Shown: in pieces, positions 1-64,000 of the stretch
Layout: every line of letters begins with the position of its first letter
Numbering within the stretch: position 1 is the first letter of the stretch
DNA from: Schizochytrium sp. TIO01
Lineage: Eukaryota > Sar > Bigyra > Thraustochytrida > Thraustochytriidae
Direction of reading: 5' to 3'
NCBI GenBank assembly: GCA_004764695.1
Contig: SMSO01000004.1
Location: 332,501-396,500 of the forward strand
Length of the DNA stretch: 64,000 bases
Program-made: the position numbers and the translations under genes
The notes under the pieces: model-generated
What the model was told of the DNA's origin: nothing
Seen by the model: only the letters and a program-made list of their open reading frames with translations
The model's database searches: none

Positions 1-69
1 ATTGTTTCGTTTTGCTTCTGCGTTGGACACAGGGTTGGAGATTCAAACATGATTGACATAGAAAGTTTC

Positions 70-1098
70 TTATTTTGGCGAGGAAGCAGCATAGTCCTTT
101 GCCTTGGCATACAAAACGACACCAGCGATTGCCAAAGTAATACCGAAGGCATTTATGGTCGAAACATGGTTTCCAAAGTACCACACGGAAAATAGGATTG
201 TCACAACACGACGAAAGGCATTCGCAACGCCGTGAGTCACCATGCGAACCCGCGAGAGCACATAGAAGGAAGTCTGATTGTAGATTACGTAAGTCACACC
301 GTTCAAGATTGCCAGCTTAAACATGTTGGCATTTACGAGCATATCGAGGTTGGAGCGGACCGTATAATGATGTTGCACCTTTGGTGCACTTGAAAGATTC
401 TCCTCAACTACCCAGAAAAACTCTGCCACTGTCCCAAGCACCTCCAGCACGACAAGAAGCGCCACTAGCAGCACCATGCCCATGCTTGAAACTCGGTAGA
501 AGACATTGAAGGCGTCGCCATCATACACTTGCTTAAGTTTCTTGGTGTACATGGACCTTAGACTAAAGCTCAAGTTAGAAATGCACACAAAAAGTAGGCC
601 CAAGCCACTAAACGAGCTATCGCCAAGACTTGAAAGTGCGCCTCCTAGCACGATCGGAGCCATGCTATACATTTCAAGCTTGGACACAGGCTCTGATTTC
701 AAGAAGAAGAGCGCAAGAACCACGGTCACAAGCGGTTCTGCGGAACGAAGGGTTTCTGCAAGCGAGACATTGACAACGACATAGCCAGCGTTCACAAAAA
801 GAAAACCAAGAGTGTAGACCACAGTCAGCTTCAGCAGCGGTTCACGAGCTTCCGCAGGGACCTCACGAATAGGTTTGAGCTTGAGGATTTGTAACGACAC
901 GAAGCCAAATATGGTCGCGGTAACAAACTGAGATAAAGTTAGCAGTACCGGCATGGGCACTGCAGTAAGTAGCTTGCGAGCTGTCGTGTTAGCCACGGCT
1001 GAGCTCGAGTACCAGATCAAGATGGACACCAGGATCTCCATCACGAAGGCAGCACCGCTGCTGCTCTTTGGACCATCGTCCTTGCCGGTGTCCAGCAT
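70..1098 (-). CDS. Triose-phosphate/nucleotide-sugar transporter family (TPT/SLC35-like) membrane protein
   Basis: Encodes a 342-residue, very hydrophobic protein with about nine or ten predicted membrane segments. It begins with a short hydrophilic N-terminus and a first segment containing IWYSSSAVANTTARK, typical of the TPT/EamA transporter fold. Later stretches such as SLAETLRSAEPLVTVVLAL and TFSVWYF-like segments before the final membrane helix also fit TPT-family exchangers, which move phosphorylated sugars or nucleotide sugars across Golgi/ER or plastid-derived membranes. The substrate cannot be told from sequence. The start chosen is the first ATG at 1098. The open frame extends about 50 bp further up without another ATG, to a TAG stop. 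Same strand as the IST1 gene but about 1.8 kb away, so transcription is probably independent. Family call is firm; subfamily is not. Confidence 0.8.
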   Translation of the reverse strand: MLDTGKDDGPKSSSGAAFVMEILVSILIWYSSSAVANTTARKLLTAVPMPVLLTLSQFVTATIFGFVSLQILKLKPIREVPAEAREPLLKLTVVYTLGFLFVNAGYVVVNVSLAETLRSAEPLVTVVLALFFLKSEPVSKLEMYSMAPIVLGGALSSLGDSSFSGLGLLFVCISNLSFSLRSMYTKKLKQVYDGDAFNVFYRVSSMGMVLLVALLVVLEVLGTVAEFFWVVEENLSSAPKVQHHYTVRSNLDMLVNANMFKLAILNGVTYVIYNQTSFYVLSRVRMVTHGVANAFRRVVTILFSVWYFGNHVSTINAFGITLAIAGVVLYAKAKDYAASSPK

Positions 1099-2912
1099 AG
1101 TTCCCAACAAAAAGTTCCACGTTCCTCCTAGCCACAGACTGTGTTCCAATCCGGCCCGAAGCTACTTGAGGTTTGCTGCACCCCGCAAGCAAAATCCTCC
1201 TTGCTTGCTCTCTCTCCCAAAATCGAAATGATTTTTTGCGCTGCGATTCGATCGTTTGTTTACTCTGATTTCTTCTTTAACTTGTGTTACTAGTAAGCGC
1301 CTATAACTACCTACTGCAATTCAGGCTTTACAACAACTAGTTAGTCATAAGGCCAAAAACGTGTAGGCAAGCTATGTTGTTGATTATCAGTTCCAAAACC
1401 GGAGCATTCTCCCCGTCTCTCCAATATCTGTCCAAATCAATTTGCTCTCTGAAGAGCAGACGACAGCTAAAAGTACAAGTTCTGCAGCACGAATAAATTA
1501 AGTTTTTCTCTTTTCAGGACTCATTATAGGCAGGCGTGAAAGGACTCCTATTGTAACACATAGCACGGGGTCTACAGGAGACTATCGCGATCGTCTTTAT
1601 TATTCCTGGTGCTACATTCGTCATTCTTACACGAAGCCGTCCCTTGCACGGAAAGCAGCCAGTCGTAGAGCTCCAAAAGCTGTAGACATCATGAATAAAA
1701 CGGAAAATTTACGAGCCTTTGAGACCCTTTGGGAGCCCCACGTATAAACAAAACTAGAAACGTGTTAATTAGGAGTCTACCTGGTTTAGTTTTCTCGATT
1801 CACGCCTTTGCAAGATGATAATTCTAGCGGAGGCATGCCAACTAAGGTACCCAGCGCATGTTTTTCTTCATGTTGTAGGCTCCAAAGTCAGCTATCTCCC
1901 GTCGCTCTCTTCCCGAAAGCCGTCCCTGCCAAGCCTCGATTCGCCTTGAACACCCGTCGATCGATAGACAGTGTCATTCATTCATTCATTCATTCATTCA
2001 TTGATATATTAGTTAGTCCAGTGGTTTTAGAGTCAATTTTTATTATTATTTTCGAAGGCGATTCTTTTATTTGTTTCAAGTTCTTTGTTTATTTGATGTG
2101 ATTTGATGTGATTGTTATTAAATATGCTACGCCGTTCCCATGGTCGAGCGCTGCAAACCTCTTTGTGAGCACGTTTCTGTCACGGCGACATTTTTCTTCG
2201 CAATTACTAGCTAGGTGCGCCATCAACTTGAAGCTTCATTCCTCGCTTTCAAAGCTTACTTTTATGATGCATAGATTTTAGCACTGTCAACCAAAGAGCT
2301 GGCTAGCTAAGTAGGGTATCATTTAGAAGGTAGCTAAGTGGATGCCTTTTTTTTTTTAAATTGTGTGTTTTCATTCAAGTTGTTTTCAATTCTTTTTAAT
2401 AAAATCCAATTAAAACCGCACGCGAGCGCACGTGCACTATGACAGCAGGCAACGATACGCGAACGGAACGCCGAATGCCTCGGTTGCATTATGAAAAATA
2501 TGAGACCGTAGAGAACATCACAAGGATCGTAGAGTGAGGGAAAATGCGAGGAAAATTAATCGCAGCAGTCAGTGTAACAACACCAAGTCATCCATGCACA
2601 GTTGTGGTGGCGTTAATAGAGATCATGTAATTGTTTTGACTTGCGTGTTTTAAAAAATGCACAAATAGCGAGATTAATTTAGGAATTATGTGGATTTTTG
2701 CATACTTTTAGAAGAAATAAAGATAGGATAGAATTACGAAGGTCAAATTGTGGTTAATTATGATTTAAATGTGTTTATGCAACGATGTAACGTGAATGCT
2801 ACATGTAAAAAGTAAGTAGAGAAATGTAAGACAACAAATGAAAAGGAAACTTTCCGAGTAGATCGTAGTGATAAAGTGTGGGGGGTATTGGCAATGCCAG
2901 ATCAAGAACAGA
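1099..2912. other. Intergenic spacer with ATTC microsatellite
   Basis: AT-rich spacer between the transporter and IST1, both on the minus strand. It holds the promoter side of the transporter gene and the 3' side of IST1. I see a TTCA/ATTC tandem run at about 1976-2002 and several T-runs, but no open frame with recognisable protein and no RNA gene. Confidence 0.6.
1976..2002. repeat. (TTCA)n microsatellite
   Basis: About six perfect tandem copies of the tetranucleotide TTCA in an intergenic region. The same unit recurs on the opposite strand near 45168-45194. Confidence 0.85.
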
Positions 2913-4121
2913 TTACTTGCCCTTAAGCTTGGCAAAACGAGCAGCGAGTTCATCATAATCTGGGACAGCACCCTTGTCAGTGCCATAAGTGGAAGGGTCA
3001 TCCTGTTCATCACCATCAACTTCACGAGCCTTGCTAATACTGGAATGGTGAGTTTTGGCAGTCGGAGCTGATCCGCTCATGCCAAACCCCCCGGCACTAG
3101 CGCCACCCGTAGGAGGCATTGGGGCGTCATCGATGTCCAAGTCTGCGTATCCAGAGCCCCCGCCACGACCACCAGGTCGTGCTCCACCTGCACTGTGGCC
3201 TGACGGACTTTCGTAGCCACCAGCCGTTGAGGAGGCTCCACCATTACCCATACCGCCGTAGCCACCGTATCCACCGGCACCACCATCATCGTCTCCACCA
3301 TATCCTCCATGTCCACCATTACCCATACCCCCATAACCACTAGGAGCACCAGGAGAGGCAGCCCCAGATGGATATCCTGGAGAGCTGTCTGGTGCTCGGG
3401 GAATATCTTCGTCTGGAGACATGTAACCAGGTGGGGTCTGACCAGGACTCAAGATGCGACCATCGGTGTAGCGGTAACCAGAAGCACCGAGGCCGCTACC
3501 AGCGCCTGCGCTGACAGTTGCACCTGTAGGAGGGGCCATCGCAGTATCAAAGCGAGCACCGATACTCATGGTCGCCTCATCTGGTTGCCAGTCTACATCA
3601 TACTCCTCGGCAAGCTCTTTCATATAGTTGAGCACCAAAAATGCATTTGGCGGCTGCGCAGAGAGCTTGGCTACAACACGCTCATTGACGCATCCATTAT
3701 GGTTTCTGTCGGCCTTCTCCATGAACTCCTTGCCATATTTCTTTGTGAGCTGGTCGCGGACCTGGACGAGCTCCTTGATTTCTGTGCGTTTGGCTGCATA
3801 AATTAACGTACAGACTGCCTCGCGCATATCGAAGGGGCATTCCTTCTCTCCATCCAGAAGTCGAATGCGCTCCATCACAAGCTCGCACAAGAGCTCAATG
3901 ATATCATATGTCTCAATGAGAAAATCTTCGCGTACGATATGTTCCGTGGTGATACGGGCCTTTTCTGTCTTGCCTTCACGCAAGAGGTCTGCGACCATCT
4001 TCTTGCTCTTCTTGATAGCAGCCATTTTCTTGTTTCTCAAGAGTTGAATGCGCTGAATTGACATTTTGAGCGCAGGTTTGATCTTCTCGACCTTAAATCT
4101 GCCAGAAAAAAAGGATGCCAT
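2913..4121 (-). CDS. IST1: IST1 homologue, ESCRT-III-associated regulator of Vps4
   Basis: 402 residues. The first ~190 form the IST1/ESCRT-III helical domain, with the diagnostic start FKVEKIKPALKMSIQRIQLL, followed by KKSKKMVADLLREGKTEKARI and the helix TYDIIELLCELVMERI. IST1 binds CHMP1 and Vps4 and tunes ESCRT-III disassembly at endosomes and the cytokinetic bridge. The middle (about 200-360) is low-complexity Gly/Pro/Ser-rich with many GGYGG and GGMG units. The final residues DELAARFAKLKGK match a MIM1-type MIT-interacting motif, the expected docking site for Vps4. Length fits plant and protist IST1 proteins. Start is the first ATG of the frame at 4121. Single exon. Confidence 0.92.
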   Translation of the reverse strand: MASFFSGRFKVEKIKPALKMSIQRIQLLRNKKMAAIKKSKKMVADLLREGKTEKARITTEHIVREDFLIETYDIIELLCELVMERIRLLDGEKECPFDMREAVCTLIYAAKRTEIKELVQVRDQLTKKYGKEFMEKADRNHNGCVNERVVAKLSAQPPNAFLVLNYMKELAEEYDVDWQPDEATMSIGARFDTAMAPPTGATVSAGAGSGLGASGYRYTDGRILSPGQTPPGYMSPDEDIPRAPDSSPGYPSGAASPGAPSGYGGMGNGGHGGYGGDDDGGAGGYGGYGGMGNGGASSTAGGYESPSGHSAGGARPGGRGGGSGYADLDIDDAPMPPTGGASAGGFGMSGSAPTAKTHHSSISKAREVDGDEQDDPSTYGTDKGAVPDYDELAARFAKLKGK

Positions 4122-5303
4122 CGTGCCTTAAAGAAGATATTCGCTAGAAAATTGACCCAGCCAAATTCTATGATTCAAACAAGCTCAAGTTTCTCAAACA
4201 ACGCCTTGTCAATTTCCAACCAGCTGGAGCCAAATCTCAATATGCCCAACCAAGCAAGCAAACTACAGTCGCAAAGAGCTTGACGCTTTTCCTTTGTCCA
4301 CGCTGTACCTCCGTGAGCCAAATCGAAGTAAAGATTTCCAGCTCAAAGCGGCAGAGGTCTAGCTCAGACCGCTGTCTCAAAAAGGCAAAGGGTGCAGGTC
4401 GGGGAGAACTTCAATGGCGCTTACTTGCACGCTTTAGTCTGGGCCCAACGCGATTCGAGTTTGCTGATGCGATGATACGGACTGCGAAAAGAAGGCGAAG
4501 AACCTTTTAAGCTGAGCTCGCTCTTCCGAAGTGGAAACACGGCATAAAAAGGTATATTACTCAACTCTCCCATATACAAAATAGGTAAAAAGCTTGGACA
4601 CTCGGAGTCAGAATACCTCGAATACCTGTGCAAGAACAACCTCGCGAGAACACAAGAGCAATGAAGAGTTAAGATGGAGTACTTCTATGTGGATACAAAC
4701 TTTTACCAAGATCTCAAGTCTGGTTGAGTCTGTGCTCCAAGAACTGTGCGGGTTGTTAACGGAAGATGGAGAATTTAAAAAGTGGCAGGTTCTGTCAGAC
4801 GTCACACCGAGCCATGGCAAAAGCCGGTGCCTGGGACTGAATCAAAAACCATGAAAAAACTGCGACAATAACCACAGCCAAAATGGCAGCAACAGAATAT
4901 AAGGCTTGACCTGGCCTGGACGATTCGATTCGTACTACAATGCGATTTTAACTTTAGAGACTTGGGTATCATAGTAAAGGAATATATATAATGATCTATC
5001 TGTCGTGAACCGTTCAAGAACGCCACGACAGTGCTTGCTGGTTAGGTAGGCACCTAGCGTTGTTCTTAATAGTGGAAATTTCAGACTTCAGAATTGCAAG
5101 ATTGCGAGACGGTCCTTGCAAGGTGGCTATGACCTCGACGGAAGACGGAAGACTCAATGCGAAATGCAAATTATAATGATAACCAGAGGTCCTGTGGTAC
5201 GTTTTCCCCATTTTGTTGAGTTGATGTGTATTTTAAGAAAAAACAAAAGAGACGAAGTTTGGAAACATTAGATTAATAGAGGTTTTCCAATCAAAAAGGA
5301 TGT
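4122..5303. other. Intergenic spacer
   Basis: Spacer of about 1.2 kb between IST1 and the FGGY kinase, both on the minus strand. Only short open frames occur, none with recognisable motifs. A TAGGTAGGCACCTAG stretch near 5043-5057 belongs to a family of TACCTA-rich motifs scattered through the spacers of this window. Confidence 0.5.
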
Positions 5304-6911
5304 TTATACCTGCACTATTTGTGCATGATTGGCGAATGGTTGGCGCAAGACATCAAAAAAGTTGCGCCAAGATGTATAGAGTAATTCATAGTGATGTACA
5401 AAAGTATCTTCAGGTTTCGTACAAATTAAAAGGTCTTTTTGCGCGAGGCCGTTGTCTTTTGCTGTATTTTTCTTCTGAAGTGGGAAGCTGCTCGCAAAGG
5501 TGCCGAACACAGCAGAATCTACACCGCCGTCCATTGCAAGAACTGGCCGAGCTAGAATATTGGCGAGGATCTGACGCCATACAGAAGATTGTGAGCCACC
5601 CCCCACAACAACCACAGCTTCAGTTTTGTCTATAAACATATTGCCTGCTTCAGCTAGCCATCGTAAATGAAATGCTACACCTTCAAGAACAGCACGGGCC
5701 ATTTCTCCTTGAGAGGTGGATCCTTGAATGCCTAAGAACGCAGCTCGGACATGTGGGTCGTTGATTGGCGCACGCTCTCCATTTGGGTGTGGCAGGTACA
5801 ACAGTCCATTAGCACCGGGTTGACAAGAACTAACAAGATCATCAAGTCTTCTAAGATGCGTTATATCACCATCAGGGTCGCTCAGCACAGCTCGAATCCA
5901 TTCAATGTTTCCACCACATGTAGTCATGGGTGAAGCCACAATATCTACACCGTGTTGTGGGTGCGCAATTCGAAAAAGTCCTGGTGGAGTCTCAGCCTGT
6001 TTGCAATCCTTTGACCGAACCTCTGTACGTGCAACCCAGCCTGAGGTACCAATATAGAAGTAGCTTTTGGAAACATGCAGATCACAATGATTAATGTAAG
6101 TCTGTAAAGCCTGCGCACCCATAGTTGTAGAGCCAAGATCTCCAGGCCCATGATAGATTCTTATCTCTCCGCCAAAACGTTCAGTAAGGTTACTATCAAT
6201 CCCTGGTATACAACTGAGCGATGAGATAGTTGCAAGTGGTTCTTCTACATCCATGAGTTCGGGCAGCAGCTCTTGCCAACGCCCAAGTTCTTTGTGCACG
6301 GTATCATTCTTGAAAATATCTTGCCCCCATGCAGATGCGTCAAGATTTGTGAAACTTGTGGTTTGCGCTGTAGTGCGGTCACACGCAGCACGCCCAGTGA
6401 GTCTCCAAGCAACGTATCCATGAGCGCCAAAGACGACGTGTTTGGCCTTTTCAACAATGTCCGGCCGATGGCGTGAGATCCAGAGTGCTTTTGCAAGGCA
6501 CGAAGCAGCCCCTTTAAAATTGCCACACATTTTCTCCAGCGTTTCTCGACTACCAAACGCATTTTCGAGTTCTTTGGCTTCTTCCACAGCCCGTGTATCC
6601 GCATATAAGATTGCTTTTGCAAGAGCATCTTTGTCGTCTACCGCCACGACAGCTTGCATTTGGCCCGAGATAACAATTGCCTCAATCTCATGTTTCGTGG
6701 GATCTAGCCTTTTGATCACCACTTCTATAACATCCTTGAATGCATTCGTCCACACCTCAGGATCCTGCTCGACAAAGCCGCTCTCTGTGAACTCCGCTGA
6801 GTAGGTGCTACTTGCTGCCACGTTCAGTGCATCACCCGCATCGATGCAAAATGCCTCTGCTTTCGCAGACCTCGAGCCCAGGTCTACGGCCAGTGCCACA
6901 CGCCTAGCCAT
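5304..6911 (-). CDS. FGGY-family carbohydrate kinase, xylulokinase-like
   Basis: 535 residues, the usual length of FGGY kinases, which phosphorylate pentoses, glycerol or related polyols with ATP. The N-terminus LAVDLGSRSAKAEAF is the phosphate-1 (DxGS/T) loop of the actin-like ATPase fold. SGQMQAVVAVDD fits the substrate-binding strand. GPGDLGSTTMGAQA at about residues 262-275 carries the conserved catalytic Asp region (GD). GGGSQSSVWRQILANILARP is the FGGY C-terminal signature with the adenosine loop. Overall pattern is closest to xylulokinase, but individual FGGY substrates cannot be assigned from motifs. ATG at 6911 was chosen because it lies immediately before the conserved strand; the frame extends slightly upstream without ATG. 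Divergently arranged with the WD40 gene. Confidence 0.85.
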   Translation of the reverse strand: MARRVALAVDLGSRSAKAEAFCIDAGDALNVAASSTYSAEFTESGFVEQDPEVWTNAFKDVIEVVIKRLDPTKHEIEAIVISGQMQAVVAVDDKDALAKAILYADTRAVEEAKELENAFGSRETLEKMCGNFKGAASCLAKALWISRHRPDIVEKAKHVVFGAHGYVAWRLTGRAACDRTTAQTTSFTNLDASAWGQDIFKNDTVHKELGRWQELLPELMDVEEPLATISSLSCIPGIDSNLTERFGGEIRIYHGPGDLGSTTMGAQALQTYINHCDLHVSKSYFYIGTSGWVARTEVRSKDCKQAETPPGLFRIAHPQHGVDIVASPMTTCGGNIEWIRAVLSDPDGDITHLRRLDDLVSSCQPGANGLLYLPHPNGERAPINDPHVRAAFLGIQGSTSQGEMARAVLEGVAFHLRWLAEAGNMFIDKTEAVVVVGGGSQSSVWRQILANILARPVLAMDGGVDSAVFGTFASSFPLQKKNTAKDNGLAQKDLLICTKPEDTFVHHYELLYTSWRNFFDVLRQPFANHAQIVQV

Positions 6912-7528
6912 CGCAGCTTCCAGCTTCACCTCGATACTTGCCGCTCAAGCAAGCTCTACAGAAAGATGATTAATTCGATCGGAATCGTAATTGTAAGTGC
7001 TATATCTTAAAAGTTCAACCATGAGTCCTCACAAATGTATAAGCACCTGGCCAAGAAGCAAAAAGGGAATGAACTTTCAGAATGAACCAATGGGTTACAC
7101 GAACTATTTATTTATTTCATAAAATAGAAGTTTGTTAAGTCCAAGCACTCAAACCCAGGCTGCATCCTTATTTGGCGAGCCTACACCAATCGTAATCGCA
7201 ATTGCACAATCGTAGTCCCTACGAAATTCGCATTTTCGATCACAAAGAAACGAATGAACATCTGCAATTATTAGATCCTACTGCAGTGTGGGCAAGCAGG
7301 CTAAAGTAGGTTCCTCCAATAGAGTATTATAGTATACCACTATGTAAAATATGCTATACTATAGGTTATACATTGGATTGTCTACTGTATGTAATTTGGG
7401 AAGTGGATTAAGCGGCGAAGGCGGAGAAGACACGAAAAGTTTGTCAAGATCGTGAATCGCCTGTAGCAAACAGCAGGCAGATCCCCAACTCGACACCGTT
7501 TTGCGGTGTCGTGCATATTGTATACGCG
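6912..7528. promoter_or_regulatory. Divergent intergenic region between FGGY kinase and WD40 gene
   Basis: About 620 bp separating two divergently transcribed genes, so it must hold both core promoters or 5' UTRs. AT-rich. A TATACTATAG/TATAGTATAC inverted pattern lies at about 7325-7371. No defined transcription-factor site can be named. Confidence 0.4.
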
Positions 7529-9457
7529 ATGGGCCAGGAGTCTGTTGAGCTGAAGCGGCGCGTGGATGCTCTTGAGGCGGAGAACCGCGAGCTGAAGCGG
7601 TCCGTCTTCGAGCTGTCCACACGGCTTGGCCAACTGCAATGGCTACTCAACAAGGCTCGGGCCAGACCATTTGAGGTTGAGGCACCAGAAATTGCGGCAG
7701 CACCAGAGATATTTCACGCTAGGACTGCTGCTGGAGGCAAACACGCTAATCCTGGTGCCCTCCACACCAACAACAGCCATGTCGTCGGGGGTGATATCGC
7801 GCTGCCAAAATCTGCAATCGACAGCATTTCTAACATCAACTCGTCTGCAAGCGCTGGTTTTGGGCAACACATGCAACACCAGAATGGATCAAACTCGGCC
7901 TCTCATAGAGATGGGCGATCCCTGGATCAGCATATTCAAGAAGGCCAGGGGCAGCATATATCAGCAGAAAATAAAACGGAGCAGCAGCAGAATGGTGAGA
8001 ACAATAGCATGCCTCTAGCCGGCGGTAATTTGAGGCCGAGAAATGCTTCAATCTTCAATGCGGAGCCTGGAACGCCGCAAGGTGGACCCTTCGGAGAGCT
8101 GCCCGGAAATTCACGCATGATGTCATCGTCAGCATACGAGGATGGCCGGTTTGGACGTGATTCAGTTGTGGAGAGAGCAATTAATGCTTTCATGCTACCG
8201 CTGGAAACTCAACGCAGTTCGCATGCTGTTTCCTATTTAAACCCTCTCGAGCGCAGCACTGAGTTCACTGAACATGCAGGAGCTGTATATTGTTGTAAAT
8301 GGGCGCCGAATGGGCGCTGGCTGGCGTCGGGGTCCTTTGATAACTCCGTAGTGGTGCGACCCATTGACGTAGATAACCTACGAACCTCTGCGGATACTAA
8401 GATTAAGCCTGCTCAAGATTCTTCTAGCTCTGCAAGTGCTGGGGAGACGTCGAGGAGGCTTACAGGCCACACCCAGCTTGTATCAGACGTTAAGTGGAGC
8501 TGTGATGGTTCTATGGTACTGACTGGCAGCTTTGATCAAACAGCACGTGTCTGGGACCTCACACGTGCACATGCCGCCTCGACAAGTAATAGCACTGCTG
8601 GGGGCTCTCCACATGTCGGCCCTTTGCAAACTTTCAAGCTAGAGGGTTTTGTGCAGACAATTGAAACTGACCGCACACAACCCATGGTGTTTTACGCTGG
8701 TACAAGCAAAGGGAATATTGTCGTCCTCGATGGACGTTCTAATGGTGGTTCTACAGCGCACTTTCGCACATCCAGAGATGAGGCTGCAGCTTCCGGAAAT
8801 TCCAATACAGCTTCTTTGGGCATGATCAATGTCTTGCATATTCCTAGCCACGCCTCACAAGTTCTTTTAAGTGGAAGCGCAAAGGGTGTCGTGCAAGCAT
8901 GGGATATGCGAATGCAAGCGCCTCTCGAAAACTTTACTCCTCTGCTTAATGAACACGCAGGAAGACCTATCACGAACTTGACAACTACGATGGGAGCAGA
9001 TGGACGGCATTTGTTGGCTGTAAATTGCTACGATAATGTACTTCGGGTTTATCACTCTGAGAATATTTTGGCCCGCAATGGCAGCCTAGAACCTAGTTTG
9101 GGCCACTCGGTCTTCAATTTGCTTGGTCATCGAAACAAGAATTGGCCGATCCGTGCTTCCTTCTTCAGCCCCCATGCTTCCCCAGAGCTTGCGGTAGCTT
9201 CAGCATCTCCTCGAACAGTTAATGCACCACGCATTGACCCACTGGGCCGCCCCCTCGCAACTTTATTAGCCACTGGCAGCGCATCAACAAGTGTCTACGT
9301 ATTTAGCCTCACCTCGCAAGAGGCACAGCTCTTGTATAAGCTTAAAGGTCACTCTGGCCGTGTGTATGCGTGTGAGTTCGCACCATCAACTGACTTTCCC
9401 TTACTCGCAACATCCTCAGCAGATGCCACTGTACGTCTTTGGTTGCCCGCAGTTTGA
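7529..9457 (+). CDS. Coiled-coil and WD40-repeat protein
   Basis: 642 residues. The first ~45 form a heptad-like coiled coil (VELKRRVDALEAENRELKRS). A disordered Gln/Asn/Ser-rich linker follows to about residue 240. The C-terminal ~400 residues form a WD40 propeller. Clear blades include HAGAVYCCKWAPNGRWLASG, GHTQLVSDVKWSCDGSMVLT ending RVWDLT, and the last one, KGHSGRVYACEFAP ending SADATVRLW. Coiled coil followed by a propeller is common in scaffold and corepressor-type proteins, but no specific orthologue is recognised. ATG at 7529 was taken as the start because no earlier ATG lies in frame. Single exon. Confidence 0.85.
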   Translation: MGQESVELKRRVDALEAENRELKRSVFELSTRLGQLQWLLNKARARPFEVEAPEIAAAPEIFHARTAAGGKHANPGALHTNNSHVVGGDIALPKSAIDSISNINSSASAGFGQHMQHQNGSNSASHRDGRSLDQHIQEGQGQHISAENKTEQQQNGENNSMPLAGGNLRPRNASIFNAEPGTPQGGPFGELPGNSRMMSSSAYEDGRFGRDSVVERAINAFMLPLETQRSSHAVSYLNPLERSTEFTEHAGAVYCCKWAPNGRWLASGSFDNSVVVRPIDVDNLRTSADTKIKPAQDSSSSASAGETSRRLTGHTQLVSDVKWSCDGSMVLTGSFDQTARVWDLTRAHAASTSNSTAGGSPHVGPLQTFKLEGFVQTIETDRTQPMVFYAGTSKGNIVVLDGRSNGGSTAHFRTSRDEAAASGNSNTASLGMINVLHIPSHASQVLLSGSAKGVVQAWDMRMQAPLENFTPLLNEHAGRPITNLTTTMGADGRHLLAVNCYDNVLRVYHSENILARNGSLEPSLGHSVFNLLGHRNKNWPIRASFFSPHASPELAVASASPRTVNAPRIDPLGRPLATLLATGSASTSVYVFSLTSQEAQLLYKLKGHSGRVYACEFAPSTDFPLLATSSADATVRLWLPAV

Positions 9458-11766
9458 TGATCATGTAACAATTTATAGTAGTGTCCCCCCTTTCCTTTTT
9501 TTATTTTACAAACGTGCTGGGTTTTTGTAAGCTGATGTTTTAGAGCTCTAAATATCAAATGGTATTATGACTTAGTTCAATGTTCGTGGAATCCTTGTCT
9601 CAAACACATGTGCTATGTTTTTAAAAGTATTAAAAATTGTCGAGAATCACAATGAATAGAAGGCCATACAATCTTTCACGATAAGGTCTTCAGAGACTCA
9701 ACAACTCTCGTTGCTTCATGTGTTGGTCATCTTGTATCTCCTTCTATTAGTTTAAAGGACCAAGAGAAAATAAGGCTGATAACTGGATAGATCCGAACTA
9801 ATTTTCAGACGAGAAGGTGTTAATAAACATCAATTCAACAGATTGAGACTTTTTAGAAAAGTCTATAAACGACTCAACAGTAGCGTGATCATTGAAAGTG
9901 ACTAAAACAAACTCCACACAAATAAATACGAATCATACTCTGTAGGGCAAACTAATACGGAAACACTTGCTTCGAAGTTAAGGCTTTGATATGGGCGCAT
10001 AACAGATGGATTGGTCTTAACATAAAGCATCTATCAGAAAACAGAATATTCTTTCCCAGTTAGCTATTAGAATGTTAGGTCGCTAGAATGCAGACTAATG
10101 CGACATGATCTAGTGATGGATAAAGGGGTCTTATCATGATTAGAATCATCACAAACTCTTCCAGCTCTTGATAGAATTCGAAACGCTTCGTTACTCACTG
10201 GGTGCCATTTTGTGACGTTTGTGGTATCCTGAAGCCACTCAGATTAAGTCAGCAAGCAATGAAAGATTTATGACAAAACAAAGCGCAGTAGTATCCACCA
10301 CAACAACTACTAGCCATAACTGTAATGATGAACTTTTGTGTCCGAAGGAAAACACAGGTCACCAGATGATTTTTGCACTGTCGAGAACGATCTTGGCAAA
10401 AGGGTACATCTAGATAGACAGCTATCTAATTACTGCACGATGAACAACAACACCATTACAAAAAAAGAAGGCATTTTAAAGCTCAGTAGTTACAACACAA
10501 GACTTGTTGGCTCAAGTTGTGGTTCAACTCTGCAAGCGTCCTATTTACTACTAAAAAGAAGAGTTTCTAATCTAGAATAAAACTATCAATTGATCCTGAT
10601 AAAAGACCTTCCTTCGGTTTCTGTTATTTTCTATTCTTTGGATTCATGTCCGCCCTAGCCACCAGTCAATTTCTTTTACTTTCTGCTGTTCACCTAAGTA
10701 CACCTTAAAGCAGCTAACGAAGTAGGTGGACAGGGTACAATCAGTTTTCGTTGGCGCTGTAATGTATATAAATAGCTGACCAATTGTCTTTTGATGATGC
10801 TTGGTGCATCACTCGATGGCGACGACCTTTTACAAAGGAAGAAAGAGCCTCGATTATCACAAGTCACAACTTTTCTCATGATTCTTGTTTAAAATTCACT
10901 ACTGTCAATTCATTATGGTCATAAATAGAAGGTTTAAGTTCATCGAAAATTCCCTTCTTTACTAACCCTGAATGCTTTGCTCGCAAATGACAGGCGAGCA
11001 GATGTCTCAATTTCGAGCATTTCTAATGCGACAGCTGCAACCACCAATAATGCATATATTCACCACACCTTTCATTTTCAATGAAGAAAGATAACTTTAA
11101 AAAATAACTCAAGCTCGATTCCTACCAAATCAACAAAAAGTATACGCTATCGAGAAAACACCTGTCACTTGTCTCAAACTGGACCCCAAACATCGCATCG
11201 TTGCCTTGAGGTGGGCCTGAACAAGGACAAAACGGGGCCGGCGGGGATTTCTTTGCCGAGGATCGGTGCCAAGAGCTGTCTTTTCTCCCTAATGAAAAAT
11301 AATTACTAGAAAAAAAGTGCACCTTTCGGGGAACTTGAAGAAACGAAATTTCGAAACACGACTCTACAAGGAAAGTGGTGTTCTGAATCGAGCAAACAAA
11401 ACATTTTTATCACAACGTATGTATTATCTAACCAAGTTCAAGTAGTGAAGTTATTGTACTCAACCAAAGATTATGTTTAGAAACCTTCTGGTACTTTTAA
11501 TTTCTTAATTCCCCTTAATCTTTAAATTAATTAAAATAAAATGATGCGAACTTTGAATTAGTTTTAAGGTCAAAATAGGTACCTAACTCTATTCTAAATA
11601 TTTCAGATTGAGGTTTTCAGGAACTGGGCCAAACTAGTCCATTCGATTGGGATGGGTCACTCCGCGCAAACGACCAAGTTGCTCTATGGCTGGTATGCAT
11701 TTGTGTTGTTAAGAAAGGCAACACATGACGACTCTTTTTGCCTCAATAAAAAACCATACGTTTATA

Positions 11767-11937
11767 TCAGTTCCCATTCAAAATGACCATATCAAAGTTT
11801 TTGCAAAGCTGGAGAATCACTTCAAGGAAGAACAAGCGTTGAGAATCTAAGGAGTTATCTTCTGTGGTTAAGCTCTTCCGAGGAATCTCATCAATGTTGC
11901 CGAAGCTCAAGGTGGCGCTTGCTGCAATTTGGTTTCG
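11767..11937 (-). pseudogene. Possible LINE-type endonuclease fragment
   Basis: A 56-codon open stretch ending in TGA, with no ATG. The end reads QRLFFLEVILQLCKNFDMV followed by ILNGN. That resembles the LLxLCxxxxLxILNGR region of apurinic-like endonuclease domains in non-LTR retrotransposons, as does the preceding Ser/Asp/Asn-rich stretch. It is isolated: no reverse transcriptase motif was seen nearby, so if real it is a decayed fragment. Chance similarity is quite possible. Confidence 0.3.
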
Positions 11938-12277
11938 TACTTACCTCTGTGATTTATGTACACGTATTCCCAGATGATAGCCAACCTTGATCCTTAGTTT
12001 TCGAAAGTGATTTCAATGTAGCACTCTCCGTGCCAAATGATTACCGAGATCAATCGACGCGCCGCTGTTTATAAAGCTGTGTTTTTAAGTATTTTCATTG
12101 TAATGACAAATAACCTGAACTTGAAAAGAAAAGAAATAAACAAATCTTACTTCTTTAAGCTCGTAGCACCATCGGGCGTGGGTGCCATTTATCACGCCGC
12201 CAATTCGGTCAGCCACTTCAGAAGGCCATGCTGACTATTGTCAGCATTGCTACCGCGGAGGCCATCAGCTTTAAAAG

Positions 12278-12421
12278 CTACTGGCGGTGGTGAAATTCAT
12301 TTTGAACAAAAACCATCATTCCAAAGTGTCTCTTGAAAGAGTCTCGCGTCGCATACGCAAGCTTGTTTGGATTGTCTTCCAGGCGCGACGTCATCATGGT
12401 TCCGAGTTCCGCTTCACTCAT
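12278..12421 (-). other. Short coding-like open frame, unknown
   Basis: A 47-codon ATG-initiated frame beginning MSEAELGTMMTSRLEDN, with mixed polar and aromatic composition unlike translated spacer. After its stop a neighbouring frame stays open (KADGLRGSNADNSQHG), which would fit an intron, a frameshifted pseudogene or chance. No family is recognised. It lies just upstream, in minus-strand sense, of the endonuclease-like fragment. Confidence 0.2.
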
Positions 12422-13638
12422 CACCTTTTACAATTTTTATTCTTTAAAATGAAAATGAGAATACATAAATTGAAAGTATATTCATCATTTTAAAATGGTA
12501 CACTTTAAACACTGGAGTGAGATTGGATAAAGATGTTTAACTTAGTAGGGTACTTAGGTAGTACTATGTATATGAAGAAATTCTCATTATTTTATATAAT
12601 ACTTTCTATGTCACATCATAGTAGTATGATCCTTATTAAATACATCAATTTCTACTTCTAGTAATGAAAATAAGAATGATAATAATAAGAAAATAGCACT
12701 GGATATCTTCTATATTTGAGATGGGAGGATCGACGCAGAAGCAGTGGTTTGATGCTTCCCAAGGGTCTTCATGCGAGAGGTTTGCGAGCGCAGGAACGTC
12801 TACAAAAAAGACGCCGGTGGGAAATGACGTTCGACTCCTGCTTCTGTGCGCATTGTAGAGTTTATTAAAGTCATGGTGTGCCATAGAAGTATCTGTTTTC
12901 TAAGTTTTATACTTGCATTTTGCCTAGCTAATCTTGTCTGTCTCCAGTTCAATCAACAACAAACCTTAGCGCTCATCGGTCTGGCTGCGATGACATAAAT
13001 GTTCGTGTGTAGCTTCAATCTATCTACCTATATACAGTCCAGAGAGTGCTTCGGTTCTTCGATCAATCTGCTCTCTCGCTGTCGGCTCTGTGCATCCTCG
13101 TTGCTGTTTATATCGAGTCTACAGCCTGGCCTATGGATCTTGCAGCGGCACAAACTCAACAAATAGCTCAGCAAAGATTGCGCGATGCTGGCGATTCGTG
13201 GACCGCATAATTAATTGCTTTCTTATGTTCGATGAAGTCTTCTTTCTTTCTTTTCACTTTCATATTTTCTTTCTGATTATAATAATCATATTGCCCTTCC
13301 GTATGAGAGATAAACTTGTTAATTTCGTAATTTTTTATTTTTCTAAACAAAGCTTTTCAAAAATGTCATATATGTATATATGAAGAAGAGACAGAGGATG
13401 CATGGTTCGATGGACTTTCCGGACTCCCCGATCTTTATATAGAATTTCATAGCTTTATACACCTTGAACTCAAGCTTGCCGCATTAGCCGCTCACGGAAG
13501 ATCTCTAGCGACTGGGCGCTCGTTTCTTCATAAGGCTCATCTGGTAAGCTGTCAATTCTATCTCACGCGAGCTTTCAATCGTGATTTTGCCTTCAATGGG
13601 CGCTTAATTTTATTTACTCTTTTTTCTTTTCTTTTTAA

Positions 13639-13672
13639 TGAAAAAAATGAAAAAATGAAAAAATGAAAAAAT
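13639..13672. repeat. (TGAAAAA)n minisatellite
   Basis: About four to five tandem heptanucleotide units of ATGAAAAA type in the spacer, preceded by a T-rich run. Typical slippage repeat. Confidence 0.8.
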
Positions 13673-14172
13673 AGTAGCAATAATACCATTGGAGATAATA
13701 ATAATAAATACACAGCTTGTTTTACTTTGAATAAGTATAGACAACAGTGTGTTTGCAATTGCGCTTGCAATTGCACAATATCTCGTGCACTCAGTACATG
13801 CTGACGATTCTACGGTATCGCGCAGGCCCAGTCCAGCGCAACAGGTCCTAGCAAGCCGCTCGTTGCGTGCGGGTGTGCTCGGCCGCCCTCGCTCGCACGG
13901 CGGACGGATGCCTGAATGGCTGTAAAATTATGCAACTTGAAGTTCTAAAATCCGAATAACCGCGGCGCTGACTTTATTATTACAGCTCTTGGCTCCAGCA
14001 TAAACTGATTTACATTCTTATTCCTATTCCGCGTTATAATCATGTATTGAATGCGAAACGTAAGGCAGGGATCCATCATATAATTCCGACTGGCAAATAA
14101 GTAGTTCATTCAAGTTCCTCTTGTGGGGCCCGCCGCCTGAGCTGCGTCATCTCCCAATTTACACGCCGCCGA

Positions 14173-14307
14173 TTAGAGCTGCTTCTGCAACTTGGAGGGC
14201 TTTGAGCGTGCTCCCGCTTGCCACTCCGAGACGCTCAGGCCCGTCACCACCGCAGTAGTTTTGGGAAAGAAGTAGAACGCGACGATGGCGATCCTTCGAT
14301 TGTACAT
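14173..14307 (-). other. Short coding-like open frame, unknown
   Basis: A 44-codon ATG-initiated frame, MYNRRIAIVAFYFFPKT onward. The hydrophobic strand followed by FFP resembles the first beta-strand of GT4-type glycosyltransferases, but 44 residues are far too few to assign. It may be a first exon, a remnant or chance. Confidence 0.15.
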
Positions 14308-14335
14308 GTCAGTTCTTGTCGTGTCTTGATATCGT

Positions 14336-14355
14336 ATGATATGATATCATATCAT
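14336..14355. repeat. 20-bp perfect palindrome
   Basis: ATGATATGATATCATATCAT reads the same on both strands, centred on GATATC. It could extrude a short hairpin or bind a dimeric protein, or be a by-product of AT-rich sequence. Confidence 0.7.
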
Positions 14356-15652
14356 GTGATGCTGTGACTGCGCGAGTACAGGAGGATAGGACCATCGCTT
14401 TATCGCTTTTATAATTTGTAATACTGCGACTCTAAATGAAAACTGTTTGTGACGAAGCGCTCTGCTTCCGCGCCTGTTAGAGGCACCTACCTACACATGA
14501 TATGCGTGTGAATTGAATGCTATGTTGAACTTTCGTGGAATGGTTGCTTTACTTTTTTGGAGATTAGTCTGTTCTGCAAATTGTTGCGAGATATCGCTCG
14601 TTCCCAAAGTTCGCAAGCACAAGTTGAACTTTCTTCCGAAGTCTCTTTGAGCGAGTTCTTGATGACGCCTGCAGAATCGCAGCGTCGAGGCGCACACTGG
14701 CTACGCCTTCAGGTCCACGCTTAGACTTGTGAACAGTGGCAGTAAGCAAAGGATTAGAAGGCTGCAGACAGTTTTTGCACATGAAACAGTGGCTGTGATC
14801 AGTGGCTTTGGTCAACTGTTTATCTCAAAGAGAAGGAAAGAGGGAGAAGGCTATCTTGCCTTTGCAAGAAAGGTCTTGGCCATTATTAAGGCTGGCCTCG
14901 CTCTGTACTGTGTGGAGATGCAAAACGAAGGAGCAAAACTTGAGGGGCTACAGCAAAGGCCTCGCATAGCATCTGCACTGCTGTCGCCGCAGCCGTGCCG
15001 TTATTGCGATTGTTCTGCAGCTTCAAGACAAGCGGCCCGAAGCCAACGAATAAAAATTCCAAACCAATTAATTTCTTTTTTCTTTCTTTCTTTTTTTCTT
15101 CTGAACAATAACAAAAGAATCAGCACCTAACAGGCGGAGGCTAGCACAACCTCTTCTCTTGCTCAATCAAAACTCCATAGACCACGATCGACTTTTATGG
15201 ATCGATTATTTTCAGCCAGGTTCCTCGCAACGATTTGGATTCTATCCTGCAACCATGCAGATTCCCATGAGGCCTTTGCATCCCTGTAGACCTTTATGAA
15301 AAATGGGCACACTGTGTCTCGCAGTTTCGGTCCTAGAGAAGAATAGATGGGTTCTATCAGCTACGACTGATCTAAAATCGGCCCTGTTTTATTATTTATT
15401 TTAAATTAAGTCTGATTTTTTTTTAAGTTAAGATGTTTCCATCTTCGTTCTGCTCCTCTCTTTTATACTTTATCACATGCTCTTTTTTTTTCTTTTTTTT
15501 TAATAATAAACTAAAAAATAAAGTTTTGTTTATTCTTATTTTCATATCCTATCCTAAAGTAGTTTCTCAGTTAATAGGTGATATACCGGTGATAGGTAGG
15601 TAGTTCTAAGACTAGTTTGTTTTAAATAAAGGTATCAACAACCGTGACTTGA

Positions 15653-15677
15653 AGAAAGAAAGAAAGAAAGAAAGAAA
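15653..15677. repeat. (AAAG)n microsatellite
   Basis: About six AAAG units in the spacer upstream of the malic enzyme gene. The same unit recurs at 44759-44784 and, reversed, at 45057-45085. Confidence 0.85.
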
Positions 15678-16034
15678 ACTTACTGGATCAGTGAACCCTG
15701 GAATTCTCCAGACGGCGAACGATCGATCAGGCTGCTGAGAGCTCTAGGAAACCACTTCTGCTAAGGCCACACGCAGAGAAGGCCCTTTGTCGGGACACCA
15801 TTTGAGCCTGCGCGTCCTCGAAGCGAAGTCGCATCAGCGGTGCGGAGAAAGCAAAGGAAAGGAAAGGACTTGGAGAGGACCAGGAGAGCTAGGAAAACCG
15901 CTATAGGGGCAGTACTAGGACTATGGATGTTGTAGGAGGAGTGCTTCATGTTCATGCCTTCCGTGAAAGACGGCTACTACAACCAAAACAAGAGAACAGC
16001 TTCGACTCAAATTGTGTAGCAATCCTTGTCTCGT

Positions 16035-16063
16035 GAAGAAGAAGAAGAAGAAGATGATGATGA
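16035..16063. repeat. (GAA)n(GAT)n trinucleotide run
   Basis: About six GAA units followed by three GAT units, roughly 650 bp upstream of the malic enzyme start codon. Confidence 0.8.
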
Positions 16064-16716
16064 TCCGTGGTCCTAAGATTGTCACGAACAAGGACAACAT
16101 TGTATGAAAATTGTGATCCTGTGAACACCATATATCTGTTGAGCGCTTTCACCATCCTTCGATTAGATTCATTGCTTCATCTGCAGTCCGCGTCACCTGC
16201 TCGCTTAAGGGGCGCATATCGCAGAGCAAGACGCAAGCGATCCCGAATCGTGGAGAAAGCGCGTGAGTAAGTGATGGATGATTGATAATCAGTCTTCTTA
16301 TGATTCTGGTTGTAAACCAAGTGAAGTTCCCATTCCTTTCATGACCATCGTTCCCTTTTTGGCATGTATCGAAGTGGGTCGAATAACTTGAAAGTTGGAT
16401 AATTTTAATTCTGATTGAATTGCGATATTCAAAAGAAAGATCATCGAAAGTAAAGACTTGAAGACTTGGAACTTGGAAGAAGCCGAGAAGTAAAAGATGA
16501 ATTAATAAAAATAAAAGTAAATAAACGAATGAAAGAATTCTTTGAGGCGTAATAAATGCCGAACAAATAAATGCTTCGATTGAGCAGAGTCGAAACAAAT
16601 CCAAACCCGAATCCAGGTGCTCTGGACGCGAAGGCCCAACTCCTTCGCCTCAGCACCTTAGGTGAAGAAACAGAAGCAGCAGTAGAGTCCGAAGCAGAAT
16701 CCTACGCTAAGCCAAC

Positions 16717-18648
16717 ATGCAGCAGCAACTCCGTCGCGGCGCCCAGACCCTGGCCGGACGCGGTGCCTTTCTTGGCAAGAGCTCCAAAAATCTCAACAAG
16801 CAGCTCCTGCAGATTCAGTCACCCTGCTCAATTCGTGGATTCCGCAGCTCTGCAGCGGTCTTGAACAACGAAGAAATCGAATACGTCGCATGGGAAGAGG
16901 CTGGTCACAGACTGCTTGAGAACCCAATTTATAACAAAAGCACGGCATTTGATGAGGAGGAGCGCAGGGCCCTCGGCCTTCGTGGTCTACTCCCACCACA
17001 TGTGGAGACCCTTGAGCAGCAGCTCGACCGCGCATATGCGTCTTACAAATCCAAGACAACCGATTTGGAGAAGCACATTATGCTCCGTCAGCTGCAGGAC
17101 ACGAATGAGGTCATGTTCTACGCTTTGCTGTCCCGCCACATTTCAGAGATGATGCCCATCGTCTACACCCCCACCGTTGGCCTCGCCGCCATCAAGTTTA
17201 GCCAGATCTGGCGTCGTCCTCGTGGAATTTTTATCTCATACCCGCTCCGGGCACAGATGCGCGATATGTTTAAGAACCTTATTGCTCGTGGTCACACTGG
17301 TGCTCCCGTAGATGTCGATACGCGTCTCAATGTCAGCACAATTGTGGTAACCGACGGAAGCCGCATCCTCGGTCTTGGCGACCTCGGAGCTAACGGCCAA
17401 AGTATTCCTATCGGTAAGTGCTCGTTGTACACGGCAATTGGAGGCATCCCCGGACCCGAAACCCTTCCAGTATTCCTTGACGTCGGAACCGACAACGAGG
17501 CTATCCTCAACCAGCCCAGTTACATCGGCTGGCGTAACAAGCGTCTTCGTGGCGAGGAGTATTTTAAGTTTATCGACCAGTTTGTGAATTGCGTTAAGGA
17601 GTTCTTTCCCAACGCTCTTCTCCAGTGGGAGGATTTCGATATCCAATCTGCATCGCCTATCCTGAAAAAATACCGCAACGAGCTTTGTACTTTCAATGAT
17701 GATATCCAGGGAACCGCTACCATTGTTCTTGCGACACTCCTGGCTGCTTGCAAACAGACCAACATCTCGCTCAAGGACCGCGATATCGTTATGGTTGGTG
17801 CAGGAAGCGCTGGTTGTGGTATCGCTGAAATGATTAAGAAGGGTATGGTCCGCGAAGGTCTCACTGAAGAAGAGGCTCGAAGCCGAATTTACATGGTCGA
17901 TCGCTATGGTCTTGTGCATGACGGACAAGAAAACCTTCTTCCCTTCCAGCGCGATCTCGCAACCCCACTCGCAGAGTGCAGCAACTGGCGTGGTGGCGAG
18001 GATGGCCAGTACAGCCTTGTGGACGTGATCAAGAACGTTAAACCCTCTGTCATGATCGGAGTCACCGGTATGCCAGGACTCTTTACAGAAGATGCTGTCC
18101 GCGCTATGGCCGCAGGTTGTGCCCGCCCTGTTATCTTCCCTCTCAGTAACCCGACTCATCGTGCTGAGGGTACCCCTGCTGACATGATGGCATGGAGTGA
18201 TAACCGTGCTGTTGTGGCGACTGGCACTCAGTTTGAGCCCACTGAGGTTGTTATTGCTCGCACCAAGTATACTCGCACACTCAAGACCTTTGTACACTCT
18301 ATGGCCAACAACTCTTGGATTTTCCCTGCAATTGGCCTTGCCTGCAAGGTCGTTGGCGCCACCCGTGTGACCGATGAAATGCTCATGGTTGCCGCACAGT
18401 CTCTGGCTGAGTGCAGCCCTGGTCGTAACGGCGACCAGGATGCCCCACTCCTCCCACCTAATGAAGAGCTTGTGAACGTTACCAAATATATTGCTACTCG
18501 CGTCTGCCAGGAGTGTATTCGCGAAGGCCACGCCTCTAAGAATGGTGAGGATGGTGACTTTGAGCGTCTCAAGAAGATTGTGGATTCGACGTTCTGGCAC
18601 CCCAAGTACAAGCGCGTCGAAATCGACTCTGCCATGTGGACTAGGTAA
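16717..18648 (+). CDS. NAD-type malic enzyme, mitochondrial
   Basis: 643 residues. Catalyses oxidative decarboxylation of malate to pyruvate. Residues 1-50 are Arg/Gln/Ser-rich with almost no acidic residues (MQQQLRRGAQTLAGRG, then RGFRSSAAV), a classic mitochondrial presequence. The mature part has the malic-enzyme signature IVYTPTVGLAA, the VTDGSRILGLGDLGANG strand, the divalent-metal loop CTFNDDIQGTA, and the dinucleotide motif GAGSAGCG. After the second strand, MVDRYGLVHDGQENLLPFQ resembles the bacterial MaeA-type NAD enzyme pattern and lacks the basic residues typical of NADP forms. NAD preference is therefore likely but inferred. An out-of-frame upstream ATG at 16571 starts a 97-codon frame overlapping the start; if transcribed it could act as an uORF. 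Codon bias is stronger (C-ending codons) than in neighbours, consistent with high expression. Confidence 0.93.
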   Translation: MQQQLRRGAQTLAGRGAFLGKSSKNLNKQLLQIQSPCSIRGFRSSAAVLNNEEIEYVAWEEAGHRLLENPIYNKSTAFDEEERRALGLRGLLPPHVETLEQQLDRAYASYKSKTTDLEKHIMLRQLQDTNEVMFYALLSRHISEMMPIVYTPTVGLAAIKFSQIWRRPRGIFISYPLRAQMRDMFKNLIARGHTGAPVDVDTRLNVSTIVVTDGSRILGLGDLGANGQSIPIGKCSLYTAIGGIPGPETLPVFLDVGTDNEAILNQPSYIGWRNKRLRGEEYFKFIDQFVNCVKEFFPNALLQWEDFDIQSASPILKKYRNELCTFNDDIQGTATIVLATLLAACKQTNISLKDRDIVMVGAGSAGCGIAEMIKKGMVREGLTEEEARSRIYMVDRYGLVHDGQENLLPFQRDLATPLAECSNWRGGEDGQYSLVDVIKNVKPSVMIGVTGMPGLFTEDAVRAMAAGCARPVIFPLSNPTHRAEGTPADMMAWSDNRAVVATGTQFEPTEVVIARTKYTRTLKTFVHSMANNSWIFPAIGLACKVVGATRVTDEMLMVAAQSLAECSPGRNGDQDAPLLPPNEELVNVTKYIATRVCQECIREGHASKNGEDGDFERLKKIVDSTFWHPKYKRVEIDSAMWTR

Positions 18649-19476
18649 ATACTTGGTGGTGCGGAGTTTCTTTTGCTGTATTCTAAATCACAAGAGAGTA
18701 CACTGCAGTGCAACCTGCCTCAAAAATCTCAAACGATACACACATGACTACAGAAATTTGATGGCTTCAGTTTTCAAGATGCAACAATGGGTTTAATGTT
18801 TCCACGTATTTCTCCCTCCTTCCGGTCAAGCCGTGTACAAGGTTCACTGTTTGTACATGCTGCGAGTATGTCAGCATGTCTAGGCCTTCCAGTGTGATGA
18901 CGCGTTTACAAACCAAGCTCTTTAATAATATTTTTTTTAATTGAGCAAGCAACTCTAGGAGAGTACCTAGTGTATCAATCCAGACCAAGCTGAGCATAAG
19001 ATCCCGAAGTGTCGCGTCAATATCGATCAATAACCACTGACAAGCAAGTACAACCTTATGTTTAAAGTAGAAGTCAGGTTGGGCAGATTACACTTCGAAC
19101 TACACTTCTACTGTCTTAACGAGTTAAAGACACAGGTGTTCGCACACACGTAAGATTCACCATCTCAATATAGTAACATTTACAACCAGCACTCTGTTTT
19201 TCTTATCTCTACTTTTTCACAATTTCTAGAATATTCCGAAGGCAATCACATGTAGAAAATAGCTCCTCAAGTTGATTAGTTGGTGTACGGAACAAGTCGC
19301 TGGTGTTTCGATGGAAATAGAACAGTAAACATAAAATGATCACAATGAATGATTTTCTTTATTTCTGCGAGCTGTAAGAAGAAGAAAAAAAGATATTCGC
19401 TTCATAGATGTTCATCTTGTCATGTCTAAATTGCATGCAACGTTGTCAACGTTACTCTGAAAATACATCAACCAGC
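18649..19476. other. Convergent intergenic spacer
   Basis: Lies between the 3' ends of the malic enzyme and NudC-like genes, so it should contain both 3' UTRs and polyadenylation sites. Nothing else is seen. Confidence 0.5.
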
Positions 19477-20201
19477 TTACTGGTACTTGACTCCATCCAT
19501 AAAAGTGCGTGGGTCCGGGGCAGAACCACTAAACTCAGCACCACTAAAATCGAATCCGGGATGCTCCTCCTGAAACCTTTCAAGGGTCATCTTTTTCTGT
19601 ACTTCTGCCTTTGCCAAAGGATCTAAGGTGCCATGTCCGCGCAGCGCGCTTTCCCAAGTCGCTGCCTTGCGCATTTTTTTCAAGTTGATTTCGATCTCAC
19701 CATCATCAATTGTCCACATTGACTCTCCTGCCTCGCAGCTATCGCCAAGATCCTCCTGTATAAATTGCGAACGTACATTGACATTACCGTCCAGGAAGAG
19801 AAAGAATCACGTTATCGTCAACGGTACAGCAAACAAAAGACCAGACCATGAAATGGCGTCGCATAATGCATACCCAAAGTATTATACAGTGAGAATTCGT
19901 TCAATTTAAATCGATACTCTGCTTTATTCAAGTGCCTGGCAGCTTCTTATGTAAATCTTGGTAACTTGAACATTGGAAAGGTCAAAACTTGCCTTCAGCA
20001 GGAACAACAACTTACATCAATAAAAGGCGGGTTTCCCTTGATACCAAGCGTGAGGTGGGTTTTTGTAATTTTGCAATCAATCATCTTACCCGTGACGCCA
20101 GGAGGTGGTCTCACATAGATGAGAACCTCGTCCAGGTTCTGCTCCCATTCGTAGATGAGCTGGCCATTGTGCTCAAACCGCAACCGCTTCGAGTCGCCCA
20201 T
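19477..20201 (-). CDS. NUDCD2: NudC/CS-domain protein, NUDCD2-like, two exons
   Basis: Exon 1 is 20201-20016 and exon 2 is 19755-19477, joined in phase 0 over a 260-bp intron (donor GTAAGT at 20015, acceptor TTTATACAG ending 19756). The spliced product is 154 residues, close to NUDCD2 (about 157). It is essentially one CS (p23-like) domain: an N-terminal strand YEWEQNLDEVLIYV, then CKITKTHLTLGIKGNPPFID at the exon junction, then GESMWTIDDGEIEINLKK, the NudC-family core. The C-terminal helix region (TLERFQEEHPGFDFSGAEFSG) is also NUDCD2-like. Such proteins act as Hsp90-linked co-chaperones for dynein/LIS1 components. Divergent from the next gene with 365 bp between start codons. Confidence 0.88.
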
Positions 20202-20566
20202 GATGGCTTCTTAAAAACTAAGAACTGAAACTCCGCGTGAAAGGACACTATAAGAGAGGAGATACCGAGGTCTGGACTCTTGATTAAGCCCCTCCAAATG
20301 TCGCGGTCAGCGACAGGATTATCTCAGCAAATCAAGCTTTGCCTGCCCTTTTCCAAACGCTCTTTGAACAAAAGTTCAACTTTTCTTCTCTTCGAGCCGA
20401 CTTTGGAAAGGAACATGTCAAAGTGAACAAAGAGAACACCCTCAACTTGATTTTAGAAGGAAAGAAGAAAAAAGAGACGACAAGATGTTTCGCATTAATG
20501 CAAATCAAATCGAAAACCCGAGTTTAGGACGTACTGGCTTCGTGTCTTGGCCAAGGTCAAGGCAGG
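20202..20566. promoter_or_regulatory. Divergent promoter region, NudC-like and tetraspan genes
   Basis: 365 bp between two divergent start codons, which must contain both 5' UTRs and promoters. No specific element can be identified. Sequence is moderately AT-rich with purine runs near 20455-20485. Confidence 0.4.
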
Positions 20567-21468
20567 ATGCCACGCGCTGAGATTGCTACGGAGAAGCGGC
20601 ACAAGAAGCCGCCCGGGTACTGTTGGTACTGCTGGTGGTGCATCAATAATGAACATTCTTGGATGTTTGGGGTTCCCATCCTCAATCTTGTTTTCACGCT
20701 TGTGCTTCTTGGTATCTTCGTTGCGTTTCGGCAGATCACAGTGTCAGTAGACGGAACGACGTACTATTTTGATATCTTTAGCCCGAGCTTTGACAGCCTC
20801 TTTGAGTTCACGTACTATGGAAATTGCTCCGTAGTCAGCGATGACATCATGGTCGCCCTCAAGGCGGCACCGTCATGGCAAATCTCCTCCATTTTTTACG
20901 TCCTTTTTCTTATATTTGGTATTTTAATGAGCTGTCCTCTCATTTGGCTCGCCAATGCAGAGGTTCAAGGTAATATTGACGTCCAATCGTTTGAGCCTGG
21001 CCACCGCTATGCACTGATTGTCTATTCTTCTGTGTACCTTTTCGTCTATATTATAATTCTTGTCGTAAGTTTGACTCAATCAATACGTGAGCAAATGCTC
21101 AACACTACTGTCCTTTGCTCATTCCAACAAACGAAAACGTTGTACTAACACAGCTGCATAATCTCTCTCTGCCTCCGCCTGTTGCGCAAAATTGCTTCTT
21201 TGTTTAGATTGGAGGAAATGCTTCATATCCGTATTGGTGGGGTTGCTTTGATGAGGTGGACTCTCTCCTTGCCTCTGTTGACAGCTCTGCGAGCTCATCT
21301 CTCGAGGGTGCCCAGTACCCAATGATTGCCAATTGGGCGATCGACTGGGCTACCATGGTGCTGGCTTTGATTCTTACCGTTGTCTTTCTTTTTGTTCTAG
21401 GCAAACCAAGGCCGTTCTATGACCCAATTGCATGGGATCCACAGTACGAGCTTTCCCGAGGAGGATAG
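20567..21468 (+). CDS. Four-pass membrane protein, claudin-like topology, two exons
   Basis: Exon 1 is 20567-21064 and exon 2 is 21208-21468, joined in phase 0 over a 143-bp intron (donor GTAAGT at 21065, acceptor TTTGTTTAG ending 21207). The product is 252 residues with hydrophobic segments at about 33-54, 104-127, 148-167 and 208-230. Both ends are therefore predicted on the same side. The N-terminus has a cysteine/tryptophan cluster (CWYCWWC, residues 19-25) that could be palmitoylated or bind metal. The loops carry single Cys residues in contexts YYGNCSVV and YPYWWGCFDE, which could form loop disulfides. The family is not recognised. Without splicing, the first frame would end with an unrelated short tail. 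Confidence 0.7.
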
Positions 21469-21941
21469 AAAAGGTTTGTCTAGAGCTATTTTATGCAGAT
21501 ATACATATATATGCCTAGTCTCAGATGCCCAGAAAATAAATTTGTCATCCGTGACTGCGGACCGACTCAACTAGATTTACTACAAGGCGCTATCTCCAAT
21601 GGTAAAATGCTAGATCCTTTCCCATTTCTAATTAGAACGGGGGGAAAATGAGATTTATTGCTAATATCTCGAGGAAACCCGTTCTTCATTTGCATGGAAG
21701 TTCAACACTTCGTACCCTATTCTCAATATGTTTTAAATTCTTTGCATCATTTCAAATCCTATGAATTTTGCATAAAGACCTAATTCTTGATATATATTTT
21801 TTACCGCGCACCTTGGCAACGCATCCTTAACTCAACCCGAAGAGCCCAAACAACAGAACAGAAATATAGTGGTGTTAAAATTAGGAACTGTGTTTTACAA
21901 ATAGAGCAGAAATGACTACTTTCGAATCGTATTTCTGACCA
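21469..21941. other. Convergent spacer
   Basis: 473 bp between the tetraspan gene and the ABCG gene, which converge. AT-rich 3' UTR-like sequence with AATAAA at about 21535-21540. No gene seen. Confidence 0.5.
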
Positions 21942-24900
21942 TCAGAGATCATCTTCATCGATATGATGGACCGACTCGGATTCACTCGAAGGCTGCTGCC
22001 GCGACACAGGTGGGGGAGGGGGTGCCCTCCGCTGGGCAAGTTGAAGAACAGACAGCATTTGACCAGTTGCAGCATTGTAGTAGTATCCGTCGCCTGCTGC
22101 GCGCCAAAATGAACTTGGAGCAAACTGACGAGGAAATTGTGGATTAGGCTCATCTGAAGAGCCACGAGGAATCTCGGCCCATGAAATACGACGAGAGAGG
22201 TTATGTGATAACCGCGTCCGATCACGCATACGAACTGCCGCAGGTACGCGCTCCATGGTAGTTTGATATGCCGGACGTCTAGGGTGTTTCGGGATATCAG
22301 CCTCAGAGTAGTCGTCGAACCCTGAGATTCTTTTCTGAGGCTTGGACATTTCCTCAAATGCAGCCTGCTCTTCGGCCGCAGCTTCTACCAGCTCATCCTT
22401 GAGTTCAAGGAAAGAAAGAGCAGTTACACGATGGTACATGTCAACTTTTCTCCAGTACACAAGCAATCTCATAAAGCGAGTGAGTCTCACAATCATTGCA
22501 AGAATAATTTGTGTAATGAGGCTTCCTTCTGAAGCAAAGACTTGAGACGTAAGAGCGAGGTCTGCAACTGACAAGAAGCCCAAGAAGGCATCTCGAGAGC
22601 CATACCATGTACAATCAAGTTTGCCATCGAGAGTTATAGGGATAAGGAAGAAGAGTTGCAAAAAGAAGTACAGGCCGTACAATATTGAAATGGAAACCGA
22701 AGCCACAATTACACCTGGCTCAAGTTTTGGAACTTCTGCTCCACAAATATACATCGTACTGAAAAAGTCCGAAAGAAAAAGCAAAAGGGCCATGTTACGA
22801 TCAAGTATAAATGCGACCACTGGATGTTGAAGGAATGAAAGTCGGCTGCCTCGCGTAACAGACTCCTCCGAAAACTCCGAATGTGGTCCTTTCGGTGTCC
22901 CCTCGCTTACAATGTGATCAACTCGATTTTGCGAGAGGTTGAAATCTGAAACATGAGGCAAGGGGCTTGGTGTAAGGCTTACAGTACCAGTTCTAGGGGT
23001 ACGAGGGTTCCGGGTAGTCAGAGGGGTTGAGTAAGTAGACAACTTAGCTGCTGTTTCGCTACGTTTCATCGTCGGCGTTTGTGCTTCAAGCATAGTTCCC
23101 ATAGTATTGTTCTTTGGTGTTGCCAACAAGCGTCGACGCGAGCCTTCATCAAAAACTAAAGCAATATTGGATGGCCTCATTCGCGTCTCGTCATCCACTG
23201 TGCGTCGTTTAACACGGTCTCCACGCTTACGTACGTATCGAATGTAAAAGTCTGCAGCGCTAAGACCTCGAAAGACCATTACAAAGATCATAAGCACAAG
23301 GATGCACATGTATTCGTCTCGATTGTCATAAGAAAGGCTCCTTAAAATCACGTCGCCAGTCCGGGATGCCTTTTCAAGTGTCGTAAGGTCACTACCTGCA
23401 AAAAGTTGAACGCCTGCAAGGTCATTAATAAGGGTCGCTACAAAAGACCAATAAGTGACCATAATATAGGGAATCCATTGTAGGTATGTCGGCAAGTCGC
23501 TTAATCTTACAATGAAACCATTAAATAGTGCACCAAGACCAAGGAGCCCAATCTCTAACATTGCTGCAATGCGCACGTTGTCACGGTCAATTTCGATAAG
23601 TACATTCTGGCATAAGACGACGAGTGAGGTCAGCGCCATGGTCAGTAAGAAAATGCCGAACCGCTCTGGGTCCGGGTTCAATCCGCCAATCCAATATACT
23701 GGAATAGAAAAGGCAAGGGCTTCGAGTGTGGAGCTTACTGCATCACGCATAAACTGGCTCAACAAAAAGGCAATCCATGAGCGAAAGGTACCAGCATCTG
23801 CTTCATAATCATACATACGTTTCTCACCAAGGTAGCGGTCGCCAAGAAATGTACCTTCAATGAATGTCATGGTCGCCACTGTCAAATACGCCAGTGCTGT
23901 ACGAGAGCTGTACGTGTTTACATCTACAAATATGACTCCTACTAAAACACCTCCGCCCAACGAAAGTAGTGTCGTTGTGGTAATTTCAAAGCCCCCGCGA
24001 AGAATCGATCGCGAAAGATGTACCCACGCCAACGTGGCTGCTGACGACGACTCAGACCATGACCAGCGTCCCTCTGCAAGGGAGTTTTCCACAAGAATCT
24101 CCTTGAGGTCTTTTAGCATTGCCGGGGTCAACTCAGCTGTTTCGTACTCCATTTCCTCTTGTACAGCTTCTCCTAAAGCTCCCTGCTCATATGCATATTC
24201 GAAATTATGAACATGCTCATCCGAGCAAGTCTGCAGCATATCAAGAATATCGTTAGCGACGTTCGTAGCGGCTGGCGAGATACCAAAGTGCCTTGGTGCT
24301 TCTCTTGCCTCACCGGAAAATACAACTCGCCCACTAACAAGAAAACTAAGACGGTCAAAGTACTCAAATATTTCGCGGCGTGGTTGATGAATCGTCATAA
24401 TAACATTCACGCTTGCTTCGTGAGCCATAACATGCAGAGATTTTATCAGTAACAGTGCATTTGTGGAATCCAATCCTGATGTCGGTTCATCAAGTAGAAG
24501 GACTGCTGGCATTTTAAGTAATTGAGTGGCAACAGACACACGCCGTCGCTGTCCACCCGAGATACCTCCCTCCACAGTGACGCCTCCGTCGCCACAAATT
24601 GTGTCAGCACATTCTCTAAGCTCCAGTAGCCTCATTACTTGCCAGACGCGCCGTAGCTTCGCTTCTGCTGTCATGTATTGAGGGAGCATCATCCAAGCTG
24701 CGTGGACGAGGTGCTCGCGAACAGTCAGGCGAGGGAAAATGACATCAGCCTGCCTTACATAGCTGGTGTTATGACGAAGCCACTGTCTTAAGAATTTGCA
24801 GGATGGCGAGTCTGATGCAACGCCATTTATGTAATGACCTCCTGAAATTGATCCCATATCTCTTGTGAGAGCTAGAATATCAAGCAGCGTCGATTTGCCA

Positions 24901-26831
24901 CTGCCAGAGGGCCCCATGATGGCATGTACCATACCAGGGGCAAATGCTAGACTCACATCTTCCAAGATTTTGTAAGGCTTATCCCGACGAGATCTTGGGA
25001 GAGCCCAATAGGATAGGTACTTGACCATGAGATGGATTCTGCGATACTCTGTACTGCTTGCCTCGTTTAAAAGCTGTTGTTGGACTTCCTTAATACCTTC
25101 TTCATGATCATCACTTTCAACCAGCTTTACGCGTCTCCAATACGCATCAACTGTTCGTCGAAAGCGCCGTACCTGATGGTAACTTAAGCCAAAGGCAACG
25201 TGAAAAATCAAAAGAGTCATTGCTCCGTAAAACAACACCATATACTGTACGCAATGACTCAGGGATGACGCAACAGAGAGCGCTTCAACCTTGGTCAGGC
25301 ATTTTTCATTACACAAGAATGAACCGCATGAGTCTTGAAGAACATTTAAAGGTGTAGAAAGTGCAACACCCGAAGCTGTTTCCGAAATCCCGCCTGTACC
25401 ATTTAAAGCAATGAAGCTTTTCACAGCAGTGCGCACACTAAGCCCATCAATGGCGACGTTTTCCCAGACTTCATAATCGCGTTGAAAGGTGATTGTCCCA
25501 AAGTCTTCGATAGTCTCAACACGTTCTGTGATTCGATGCAATGATGTTGGAACAATGTACCCATGTTGCGCACAGGCCGTGACAAAAAAGTAATGGCTTG
25601 CGGCAATGCCGCGCAGGTCAACCGCATCAAGCACATCTGCCCGAACCATATCGCCATATGTCTCGATATAGATGCTTGCAGCAGATGCGAAAGATGCTGA
25701 ATCGTAATACGAATCGCGTTTCGTAGCATTAAGCAGACCAAGGAGCTCAAGCTGGATTAGATCATACCGACTTTGAATAAACAATAACTTTTCATTCCCT
25801 ACGTCTTGCAAGAGCTCATAAGGTAGAAAGCACCGCCAACGCAAGTCGCGCTCACTCGTGCCTCCAACCCTGGTCAGACAGTCAGCGTTAAAAGCGGCGC
25901 CATCTATCCAATCTTCAGTTTGTTTACGAAACAGATTCTCCACTAGATAAATATCGTCAGGAACGGCTGTATCTGGAGAAAATCCTTCAGTATTGAAAAA
26001 CCAAGGTGAGTCAAGCACAGCAAAGAGATCACGTTCACGTCCTGTATCTGTTGGGTCAAATTCATCATGAATGGCTTCTAAATCGTCTCGAATCCTATTG
26101 ATGAGGTTCATGACAGCAATAGCCCCCCCACGGGTCCCTCCAAAAATGACCCTGCTGGCCAATGTGAGATTATAGTTATATGTTAGCTCCATAAGTACAT
26201 TACGAAGGACACGTTGGCCTCGGTGTCTTTCGTTAGAGCCTGTCCCGTTCCCTAACCACCAATCGAGAGTGCAGGAAGGTATGAAAACTCTCCTGAATTT
26301 AGCAATGTCGTTGTCGTCGGGGCACAATATGGTTTGCGGCGTTACACGAGGATACGTATTCCACCAGTCGCTTGTACATATGACTCGTGAGTACAGACAT
26401 TGAGCTAACTCTTCTGAAATCTCACCACTTGTCAAAGTGTACAAAGCGTTGTCTCCAAAAAAGTCTTTGTTGGAATAGCCGTCACAGACTGTGTCGTCAT
26501 TATTTGCTCCCTTCACTGTGCCATTGCACAGCTCATCGCATTGGTTTCCAGAGCAGAGCTCCGAGTCTCCGAGCCATATAATATAATCTGCAGCGCCATC
26601 CTCATTAACAGAGTCTGATTCACCAAAATAAAAACCGTACTGTGATCCATCAGCGCAGCTTGCGTTCTCCGAATAATAATAAGACGACGACTCATACAGC
26701 GTTGTATTGAAGTCAGAATCACTTTCATATAGAACCAACTGTTGTGATGCTGTGCATTTTGTGCCTTGCGTTCGCTGTGTTGTGCCCGCGAGCCATATTC
26801 CCACAATCACAAAGCTTAGACTCCACCTCAT
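21942..26831 (-). CDS. ABCG half-transporter fused to a Notum/pectin-acetylesterase-like ectodomain and a voltage-sensor-like tail
   Basis: 1629 residues in one exon. Order: signal peptide (1-23); pectin-acetylesterase/Notum-like domain (about 60-510) with VFIPSCTLDWWLG, DSPWFFN, FIQSRYDLIQL and ACAQHGY; a membrane helix (about 528-548); ABCG nucleotide-binding domain with Walker A GPSGSGKST (640-648), signature ISGGQ (757-761), Walker B LLLDEP and H-loop TIHQP; six-helix ABC2 domain (about 930-1200); then a Ser/Thr-rich linker and four further hydrophobic helices (about 1338-1460). The last of these has Arg at 1449, 1452 and 1455, like a voltage-sensor S4. Near the end, WRAAGDGYYYNAATGQ resembles half of a WW domain. 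In the esterase domain Asp357 and His423 align with the family's catalytic residues, but the nucleophile motif GxSxGG is GGTRGG (231-236), so hydrolase activity is doubtful. ABCG proteins normally dimerise and export lipids or xenobiotics. The substrate here is unknown. Confidence 0.88.
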   Translation of the reverse strand: MRWSLSFVIVGIWLAGTTQRTQGTKCTASQQLVLYESDSDFNTTLYESSSYYYSENASCADGSQYGFYFGESDSVNEDGAADYIIWLGDSELCSGNQCDELCNGTVKGANNDDTVCDGYSNKDFFGDNALYTLTSGEISEELAQCLYSRVICTSDWWNTYPRVTPQTILCPDDNDIAKFRRVFIPSCTLDWWLGNGTGSNERHRGQRVLRNVLMELTYNYNLTLASRVIFGGTRGGAIAVMNLINRIRDDLEAIHDEFDPTDTGRERDLFAVLDSPWFFNTEGFSPDTAVPDDIYLVENLFRKQTEDWIDGAAFNADCLTRVGGTSERDLRWRCFLPYELLQDVGNEKLLFIQSRYDLIQLELLGLLNATKRDSYYDSASFASAASIYIETYGDMVRADVLDAVDLRGIAASHYFFVTACAQHGYIVPTSLHRITERVETIEDFGTITFQRDYEVWENVAIDGLSVRTAVKSFIALNGTGGISETASGVALSTPLNVLQDSCGSFLCNEKCLTKVEALSVASSLSHCVQYMVLFYGAMTLLIFHVAFGLSYHQVRRFRRTVDAYWRRVKLVESDDHEEGIKEVQQQLLNEASSTEYRRIHLMVKYLSYWALPRSRRDKPYKILEDVSLAFAPGMVHAIMGPSGSGKSTLLDILALTRDMGSISGGHYINGVASDSPSCKFLRQWLRHNTSYVRQADVIFPRLTVREHLVHAAWMMLPQYMTAEAKLRRVWQVMRLLELRECADTICGDGGVTVEGGISGGQRRRVSVATQLLKMPAVLLLDEPTSGLDSTNALLLIKSLHVMAHEASVNVIMTIHQPRREIFEYFDRLSFLVSGRVVFSGEAREAPRHFGISPAATNVANDILDMLQTCSDEHVHNFEYAYEQGALGEAVQEEMEYETAELTPAMLKDLKEILVENSLAEGRWSWSESSSAATLAWVHLSRSILRGGFEITTTTLLSLGGGVLVGVIFVDVNTYSSRTALAYLTVATMTFIEGTFLGDRYLGEKRMYDYEADAGTFRSWIAFLLSQFMRDAVSSTLEALAFSIPVYWIGGLNPDPERFGIFLLTMALTSLVVLCQNVLIEIDRDNVRIAAMLEIGLLGLGALFNGFIVRLSDLPTYLQWIPYIMVTYWSFVATLINDLAGVQLFAGSDLTTLEKASRTGDVILRSLSYDNRDEYMCILVLMIFVMVFRGLSAADFYIRYVRKRGDRVKRRTVDDETRMRPSNIALVFDEGSRRRLLATPKNNTMGTMLEAQTPTMKRSETAAKLSTYSTPLTTRNPRTPRTGTVSLTPSPLPHVSDFNLSQNRVDHIVSEGTPKGPHSEFSEESVTRGSRLSFLQHPVVAFILDRNMALLLFLSDFFSTMYICGAEVPKLEPGVIVASVSISILYGLYFFLQLFFLIPITLDGKLDCTWYGSRDAFLGFLSVADLALTSQVFASEGSLITQIILAMIVRLTRFMRLLVYWRKVDMYHRVTALSFLELKDELVEAAAEEQAAFEEMSKPQKRISGFDDYSEADIPKHPRRPAYQTTMERVPAAVRMRDRTRLSHNLSRRISWAEIPRGSSDEPNPQFPRQFAPSSFWRAAGDGYYYNAATGQMLSVLQLAQRRAPPPPPVSRQQPSSESESVHHIDEDDL

Positions 26832-26963
26832 TGCCTCGTCGAAATCTATTTGCTACAAATTCTGTGTTTTCCTTCTACAGTCGAACCTCTATTCCATAGA
26901 TAATCAGCGTTATCGCGTCTCTCTCAAAACAGTAGCACTCCTGGATCACCCTAACAAAAGCAT

Positions 26964-27212
26964 CTAAGCCGCTCGCGTTTGGCAGTACTTGACAACGTTT
27001 GTCTCCAGGAGCATACGTTCTTCAAGTTCAAGCTTTGCCAACTCCAACACCCAAGCCGTCGCTACTAGAGCTGAGAGTTCTTCCACTCTCAATGACGGCC
27101 TTCGTGGGACCGACACTCCAAAATCCGTACTGCAAGTTCGAGAATTGCTTTTGAAGTGCTCTGGAGTAACCTCTAGCCTGTCCGCGGTTTCATATTGCCA
27201 GGTTTGCCACAT
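26964..27212 (-). CDS. Small hypothetical protein, doubtful
   Basis: ATG-initiated 82-codon frame preceded in frame by a stop, ending 132 bp upstream of the ABCG start codon on the same strand. The C-terminal half is predicted helical and amphipathic (RVEELSALVATAWVLELAK). No homologue is recognised. The opposite strand is also open over most of the same stretch, so coding status is uncertain. It may equally be part of the ABCG 5' region. Confidence 0.2.
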   Translation of the reverse strand: MWQTWQYETADRLEVTPEHFKSNSRTCSTDFGVSVPRRPSLRVEELSALVATAWVLELAKLELEERMLLETNVVKYCQTRAA

Positions 27213-27620
27213 TTCGATTGAAGTACTTCAACACCCTTTGCTGTGCGAATTGAATCGCTCATCAACATTACAATCCGTCAATGGGGGTATTCTGTAACAT
27301 ATTGCAAAATTTACATCACCATATTCCATATAACTCAAATCGTCAAGTTTGGACAGAGCTTCATGTAAATCCCAAAGTGCCTCTTTTAGGTCTCAGGAGA
27401 TGCTTGCGCGCAAACCTCGCGACGGCCGCTATTTTCAAAGTTTAACAGCTTCAAGTTCGAGCTCCACTCGTGCGAGATAGCTCCTAGCGCGTATCATAAA
27501 ATCCCACCTGACATACTTAAGGTTCCCGCAATCTTCAAGAGTGCATTTTGGTGCGGTTCTGCTGAAGGTCAGACTTGCAATCAATTCTGAGGCAACTTGA
27601 AGTATGTACTTACCTTGTAA

Positions 27621-28020
27621 CTAGGTACCTACCTATCCATTCCACTTTGCTAGTATACAACGACGATGCAGATTGGTTTTAACGCGCACGCCTCTCTTGA
27701 GGCTCGCGTATGCCTCCACAGCAGAGCATACATGTCTATACAAACTACCCTGAGAATAGACGGTAATCAATTTGATTATCGAAATGGATTTAAGATGAGA
27801 AAGAATTGTTATTGTAGCACGTTTTTTTTTTAAGATTAGTATTTTCTAATTTTATTTTTTATTTTTTTAATAGAACGTATAATAAGTTATCATACCTTAT
27901 TTTTCACGACCATTTTCATATTCATTTCATATTGAATACTGCCATTGAGGCCCTTAGTACTGCTGATACTGCTGCTGCTGCTGCTAAGGCGAGACTCGTA
28001 CTAGGTACCTACCTAGGTAT
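27621..28020. repeat. Pair of CTAGGTACCTACCTA motifs
   Basis: Two copies of the 15-base sequence at 27621-27635 and 28001-28015, 380 bp apart and in the same orientation. The second extends into a larger near-palindrome with AGGTAT. Related TACCTA/TAGGTA clusters occur in most spacers of the window but were not noticed in coding regions. Confidence 0.7.
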
Positions 28021-29018
28021 CCCCGAGACGGGCCTTAAGATTGTGAAGTCGTGCTGGAAGCTCGATTTGATCTTGCGAGCTGGCAGGGGTCCAGGATGGG
28101 TGCTAATCCAGTCCTATATGTTTTTTGTAGGACACACCCTCTCAAGAGCTTTCACTGCACATTTATAAACTCTTCCCGAGTCAGCTCTACTTCTTCTGTT
28201 AGAGTGTCCAAGAACTCCGGTCAAGCCAAATGTGAGCTCCCTTAGCAATAAACTCTTTATGGTTGCAAATCTCTAAGAATCTTTATAGCTTCTTCAGTCG
28301 TTCACTTCTATGATTTCTCAAACTTCTGGTTCTCGTGTTGCGCCCCTAAAAACTCCACCCCAATCAAAAACTCTGATCACCTATTCAAGTTGCCATTTTA
28401 AGGGTCTCTATTGAATTGAACCTACGAGTTATTCTGCTTTAGATCGATCGTCATGTAAGGATAGGCCTTTATTTAGACTTGTTTATACACACATGCACAC
28501 TTGAATTTTTCATTTTTGCGCGCGTGCCGCTGTCAAGTTCGAGGAAGTGATTCCTACTCCAACTCCGTTCGTCATTTCTACCGCTAGATTTGTAGTGCGG
28601 CGCTCGCCGCGCCACAGCAGTCGTGCAAATTGGCATCTTCGCTGGAACTCTTGTCCAGGCAGGAGCAGCTTGGATCGCAGACCTATGCATCATCCTCAAA
28701 GCATTGTTCGGTGATTCTCGTTGTTCACACATTTCTCTTTTCTCCCCAGGTAGTGTACATCAGCCCGGTGGTCTTGTAGAAAGGCCATAACTGCTGATCA
28801 TCAGCCTGGATTCCAGCGACGCGGCAAGCAACACAGTAGACCCGCCGGCGTCCCTCTCTCTCAACCTTGGAGATCTTCTTGCGCTTGACCTTGAGTTTCT
28901 TTAGATTACCTTGTCGATTACATTCGAACGACTTAGTTTGACTGACTGAGAAAGCAGCCAAGACGAAGAGCAACTTGACGAAGACTGCCTCGAGACGGCT
29001 CGTGCGGCGGCCATAAAT

Positions 29019-32000
29019 ATGCCGCGGAATAGCAAGACGAAAGCATGGGACCTGCCCAGAGTTCTTTCCAATTTTTACAAAGTCTATGCCCCGGAGAAAA
29101 TCGATGATGTGGATCGAGTTATTGCCCATTTTCAGGGCCGAGAAGATGACCTTATTGAGACGCTCGAGGACAAATACTCAGTGGCATTCAATCGTGACGG
29201 ATCCTTCGAAGATGTCATTCTTGAAGATGAGGATGATGACACACGGAACCCTGGTCTCGGAGACGAACTTGATGGCGAAGAAGAAGACGAGTCCTACACA
29301 TACGCAACGGACTCTGACGAAGAGGATCGTACCATTTCAGACGAGAGCTATGACTCAGATGAATTTGAACCGGACCCTGAACTCAAAGAAGAGTTGGAGT
29401 TTTCTATGAAGTCAGAAAAAGCGAAGGCTGCAGACTTTGCTCGGGCTGCAGCCGCTGTTATTGCAGCCAGACAACCACGGCAGCGCACTATTACAGAAAC
29501 ACTTGAAGACAATACCCGCAAATCAAAAAGTCGAAGCGTCTCGCACTCAGTCCGAAGTAGCAGACGGAACGTGCGAGCTTCCTCCAAACTCCGAAGAGCA
29601 TCCAAAGTTTCAACGTCGAGTCATTCCTCAAAATCGCGACGGCCTTCGCTTCACAAGTCTACGAGTAAAATGAGTCGTAGAAGTAGTGTGAGCAAGAAGG
29701 GCCTTAAAGCTAATCGTGACTTTGGATTTGTCGAGGTTGGTATCTCTGTTGCCGAGAAAGCAAAGTATCTAAGCAAGACTGGAACTGAAGTGTGGATTCG
29801 AGATGCTGACGAAGCTTGGATTTCTGGTGTAGTTGCTAATTCCAAAGCCGATGGGGAGGTGAGCGTTAAGATTAGCAACGGTCGTCGTAGCCAAGTCTTG
29901 TCTGTAGAACCTGACGACGTGGAGCCAGTCTTGGAACCCACTTCAAGCCTATACAAGGTAGACGATCTCACAAAGCTCAAAGCACTGCACGAACCTTCGC
30001 TTCTACAAGCTTTGCAAGAGCGATTTGCGCGTGATTCCATTTATACCTATACTGGACCAATTTTACTGGCCGTCAACCCTTTTAAGCCTCTTAACATTTA
30101 TGGCGAGGCAGTTGCTTCTCAATACACGGAGTCCAGTAAAGGCTTCACATCAAAAGGCTCCAGACTCAAACCAGTCGACCTGCCTCCTCACGTTTATAAG
30201 CTTGCTGACGATGCTTATCGTGCACTCATCGAGCGTGGTGGACGCAACCAGAGTATCCTTGTTAGCGGTGAGTCTGGCGCCGGCAAGACAGAAACTGTCA
30301 AAATTGTTCTAAATTACCTATCTTATGTAAGTTCCTTTGGACGCAAGCTTGGCAAGGTATACGCTGCAGATCGTGTTTTACGAGCGAATCCAGTATTAGA
30401 ATCCTTTGGTAATGCCAAAACACTACGCAATGACAACTCTTCTAGGTTTGGCAAATTTATTCAAGTTCAATTCGACGAGAATAAAGGTGACCTGAAAGGT
30501 GCATACATAGAGACATACCTTCTTGAAAAGGCGCGTGTTGTTCACCAAGCTAAAGGAGAAAGAAACTATCATATATTTTATGAGTTAGCAGCGGGAGCTA
30601 GTTCTGAGCAAAGGCGGCGTTGGAACTTTCCAAAGTCTCTCAAGTCTTGCCGATACACATGTCAAAGCGGAACAATGAAGCGATCAGATATTGATGATCT
30701 TGCTCAATTTCAAACAACAGTTGGAGCTATGGAAGTTCTCAACTTCTCACCTTCTGATGTTGAGCGGATTTTTCGATGCGTCGTTGCGGTGTTGCATCTC
30801 GGAAACATCGATTTCGACGAGACCATCAATAAGGAGGGACTTTCAGCGGCGTTTGTAGTCAATCCGGAGGAGTCCACTGAGCTTGCCTCCGAATTGCTCG
30901 GCATTGACGCGGGCCACTTGGAAGAAGTTCTCACCACGCGCATCATCAACATTTCTGGAAGCGAAAGTATGGTCAAGCCTATGAGTATGATTGAGGCAGA
31001 AGATGCTCGCGATGCGCTCGCTATGAACCTATATGAACGTGTCTTTGGGTGGGTTGTTTGGCGTACAAACCTAAGTATTGGCATGGATGATAAACAATAC
31101 GAGGCTATGCTCGCTCGGCAAGAACAGCAGCGACAGTACCTTGAACGAGCTCGGCGCCGCGGTGAAGAAGAGGATTTGGAAGAACTCGCTGCTGCTGGTC
31201 CTGTCCCAGCGGAAATCACCTCTGTAGGTGCCTCCCTTTCAATGAATCCATTTCGTATCAGCATTAATAAAGCATTTGCGCATGCTTTGCGAGTTTCTGG
31301 TCTCGCACGGCAATCAGACAGCGATCGTGAGCCTGCACATGACTATCTTATTGGCTGTCTCGACATCTTTGGATTTGAAGTCTTTCAAACAAACTCATTT
31401 GAACAGCTTTGCATCAACTACACGAACGAGCAACTTCAGCATCAGTTTAACGAGTTCGTGTTTCAGTATGAGCAAGAAGAGTATGTACGTGAGGGTATCG
31501 ACTGGACATTTGTCACATTTCCTGATAATGCAGAGTGCATATCCATGATCGAATCAAAACCAATTGGACTTCTCTCTCTAATTGACGAGGAGTGCTTATG
31601 GCCAAAGGGTACAGATGCCTCGCTTTGGGCCAAGCTGGAAACCAATCTTCCCAAAAAGTTCCCCGATCACTTTCTTATCACACGCTTTGATAGAGCAAAC
31701 TCGTCATTTACTATCCGTCATTTCGCAGGGGATGTATCATACTGTGTCACTGGATTTTGCATCAAAAATAAGAATGAACTACGCCAAGAAGCTGTAGATC
31801 TTATACGTTCTTCAACAGATCGCCTCGTCAGTATGTTACTACCAGCGAGTGCTGAAGCAGCAGCTGGAGGTGCTGATATGGCGGCTCATTTTGATAGCCT
31901 AATGTCTGAGAGCGGGAAGCCAACCCGACGCGCCCGAGGTGGCTCGCTCTCAGGACCTGCACCTCCTCAACGAGGCACCAAGATTCTTAAAACGACTGTA

Positions 32001-33254
32001 GGATCTAACTTCAAGAATCAACTCGCAAGTGCGATGGCAGTCATCCGTGGCAGTGACCCGCACTACATTCGATGTTTGAAACCGAATGCTGAAAATAAAC
32101 CGGGTCGTTTTGAGCGTCTCAGTATGATGAGTCAATTGCGATACTCTGGAGTGATTGAACTCGTTCGAGTTACCAAAGCTGGCTATCCAACACGGTTTTC
32201 ATTAGGCGACTTCATCGAGCGATTTGCAGTTCTTAGCTATGGTTTGCAAAAAGCAGCAAAGAAGGGCTCACAGCTTGCACAAAGTGGTAATCTCAGCGCT
32301 CAACGTGCTATGTGCAAGAAAATTTGTGATAACGTCAAAATCAAACACGGCGCGGACTATCAAATTGGGCATACAAAGATGTTTCTGCGCCAAGCTACTC
32401 TGTCATACTTGGAGATGAAGAAAGCTGAACGTACCTACGACAGTATTGTTCGAATCCAAAGGGCATTTCGTCAGTATCGAGCTGAGTTCAAGAAACGGTA
32501 TGCTGCGATTGTGATTCAGAGAAATGTCAGAGGATATCTAGTTCGTATGGAAACTGAAATTCTCTTGGAACGACGTGCACTTGCTGCTGAGATAATTCAG
32601 ACCAACCCTCATTTTCAACGCTGGCTTGATTGGGTTATGCGAAAGTCGAGAGCAGAGCGTCGCCGTCGCCGTCGTCGAGCAGTTCAGCGGCTTCCCTTTA
32701 CATGGCATACCCCGCCATGGGTGGAAAACAATAAAGATATTCTCATGTGGGTTGCGCCGGGTCTTTTCCTCTATTTTCTTCCATCCATTTTAAGATTAAT
32801 CGGCTCGGTCGTGCATAACTTCAACTTATTGCCGCTATTCGCTGCGATGCTAGCTTCAGGGATGTTTTTTGGGGGTCTGGGTATGCAACATGTAGAAGAC
32901 ATTTTGCATCATTTTCGGTCTGCGGCAATTGCAAGTGCATCTGCATCTTCTCGGAGGCATGCACGTGCAAGAAAATCAACAGCCCGTCGACGGTCTGTGG
33001 ATGATCGCTCGACCACAAGTCGTCGTAGCAGGGATCGTAAGAATAGGACCTCGTCGAGGAAGTCCCGCCGACGCGATGCTAACAGACGAGAAAATATTCG
33101 CGGTGTAGAAACCTCTGCTCGCTTCAATGCAAGAGCCACACGATTGCGTGCCGAAAAAGCCAAGTCAAAGCGCCGTTCTCAATCTTTTGAAATGTCTGCG
33201 TCAGGGGCTCGTGCACAGCCCAAATTTAGAGGTATTTATCTTTCACGGAAATGA
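29019..33254 (+). CDS. Unconventional myosin with C-terminal membrane hairpin
   Basis: 1411 residues. It opens with a small helical module (VLSNFYKVYAPEKIDDVDRV, to about 57), then acidic and Arg/Ser-rich disordered stretches to about 235, then an SH3-like N-terminal motor subdomain (about 255-305). The myosin motor (about 310-1125) has P-loop GESGAGKTET (417-426), switch I NNSSRFGK-type motif (471-479), switch II DIFGFEVF (782-789), and the actin-side HYIRCLKPN (1015-1023). A 55-residue charged insertion (about 695-750) interrupts the upper 50-kDa region. Two IQ motifs follow (about 1142-1180). Unusually, the tail has two hydrophobic helices (about 1242-1264 and 1268-1290) and then a very basic Arg/Ser-rich end. 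The motor motifs all look intact, so an active ATPase anchored directly in a membrane is inferred. Class cannot be assigned. It converges on the BRWD-like gene. Confidence 0.92.
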   Translation: MPRNSKTKAWDLPRVLSNFYKVYAPEKIDDVDRVIAHFQGREDDLIETLEDKYSVAFNRDGSFEDVILEDEDDDTRNPGLGDELDGEEEDESYTYATDSDEEDRTISDESYDSDEFEPDPELKEELEFSMKSEKAKAADFARAAAAVIAARQPRQRTITETLEDNTRKSKSRSVSHSVRSSRRNVRASSKLRRASKVSTSSHSSKSRRPSLHKSTSKMSRRSSVSKKGLKANRDFGFVEVGISVAEKAKYLSKTGTEVWIRDADEAWISGVVANSKADGEVSVKISNGRRSQVLSVEPDDVEPVLEPTSSLYKVDDLTKLKALHEPSLLQALQERFARDSIYTYTGPILLAVNPFKPLNIYGEAVASQYTESSKGFTSKGSRLKPVDLPPHVYKLADDAYRALIERGGRNQSILVSGESGAGKTETVKIVLNYLSYVSSFGRKLGKVYAADRVLRANPVLESFGNAKTLRNDNSSRFGKFIQVQFDENKGDLKGAYIETYLLEKARVVHQAKGERNYHIFYELAAGASSEQRRRWNFPKSLKSCRYTCQSGTMKRSDIDDLAQFQTTVGAMEVLNFSPSDVERIFRCVVAVLHLGNIDFDETINKEGLSAAFVVNPEESTELASELLGIDAGHLEEVLTTRIINISGSESMVKPMSMIEAEDARDALAMNLYERVFGWVVWRTNLSIGMDDKQYEAMLARQEQQRQYLERARRRGEEEDLEELAAAGPVPAEITSVGASLSMNPFRISINKAFAHALRVSGLARQSDSDREPAHDYLIGCLDIFGFEVFQTNSFEQLCINYTNEQLQHQFNEFVFQYEQEEYVREGIDWTFVTFPDNAECISMIESKPIGLLSLIDEECLWPKGTDASLWAKLETNLPKKFPDHFLITRFDRANSSFTIRHFAGDVSYCVTGFCIKNKNELRQEAVDLIRSSTDRLVSMLLPASAEAAAGGADMAAHFDSLMSESGKPTRRARGGSLSGPAPPQRGTKILKTTVGSNFKNQLASAMAVIRGSDPHYIRCLKPNAENKPGRFERLSMMSQLRYSGVIELVRVTKAGYPTRFSLGDFIERFAVLSYGLQKAAKKGSQLAQSGNLSAQRAMCKKICDNVKIKHGADYQIGHTKMFLRQATLSYLEMKKAERTYDSIVRIQRAFRQYRAEFKKRYAAIVIQRNVRGYLVRMETEILLERRALAAEIIQTNPHFQRWLDWVMRKSRAERRRRRRRAVQRLPFTWHTPPWVENNKDILMWVAPGLFLYFLPSILRLIGSVVHNFNLLPLFAAMLASGMFFGGLGMQHVEDILHHFRSAAIASASASSRRHARARKSTARRRSVDDRSTTSRRSRDRKNRTSSRKSRRRDANRRENIRGVETSARFNARATRLRAEKAKSKRRSQSFEMSASGARAQPKFRGIYLSRK

Positions 33255-33668
33255 GGTAGCTTGTAATTCCGTGCTTTGATTTCAATGTCTACTTGTGTTT
33301 TTTATTGAAAAGTAAACTATGAAATTTTCGTTTGTGTTTTCTGTTTTTCATCGTTTGCTTATATTCGCATTGTTTAAGCCATCTTGTGAACAAGTCTTTT
33401 TCCAAATATCTTGCTTCCAAGAAACTTTGACAATTGAACAACCTACTTGCCATTTTCTATATTTCCACCTTTAATTTTAGAATCAGGCCAAAGTTATAGC
33501 TAAAATTAGGTGGTGAAGTACTTCTGGAAAGTTGGAGATGGCAAATCGGTATAGAGTAGGAGAGTGAAAAAAAATATGAATATAAAGAGAAAAAAATAAG
33601 AGTGTGTTGAATAAAAGGAAACCGAAGAAGACTACAGCGCCACATATACACATCCACTAAAACTATAG
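33255..33668. other. Convergent spacer
   Basis: 414 bp between the converging myosin and BRWD-like genes, AT-rich, presumably two 3' UTRs. Nothing else seen. Confidence 0.5.
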
Positions 33669-36600
33669 CTAACGACGGCGCGTTCGTGTGCTTCGAGGTT
33701 GATACACCTCCTCTTCCTCGCCATCTAGGTCTTCATCATCATCGAATTCATCTTCCTCGGAATCCACATAACCGTTTCGATGGCCATATTTGATAGCGCT
33801 CTTTGCGCGTTTTGGAGCACCTCCGCCTTTAGAGGCTGTTCTTGTGCGTTTAGTACCTCTGGAACCAGTAGATACACGTGCAGGGCGCCGGCGGTTTGAC
33901 CTTTCTCCATAATTATCGTCATCGTCATCATCTTCATCGTCAGAGTTATCGAAGTCTTCTTCCTCATCTTCGTCTTCCTCATCGTCTTCATCTTCGTCGC
34001 TTTCTGCAGCTGCGCGTCGTTTAGGCGCCTTTGCTTTGCTCTTGCTAGGGCCCTTGTCTTTGCTTGATTTTCCCCCGAACTCGGACGAATCGAGATTTGA
34101 CAAGGGCAGAGACACCCAGCTAGCCAAGCCTACTATGTCTGTCGCGACCTTCGGGATTTCTCTGTCAACCATGTTTTTCCCATTAATCGCAGCACGGTAC
34201 ACTGGCGTACCTTCCTGATTAAACAACACTGCATTGTCAAATACCAGGGTCAGATCAGCCTCATAGGCCTTCATGATAGCAACAGCAGTGGATTCGGAAA
34301 GGAGGGTATTTCTGCCAGTGGCATCATTACCATATTCACCATCCTCAAGTTTGTCTACAATTGTGCTGAAGTCCATTGGTTGGCTGATAATATCCAAATA
34401 ACCAGGAACAACAGTCGGGTCAACTGGCTCCGCAAATATTTTTTGCCGGTCTTGTTTCTTCAACTTAGCCAAGACACCGCGAAGACCTGTCATGAGAGCA
34501 GAAGAACTCACAGTATCCCCAGCTGTAGTGGCTGAAATTGTTGCACCTCCGCCCGGAAGAGCTCGCCTGCGGCGTCCATGACGACCCAAATCTTGCTCTG
34601 ACATTTGTCTATCCTTGCTTTCGATTGCATCGCCATCGCCATCGCTATCATCGCTATCATCATCATCGTCATCTCCATCATCATCAGTGGCATTACCACC
34701 ATTCTGTTGATATGATTGTTGTTGTTGCACATGGGAAATAGACGATGAGGATGAAGAACTCGCATTCCTGTTAGAATCTGTCATATCTTGCTGGGGTTGT
34801 TCCTTGGCAACTTCCTTGCGAATAACATCAAGCAAGATACGTTGGAGCTTGTCAGCATAAGCACAGATCTGCGAACGGCTATCATTGTAAATAAAGCAAT
34901 CTTGGCGAATAAGTTTGACGTCACGTTCAATGGCCTCTACGTGACGATAATAGTGGCCACGCAAGCGGTTCACAATTGTCAACATATCCATGGGAAGCGG
35001 AACCATTGTTCCATACATAGGGACAGAATGGAGATTCACTGGTTCGATAAAGGGCTGGGCACAAGGATGCTCAATTTGAATTTCATCAAACTTGCTAGCA
35101 ATGCGATTCGCAAGTCGCTTACTTACTCCATCATTTGCCGATAAATCCACGCAAAAGGCCTGTACGCGGTGCTCCTTACGAAGTTCCCATGCAGATTGAT
35201 ATTCGTCGTCATCGGCGCCAGTCTCATTCCAGCGCACACAAATTGTTTGCCAAGGTGACCCTGGCCACGAAGAATCAGAAGAGCTGATTTCCTGCACCTG
35301 GCCTGCATAGAGTACAGATTCTCCATGGGTGCCAGTATAAATCGCATACACTGTGTCTCTCGGTTTGATACTTTGCTGCATACCGGCTTCAAAACGCTCA
35401 CGTAGAAGGATAAACTCTGCATCATCAAAAGCATGATAAGTCACTTTGAATCGAGCGCGCTTTGACACAACTACCTCAGGTGGATTGGAACTCCAAAATG
35501 ACCCTTCAGGAACAGGTATTGCGCCTTGAAGAAGATGTTGTGAAGGAACAGAGACAACCGTCAACTCGAGACGAGATTCAACTCTCGGATCTTGTCCTTC
35601 ACCCACCTGCCGCTGATGTTCATCACTTGGAAAAGTGTAGTCAACTTTATCAACACGACAGAGAACGACCGGCCATGTTCTCTGCCACCAACTTGACTGC
35701 CAAGGTGCAACTTCCGAAATAGGATAGGTTCGCAGGTAATGGTGATGTCCTTGGGCGCAATAGACCACAATATCACCTACTTGAGGACAGTACGGGTCAC
35801 TGGGAATGCGACCCACAGTCTTGCGCAGCCATTCACGATCATAGAAACGAAGCACTGATACAGTGTTACTTGGTTCCTCAACAGAGCTACGTCGTCGGCT
35901 ATTGGTAGAAGGACGGCTTCCACGCTTCGCCTTCGTACTGCGTTGAGGACGTTGCGGAAGTTCCTCGTCCTCGTCCTCTTCTTCTTCATCTTCGAGATCA
36001 TCCTCATCATCTTCTTCATCTTTGGCATAAATAACATCATCCTCGTCGTCATCGTAGTAATGTGAGCTACGTCTTGTGGAGCGAGATGCACGAGCAGATC
36101 GGCGTTGCGGGAGTCGGCGTAATGCTCGGCCACTGCGTGTGCGACGAGGCTCGCCATCCTCAGAACCATTTTCCATATCATCATCTTCTTCCATAGCGTC
36201 TCCACCATTTTTGTCATCCCACTGCTCATCAGCATCATCTTCACTGTCGCTACTCAGGTTAGGTCCGCTCATTGTTGGTGGAAGATTTTCGAAATCTTCA
36301 ATACGGCGAATCTGATTCCGAGCCTGGCGAGCAGCAGCGCGACCACGACGTTGGTTCTGTCGACCAGTACCATTGCTAGCATTAGTTGCTTCGGCCTCCT
36401 CGCGTCTGTTCGCATTTTCACGCAGTTGTTGAAGTTGTTCTTGTTCCGCACGTTCGCAAGCAAGAAGGCCAGAAGAACTGTTTCCAGGTGCAGGTGCATA
36501 GCCCATTACACCACTAGATTGTGGTGCGCGCGAAGGCGCAATAGCGGTATTTGGAACATTTGTTGGCTGTCGCATGCGAACCACATCACGAGTAACTCGC

Positions 36601-39482
36601 ATGCTTCGAGCTGGAGTGAGCTGGGTTTCCGCGTTTGATCGAGCAATGCGCTCATCTACTTCTTGGAACTTTTCTTCAAGCTTTTCCATAGCCGCCTTCT
36701 CGTTGTTGTGAAGCTGCTTCTCGATTTGACGAATAATAGAACGTCTTTCGACACGCATTGCTTCAGCATTTTGTGCAGCCGAGCCGTTTCCTTCAACATG
36801 TCGGACCTGTACAGCATACTCGGCACCCTGGCTGTCCACCAGCGGGACATTGGTAATCATATGAGGGGGGCGCTGTGTACGAGCGTCGAGAACGTTGCCA
36901 AAAGCATCACGCAAGAGTTCAGAATAATCAGTGGAGAAGAATTGTTCTGGATAAGCTCCTGCATATACAGTAGTATCCTGGGATCCAATAAGAATAAGAC
37001 GACCACCCACATCAGTCACGACAATTGCAGCCGAACTAGATCCTTGCGGGGTAAATGCACCATCAAGGATTGTCAACGGACCATACTGCGAAGAAATTGG
37101 GATTTTGCAAAGCAACTTTCCACTGTAGACATCCCAAACGCATATTTGTCCATCATAACCACCAGTCATGAACAGACGTTTATCTGTAGGATGGGCGCGT
37201 AGAACAAATGCAGGTTTGCGATGAGCCCCAACATTATGCATCAACTCACCAGTGTAAGAGTCAAATATCAAAACACGCTGGTCGAAGAATTCTGCAAGGT
37301 CCTCGTATTCGGTTTGATCCCAATTTTTCCTTAGTTTCATCGATTGTAACACGATGACGAACTGGTCATCTCCACTCCACGCGCAGGCATCAAGGGTTGG
37401 AAGTCTGTAACGATTTGTCGAGCGACGACGACCTTCAGGTCCACTGTGTGCTCCTTGCGTGCCGGCGAAAGCTGTGTTTGTGTTGCGTGTAACGCCAAGC
37501 ACGCGGTGGTGAGGCGTTGAAAAATAGTCTACAGATTGGTCTATAGTTGAGCGTTTTGGCCAATACCAAATCCGCACCGTACCATCCTGCACAGAACCAG
37601 TAAGCACACGATCACCTTTTTTAGACCACTCGGCTTGAGTAACTGAATCGGTATGTCCGCATAACGTGCAAATGAGCCTTCCGCTTCCATCGACATACTC
37701 CCCATTCACAAGATCAGGTTTAGTCACCGCGTCAGGTACTGCGGAGCAACCCTCTGGAATGTTCCGCGATACAGCCCAAATTCTTGCAATGCCGTCGTCA
37801 CACCCTGTGACCACGAGGCCGCCCTGAGGGGCCGCAGACATAACATTGACTTCCACAGACGGTGTTTCACTCGGAATTGGGGCCTTTTGGCGTAGATGAG
37901 GTAGTACTATGGGGACGCGTGGGGACAAAAATCGTGTGGTGATACCGGCAGCGGCCACGACGTTTGCAGACACAACAGGCCCAGAACCTTGCAGGCCTTC
38001 GCCCCCCGACAAGGATGACGACGAGTGCTGCCCACTACCTCCTACTGAGGTCTGCTCAGCTGCCCCTGGTGTTTCATGCCCATTCCTACTTGTTGAGGAG
38101 CTGCTGGATGATGATGATGATGATGATGACGAGTTTGTGCTTGAACGAAGTTGAGAAATCTGCAGTTCGACTTCGTCAATGATACGTTGTGTGTCCCAAA
38201 CGCAAATCATGCCATCATCGCTTGCGGACATGAGAAGATTCTCCTTGGCATCGAAGTTGACTACGTTAATGCACTTACGGTGCGGACGGAGTACAGCAAT
38301 GTGGCGGCCCGTCATGAGCTCCCACAAGCGCACAGTTTCATCAACGGATGTAGATGCTAGATAACGATTGGTCTTGTCAATGGCTACGTCACAAATCATT
38401 TTTTCGTGAGCACGAAAAGTTACCGAGAGCTGACCAGTCCGCGCGTTCCAGAGTTTACATAGAGCATCATCTGAGCCAGTCACAATCCACCGGCCAGTCT
38501 TGTCGACTGCTACACAAAAGACGTAAGCTCTATGACCATAGATCTTTTTCATGACCCGAAGGCGTTTGCAGACGAGATCCCGAGCTGGCCCATCTAGCTT
38601 TTGTTCAATTCTTGCACCAAGTTGGGCTCCACTGACAAGATCTGTGACGCTAGAGGAAGCTCTTCGCCTGCTGACCAGGTCATCGCGGAGTGCTTCTTTG
38701 GCAGCAACAATCGCACGTTCGACACGTTCTAGTTTGTTCCGACGATCACTGATGCGTTTCGCAAGGTATGCGGGGACGTTCGTTTCGTTGTTCTTGCTAA
38801 GGCTTCGGCCTACACGGATCAGTTCTGCCTCAATGTTTCGTTTCTCCTGGCGCAGACTGATGAGCGTTGACGGACGGAAACTCTTTGCTCCACTCCCCGC
38901 GGAGATGTGTGGCATAGAGGGCATGCCATAATCCACCTCGCCATTCTTGTGGGCTTCCGCATCGGGTGCGAGTAGGTCAGCTGGGTTTCTGAGTAAACTG
39001 GCGGGCAAATTTGTCCGTAGGGACCTCATTCGCGCGGCTTCCGGGCAGGCTTCCACTTCAGCCTCGGCATCAGCTCCGCGAAGCGTAGCTGCGGCGGCAG
39101 CTGATTCCCGAGCAGCTCTCTCACCGTCTTCTAGAGCAGCTTCGCGCACGTGCAGAGCCTCTATAAGGACTCTTCGAAGCTGATCAGGCGCAACCTCAGC
39201 GTATCTGCCACGAAGGTCCTCGAATGAAGCATTCCTCAACTCCCCGCTCCAGCCCGTAGCCTTTCCAAAAAGCCCTCGCGCCTGCATCTCCTCATTCATT
39301 GCTGTCACGCTTTGCATTTGAAGCGAGTTGTTGCTCAAATAGTTTGCAATCAAGAAGTGAAGCTGTCGATCGAGGGCTTCTTGAGTCTTTTCATTATGGA
39401 GAGAAGACTTCATCTCCAAGGCGTAGCCAACGCCATTGCCGCCTGTAGTGCCACCGCCCAGGTTTTTCGTACCGTTCTCCAT
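33669..39482 (-). CDS. BRWD/PHIP-type WD40 and double bromodomain protein
   Basis: 1937 residues in one exon. Residues 35-110 resemble the N-terminal helical region of BRWD proteins. WD40 blades run from about 312 to 850, for example YGHRAYVFCVAVDKTGRWIV, RAHEKMICDVAIDKT and GHTDSVTQAEWSKKGDRVLT, with a poly-Ser insertion at 448-463. Acidic/basic disordered stretches follow (1070-1205). A BRWD-specific tudor-like region (about 1230-1440) includes PQVGDIVVYCAQGHHHYLRT. Two bromodomains follow: about 1465-1555, with acetyl-lysine Asn in FIYNDSRS, and about 1672-1770, with Asn in AVLFNQEGTP. The C-terminus is acidic/basic, ending in an Arg cluster. Metazoan relatives BRWD1/BRWD3/PHIP bind chromatin and act as CUL4-DDB1 substrate receptors. 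The same nuclear role is inferred. Confidence 0.93.
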   Translation of the reverse strand: MENGTKNLGGGTTGGNGVGYALEMKSSLHNEKTQEALDRQLHFLIANYLSNNSLQMQSVTAMNEEMQARGLFGKATGWSGELRNASFEDLRGRYAEVAPDQLRRVLIEALHVREAALEDGERAARESAAAAATLRGADAEAEVEACPEAARMRSLRTNLPASLLRNPADLLAPDAEAHKNGEVDYGMPSMPHISAGSGAKSFRPSTLISLRQEKRNIEAELIRVGRSLSKNNETNVPAYLAKRISDRRNKLERVERAIVAAKEALRDDLVSRRRASSSVTDLVSGAQLGARIEQKLDGPARDLVCKRLRVMKKIYGHRAYVFCVAVDKTGRWIVTGSDDALCKLWNARTGQLSVTFRAHEKMICDVAIDKTNRYLASTSVDETVRLWELMTGRHIAVLRPHRKCINVVNFDAKENLLMSASDDGMICVWDTQRIIDEVELQISQLRSSTNSSSSSSSSSSSSSTSRNGHETPGAAEQTSVGGSGQHSSSSLSGGEGLQGSGPVVSANVVAAAGITTRFLSPRVPIVLPHLRQKAPIPSETPSVEVNVMSAAPQGGLVVTGCDDGIARIWAVSRNIPEGCSAVPDAVTKPDLVNGEYVDGSGRLICTLCGHTDSVTQAEWSKKGDRVLTGSVQDGTVRIWYWPKRSTIDQSVDYFSTPHHRVLGVTRNTNTAFAGTQGAHSGPEGRRRSTNRYRLPTLDACAWSGDDQFVIVLQSMKLRKNWDQTEYEDLAEFFDQRVLIFDSYTGELMHNVGAHRKPAFVLRAHPTDKRLFMTGGYDGQICVWDVYSGKLLCKIPISSQYGPLTILDGAFTPQGSSSAAIVVTDVGGRLILIGSQDTTVYAGAYPEQFFSTDYSELLRDAFGNVLDARTQRPPHMITNVPLVDSQGAEYAVQVRHVEGNGSAAQNAEAMRVERRSIIRQIEKQLHNNEKAAMEKLEEKFQEVDERIARSNAETQLTPARSMRVTRDVVRMRQPTNVPNTAIAPSRAPQSSGVMGYAPAPGNSSSGLLACERAEQEQLQQLRENANRREEAEATNASNGTGRQNQRRGRAAARQARNQIRRIEDFENLPPTMSGPNLSSDSEDDADEQWDDKNGGDAMEEDDDMENGSEDGEPRRTRSGRALRRLPQRRSARASRSTRRSSHYYDDDEDDVIYAKDEEDDEDDLEDEEEEDEDEELPQRPQRSTKAKRGSRPSTNSRRRSSVEEPSNTVSVLRFYDREWLRKTVGRIPSDPYCPQVGDIVVYCAQGHHHYLRTYPISEVAPWQSSWWQRTWPVVLCRVDKVDYTFPSDEHQRQVGEGQDPRVESRLELTVVSVPSQHLLQGAIPVPEGSFWSSNPPEVVVSKRARFKVTYHAFDDAEFILLRERFEAGMQQSIKPRDTVYAIYTGTHGESVLYAGQVQEISSSDSSWPGSPWQTICVRWNETGADDDEYQSAWELRKEHRVQAFCVDLSANDGVSKRLANRIASKFDEIQIEHPCAQPFIEPVNLHSVPMYGTMVPLPMDMLTIVNRLRGHYYRHVEAIERDVKLIRQDCFIYNDSRSQICAYADKLQRILLDVIRKEVAKEQPQQDMTDSNRNASSSSSSSISHVQQQQSYQQNGGNATDDDGDDDDDDSDDSDGDGDAIESKDRQMSEQDLGRHGRRRRALPGGGATISATTAGDTVSSSALMTGLRGVLAKLKKQDRQKIFAEPVDPTVVPGYLDIISQPMDFSTIVDKLEDGEYGNDATGRNTLLSESTAVAIMKAYEADLTLVFDNAVLFNQEGTPVYRAAINGKNMVDREIPKVATDIVGLASWVSLPLSNLDSSEFGGKSSKDKGPSKSKAKAPKRRAAAESDEDEDDEEDEDEEEDFDNSDDEDDDDDDNYGERSNRRRPARVSTGSRGTKRTRTASKGGGAPKRAKSAIKYGHRNGYVDSEEDEFDDDEDLDGEEEEVYQPRSTRTRRR

Positions 39483-42400
39483 ATTTTATTTTCAAAGTTC
39501 GTAGTAGTATCAACAAAAGTCGAAATTCTAGCTCGCTCCAGGGCTAATCTGGGTTAGAATCCTTATCCTGGCGGTGAAGAGGCTGATGACTTATGCACTA
39601 AACTCAGGCCCAAGATCTTCAAAAGGTCAACTTTGATTTCTGAAGAAAGAATTTGGATTTGGAAATAATAATAATAATAATAATCTTTCAAATCCAAGAC
39701 CAAGGTGGTTAGAGTCTCGAGGTCCTCAAAGTCCAGAGACTTTCCACTCCCTCTCCTCTGCCGTCTTTTTTTAGACAGTTGCTCTTCAGTTGACTCTTAG
39801 GCGTCAGAGGCCTCCCGGTGCCCCCTCCAAGCAGTTTTCCCTCGAGGTAGAGCCCCTCCACTTCCCAAGCAGCTCGCGCTCTCGTAGACGCTGCCGCTGG
39901 CGTCGCCGCCGCCGAAGGTGAAATGAATTGAAACCGAGTGACAGATAACGCTGTGCCGCCCAAACGAAACGCGTCGCTGCAAGCGCGCTTCCAGAGGCGC
40001 GCCTCCGAGGGGGCGAGCAAGTCACCGCGATGACCCTCTGCCAACGCCGGCTGCCCAACGCCGCAACCGGGCCGCGCCGAAGCTGTGCGCCGTCGATCGC
40101 GATTTGAATTAGTTCAAACCAAAGTCGCTCTCTCCAAAAGCCTCCGCGCTCCTTCTTTTACCTCCTTTTAAACGCCCTTTTAATCCTCTGTCTTTCGCTA
40201 ACTAAAATCTTTTCAAGGTCCTTTTAGTGCTCTTTCAAGGGCCCTTCCCCTTTCGCATTTCTTCTTTTCTCGAGCCACCTATGGTAAGTACTGCTGCTAA
40301 GAATGGCCCTGGAGCAGGCAGGTTTCAAGAACCTGCGCCCGGCTTGCGCTCTGTCTGGCCTGGCGGAGCTTCGCAGCTCCTCCCAGCAAGAGGAAACTGA
40401 AGTTCTTGCTTTTCGAGGATGGAGAAGGCAGACCATCTTTGGAGATGAAAAAATCTTCGGTACTGCTGTTCAAGTTAATTTGTTTGTTTGTTTGACAGGA
40501 AAAAATGAATAAATTCGCGATTGTGCTATGAAAGCTTAAATGACCCTTAGCAGAGGCTGCCAGTTTGAACGCGCACATCTCTCAGTGGTAGCTACTTTTC
40601 CCCTCTCTCATGATATATTTTAAAACATTGAGACGTCAATCTTCTCCTCTAATCCCCACTGAAGACATTCTGCTCTGAAGGCCATGCAGTGGAGCTGTGG
40701 GGCCTTACCCTCTTGAATTTTTTTCCCGCCGTGCCAAAACCGGGCAACAAAAGGTCTCTAGCATGGGATCCCTGATTCAGAAAAGCTCAAGATTGTACAA
40801 AACGCTTGTTCAAGCTGGTCTTGGCCTTTGTATCAAGTCATGGCCTCATCCCTTCATAATGGATTGAGCGAGGCTGCTCATGCTCTCGCCGTAGTTAGCC
40901 TGCAAATCTCTCAGTTTGTTTTAAAAACGTTTTATATTTTCCCTCAGCTCCTCCTATCCCCACTAAAGTGACTTCAGTCACATTCCTTCCCACATCTTCT
41001 CCTCCTAGACTATCTTTTCTGAGCAATTTTAGTTTTTTTTTTTTTCTCTTTTTTTTCCTATTTTAAATCAAGAGTCGAGGAGTGCGCTATCAATGCCTAA
41101 GGTTTATACTAACGTTAATATCGAAGGTTTAGTTGTCACACATTTGATCGACATCGATTGCGCTTTCCATGTGCAGATCAACATCGGGACCCAAACCCTC
41201 TATAGCTTAGATTTTTCTGAGTCCATACATACGAAAGGTCGCTAAAAAGTTTGCGTGGTAGCATCTCTGCAGGTTTTCCACCGCCCGGCTTTAGATTGAG
41301 CGAGATTGCATCCATTTTGGTCCGGCGGTTTAATGAGGTCCAGCAATGGCCATTTCGTTGTTGGCGGGCACAAGCGCTCTCAAAACGCGCTGGGAATTTG
41401 CGATCTTGGCCTTTCGACGTTTTTTTTTTTCTTTCCAAATTCCTCGGGCGCACCTCTTTCATTTGGCCTCGATTCGAGCTTCTTCCGGTTGCCGCCTATT
41501 TTCTTGACTTGCCGTCGTCTCGAGCATTACAGGCATGCCTACCTATTCGTGAGCAAGCGAGCGAGAGCGAGTGCTTTATCAAGCGACTTTGGGCAGGCCA
41601 AACTGCTCCACGAGAGGCAATTTCGGCTCCACTTATGATGGGCAATCGTGACCAGGGCGCATTTTTTTTCTTTCCGCTTTGCTGTTTTTCCCCTTTTCTT
41701 TGATTTGCCTCTTTTTTTTCTTGCTTCCTTCCATCCTACTTTTTGCGGGTTCCGCTGCCTCGACGACGTGCATTTGCAGGCGCGGTCACATCGTGATGGT
41801 GGTTGCGAAGGTTTTGTGCGAGTGACTTTGGGTGTATGCTTTTTGGCTGAGTTCTCTCTTTTATGCTCCTTCTGATATGGCCAGGCCTCGGAAATGCATG
41901 TGGTGCTTAATTTGCTCGTTGTCACAGCCTGCTGAGACCTGCAGACCAGCAAATCGAGATGTGTCCTGCAAGGCTATCCCTATTTGAAGTTTGGTTCTTA
42001 GTGTGGAAATTGTGTAAACGCAATACTAACTCTCGACTGAAATCGTGGTTATATGTGGCCTATTCCAGTAGTAGCCTTTAAACCCCAAATCTAGATCAAC
42101 GACACACCGGTTATTTTTGCAAAAAGTTATAAAGCTGTGTTCCTAGAAACTAGTTGGAAAGACACAGCCATCAATTGACTGGCGGCTTTGAAAAGAAGAC
42201 AAGGTTGGGGCACTCAAGCGAAAGGTGCAAAGTACCAACTTTAGCCATAATCCATCTTCGAAGCTATGGGGGTCGGGTTTGACCAAGAGGGTTGATTTCA
42301 TATGGGGCGCGTCGGTAGACTATATTTTCCTAGGGGTTGAAATTTACAAGCGTATCGGCGGAGACAGGCAGAGTAGTTTGTTTTGAAGTCGACAAAGGAA

Positions 42401-43174
42401 TGGAAGTATGGCCTACAAGGGCTACATAAACCAGAGCGTCTTTGGATCATGAAGCGCTACCACAGGAAACATAGAAACATTATAGGAAGGTGGACGGGAG
42501 ATGGATGCCTTGTATAAAGCGGAAGATAGCATCTGAATGAGGAAGATTCGGGCCTTCGGTTTATATTGCATGTAAAGAAAGGAGGAATTTAAATCAAATA
42601 GCCTCCACATAATGAGGAGAAAAGTATACATAGCTTGTAAAACAGAAACAATGGAGCAAAAGGAAGGCCTAACAAAAGCAGATGACATTTCTTGTTATTC
42701 AATCATAAACATTAGAGCCCATACACAAACACAAGCAAAAAAGAATTTGAAACGGTAAATATAGGCAAGGGTCAATAGTGACCGCAAGGCGAAGAATAAT
42801 GAACAATAGAAAATGAGAAGTGATGCGAAAGGACCCATGTCTACCGAGATCTCACTGCATTCCTCTTCATATTTCAAGCAACACGCTGCATTGCAATATT
42901 TTGTATCAACATTCATAAAAAGTTCATTCTTGCGATAAAGTTGTTGGTGTTCTGAAAGCCTGAATCTGAGCTATCAGCGATAAGCTATTTACCACTAAAA
43001 AGGGACGTGAAAAGGAAAGAAGGGCGAGGCAGGGAGGCGCCTTGCCTACATACATAAACTCGCAAAGTGAATATGCGAGGTGGGAGACTGGTTTAGCCTT
43101 TTGAAAGAAAGCGTTTTGTGGTGGTTGCAAAACAGATCTAGGATCTTTCGCAACTCATCACTTTTTCGTTTCAT
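39483..43174. other. 3.7 kb spacer
   Basis: Between the BRWD-like and carrier genes, both on the minus strand. It holds the BRWD promoter side with an AAT repeat at about 39664-39684, a GC-richer patch at 39780-40110 and T-rich runs near 41030-41060 and 41420. Several short frames exist on both strands (for example near 40303-40512 and 41251-41703), but none shows a recognisable domain. Confidence 0.5.
39664..39684. repeat. (AAT)n microsatellite
   Basis: Seven AAT units, about 180 bp upstream of the BRWD-like start codon. Confidence 0.85.
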
Positions 43175-44104
43175 TTACTTGAGCGCGCTACGAAGTTTTT
43201 CATACAGGAGGAAGAAGGATGAGCACCAGACGACCTTGCGTGCGCAAATGGGAATGAATCCCTTGTACAAAGCAGAGACACCCTCGTCGCGAATGATGCA
43301 TCTCAACGCATCGATGACACCTGTATAACGATCTCCAGAGGCCTGACCAGCTGAGTTCATGAGACGCGTCTTGATGACATCACTGGGAGTAGATACAAGA
43401 GCAGAGCAGACACCACCGATAGAGCTGGCGCCAAGGTGGGCGCCCGCGTTATCGCCAACGTAGGGAATGAGCATTTGCTTAGCATGATCATAGGTACCGA
43501 GCTCAGCAGCATTGACAAGGAAGGTGCGAATCACATTGGGTTTGATACCGGCCCAAAATCCAAGAATGCCGTCCTGACGGTAAACTTGTGCTGCAACGCT
43601 GGACATAGAGACCTTAATTGGCGAAGTCTGCATGCGAGTCTTAACAACCTCAGTCCAGTTGAAGATGGCAATGCTGATTGCACCTGCAGAACCACCAGAC
43701 AAAAGTCTCTGCACATAGTTTGCGTTTCCATCTTCGCCAACTCCTCCTGTGAGGCCCACGATCGTGTCACGGATGGGTTCATACAAGACGAGGCTAGAAG
43801 AGGTGTAGAGACACTGCCTGGTGAGCGCCGGTGTTAGTCCTCTCCAGAGTGCAGAAGCACCTTCCTCCCTCACGATTTTGGTCATGCAGTCCACCATTCC
43901 GTTGTACCTTAATGTTCCCTCCAAAGACTTATGTTGAACCTGGAGTCGAACCTTCGTTACATCAATCGGCAAAGTCGCCAGCTCCGCCACGCCTGCGGCT
44001 ACCAGTGAGGCCCCAAACCTTGACGCATGGTCACTACTGGCCTTCTCACGCATGGCCTCGCGGGCAATGCTGCCAGGCTCCTTCGTGAGCTGCTTCGACG
44101 CCAT
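43175..44104 (-). CDS. Mitochondrial carrier family protein, UCP/dicarboxylate-carrier-like
   Basis: 309 residues, the standard length for an SLC25 carrier: three repeats of about 100 residues with six membrane helices. The signature after the first helix of each repeat is PIDVTKVRLQ (repeat 1), WTEVVKTRMQ (repeat 2, where the usual Pro is replaced) and PSDVIKTRLM (repeat 3). Motifs such as EEGASALWRGLTPALTRQ and DEGVSALYKGFIPICARK follow each odd helix. Repeat 1 and repeat 3 are closest to uncoupling and dicarboxylate/oxaloacetate-type carriers, but the transported ion is not determined. The first ~30 residues are a charged extension. Located in the inner mitochondrial membrane. Single exon; ATG at 44104. 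Confidence 0.9.
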   Translation of the reverse strand: MASKQLTKEPGSIAREAMREKASSDHASRFGASLVAAGVAELATLPIDVTKVRLQVQHKSLEGTLRYNGMVDCMTKIVREEGASALWRGLTPALTRQCLYTSSSLVLYEPIRDTIVGLTGGVGEDGNANYVQRLLSGGSAGAISIAIFNWTEVVKTRMQTSPIKVSMSSVAAQVYRQDGILGFWAGIKPNVIRTFLVNAAELGTYDHAKQMLIPYVGDNAGAHLGASSIGGVCSALVSTPSDVIKTRLMNSAGQASGDRYTGVIDALRCIIRDEGVSALYKGFIPICARKVVWCSSFFLLYEKLRSALK

Positions 44105-44758
44105 GTTGCCTAGACCTTCTCAAATCTAGACGCTGAGCGGCTAGAATCGCGACTTCTGTCACGGGTTTAGAGTTCTGCGTTTGCAAATTCTTGCAGTGCT
44201 TCTGCTTTGCCTTATTCTGTGCCTCTTGTCCTTCTTCTATTCTTCTTCTCCTTCTCTGCTTCTTCTTCTTCCCTTTTCCCAACTTAATAAATCTTGCTCA
44301 CTGCTACCCTTTCCTATGTACCCCTAATACCCTAAATCAATAAAAAAGAAAGAACTACCTACGTACCGGTTCGAAGTAATTTTGATGTAAGTCGAAGTGT
44401 TTTCTTCTTTCGAGCGGACCCTCACAAGTTAAATTTGTGCAGCAGCCTCCGCGTAGCCCTTCGTTAACGTACTCCAAGCTGCCGGATGGTTTTGCCCTCA
44501 GCAGCTTATTGCACCAACCTACCACACGGCTTGGGCGTCCACAATCGAACTTGAATATATCTCAATCGATCAATCAAGGTTCCCGTGCGCTAGCTTCTTC
44601 GCTAGCCAGTTCGCTAGTACCTTATGTCCTTACTTCCCTTTTATTTATGCATAAATTTGCCCTTGTCTTCTTCTTCTTTTTTCTTTTAATTTATTTTATT
44701 AAAAAAATAGAATAGAGTAGAAAAAGAGAATCTACAAAATAAAAGGTCCAAAAAAGCG

Positions 44759-44784
44759 AGAAAGAAAGAAAGAAAGAAAGAAAG
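44759..44784. repeat. (GAAA)n microsatellite
   Basis: Six tandem GAAA units followed directly by a short GCAG-type run. Confidence 0.85.
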
Positions 44785-45056
44785 CAGAGGCAGGCAGGCA
44801 ATAAAGGAGTACGCTCCAACTCCTTGATTGAATACGAAAGAATCCGCTGTCGTGAGAGCTTTCAACTCGTACGTGGCGCTGCTACGGCGCGGCTCTCAGT
44901 TGCCAGGGCAGGGCAGAGAGCGCCTCTTCCTTACAAGCCAACGAAATTAAAAACCTTCGTAGTTAAGTAACTTCGCTCTGAGAAAGAAAGAAAGAGAGAA
45001 AGAGCTTGCAAAGAGTTTTTTCCGCTCGAAAGGCGCGAATATATATGTATATAAAG

Positions 45057-45085
45057 TTTTCTTTCTTTCTTTCTTTCTTTCTTTT
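45057..45085. repeat. (CTTT)n microsatellite
   Basis: Seven CTTT units, the reverse complement of the run 300 bp upstream. The two could pair to form a long imperfect hairpin. Confidence 0.85.
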
Positions 45086-45167
45086 CCTTCGCTATGACCG
45101 CTCTTGCTATTGTTATCTTTGGATAACAATCGAAGCCGTCGCTGGCGCTCTAAGTAAGTAAGTAATC

Positions 45168-45194
45168 AATGAATGAATGAGTGAATGAATGAAT
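45168..45194. repeat. (GAAT)n microsatellite
   Basis: Six to seven GAAT units with one GAGT variant, preceded at 45151-45164 by TAAG repeats. Confidence 0.85.
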
Positions 45195-45431
45195 ACGCAC
45201 TTGCTCTCAAAAGCCACGGAGAGCCGAGCTCGGTCGCCGCAACCTTGCCGGCCACGCGCCTGTTCGCCGCCGCGGGCGGGCTCAGCCCGGTTTTACTTGC
45301 GGAGCTGGGTCGCGGGGCCTGCTGCCGCAGCGAGAAGAGGCAGGCGCTAGAGGGATGAGGGACGCCGCAAACTCTTGCGCCCTCGCTCCGCAAACGATCT
45401 CTCGACACAGGAGCCGCCTAGTCACTGACTA

Positions 45432-45444
45432 CCCCCCCCCCCCC
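45432..45444. repeat. Poly-C tract
   Basis: Thirteen consecutive C residues, unusual against the AT-rich background. Confidence 0.9.
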
Positions 45445-45757
45445 GCAGTACACACCCGTCCCCGCAACACTCGCCGGGTGCCCCCGCTTGAGCGGCTATG
45501 CGCCGTTTGAGGGTGGGAAATGGAGGGGTGGATATGGACTTGTGGAGGAGGTGGTTCTGCCAAGTGCCTCTAGAGGATGGTTTTTGGATTTGCTGGAGCG
45601 CTTTGGTGCCCAGGTAGAGAGCTTTGACGCCAAAGGTTTGAGATTGGAGACAATGTTTGGTTGAGGAGAAGGGCCGATCGAGGTGGCTTATCAGTGGCTG
45701 GATAGCTAGGCCTTTGCAAGCAGACAGATCGAGTGCTCACCAAGATTCGCACAGCTT

Positions 45758-46003
45758 ATGACCGTTGCGGCAGAAGATGCGGTGCAGATGCGGCCGAGAT
45801 GCGATGTCCTCAGTTCTGCTGCAAATGCTTCTGCAGGACTTTATGGAGAACCGCGGGTAGATGTGAATTTCTTCAGAAATGCTTCAAGATTCTATCTATC
45901 CTTGATCAGCGAGTCTTCAGCCAGCTCAAACGGAGACTGTCAGTGGGATTCGAGTAATGATCCAACCTCTGGCCCGAATCGAAGAAGCGCGGCCAGTGAG
46001 TGA
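45758..46003 (+). other. Coding-like open frame, unknown
   Basis: 81 codons from an ATG, with protein-like composition (LYGEPRVDVNFFRNASRFYL) and a GTGAGTGAG donor-like sequence at the end. It could be the first exon of an unrecognised gene. No homologue is recognised, and the surrounding sequence gives no clear second exon. Confidence 0.2.
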
Positions 46004-48382
46004 GTGACCTAACTTATGTATGTATCTATTCACTACCGAAGCAAAGAACCCAAATTCTCCAATCGAAGAGTTCTAATTCAACAGAACTGCCTGAAAACGT
46101 GCCTTCACCGAGCACCTCCCAATGTCTCGCAGCCAGCCTGAGCTGGGTAGGGTAGGTAAGTAGGTACCTTCTTTTTCTTTAGAAACCAGACTAAAAGTTC
46201 AAGTGCCTTGCGGTTCTTCTTGGTACCAGCCAGCACCTTCCTAAAGCCGTGCTAAAAAAGAAGAAGATGTATGCTTCTGCTGCTTCCACCACGAGAGAGG
46301 ACGTGAGCCTTTGTGATCTTGAACCCGGGCTACGGCCACGCCAGAGCTGCCAAGATCGCCGATACAGGTGTGCAAGTAGGCAGCTCGCCGCTCGGAGAAC
46401 GGCAGCCTGCCCTGCTCGCAAAGCTTTCTTATCAAGATGTGGCCGCCTCTCAGAGCTTGCCTCAGCCTGGCTGATCTGGAGCTGATATCCAACTCACCCA
46501 ATTTGCAAATGCTGCAGGCAGATGTGAGCAGGAATTCGCAGCTAGCAGAACTCCAACTTGAAGTCTACTAGCACTACTTTGGGCAGGTTCTTCCGCTTTG
46601 GAGCAGCACGTGAAAATGTGTCGGCACGTGAATGTTGAAATGAATTTGAGTTCTTCAGGTTAACCTGCTGCGAACTTTTTTTGTTTTATAACGAGCCGCG
46701 ATGCTTCGAATTGCAGGCAGTTGTTGATCTACAGCGCGAGAAGAGCGGAGGAATGAGGTATAGATCAATCGCTTGAGTGCACAAAATGTAGGCGTCTTCT
46801 GCCTGCTCTGCGCAGTTGCGAGTTTGCCTTGGGCTCGAGGTACGACTAGTTTTGGCAGGAAATGAACCTGTGTTCAGAAGGATTTCACGTTGGTGCTGCT
46901 TTGCTCTCTTTAGGCCCAGTTCATGAACATTTATTTATAAATTCGCTGGCGATTGAGGGGGCGACTCGAATTGGGGTACCTATGTAGCAGCTTCAGTGTG
47001 ATAGACCAGTCACACGAGTGGAATAATTATGGGTGCCTAGTTCGAGTAGGTCGCTTTTCTTGCCGATTCAAGCCCGAATATCGTGATGGAGATGACGCAG
47101 GCGCAATTATACTACTATTTTTCTTCTCTATCCAGTTATGTGTCTAATTCATGGCCAGGAAGAGGAGGACTTTGCAACTTGAAGAAGAAGCTATCGTTGG
47201 CTATTTTTGGACTGGCAAAGGTCCTTAGAGGAGTCAAGCGCGGCTTCTTTTGTGAGGACTCTCGCGAAGAGGAGCAGGTCAGACTCACTCTAGCGTTGCC
47301 GCTTGGAAGAGAATTTGCTCGTCCAAATGACTTGGTAGTACCTAGTACCTAGGTAGAAGAAGAAGTGAATATTATTATTATTATTTTAATTAAAAATAAG
47401 TTTTATACATTTTAATTAAGCCTGAGGTTGAAATCATATTTATCATCGAACTTTTAAAGAGAAAAAAAAATCCAACATTTTTACGAGTTTCTTTTCTCTT
47501 TTATTTGTTTTCGATGCTTTGAGGAATGTTTGTTAAAGATGTTTTCCTAATTCTCAAGTTGCGTTGTGCAATGTTCTTACTTCTTATGTTGCACGGTTAG
47601 ATTGCTCTTTCCGAGCGAAAAGCCTTACAACATTTCTTGGACATCACTACACAGTAGTATATGTATGTATTTTATGTATATAAAATCTTAACAATCAAGG
47701 CGAAAGAAAGCGAGGAGAAGGCTAGCGCAGGTAATTTTATTGAGGGTGACTCAGAAAGCTAACTCTGACTCTGCTTCAGACTGTGACACAGAGATTAGAT
47801 TTTAAAAATAAAATTAAAAATAATATTCACCCCAACACGTTCATGACTTGCTGCGACTTGACCACCTGCTTGCACACTCGAAAACTTAAAGCGCTACAAA
47901 AGAACTGAAACCAGTATACATGTGCTGCAAGAACATTTTAACATAAGAATGAATGGCAAATATAAACCATAATGCACCTTTAAGTCAAAGAAACCAAGCT
48001 CTCATCCAGCCGTGCACCAGCCACCTAGTCGGCCTGTGAAAAGTTTGCGGGGGGGAAGGCTGCCGATTTTTACCTGGTGAAGGCAATTGGACCCGAGCAA
48101 CGGCTTTTGCACGCATTTCTTGCTTGTCAAAGGCTGACTACTCTAAAATGTACCTATAAATCAATATGGCGGACCGTAACGATGTGACAGCAAACATCTG
48201 GACTTGGACTCAAAGTATGTATTGCGCCTAGAGGCGTGTAACTCTAAAGCAAACAGCACTTGTGGAGGGAGGGCCCATTACTGATTCATCAATAGTAGCA
48301 CTATAGTTCATTTCAATGCAATTCACTTCTTGCAGGTTTGCTGATGGGCAGTTTTAGCGTTTTTTGCCGGGACGATTCTGCC

Positions 48383-48643
48383 TCAGTAGTCATTTCTGTC
48401 CAAGTGGACCTCGATCAGGCCAACTTGTATGAGGAAAAGATCCACGAGGCCTCCCGGGACCTGCAGGCCTTCCCAAACCATGAGAGTAAAGGTTTCGCGA
48501 GCAGGAAAACTTGCTAAACTCAGGATCCAACTATCAACGGGAAGGTCATCGTGTTTTCGTAGAGAATATCTATCCTGTTCGTGAAAAGCTGTAGAAGACA
48601 GCTGATACCCAACGTAACTATCAGCCCGAAGTCTTTTGCACAA
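48383..48643 (-). pseudogene. Coding-like frame without start codon, unknown
   Basis: About 86 codons open on the minus strand with no initiating ATG. The translation looks protein-like (HDDLPVDSWILSLASFPARE, then EGLQVPGGLVDLFLIQV) and stays protein-like for about 15 codons beyond the TGA (GRIVPAKNAKTAHQQ). That pattern suits an eroded gene fragment or an internal exon. No family is recognised. Confidence 0.25.
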
Positions 48644-48970
48644 CCCATTTTAATTCCTATAGTCACTACATATACCACCTAACTAAATATACTAAACATT
48701 TGTAATCAACTCACGGGTATTTTAAAAATTAAATAAATGATTCTCAGTGTTTTGTTTATGATAGGATGCCAGGTATGAATAAAATCTCATGAAACCCGAA
48801 CTCTTAATAATGGCTTCATTCAACTAGATTTGATCATTCTTCCTGTTTATTTTTAATTAGAACGAGATTTTTCTAAAAGGAATACCTAGTTTGTATTCGC
48901 CATATCTCAATTTGATATCAAAATATCATAATATGCACACAATTTCACTCTTCATAGCATTCGATGTATA

Positions 48971-48973
<3 letters not shown>

Positions 48974-48998
<25 letters not shown>
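48974..48998. repeat. (TA)n dinucleotide repeat
   Basis: About twelve TA units, flanked by CACA and ACAT. Confidence 0.9.
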
Positions 48999-49001
<3 letters not shown>

Positions 49002-49810
49002 ATCTTTAGCTACCCTTATTCAATTCATGTATCTCACGCCACAAAGATTTAGACTCTGCCAATGAAATGTCACAGTTCATCGCTTACTCCCTGCCAAATT
49101 GCAGCGGAAGCATTGCGATAGCGTGAACCATTCAGAACTCCATTAAATTATGACGAAGTGCTGCATTTTATTATTCATTGAAGCTTTCAACGCCCCAAAG
49201 AATTTTACATTCAACTCCGAAGAAAATGTAACGCCCAGGCACTTCCATATTGGTCTAGAAGAGCATTCGCGATGAGCTGCTCATTGCTTTGGCTTGAAGG
49301 AGTTGCTTACGAGAGAGTGAAGAACATCGCTTTCTCCTTCCTCCTAAAGATCTCTACTAAGTCCTCCCTTTCAGCAGGCAGAACAACCCCCTTTGCCCCC
49401 AATTTGCGTTGCTCATATCCTCCTCACCCCATACGCCCGGCCCTCCTAAGCCCCCTAAAGCTCCTTATTCTCTAAAATGGGTTTCGGTCTACTTAATACC
49501 TTAAGGCGCTTTGTGCTGCCGCCACTGCCAGTCCTAGCTGCCGCTGCATCCTTTAGATAGATAGCAGTAGCGCTGTATAAAGTAAAGCGAAGAAGTCTCT
49601 GTCATTCATGTCTTCGCTGCTTGGCTCAAGCCCAGCCCATTCGAAGGTTGTGGCCAGAAGGTCTGTCAATCTGTCAAATCTCTGAGCTATCCTGCGACGA
49701 AGACGAAAGCGAAGATGGTTGAGCATCGAGCATTACGCTGCCATCACCAGATTGGATTCCGTACAACTACTGCTGTGTATTGATGCCCTTGGCAAACTGG
49801 AGCTATACTG

Positions 49811-49850
49811 CTTCTACAGTAGAGTATAGTTCTCTACAGTAGAGTATAGT
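49811..49850. repeat. 20-bp tandem duplication
   Basis: Two adjacent copies of CTACAGTAGAGTATAGT with a short linker, followed immediately by an inverted TATAGTGG/CCACTATAG hairpin (about 49844-49865). Confidence 0.7.
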
Positions 49851-50124
49851 GGCTCTCCACTATAGCCTATTGCTCAGGGCTATACACTTATTTGTCCTTA
49901 CGCTGGCCTAATTAATAGCGCTGTTTTTCGCTCCCTATGAGTACTAAGGCAGGGAAGCAAGTGAGCGAGCATAGCACCATCCAGCCTCCCGGCGCGCTCC
50001 GCACAGCCAGCTCGGTCGTCAGCTCGGTCGTCGCCGTGCCCTCCCTGTCCTTCGTGTTCTACATCGCCTCTCGCGCGTGAGTCTTCACTCTTCGTTGGTT
50101 TTTAAACGCTTCAGCATCAGCATC

Positions 50125-50697
50125 ATGAGCGGCCTTGTCAAGACCTTGGGCGCCGCGCTCGTGGAGACCGGCCAGGCCCTCCAGCGCGCTGGCCTTCGCG
50201 CCTCGGACCACGTTGTTGTCCCCCACGCCCCGTACCGCTTTGTTGGCGCCAAGCCTCCCGCAGTGCTCCAGGGCGCTGAGGTTGACCCGTCCGCCTCTCT
50301 CATTGGCTCCATGGTCCGCATTGGCGCTCGCGCGAAGATCGCCAAGGACGTCGTGGTGCTTGGCGAGGAGCAGGCCGTCAACGTCGGCTGCGCTGTCTCC
50401 GTTGGTGCTGGATCTGTTCTCCTTGCTTCATCCCGCCGCGCTGCCGCAAGCGGTCTTCCGGCGTCTGTAGAGATTGGCGTGGACGCCATCATCGGCGAGC
50501 GATGCGTGCTCGAGTCTTGCCTCGTGGGTGACGAGGCTGTCATCGGTGACGACTGTGTTGTCTCTGCTGGATCTTACGTTGAGGCTCGTGCTCACCTTCT
50601 TCCTGGTACCGTTGTCCCTGCGCTCTCAAGGATCCCCTCTGGTCAGGTCTGGGGTGGCAACCCTGCCGCCTTCGTCTCCGACGTCGAGGAGCACTAA
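50125..50697 (+). CDS. Gamma-carbonic-anhydrase-like protein, probable mitochondrial complex I subunit
   Basis: 190 residues from the ATG at 50125. The N-terminal amphipathic stretch LVKTLGAALVETGQALQRAG matches the start of eukaryotic gamma-CA proteins that sit on the matrix arm of complex I. The rest is a left-handed beta-helix of hexapeptide repeats (VDPSASLIGSMVRIGARAKI, then VLESCLVGDEAVIGDDCVVS), ending in the family motif IPSGQVWGGNPAAFV. The histidines that bind zinc in active gamma carbonic anhydrases are absent from the helix, so this is a CAL-type, probably structural, member. Very GC-rich with strong C/G-ending codon bias compared with its surroundings, suggesting high expression. 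Single exon. Confidence 0.82.
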   Translation: MSGLVKTLGAALVETGQALQRAGLRASDHVVVPHAPYRFVGAKPPAVLQGAEVDPSASLIGSMVRIGARAKIAKDVVVLGEEQAVNVGCAVSVGAGSVLLASSRRAAASGLPASVEIGVDAIIGERCVLESCLVGDEAVIGDDCVVSAGSYVEARAHLLPGTVVPALSRIPSGQVWGGNPAAFVSDVEEH

Positions 50698-51906
50698 GCG
50701 GCGAACGCGGCCCCCAAAGCCGCTTCCAGCCGAGCTAGCCTGCTTGATTCTCGACCTGCGTGCTTGAGCTGCCGTTTGCCCTGTCACCTGCGTGCACCAG
50801 CTTGTCCGCTCCTCCGATCTGCTTCCTGCCTGATAGTTTGCGAGAGAATTTGCTTTGCGTTTTCATGTTTTGATTTGAGGTCCTCATCTCGCGAAAGATA
50901 TTTTGGCATATCTTGAGAACGACTTGTTTGGGACTGAAAATGAAAACTAAGCATTTTGGCAAAGATCTTAATCGCAGAGGGTTGTAGTCAAATGTGGCGG
51001 GTTGGGCTGAATTGAATTGAATTGAATTGAATTCTTCGCGATGGTGTGATGGCTCCGGCAGTGCTGTTAATGCACGTTGTGCTTGCTTGCTTGCTTGCTG
51101 GTTAATGGCTGGGGCGGACGAAGATGCCGTACAAACGCTAGCTCGCTAGCTCGGTTTGTTGGTCAATTGTACGCCAGATCGATCCATTGATCCAGCGCCG
51201 GGCTCGCGAGACCTACCGCTTATGTAAGGGGCTGGTCTTGGTCGGGCGCGCCGGAACGTCCTGTCTCTCTACTCGGTCAGCGCCGACCCGCTCCCTGCTT
51301 GCTCCGCAGCCCCCCTTTTTTTCATACCTACTACCTACACAATATCAAAACTAAGCTAAACAAAGCCTCACATCTTTTGAAGACGTACTGCCTAACTGCT
51401 GTGTGCTTAATTTTTTCCTTGAGTCCAATGTGCAATAATTCCTCAATTTCCCTTCACAATTCTGCTTGATATGTATGTGGACCAGCTTTTTTTTAAGTGT
51501 CAAAATCATCACAGAGTATCACATCAGAATATTCTTAGTCAATTTTTTAGTCTCCTCAAAACTAGAAACCTTAGTTGTTGTGCCAACCTACTTGTCAGAG
51601 TTGCATTGCAGTTCTGTAGTTTATTTACCGATTCGCCAAGCCAAGCTATTATTCGAGAGTCGCAAGGCGTCTTTTTTCATGTTCCAATAATACATCTATT
51701 TTTTTGCACTATTCTAAAGTGGGAAAGGGGGCTTGCCTTGTATGGTTATTTCGAAGAAAAGTCGAAAGAAAAATGAAAAATAAGACTTGAGCAAACTGCT
51801 TCATTTTTTAAAATAACATCTTTTTTAATTGGAATGATTAGGAACAAGGAGATTGGATGCGAAGTGACGCTACGATATCATATACTTTTTAGTTCACAAC
51901 TCTCTT
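50698..51906. other. Convergent spacer with GAATT and CTTG repeats
   Basis: 1.2 kb between converging genes. Contains an ATTGA/GAATT pentanucleotide run (51009-51034), CTTG repeats (51081-51100) and a TACCTACTACCTAC motif (about 51325-51338). No gene seen. Confidence 0.5.
51009..51034. repeat. (ATTGA)n microsatellite
   Basis: About five perfect pentanucleotide units downstream of the gamma-CA-like gene. Confidence 0.85.
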
Positions 51907-54030
51907 TTAAACACGCTCAAGCTTTACTCCACGAAAAACTGCACGGTTTGCAGCAAGTTGCATACCAAGCTTGAACGCTGGTGGAAGGTAGTTTCCTTGT
52001 TGTGCATCCTGATATGCTACACGTAGCATTCGTGCCACATCTGCCTTCTTGAAGCCATAATGAGTTGTGTTCTCCTCGGGCTCAGCAGCATCCCCGCCAC
52101 GAGTTGTTCTCAGATGCTGATCAAATTTATCAAGCAAAGTATCCAACGTTGTACTCTTCAAGGGTTTTGTCGTGGCCAGATCACAGACGCCCCCAATTAA
52201 ATCATCAGACGAAGCTTCGATCAAAATTCCATCGTCCATATTCTGCCGAGGAACAGACCCAGCTGGCAATAAAGATACAAACAAAACAGCTCCGCGAGGT
52301 GTTGAAGCAGCAGTTCGTCGTGCTAGATCGGCGATTGTGCGTGCTTGCGAAGTTTCAATCTCAGCATCAATAAACACTAACCCATAAAATGTAATTGCAT
52401 TTGCACTTTTGATCGATGCTCTGTATTTAAGATGTGCGATGGCGTCTTTACAAGAAATGGCCAATTCAGACTCAATCTGTCGCCTCTTGAGCAACTTCTC
52501 CATCTGTAATTGTGCCTTGAAATCGCTAGGCTCGACAATAAGAACTCGCGGTGGACTTCGCTCCTTTACAATATTTACTGACCTTGAACCCATGATACTT
52601 GCTCGTACGAGGCGAGCACGATGAAATACCAGATATGCTGGCAATGTTTGAATACCGAAACGATTCGTCATATATCTTGAATGCGTCATCGCAAAGCTGT
52701 ACACCTTCGTTGGTGGTAGACCTAAAGCATCTTCAGTCTGGTTATTATTATTGGCCAAACCTTCACCTTGAAGATCAGATTCAATCATTTCAAATAGTTG
52801 TCGAGCACGTACGCAAAGTTGATCATCCTCGCGCAGACACACAACAACAACCAACTCATTCGGATGTGCATTAAGGGTTTGGTCTAGCGTTCCCGGTGTT
52901 ACACACGGGAGCTTACGCAAACTTTGCAGCTCCACGTGAACAGGGAGATCACGAGAATACCGCCCGGAAGCACTTCTCAACATAAAACTGCGACGTAAAA
53001 CTGGATTAGATTTTCTCAACTTTTCACGAATTTCTAGCTCTGTAGGCCATACATCGGGCAATGCACCTAGTGGAGACATTCGACCGTCGTTTGCCTCCGC
53101 AAATAGCCGGTCAGCTGGAACCACACCGCACAAATCAGCGTTTAGAGGAAGGTTTCCTATTTCATGACCAGTCTCAGAAATTCGTGGAACCTCAGACATC
53201 GTGCGCTCAAAGGCCTCTTGTTTCCAGATACCGTCTAAATGAGTTGTTGCGAAATTCCCATTTTCAATGCGCTCTTGGTAAGGGTCAAAGGCATTCTCGA
53301 GCTTCTCCATGACCTGACGAACCTCGCCAGAGTGCTGGATGTTGCGGCTTGCAGGTTTGTTCAAATTACGCAGACTTGCATACTCTTCCACGAGCTCGCG
53401 CTGGCGATCCTGCAGAGTCTTTGTTTTCATTCGGGGAATTAATTTGCCACGATGAGCCCCAGTCCGTACAATCTCGCAATTTGAAAGATAACTCTCTCGA
53501 CGCCGCAACTGTCGTCCGCATTGAAAAAGACGAGAAACACCTTCACACGAAAAACGCACCTCAATATCGTCCCGTCCGTTAAAAGTAAATACTAAGTGGT
53601 CGTTTAAGCAGATGCGAAGTGGGAGATCAGGGAGTGTGCCACATTGTTGGGCTTTACGGTCCCATTTCCATTCGCATAAGATTGAACCTTCCAAAGTTGA
53701 CAACAAACCCCCGTGTTTTGTCATGACAAGCCGAGAGCTGTCTGGGTCTCCACCATTATCCATTGCGCAACCGACTGCATTCTCGTCTAATGAGCAAATC
53801 AGAGTCCCACCTACATCTCGGTCATAGAAATAATAATTGTACTTTTCGCCGTTCCCTGTATTTGACTGCGCAACAACTACAGCAACTTTTCCATCCGGAT
53901 AATACACTTGGCCAGCTTGCCCATTGGTGAACAAAAATGCTTTCTTTCCATTATTGTACCGCTGCTCACGTAGCTTTAGATCCCCGGAAGCTGTGCTCGG
54001 GGCTCTCACAATGGACTCCTCGTTCGACAT
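51907..54030 (-). CDS. FAM194-domain protein fused to thioredoxin-like and response-regulator receiver domains
   Basis: 707 residues from the ATG at 54030. Residues ~23-200 match the FAM194/ERICH6 C-terminal domain (FTNGQAGQVYYPDGKVAVVV, then LPLRICLNDHLVFTFNGRDD). A helical linker follows. Residues ~380-480 look like a thioredoxin fold: NELVVVVCLREDDQLC in place of the WCGPC strand, and FGIQTLPAYLVFHRARLV with the cis-Pro. Only one Cys remains, so redox activity is unlikely. Residues ~495-640 look like a receiver domain: VLIVEPSD, phosphoacceptor-position Asp555 in LVFIDAEI, Ser586 after a strand, and the conserved Lys-Pro pair at 622-623 (TKPLKSTTLDTLL). The three invariant receiver positions are present, so phosphorylation is possible. 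No histidine kinase is in the window. FAM194 proteins are poorly characterised. A possible upstream exon is discussed in the findings. Confidence 0.75.
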   Translation of the reverse strand: MSNEESIVRAPSTASGDLKLREQRYNNGKKAFLFTNGQAGQVYYPDGKVAVVVAQSNTGNGEKYNYYFYDRDVGGTLICSLDENAVGCAMDNGGDPDSSRLVMTKHGGLLSTLEGSILCEWKWDRKAQQCGTLPDLPLRICLNDHLVFTFNGRDDIEVRFSCEGVSRLFQCGRQLRRRESYLSNCEIVRTGAHRGKLIPRMKTKTLQDRQRELVEEYASLRNLNKPASRNIQHSGEVRQVMEKLENAFDPYQERIENGNFATTHLDGIWKQEAFERTMSEVPRISETGHEIGNLPLNADLCGVVPADRLFAEANDGRMSPLGALPDVWPTELEIREKLRKSNPVLRRSFMLRSASGRYSRDLPVHVELQSLRKLPCVTPGTLDQTLNAHPNELVVVVCLREDDQLCVRARQLFEMIESDLQGEGLANNNNQTEDALGLPPTKVYSFAMTHSRYMTNRFGIQTLPAYLVFHRARLVRASIMGSRSVNIVKERSPPRVLIVEPSDFKAQLQMEKLLKRRQIESELAISCKDAIAHLKYRASIKSANAITFYGLVFIDAEIETSQARTIADLARRTAASTPRGAVLFVSLLPAGSVPRQNMDDGILIEASSDDLIGGVCDLATTKPLKSTTLDTLLDKFDQHLRTTRGGDAAEPEENTTHYGFKKADVARMLRVAYQDAQQGNYLPPAFKLGMQLAANRAVFRGVKLERV

Positions 54031-54638
54031 CGTCAAACAATCATGCACTACACAGCCTAAGGCGGAAAAACTTTTTTACCACTAAGACAGACCTCCTACT
54101 AAAGCCAAATTCACAGATTGATGTCTTTCCGAATTCCACTAGCGTTGGCCTTTTGATTACCGCGCCGTTTTCATATGTCAGGGCAAAGTCTCTTCCCCCA
54201 AAGAAGCCTTGCGATTGGTTCAAGCACCAGCAAGTACCTCCAGCCTGCTGTGCAACCAAGTTACTGTCAGTATCCAATAGAAGATCAGCTGTACTGATTC
54301 TTTCTTGAATCTGTCTCAGCACGTTGGCCACGAACGTTTATCTATCGCTGTGTCTCCAAATCTCACCAAAAACTTGCCTTTGATTATCATTCGTCCATCT
54401 CCCTCTTCGTACTGATGAACGGATATATTTTTTGCCTCCTCTCTTTTCTCTTTTTAATTGTGACCTCCTCCGTGTGTCATGCAGACGCTCAGTCTTTCCT
54501 GCTTTTCTTTTCTTGTTTATTCTTAGGTCGGGAGTACATCAATTACATGAATCAATCACTAATCGATTGATTGAGCTCTGATCGGGCTCGATCCCACTTC
54601 TTCCTAAGTTTCTGCGGCTCCTTTGGCCGAGTAGCAGG
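54031..54638. promoter_or_regulatory. Divergent region between FAM194-REC gene and SMIM4 gene
   Basis: 608 bp between divergent start codons. On the minus strand, 54041-54337 is open with protein-like composition (GGRDFALTYENGAVIK) but has no ATG. It could be an extra upstream exon of the FAM194 gene. The rest is AT-rich promoter-like sequence. Confidence 0.4.
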
Positions 54639-55226
54639 ATGGACGCAGCCACCAGGCGAGCACTTGCACGCGCCATGCCGCTGTGCTTCGTTGTTGGAGC
54701 CGGCATGGAGCTCTTTATGATCAAGGTGCCCATCGGAGGCCAGACGTTCTGTAAGTGAATGAGAGCCTTCTTCTTAAAAGCAGGGGCTGTGGAAAGTTTG
54801 GACTATGATCGCTGGGTTATTGTGGCACAAAGTCTCAGAGTTTGGTTCTGATAACCTACAAACTCGATTATTTTGAAGGGGATAGCTTTGGGTAACTGAC
54901 AGGACTATTTTTATTTGTATTTTGCTGGAATTTCATGGGTGGGCGTCAATATCTGATAATGTCTCGGGGCTGGTCTAATATGAATTGCCTGAATCTTTCC
55001 AACTCTTGGAATAACTCAACTTGTGGAATATTACGATGCCTGTTTTAACGGATTTGCACCTTCAGATGATGTGGCTCGGCGGAAATCTGCAGAACGTCTT
55101 GAAGAAGAGCTTGCCAATGAGGCTCGCGCACGAGCTGAGCGCGAGGCTCGTCGCAAGCGTCTCGAAGCCAAGTATAACATGGACTTGGGCAACGACATCT
55201 CGGATGAAGCTTCTCCCGCTCAATAG
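54639..55226 (+). CDS. SMIM4: SMIM4/UQCC5-like mitochondrial complex III assembly factor, two exons
   Basis: Exon 1 is 54639-54750 and exon 2 is 55066-55226, joined over a 315-bp intron (donor GTAAGTG at 54751, acceptor TTTGCACCTTCAG ending 55065). The join splits a Tyr codon and gives 90 residues. The spliced core PLCFVVGAGMELFMIKV followed by PIGGQTFYDVARRKSAERL matches vertebrate SMIM4 (UQCC5), which has a membrane segment followed by MIKVRVGxETFYDVxRRKxxER. SMIM4 sits in the inner mitochondrial membrane and helps assemble complex III, acting with cytochrome b assembly factors. The C-terminus is a charged helix. The match spans the exon junction, which confirms the intron. Confidence 0.85.
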
Positions 55227-55999
55227 AGGTCTCGTCTTGAAAGCTGTGAGAACAATATTTTTGCTTCTCTCTCTCGGGTCTACGATTTGCGAGGCCGCAA
55301 CGTAAAGATGTGCCTCGGCTGTTCAGCACCAAGAGAAACTCAGACACGCGACCATGTTATCATCAAAACGATTAAAATAAACCAAAAAAAAGTTGACAAT
55401 AATAGGAATGTTTCGCATGATGTATGAATTTGACAATTGCTAATTTTGCCTTCTTAGTGATTGAATTTCTTGCAGCTGAAATGAGTTGTTTATCAGCTCT
55501 TCACAAGAGCAAAGTAGTTGCAGTCATACTTATGCTGGAAGTCTATATGCCAAGTAAAGCAATTAATTTGAGTCGAAAATATTCTACCACGGTAATTATA
55601 AAATATACGTGAAATTGTTTCTTTCAGAATTCTGGAATGGTGATAAATGAGTCTTGTGTTACATCTCTTTTCATGTTTTCCTTTACTTTCAAATATAGTT
55701 GAACTCTCATCACTTCAGAAAAATCAAGGATTATATTTGGAAGATAAGGCAACTATTTGTACTTCTAATTGAAAGCAGGAAATGTATTTTAGATGCATAA
55801 AGGGGATCCAATGAAAACAATATATGTAAACTGGCGCAGACCCATTGCGCGCAAATAGAGAAAACCCTTTCTGGACCTCACTATCTAGACTATTGATATC
55901 AAAAACATAATACAAATAAGAAAGTATCCCTCGCGTATTATGGGGAAGGATGAACGGCAGAAGCGAGGCAATCTTGGTGTGAAAAGCAACTCGCCCGAG
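55227..55999. other. Convergent spacer
   Basis: 773 bp of AT-rich sequence between converging SMIM4 and CENP-O genes. No gene seen. Confidence 0.5.
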
Positions 56000-57106
56000 T
56001 TAGATCGCTTCGTCCTCTAGCAGATGGGTGCTCTCCTTGAATACATGAGCTAATGAAAGACCCATGGGAGGTTGAGGCAACGATGAAACGCGCACCCGCA
56101 CAGCAGACTTGCCGAACAGCTGAACCTCATCGGGGACTGTGTCTAGTAGTGTCTTGTACATAACACGTATGCGCGCCTGTTTCAATGCCACACCTGCAAA
56201 TGTGATGACATCGTAAGCACCTCCAGTATTCGCCTCAAGGTCGCCTTCCTCATGAGCATTAACGATAGCTCTTGTCTGCTCGCGCCTTGTAACAAACGCA
56301 TTTGCATACGCCTGGACCCTTCGAACAAACTCTGCAAACTCAAACTCTACATAAAGATCTTCCACAGGAATAAAATGCGGAAGCGTATGTCTTTGCAGCT
56401 CCATCTCGCTCTTCCCTGCTCTGCGGTAAGTTTTAAAGATCATATAATACCTTTCATGATACCGTCCTTCATGTGAGGCGTCAATTCTCAGACCCATCAT
56501 ACGGTCTGCAGGCCGTGTTGCCTGAGTGCGGAACATTGAAATGCCTGCCAGTCTGTATGCCAGTTGCACGTCGGCAAGTGCTCGGAGCGAGACGGTTTCG
56601 CGTGTGCCAGCAACCTCGAGACCCAATGTTGCGCTGCTTCTAAGGCTCCCAGGCTCTGCTTTGTCCTCATCATCCACAGCGAGATTGGCCCTACTCTTTA
56701 AATTATCTTGACGGTTTCCAGTCTCTGCTTCGTTTTCATCTTCTAGAGCACGTTTTCGAGAGCGCTCGCGAATAAGGTCTGCAACTGTAGCAATCACAAC
56801 ATCGCCGTTCTCAAGATCATCGGCTGCAGCGGCACTCAAGGCTTTTCTATGGTTCTTGCGAGCTGCAAGAGGAACTTCATCACTGGCAGCATCAGCAATT
56901 AGCTCTCTCTCACGTTTTCGCCTAAGCGAGGCGCGGAGACGACGGTCACGAGCGCCAAGATCAGCCAGGAGCTCGCGAAGAGCTGCCGATCGCTCTGATT
57001 TCTGCCGGGACGTCTCCTGCCGCGACAGAAGCTCTTGAGACTGCGCACGAAGCGCCTCAAGTTGTCGAACAAGGCCTTGTCCGAGTCCTCCGCCCAGCGC
57101 AGACAT
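56000..57106 (-). CDS. CENPO: CENP-O/Mcm21-like kinetochore protein
   Basis: 368 residues from the ATG at 57106. The first ~70 are a charged coiled coil (LVRQLEALRAQSQELLSRQ), then a disordered region. From about 175 the CENP-O fold begins: VQLAYRLAGISMFRTQ, GLRIDASHEGRYHERYYMIF, and the family's hallmark QRHTLPHFIPVEDLY, followed by EFAEFVRRVQAYANAFVTRR. CENP-O (yeast Mcm21) pairs with CENP-P and belongs to the inner kinetochore CCAN, linking CENP-A chromatin to microtubule-binding proteins. An open extension upstream of 57106 translates into an unlikely hydrophobic/Lys-rich stretch and is taken as 5' UTR. Sequence divergence is high, as usual for CCAN proteins, but the HTLPxFIP block is diagnostic. 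Confidence 0.8.
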   Translation of the reverse strand: MSALGGGLGQGLVRQLEALRAQSQELLSRQETSRQKSERSAALRELLADLGARDRRLRASLRRKRERELIADAASDEVPLAARKNHRKALSAAAADDLENGDVVIATVADLIRERSRKRALEDENEAETGNRQDNLKSRANLAVDDEDKAEPGSLRSSATLGLEVAGTRETVSLRALADVQLAYRLAGISMFRTQATRPADRMMGLRIDASHEGRYHERYYMIFKTYRRAGKSEMELQRHTLPHFIPVEDLYVEFEFAEFVRRVQAYANAFVTRREQTRAIVNAHEEGDLEANTGGAYDVITFAGVALKQARIRVMYKTLLDTVPDEVQLFGKSAVRVRVSSLPQPPMGLSLAHVFKESTHLLEDEAI

Positions 57107-57988
57107 CGCCCAGATCGAGCTTTGCCTGCCTTGATATTGGAGATAGGGTTGGTTTGGTTTTTTCTTCAATTTGAGTTTTTTCCAAACCTTGAGAAAAGAA
57201 AGCCAAAAAGAACACAAAGAACAATCCGAAAAGAACGCTAAAGAGAGTCTAACGACCGTAGCAAAACAAATCGTTGAAATTAGGAGTGATGAGGCATTTT
57301 GTGATTCTGCGGTGAGATTTGTGAATTGCAAGGGCTTGAGATCAGATGTTGAGTGCATCACTCACACATAATCGTGTGGTGATGAGAGCGGTGTGTATTA
57401 GAGCGGCAGTCACCTGTTTGAAGACTGATGATTATATGCTGCAATACTTAGTTTTAGAAATGATGCTGATTAGTAACACAGGTAGCTGTTGACTGAATCG
57501 AGTTTTGCGACTTCGTTTCTCTTATACATTTTCTTTTATAAGTCCTTGAAAAAACCATGTTTCCGCGAATCAAAATTGGTTATCATGAAGACCAAAGATC
57601 ATCTAGAACCACTTAATCGCTTGAGCTCCATGATTGTTTTAAATTGTAGGCATAGCTGGAATGCGCATCATCCACTCACAAGGCCTATAATTGCAGTTGA
57701 GCTCAGCAGCCAACCGCGGGGATCTCTTACTTGCCTCCCGCAAAGTAGAATGTCCTTGCGGGCACAACCAACTTTTAGTCGATAACGTTTTATGAGAAGG
57801 TATATATATTTATTTTTTTTAAATTTTAATTAAACCAGAAAAAGGTTTTGTGAAGAAAGATACCTTTTGAGGCAAAGGCCGTCACAGAATAAGGTTGTCG
57901 TTCGATTCTTTCGATCGAGCAGCAGTGCGTATACACCTGGTGTTGGAGGAAGTCTTGTGGAGCTTCAGGTTGCTAAAATCGCTTAAGG
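57107..57988. promoter_or_regulatory. Divergent region between CENP-O and NIF3 genes
   Basis: About 880 bp between divergent start codons containing both promoters. AT-rich, with a T/A run near 57805-57830. No further gene seen. Confidence 0.4.
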
Positions 57989-58886
57989 ATGACTGACCTG
58001 AGCCGCCGTGTGCCTCGAGGATTTCGTCAGCGGGTGGTGCAGGAGCTGCAGAAGTTCTTTCCGCTTTCGCTCGCGGAGAGCTGGGATAACACGGGCCTCC
58101 TTGTGGACCCCGGCAATGACGGTGAGGCAGAAGAGGCTGTTGGTGTCCTGCTTACCAAATGATCTGACGGAGCAAGTCCTGGAAGAGGCCGTGAGTCTCG
58201 GAGTTGGTACGATTGTGACTTACCACCCGATGCCATTTCAAGGTCAAAAACGACTCACTCAAAAAGACGCTACGCAGCGCATTGTCACGAAATGTATTCG
58301 CAACGATATCTGGGTCTACAGCCCACATACGGCCTGTGATAACTCAATGCACGGTGTGAACGACTGGCTTGCTAGCATGTTCGGAGACGACGCCAAGGTT
58401 GAGCCCATTGTACCCATCGAAGGCGAAGGTATCCCTGCTGGGAGCGGTCGAGGTCGCCGTGTGGAACTCCGTGAAGCACGTAACCTTGGAGAGGTTATCC
58501 AAGATATTAAGAAGATTGCACAAGTACCTCACGCACGGTTTGCTCCTGCTAATAAGTTCCTCGAAGCAACAGTACGTCGCGATGCCACTTCTGTAGCAGA
58601 AATTCTCAAGACTGCCCAGGTCAAGTCAGCTGTTGTACAGGCAGGCTCAGGCGCCTCAGTCCTGTCTTCAGCGGTAGATGTTGACCTTTGGGTGAGCGGC
58701 GAGATGTCTCATCACGAGGTCCTTGCTGCGAATGCACAGGGCGTCTCCGTGGTACTTCTGGAGCACTCCAACAGCGAGCGGGCTTACCTTCATCACCTTG
58801 CTAAACGCCTCTCAGAAATCTCTTTCATCCCAGCGGGTGCAGTTCAGGTGTCAACCCTTGACGCAGATCCTCTCCACGTGGTATAA
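57989..58886 (+). CDS. NIF3L1: NIF3-like metal-binding protein, reading frame shifted by +1
   Basis: The conserved N-terminus is read from the ATG at 57989 (LSLAESWDNTGLLVDPG, then EEAVGVLLTK) and meets TGA at 58160-58162. The rest of the family sequence continues in the +1 frame: DLTEQVLEEAVSLGVGTIVT, YHPMPF, then YSPHTACDN and GEMSHHEVLAANAQG. Skipping the T at 58160 gives an uninterrupted 298-residue protein with all metal ligands (YHP, SPHT, MSHH, and Glu in LLEHSNSERAYL). NIF3 proteins are di-metal hydrolase-like, hexameric in many species, with poorly settled function. The shift site is AAA-TGA-T. It could be a sequencing or assembly indel, a real mutation or programmed +1 frameshifting. 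No intron consensus explains it. Confidence 0.85.
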
Positions 58887-59611
58887 ATTCTATTCAAAAA
58901 ATATTAAGCAACACATACAATTCAAACATTTACTATATACATCTCTATAATGTGAATTCACAAATCGCTTTGCTTAGATCTTGGTGCAACTTCTTTTAAA
59001 AGACTACTTCAGCCTTTAGCTGCTTGACACGAAGGATACGCATTTATACTTGCAAGACAGCGAATACTTTGGTATTTATGACTTGAGTATTAAAAGGCAA
59101 CGTATGACAAAGACATCAGTGATAGTTTCTTTAAAGTGGAGTCGCGTGGTTTCCATGCTGTAATGGAAAAGAGTCCTTTCAAAAACCATCAAGACCATTG
59201 ATGTTCTGTTGCTCCGGATACTCGTCAAGCGTAAGAGAGGCGCTACAAATACCAGGTTGGTTACAATTCACGGGAATAATGGATATCTGAAGTAAGAATA
59301 GTATATTTCTGGATGTAATGGAAAATGAAAGGGTAAAAGCAAAGAAACAAATGACAAAGTCGAAGAAAGAGTATCGAGCTTGTGGAATGAGAAAAAAAAG
59401 TGGTACAGTTCACACAACTTCTTTAGTAAATTGGCATAGATGTGTAAAGTAGCACATAGTGTTGTGGTAGGTTGGGATAAAATTACCCAGAATATTCGAG
59501 TGTACGTCTCGGGCTGATAACCAATCGGTTTTGTTTTTGTTATAGGTTTTGAGTCTGCGCACGGACACGTGTGATAAATTTTGTCGGACACGGCTAGCAA
59601 CAAAAGTACAT
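58887..59611. other. Convergent spacer
   Basis: About 725 bp of AT-rich 3' sequence between NIF3 and the DnaJ gene. If the DnaJ frame is taken as it stands without correction, its tail would extend to 59410. Confidence 0.5.
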
Positions 59612-59674
59612 TTAATAGTAACCACCAAAGCCACCACCAGGGTGGCCACGGAAACCACCGCCGCCCATGCCACC

Positions 59675-59705
<31 letters not shown>

Positions 59706-61296
59706 CGCCACCCATGCCGCCGCCAAAGAACATCTGGAATATTTCATTCGGGTCATGTCCTCCTCCCATAGGTCCGCCCTGTTCAATCTCTTCGAGGGAC
59801 ATACCCTGGTCATACTTGTATTTTTTGTCTGAGTCGGAGAGCACCTCGTATGCCTCACCAACATCCTTAAAGTTATCCTCGGCAGCCTTCTGCTCTTCTT
59901 CAGTCTTACCGGCGTGACGATCAGGGTGCCATTTCAGGGCAGCCTTCTTGTAAGCCTTTTTGATTTCGGCCTCAGTGCTATTCTCTTTGTTGGGGAGTTC
60001 CAAGATTTTGTAGTAGTCTTTGCGAGCTGCCTTCTTCAGCTCGATCTTCGTGTCGCGAATGTTCTTCTGGATCTCATTAGAGCGTCCCATGATGCGTTCT
60101 GCCTGGTCGTAACAGTTGAGTGCTTGCTGAATATTGGCCTTGCCTCCGATCCCACGGAGACATGCAGCACGCCTCATGTAGGCCTTTCCGTAGTCCGGGT
60201 TGAGCTCAATGGCCTTGTCGCAATCCTTCACGGCCTCTTCGAACTTACCCTGCTTCTGCAGAGAGGCAGCCCTGTTAGCATGGAGCTTGGAGTTGAACGC
60301 CTTATTGTCTGGGTCCACCTCAAGGCACTGTGAATACGCCTCAATGGCCTCCTGGTTTCTACCGGCCTTAAAGTGCGCGTTACCGGCCTCCTTAAGGCGC
60401 TCCAACTTGCGAATCTTCTTAATCATCTGTTGGGACTCTTTGTGGTCAGGGTCAAGCTGAAGCGCCTGCTGGAGGTGACGGATAGCATTAGGGAAGTTCT
60501 CCTGAAAGTACAGGCACTGAGCACGGCACATGAGCAGTTCCGAGTCATTCTGGCTCTCGCGCATAAGCTTGGTCGTCAGCGAGTAAGCCTGATCAAAATC
60601 GCCAGCGGCTACAAGTCCCTTAACGCGGATAAGGCCAAGCTCCCGGGATTCAGGGGCCTGCCTTGTGGCAGCTTGTGCGAGTTGCAGAGCTCTTTGGAAT
60701 TGACCTTGACGGATGGCCTCACGAGCAGCCTCGAGTCTCTGGCGAAGCAAGTCTGCCTCCTGGCGCTCCTGAATAGCAGCACTGTTTGTTGGGTCTTTCT
60801 CGAGAGCAGTGCGGATAACCTCGAGCGCCTCTTCGGCCTTGCCGCATTTGATGTATGCCTTTCCAAGACGAATCATGGCCTTGGTATTCTCGGGGTCCAG
60901 CTCAAGGCACTTGCGAAGACTTGCGATCGCCTTGGAGTGTTGCTGCAGCATGATCTCCGCAGCGGCACGGTTGTTGTAGTACGCCGAGTTTTCAGGGTCG
61001 AGCTCAATCGCTGACTCGTAAAGTCGCACCGCGCCATAGTAGTCCTTTTCGCGGTACTTGTCATTACCTTGCTCCTTGAGCTCAGCGGCGCGAGCGGCCT
61101 GCTCCTCCTTCTCCTTCGCCAGCTCCTCATCGCTCTTTACGGCTTCGGTGGCGCTGGCATCGGTTCCATCAGAGGTGTTACCAGCATTTTCATTTTGGTT
61201 CACCTCCTTGTTCTCGCTGTCCTTTTTGCCGTTCTCCTCTACAACAACGTTAGCGGCGTCTACGGCCTCCTGGGTGTTCTCTGACGGGACCTCCAT
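59612..61296 (-). CDS. DNAJC7: TPR-DnaJ co-chaperone, DNAJC7-like, frame shifted near the C-terminus
   Basis: After an acidic N-terminus, TPR repeats fill residues ~65-410 (AAELKEQGNDKYREKDYYGA, LKEAGNAHFKAGRNQEAIEA, and others). A J domain follows at ~427-497 (DYYKILELPNK, HPD at 457-459, EAYEVLSDSDKK), then a Gly/Met-rich tail. This order is that of DNAJC7/TPR2, which links Hsp70 and Hsp90. At codon 531 (59706-59704) the frame as given turns into an improbable AWAAWVAW repeat and runs through to 59410. Skipping two bases restores MGGMGG repeats ending GGGFGGYY and a TAA at 59614-59612, for 560 residues. An indel in the repeat, in the genome or in the assembly, is likely. Upstream of the ATG the frame stays open for another 81 codons without an ATG. 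Confidence 0.9.
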
Positions 61297-62640
61297 GGTT
61301 TCGGACTTTCCTTCGTATTCTCTGTGCTCTCGTTTGCGTGGCTGCTGGTCTTCCTGATTGTTATCCTCTGGATTCGTTTCGCTATCGTTTCCAGTGCTCT
61401 TATTGTCGTTCTTCAGCTGGGCGTTGCCGTCAGTGGCGATGGGCTCGCGACGCCGTTTGGATGGGCCGGTGCCAAGCTCCGCGGGGCTAACCGGCAGGCC
61501 TCCGGACCTCGCAGTACCGCTGTTGGCCTCAATGGTGGTTCAGGACCCTCCCGGGCCGCGCTCTACTAGCCTTTAGCGAGCTCGCAGCAATCGTGGATTG
61601 CTGCTTTCGCCGCTGCCGCCAACCCCAATGCCGTCATCCTTCCCGAAAAACAGCGTCTCCTCGCCGCAGGAAGTAGCGCATTTAATCCCTACAAGTGAAC
61701 TATACGCTAAATACTCCATAGTAACTCCCCAAATACTATAGATTATGCAAGTTGCTTACAATGAAGTATTTTTTGCCATTGACGCTACGAACCACCCTAT
61801 TGTTACCCCTACAACCTGCTCTATTCGCCTGATTAAGATAAGCTACTGGGTTTATACAAATTGCTATAGTGGTATAGGAGGGCACTATGAAAACGATTAT
61901 GTTGTATTCATATGTTCTTGTTAAAAAGCGTTCTCAGATTGAGAAAGCTGCCGTTAAGCGCTCTCGAAGAATATCTTGTGGCTAGTACAAGAAGATCGTA
62001 CCAGAAGGAGGCTGGTAAGACTTTTGTGAACTTTGATAGGTGGGCTGAGCTTTGGAGGCTGAGTATGAGCTATTCGATCACGAATTTAAAGGCGCGTTTA
62101 GCATGGCTATGAATGCAAGTTACGAATAGAGGTCACGCGTGACTTTCATGGGCGGAGGTAATACTATGAAGATGGAGTGGATTTGTAGGAAATAGAAGGT
62201 AGATTGTGTGCGAAACGAGGTTGACTCAAGGTTTATACAAAACGGTAAAGGTAATATTTGTAGCCTTTGAACTCTGGGCACGGAAAATTACTTCGTTGAA
62301 TGCTCCTCAAATTTAAGGAGAATAGGATTCTTCTGCTAGGTGCAATGTACGCATATTAAAAAACCAGCCAAGCTAGTGCATAAATATCGTATAAGTAGGC
62401 TCGGTGGCAATGGCAATAGCAAGTAGCAAGTAGACTATCAGCAAAAAGGTAAGCGAACAAACAAATGCCGTGAGTTCTGTTATTATTAAGTTCCGTGCAG
62501 GGGTTGTTATTTATAAGCTAAAAGTTGCAGGCGTCTAAAAGTATATACTACGGGGGTTTTACAGGGGGGTCCACTCAACTAACGAGGGACTAGAACCTGG
62601 TGATAGATAGTCACGCTTACAACAAACAATAACCAAATGT
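61297..62640. other. Spacer upstream of DnaJ gene, downstream of MYB gene
   Basis: 1.3 kb. The first ~240 bp (to 61539, minus strand) are open in frame with the DnaJ protein and look coding (SGGLPVSPAELGTGPSKRRR), though no ATG is present. The rest is AT-rich 3' sequence of the MYB gene. Confidence 0.5.
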
Positions 62641-64000
62641 TCAATTGGAATCTACAGCTGCCTCAGCAGTAGATGATGCAACTGAAGCAGTGGCAGCAGC
62701 AGCAGCGGCAGCAGCAGCGGCAGCAGCAGCAGCTGCTGCAGTAGCAGCGCTATTGTTTCCGCCTGCCTGAGCACTTGCGATGCTAGCAAGCCAGTCCAGA
62801 TCACTCAAGGTGCTGGACAATACGTTTGTGCCATGCGCTGTGGGCGTACCCGCAAGCATGGTCTTTTGAAAAGTTCCCATCGAAAACCCATGAGCTTGAC
62901 CCACAATTCCATTCAAGAGCTCAAGCTTGCTCTGGGGGGTATTGGCATGAGCAGCTAGAGCAGTGAGTGGTCCAACACACAGGTTTGTATTTTTGTCAGA
63001 ATCATTTGGGAGTCCTCCAAAGTTTGTTAAAGGAGCTACCACACCAGCCTGCTGTGCCAACTTGGCAAATGTTTCAATATTGAGAGCAGGCACGGAGGGA
63101 AGCCCTGTGACGAAGGTGTCGATCTTAAGCTTCTTGGATGAAGGCTCAGCAGAGTTACTAGATGAGGAAGAAGACGAAGTCGTGGAAAACTCACTCCTGG
63201 CATCAGTATCAATCCCTCCAGAAAGCAATGAAGATGAAGATGAGTTTGAGAGCTGAGAAATGAGAGACATCAAAGAAGCAGCGCGGCGCTTTCCGAGAGA
63301 AGTAGCCATGGGGGATGAAGACGTCGCAGAAAATGCCGCAAGAGCTTGGGCTGTTGACATACCAGCTGCAGACAAGGAAGAAGCGGCGTTCACCCCGAGC
63401 ATCTCTGCGCGTGGTGTGCCGGTGTTGGTAGCACGAGGTGTGTTGTTAGTGCTGCCATTGCTGTAGCTGCTGGTGAAACCCTTTGAAAATGCACGAGGAG
63501 TTCCGCGAGCCACGGCACCACAGTCAAGAGCAAGCTTAGCATTCCAACGATTCTTTACCGCATTCTCGGTACGACCCGGAAGCTCCCGAGCAATAGCCGC
63601 CCATTTGTTACCAAGCTCGGTGCGTAGTTTCACAATGAGCTGGTCTTCCTCAATCGACCAAGGTTCCTTATTTACATCAGGCTTAAGATGATTATGCCAA
63701 CGTTCACGACACTGTTTCCCATTACGACCTGGAACAAGCTTCGAAACTCGTGACCATTTACCACTGCCAAATTGCTTAAGTGCTGTCTGTAAAAGATCGT
63801 CCTCCTCCGGGCTCCATGCACCCTTTTTGATGGTCGGGTTTAGAACCTTTTGCCAACGATGCGCACACTGAGCACGGGTTCTGTTTGGGAGAGCAGACGC
63901 TACAGATTTCCAGTTCTTGCCCTTGAAGCGAGCCACGGCTTCACGCAGAATCTCGTCCTCCTCGGCGGTCCATGGGATACGGCTGCCACCTGGTGTGCCC
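62641..64000 (-). CDS. Three-repeat MYB transcription factor (3R-MYB), cut by the window edge
   Basis: The frame is open to the right edge, so the N-terminus and true start lie beyond 64000. Three MYB repeats are present: R1 (IPWTAEEDEILREAVARF to RWQKVLNP), R2 (KGAWSPEEDDLLQTALKQF to RWHNHLKP) and R3 (KEPWSIEEDQLIVKLRTEL to RWNAKL). All have the expected spaced tryptophans. The arrangement and spacing match animal c-MYB and plant MYB3R proteins, which bind AACNG sites and in many lineages control G2/M genes. The C-terminal ~270 residues are Ser/Thr/Asn-rich and include a poly-Ala run of about 17 encoded by GCA/GCT-type triplets (about 62685-62745), then end without further domains. Confidence 0.9.
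   Translation of the reverse strand, partial: GTPGGSRIPWTAEEDEILREAVARFKGKNWKSVASALPNRTRAQCAHRWQKVLNPTIKKGAWSPEEDDLLQTALKQFGSGKWSRVSKLVPGRNGKQCRERWHNHLKPDVNKEPWSIEEDQLIVKLRTELGNKWAAIARELPGRTENAVKNRWNAKLALDCGAVARGTPRAFSKGFTSSYSNGSTNNTPRATNTGTPRAEMLGVNAASSLSAAGMSTAQALAAFSATSSSPMATSLGKRRAASLMSLISQLSNSSSSSLLSGGIDTDARSEFSTTSSSSSSSNSAEPSSKKLKIDTFVTGLPSVPALNIETFAKLAQQAGVVAPLTNFGGLPNDSDKNTNLCVGPLTALAAHANTPQSKLELLNGIVGQAHGFSMGTFQKTMLAGTPTAHGTNVLSSTLSDLDWLASIASAQAGGNNSAATAAAAAAAAAAAAAAAATASVASSTAEAAVDSN
62685..62745. repeat. GCA/GCC triplet repeat encoding poly-Ala
   Basis: Imperfect CAG-type triplet run inside the MYB coding sequence, read as alanines on the minus strand. Likely length-variable between strains. 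Confidence 0.8.

Follow-up and report, generated by a model that had tools for sequence, protein, structure and literature searches.

At 21942..26831 on the minus strand of the window, the 64,000-nucleotide stretch of Schizochytrium sp. TIO01 DNA analyzed here, a single open frame encodes a 1629-aa protein (P0001) whose parts run in the order signal-peptide-like start, pectin acetylesterase (PAE)/Notum ectodomain, transmembrane (TM) helix, ABCG nucleotide-binding domain (NBD), transmembrane domain (TMD) with six TM helices, linker, four-helix tail, and C-terminal tail. Only the four-helix module falls outside the known families; all other parts can be assigned to one. Judged from charge and hydropathy, the ectodomain would be outside or lumenal, the NBD inside, and both ends of the tail inside. 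The main features are as follows.

21942..26831, minus strand: whole open frame, with its ATG at 26831 and its stop codon ending at 21942
26763..26831, minus strand: putative signal peptide, residues 1-23 (inspection of the sequence and hydropathy)
25272..26762, minus strand: ectodomain of the PAE/Notum fold, residues 24-520, carrying 7 sequons for N-glycosylation (PF03283 at 174-425, E 2.8e-13)
25179..25247, minus strand: single TM helix, residues 529-551, followed by RRFRR and joining the ectodomain to the NBD (hydropathy)
24222..24989, minus strand: ABCG NBD, residues 615-870 (ABC_tran PF00005 at 623-785, E 9.5e-26)
23232..24041, minus strand: ABCG-type TMD, residues 931-1200 (ABC2_membrane PF01061 at 942-1136, E 2.8e-16; helices also visible by hydropathy)
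22842..23231, minus strand: linker, residues 1201-1330, Ser/Thr/Pro/Arg-rich, presumed cytosolic (low conservation)
22422..22823, minus strand: four-helix hydrophobic module of unknown family, residues 1337-1470 (hydropathy, fold model, conservation in a paralogue)
21945..22421, minus strand: C-terminal tail, residues 1471-1629, charged and Pro-rich with an acidic end, presumed cytosolic (partly aligned in the paralogue)

An earlier sequence-only reading of this DNA had described one 1629-residue frame with a signal peptide, a complete ABCG NBD and TMD, and four extra C-terminal helices. The frame is confirmed, its order being repeated in the paralogue; the signal peptide is borne out by inspection alone, and the four helices by hydropathy and a low-confidence fold. 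That reading did not mention that catalytic residues have been lost, that a TM helix separates the ectodomain from the NBD, or that the gene has a second copy. We are highly confident that the anatomy is that of a pump with a dead esterase ectodomain. Searches of open-access literature turned up no account of a fusion between a PAE domain and an ABCG transporter.

Within the C-terminal tail, FWRAAGDGYYYNAATGQ at residues 1574-1595 (22047-22112, minus strand) looks like the N-terminal half of a WW domain, but it is not reported as one by Pfam and is absent from the paralogue. Elsewhere in the window, a plus-strand gene at 29019-33254 encodes a 1411-aa myosin (Myosin_head, E 1e-212) with an Arg/Ser-rich tail, in which two hydrophobic, membrane-helix-like stretches follow the IQ region (32739-32804 and 32826-32882); a membrane-anchored myosin would be unusual. 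A minus-strand gene at 33669-39482 encodes a 1937-aa BRWD/PHIP-like protein with BRWD1_N, WD40 repeats, and two bromodomains.

The ABCG Core and a Second Copy of the Gene

The paralogue is encoded on another contig (C6:1542063-1545434), where ectodomain, NBD, and TMD lie in one frame (E 4e-249) and the tail continues in the same frame (E 1.5e-9). It likewise starts with a hydrophobic leader and is 40% identical overall, with identities of 33% in the ectodomain, 61% in the NBD, 43% in the TMD, and 31% in the four-helix tail; the linker is 20% identical over 56 alignable positions. PAE matches in the genome (64 Mb, 37 contigs) number only two, both in these ABCG fusion genes, and the tail has no further credible match anywhere in the genome besides the paralogue. 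No relatives were found among viral contigs, and plasmids queried with the paralogue ectodomain and with segments of Notum gave no match.

In Pfam searches, PF03283, PF00005, and PF01061 exceeded their curated cut-offs in both copies, so that the PAE, NBD, and TMD assignments of the sequence-only reading hold at the level of family models, and the voltage-sensor match that it proposed to look for was not obtained in the tail. The NBD contains GPSGSGKST, Q694, ISGGQ, LLLDEPTSGLD, and H815, and both copies preserve the Walker A, Q-loop, signature, Walker B Glu, and H-loop intact, from which it follows that transport has probably been retained. Residues 601-1150 align continuously with human ABCG2 (E 2e-53), kinship with ABCG2, 1, 5, and 8 over NBD and TMD is found at E values of about 1e-44 to 1e-53, and the best NCBIfam model is TIGR00955, yet with a score far below its cut-off. 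By its sequence, the half-transporter looks like an ATP-competent ABCG. It shares the NBD-then-TMD order and all ATPase motifs with the white, ABCG1, ABCG2, and ABCG5-G8 half-transporters but differs from them in having a signal peptide, an ectodomain of ~500 residues with a PAE fold, and an extra TM helix in front of the core, and a linker, a four-helix module, and a long tail behind it.

The two copies pair with full support in a tree of NBDs from this genome and are placed with moderate support (87/87) beside L008 and L010, the nearest other ABCGs of the genome, in both of which a hydrophobic N-terminal helix precedes the NBD. L010 (= L062, G000:C24:5319835; 936 aa) has no PAE domain; ahead of its NBD lie a signal-peptide-like leader, a short ectodomain with Cys residues, and a TM helix. 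The position of L008 and L010 and their N-terminal helix suggest that the PAE domain may have been a later addition to an ABCG whose ectodomain was small. Transporters of the yeast Adp1 and plant ABCG24/28 type offer a possible parallel: in them the ABCG core is preceded by an N-terminal signal peptide, a domain with Cys residues on the lumenal or extracellular side, and a TM helix, and we know of no PAE domain among them.

A PAE/Notum Fold and Its Catalytic Positions

PF03283 scored 50.1 bits here and 63.5 bits in the paralogue (curated cut-off 26.6), and when a profile of both ectodomains was compared with the PDB, NOTUM was the only significant relative (E 6.5e-8). An ectodomain model built from seven sequences (pLDDT 39) ranked Notum first in Foldseek (E 2e-4). 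Up to the anchor helix, 16 of 17 Cys residues are common to both copies, and each ectodomain carries 6-7 N-glycosylation sequons; together, these suggest a maintained secreted-type fold. Notum and the plant and bacterial PAEs are free-standing enzymes. The positions at which their catalytic residues would be expected are as follows.

26553..26576, minus strand: degenerate oxyanion-hole loop WLGDSELC, residues 86-93 (alignments to PAEs and Notum)
26124..26138, minus strand: former nucleophile elbow GTRGG, residues 232-236, with Arg234 at the catalytic Ser position
25761..25763, minus strand: Asp357, opposite Notum Asp340, presumably the catalytic Asp of that enzyme; Glu in the paralogue (HMMER and MAFFT alignments)
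25563..25565, minus strand: His423, the putative equivalent of Notum His389 by motif (ACAQH here, ACLSH in Notum); Tyr in the paralogue

In the PDB profile alignment, the GSSAG elbow of Notum stands opposite GTRGG, with Ser232 opposite the Arg. Three MAFFT strategies concur in placing Arg opposite the nucleophile Ser in both copies, and the Ser is retained in human Notum and in all six bacterial PAEs compared, two of which have LFGGTSAGG aligning gap-free with IFGGTRGGA here. The six bacterial genes were located with a consensus-like query for the family, and the evidence comes from the genes themselves, not from the query. The low-confidence ectodomain model places GTRGG at a strand-to-helix turn. 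The oxyanion loop reads GDS here and GDN in the paralogue, as against GGG in the bacterial PAEs and GGW in Notum. Counterparts of the catalytic Asp (by alignment with Notum) and His (by motif) appear to be retained in P0001, and Glu and Tyr take their places in the paralogue.

Ser232 is the nucleophile of Notum (PMC8010218; PMC10626578), and S232A inactivates the enzyme (PMC8010218); G127, W128, A233, and H389 contact the acyl head of the substrate (PMC8010218; PMC10626578). Judged by these residues, the ectodomain is a Notum fold from which the enzyme appears to have been lost, that is, a predicted pseudo-esterase. It resembles Notum and the PAEs in family membership and differs from Notum in the change of Ser to Arg, the lost oxyanion loop, and its membrane tether within a transporter, and the paralogue is also without the Asp and the His.

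Possible Roles of the Ectodomain at the Pump Exit

Lipids and sterols leave cells through ABCG pumps, for which the receiver of the cargo at the exit has generally been obscure; labyrinthulomycetes are known for exporting lipids and surface polysaccharides. As ABCG half-transporters function as dimers, the pump exit would be flanked by a pair of dead-esterase domains. We infer the topology, dimerization, substrate class, transport direction, and binding role in the following scheme. The half-transporter would pair up, either as a homodimer or together with the C6 paralogue, and, powered by ATP, would export a lipid-like or acylated molecule. The dead α/β-hydrolase domain of each subunit would be extracytosolic, tethered by the one extra TM helix, and would act as a nonhydrolyzing binding module close to the exit, where it could recognize an acceptor or else capture, shield, or hand on the exported ligand, an acyl chain or a glycan by analogy with the Notum pocket. 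The four-helix tail might assist assembly or localization as an accessory module in the membrane.

Inactive S232A Notum was crystallized with an acylated ligand bound (PMC8010218), and because it still binds ligand, a dead domain of the Notum fold can bind lipid. A counterpoint is that this ectodomain has lost the oxyanion residues with which Notum helps to grip the acyl head. The loss of both the nucleophile and the oxyanion loop in the two copies makes cargo binding outside the cell more plausible, and the existence of a second copy of the same build favors a binding part that has been maintained over either an enzyme or a voltage sensor. The proposal of the sequence-only reading that an outside domain could present cargo to the transporter is therefore kept as far as a fused lumenal or extracellular PAE-fold domain is concerned, and its cargo-binding element has gained plausibility. 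Taken as a whole, an ABCG exporter with a pseudo-esterase binding domain is the best explanation, and we would give it about an even chance of being right; the binding or hand-over role by itself is put forward tentatively, at slightly less than that. A former acyl-esterase whose chemistry is gone and whose folding residues are kept seems to have been attached to an ABCG pump, and this is seen twice in one genome; if the ectodomain does bind cargo, it would open a direct and testable route to the way in which the cargo of ABCG pumps is taken over outside the cell.

Many pseudoenzymes act through protein binding, and the ectodomain could instead serve in adhesion, as a receptor, or in folding and trafficking, for example in surface display, and have no contact with cargo. 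This is the main rival, which we consider rather unlikely but worth serious weight. It would accommodate the faster evolution of the ectodomain than of the NBD (33% vs 61% identity), and it has a precedent in Dictyostelium TagC, whose protease domain is found on the prestalk cell surface in a display that needs ABC transporter activity (PMC3743828). Like TagA, TagB, and TagC (PMC3743828), the protein described here would show a hydrolase-family domain outside through fusion to an ABC half-transporter; unlike them, it combines a PAE domain with an ABCG core, whereas the Tag proteins combine a serine protease with an ABCB core and TagC is active. That TagC is an ABCB with an active protease weakens the parallel, the sequence names no partner, and the intact NBD motifs of both copies argue for a working pump.

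Far less probable is an ectodomain that is still enzymatic and that deacylates or deacetylates the exported molecule as it exits, using a noncanonical nucleophile such as Thr233. Asp357 and the ACAQH histidine are retained in P0001, which leaves a narrow opening for unusual residual chemistry, and Thr233 adjoins the nucleophile position; however, every alignment places Arg234, not Thr233, opposite the Ser, the oxyanion loop is GDS, and the whole triad of Ser, Asp, and His is replaced in the paralogue (by Arg, Glu, and Tyr). The single change S232A is enough to kill Notum (PMC8010218). We rejected an active esterase on the nucleophile and the oxyanion loop, and we set Thr233 aside as the nucleophile on the alignments.

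The Four-Helix Tail and Genome Context

Three Arg residues of the last helix (at i, i+3, and i+6) and the Asp of SVADLAL had led the sequence-only reading to liken the C-terminal helices to a voltage sensor, and these residues are present as described.

22467..22487, minus strand: R1449-x2-R1452-x2-R1455, in the last helix at its presumably cytosolic end (sequence)

R1449 and R1452 are conserved in the paralogue and R1455 is not; Asp1424 (SVADLAL), in the third helix, is conserved; and helix 2 has no acidic residue in either copy. By the positive-inside charge distribution, the Arg residues would lie at the end of the last helix expected to be cytosolic. The tail thus resembles voltage-sensor domains (PF00520, Ci-VSP, Hv1) in its four predicted TM helices, the last of which carries two to three spaced Arg residues and the third an Asp, and a topology with the N terminus inside, four TM helices, and the C terminus inside would be compatible with a domain that couples membrane potential to the transporter.

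Profile evidence points the other way. The tail of either copy had no Pfam match up to E 10, and a PDB profile search with it found nothing. With hhalign, the probability was 1-2% when the targets were voltage-sensor regions from this genome's own ion channels and 9% when they were five isolated voltage-sensor domains, the match spanning 17-19 columns of the last helix only, compared with 97% for a true voltage sensor and at most 1% for reversed and TMD controls. The hhalign score against the isolated domains, 24.6, is somewhat above the 10-18 of reversed and unrelated controls. Structure prediction was equivocal: Ci-VSP and Hv1 voltage sensors were among the top Foldseek rows for a single-sequence model of the tail, but at E 1.4-2.4 and with a pLDDT of 53, and in a VIA second look at the model, generic helical bundles were found. 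The identical R-x2-R-x2-R spacing also recurs after the last TMD helix, at residue 1203. With no significant sequence or profile similarity, a third Arg that is not conserved, and no acid in helix 2, the identification of the tail as a voltage sensor is unsupported and we regard it as very unlikely, although a more remote relation is still conceivable.

A bolder reading would make the protein a representative of a novel ABC exporter class, whose duplicated and inactive lipase-fold domain of the Notum/PAE type is a built-in extracellular receptor for cargo or acceptor at the ABCG exit and the undescribed four-helix module, possibly degenerate and voltage-sensor-like, has a regulatory part; we think this improbable.

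Codon positions 1 and 2 are better conserved than position 3 between the two copies in the ectodomain, NBD, TMD, four-helix tail, and C-terminal tail, with position 2 far more conserved than position 3 in each part and four-fold sites near saturation. This pattern, which compares two sequences from one genome, as do the other statements on conservation made here, fits protein-level selection on the ectodomain and the tail as on the pump. An artifact, in which adjacent genes were run together or misassembled, might be suspected of so long a frame in a eukaryotic genome, but we dismissed it as having a negligible chance, since the paralogue repeats the identical order in one frame on a separate contig, tail and linker included, which speaks against both a chance run-on and an assembly join, and since the codon-position conservation is present in all domains.

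Other ABCG genes of this genome occur in groups. A tandem array at G000:C30:7754661-7875693 contains at least 10 ABCG matches in ~120 kb, mostly in frames of 1185-1582 aa. L014 (G000:C30:1609080) and L015 (C8:7197), the latter close to the start of contig C8, are nearly identical ABCG genes and represent either a recent duplication or a repeated contig end.
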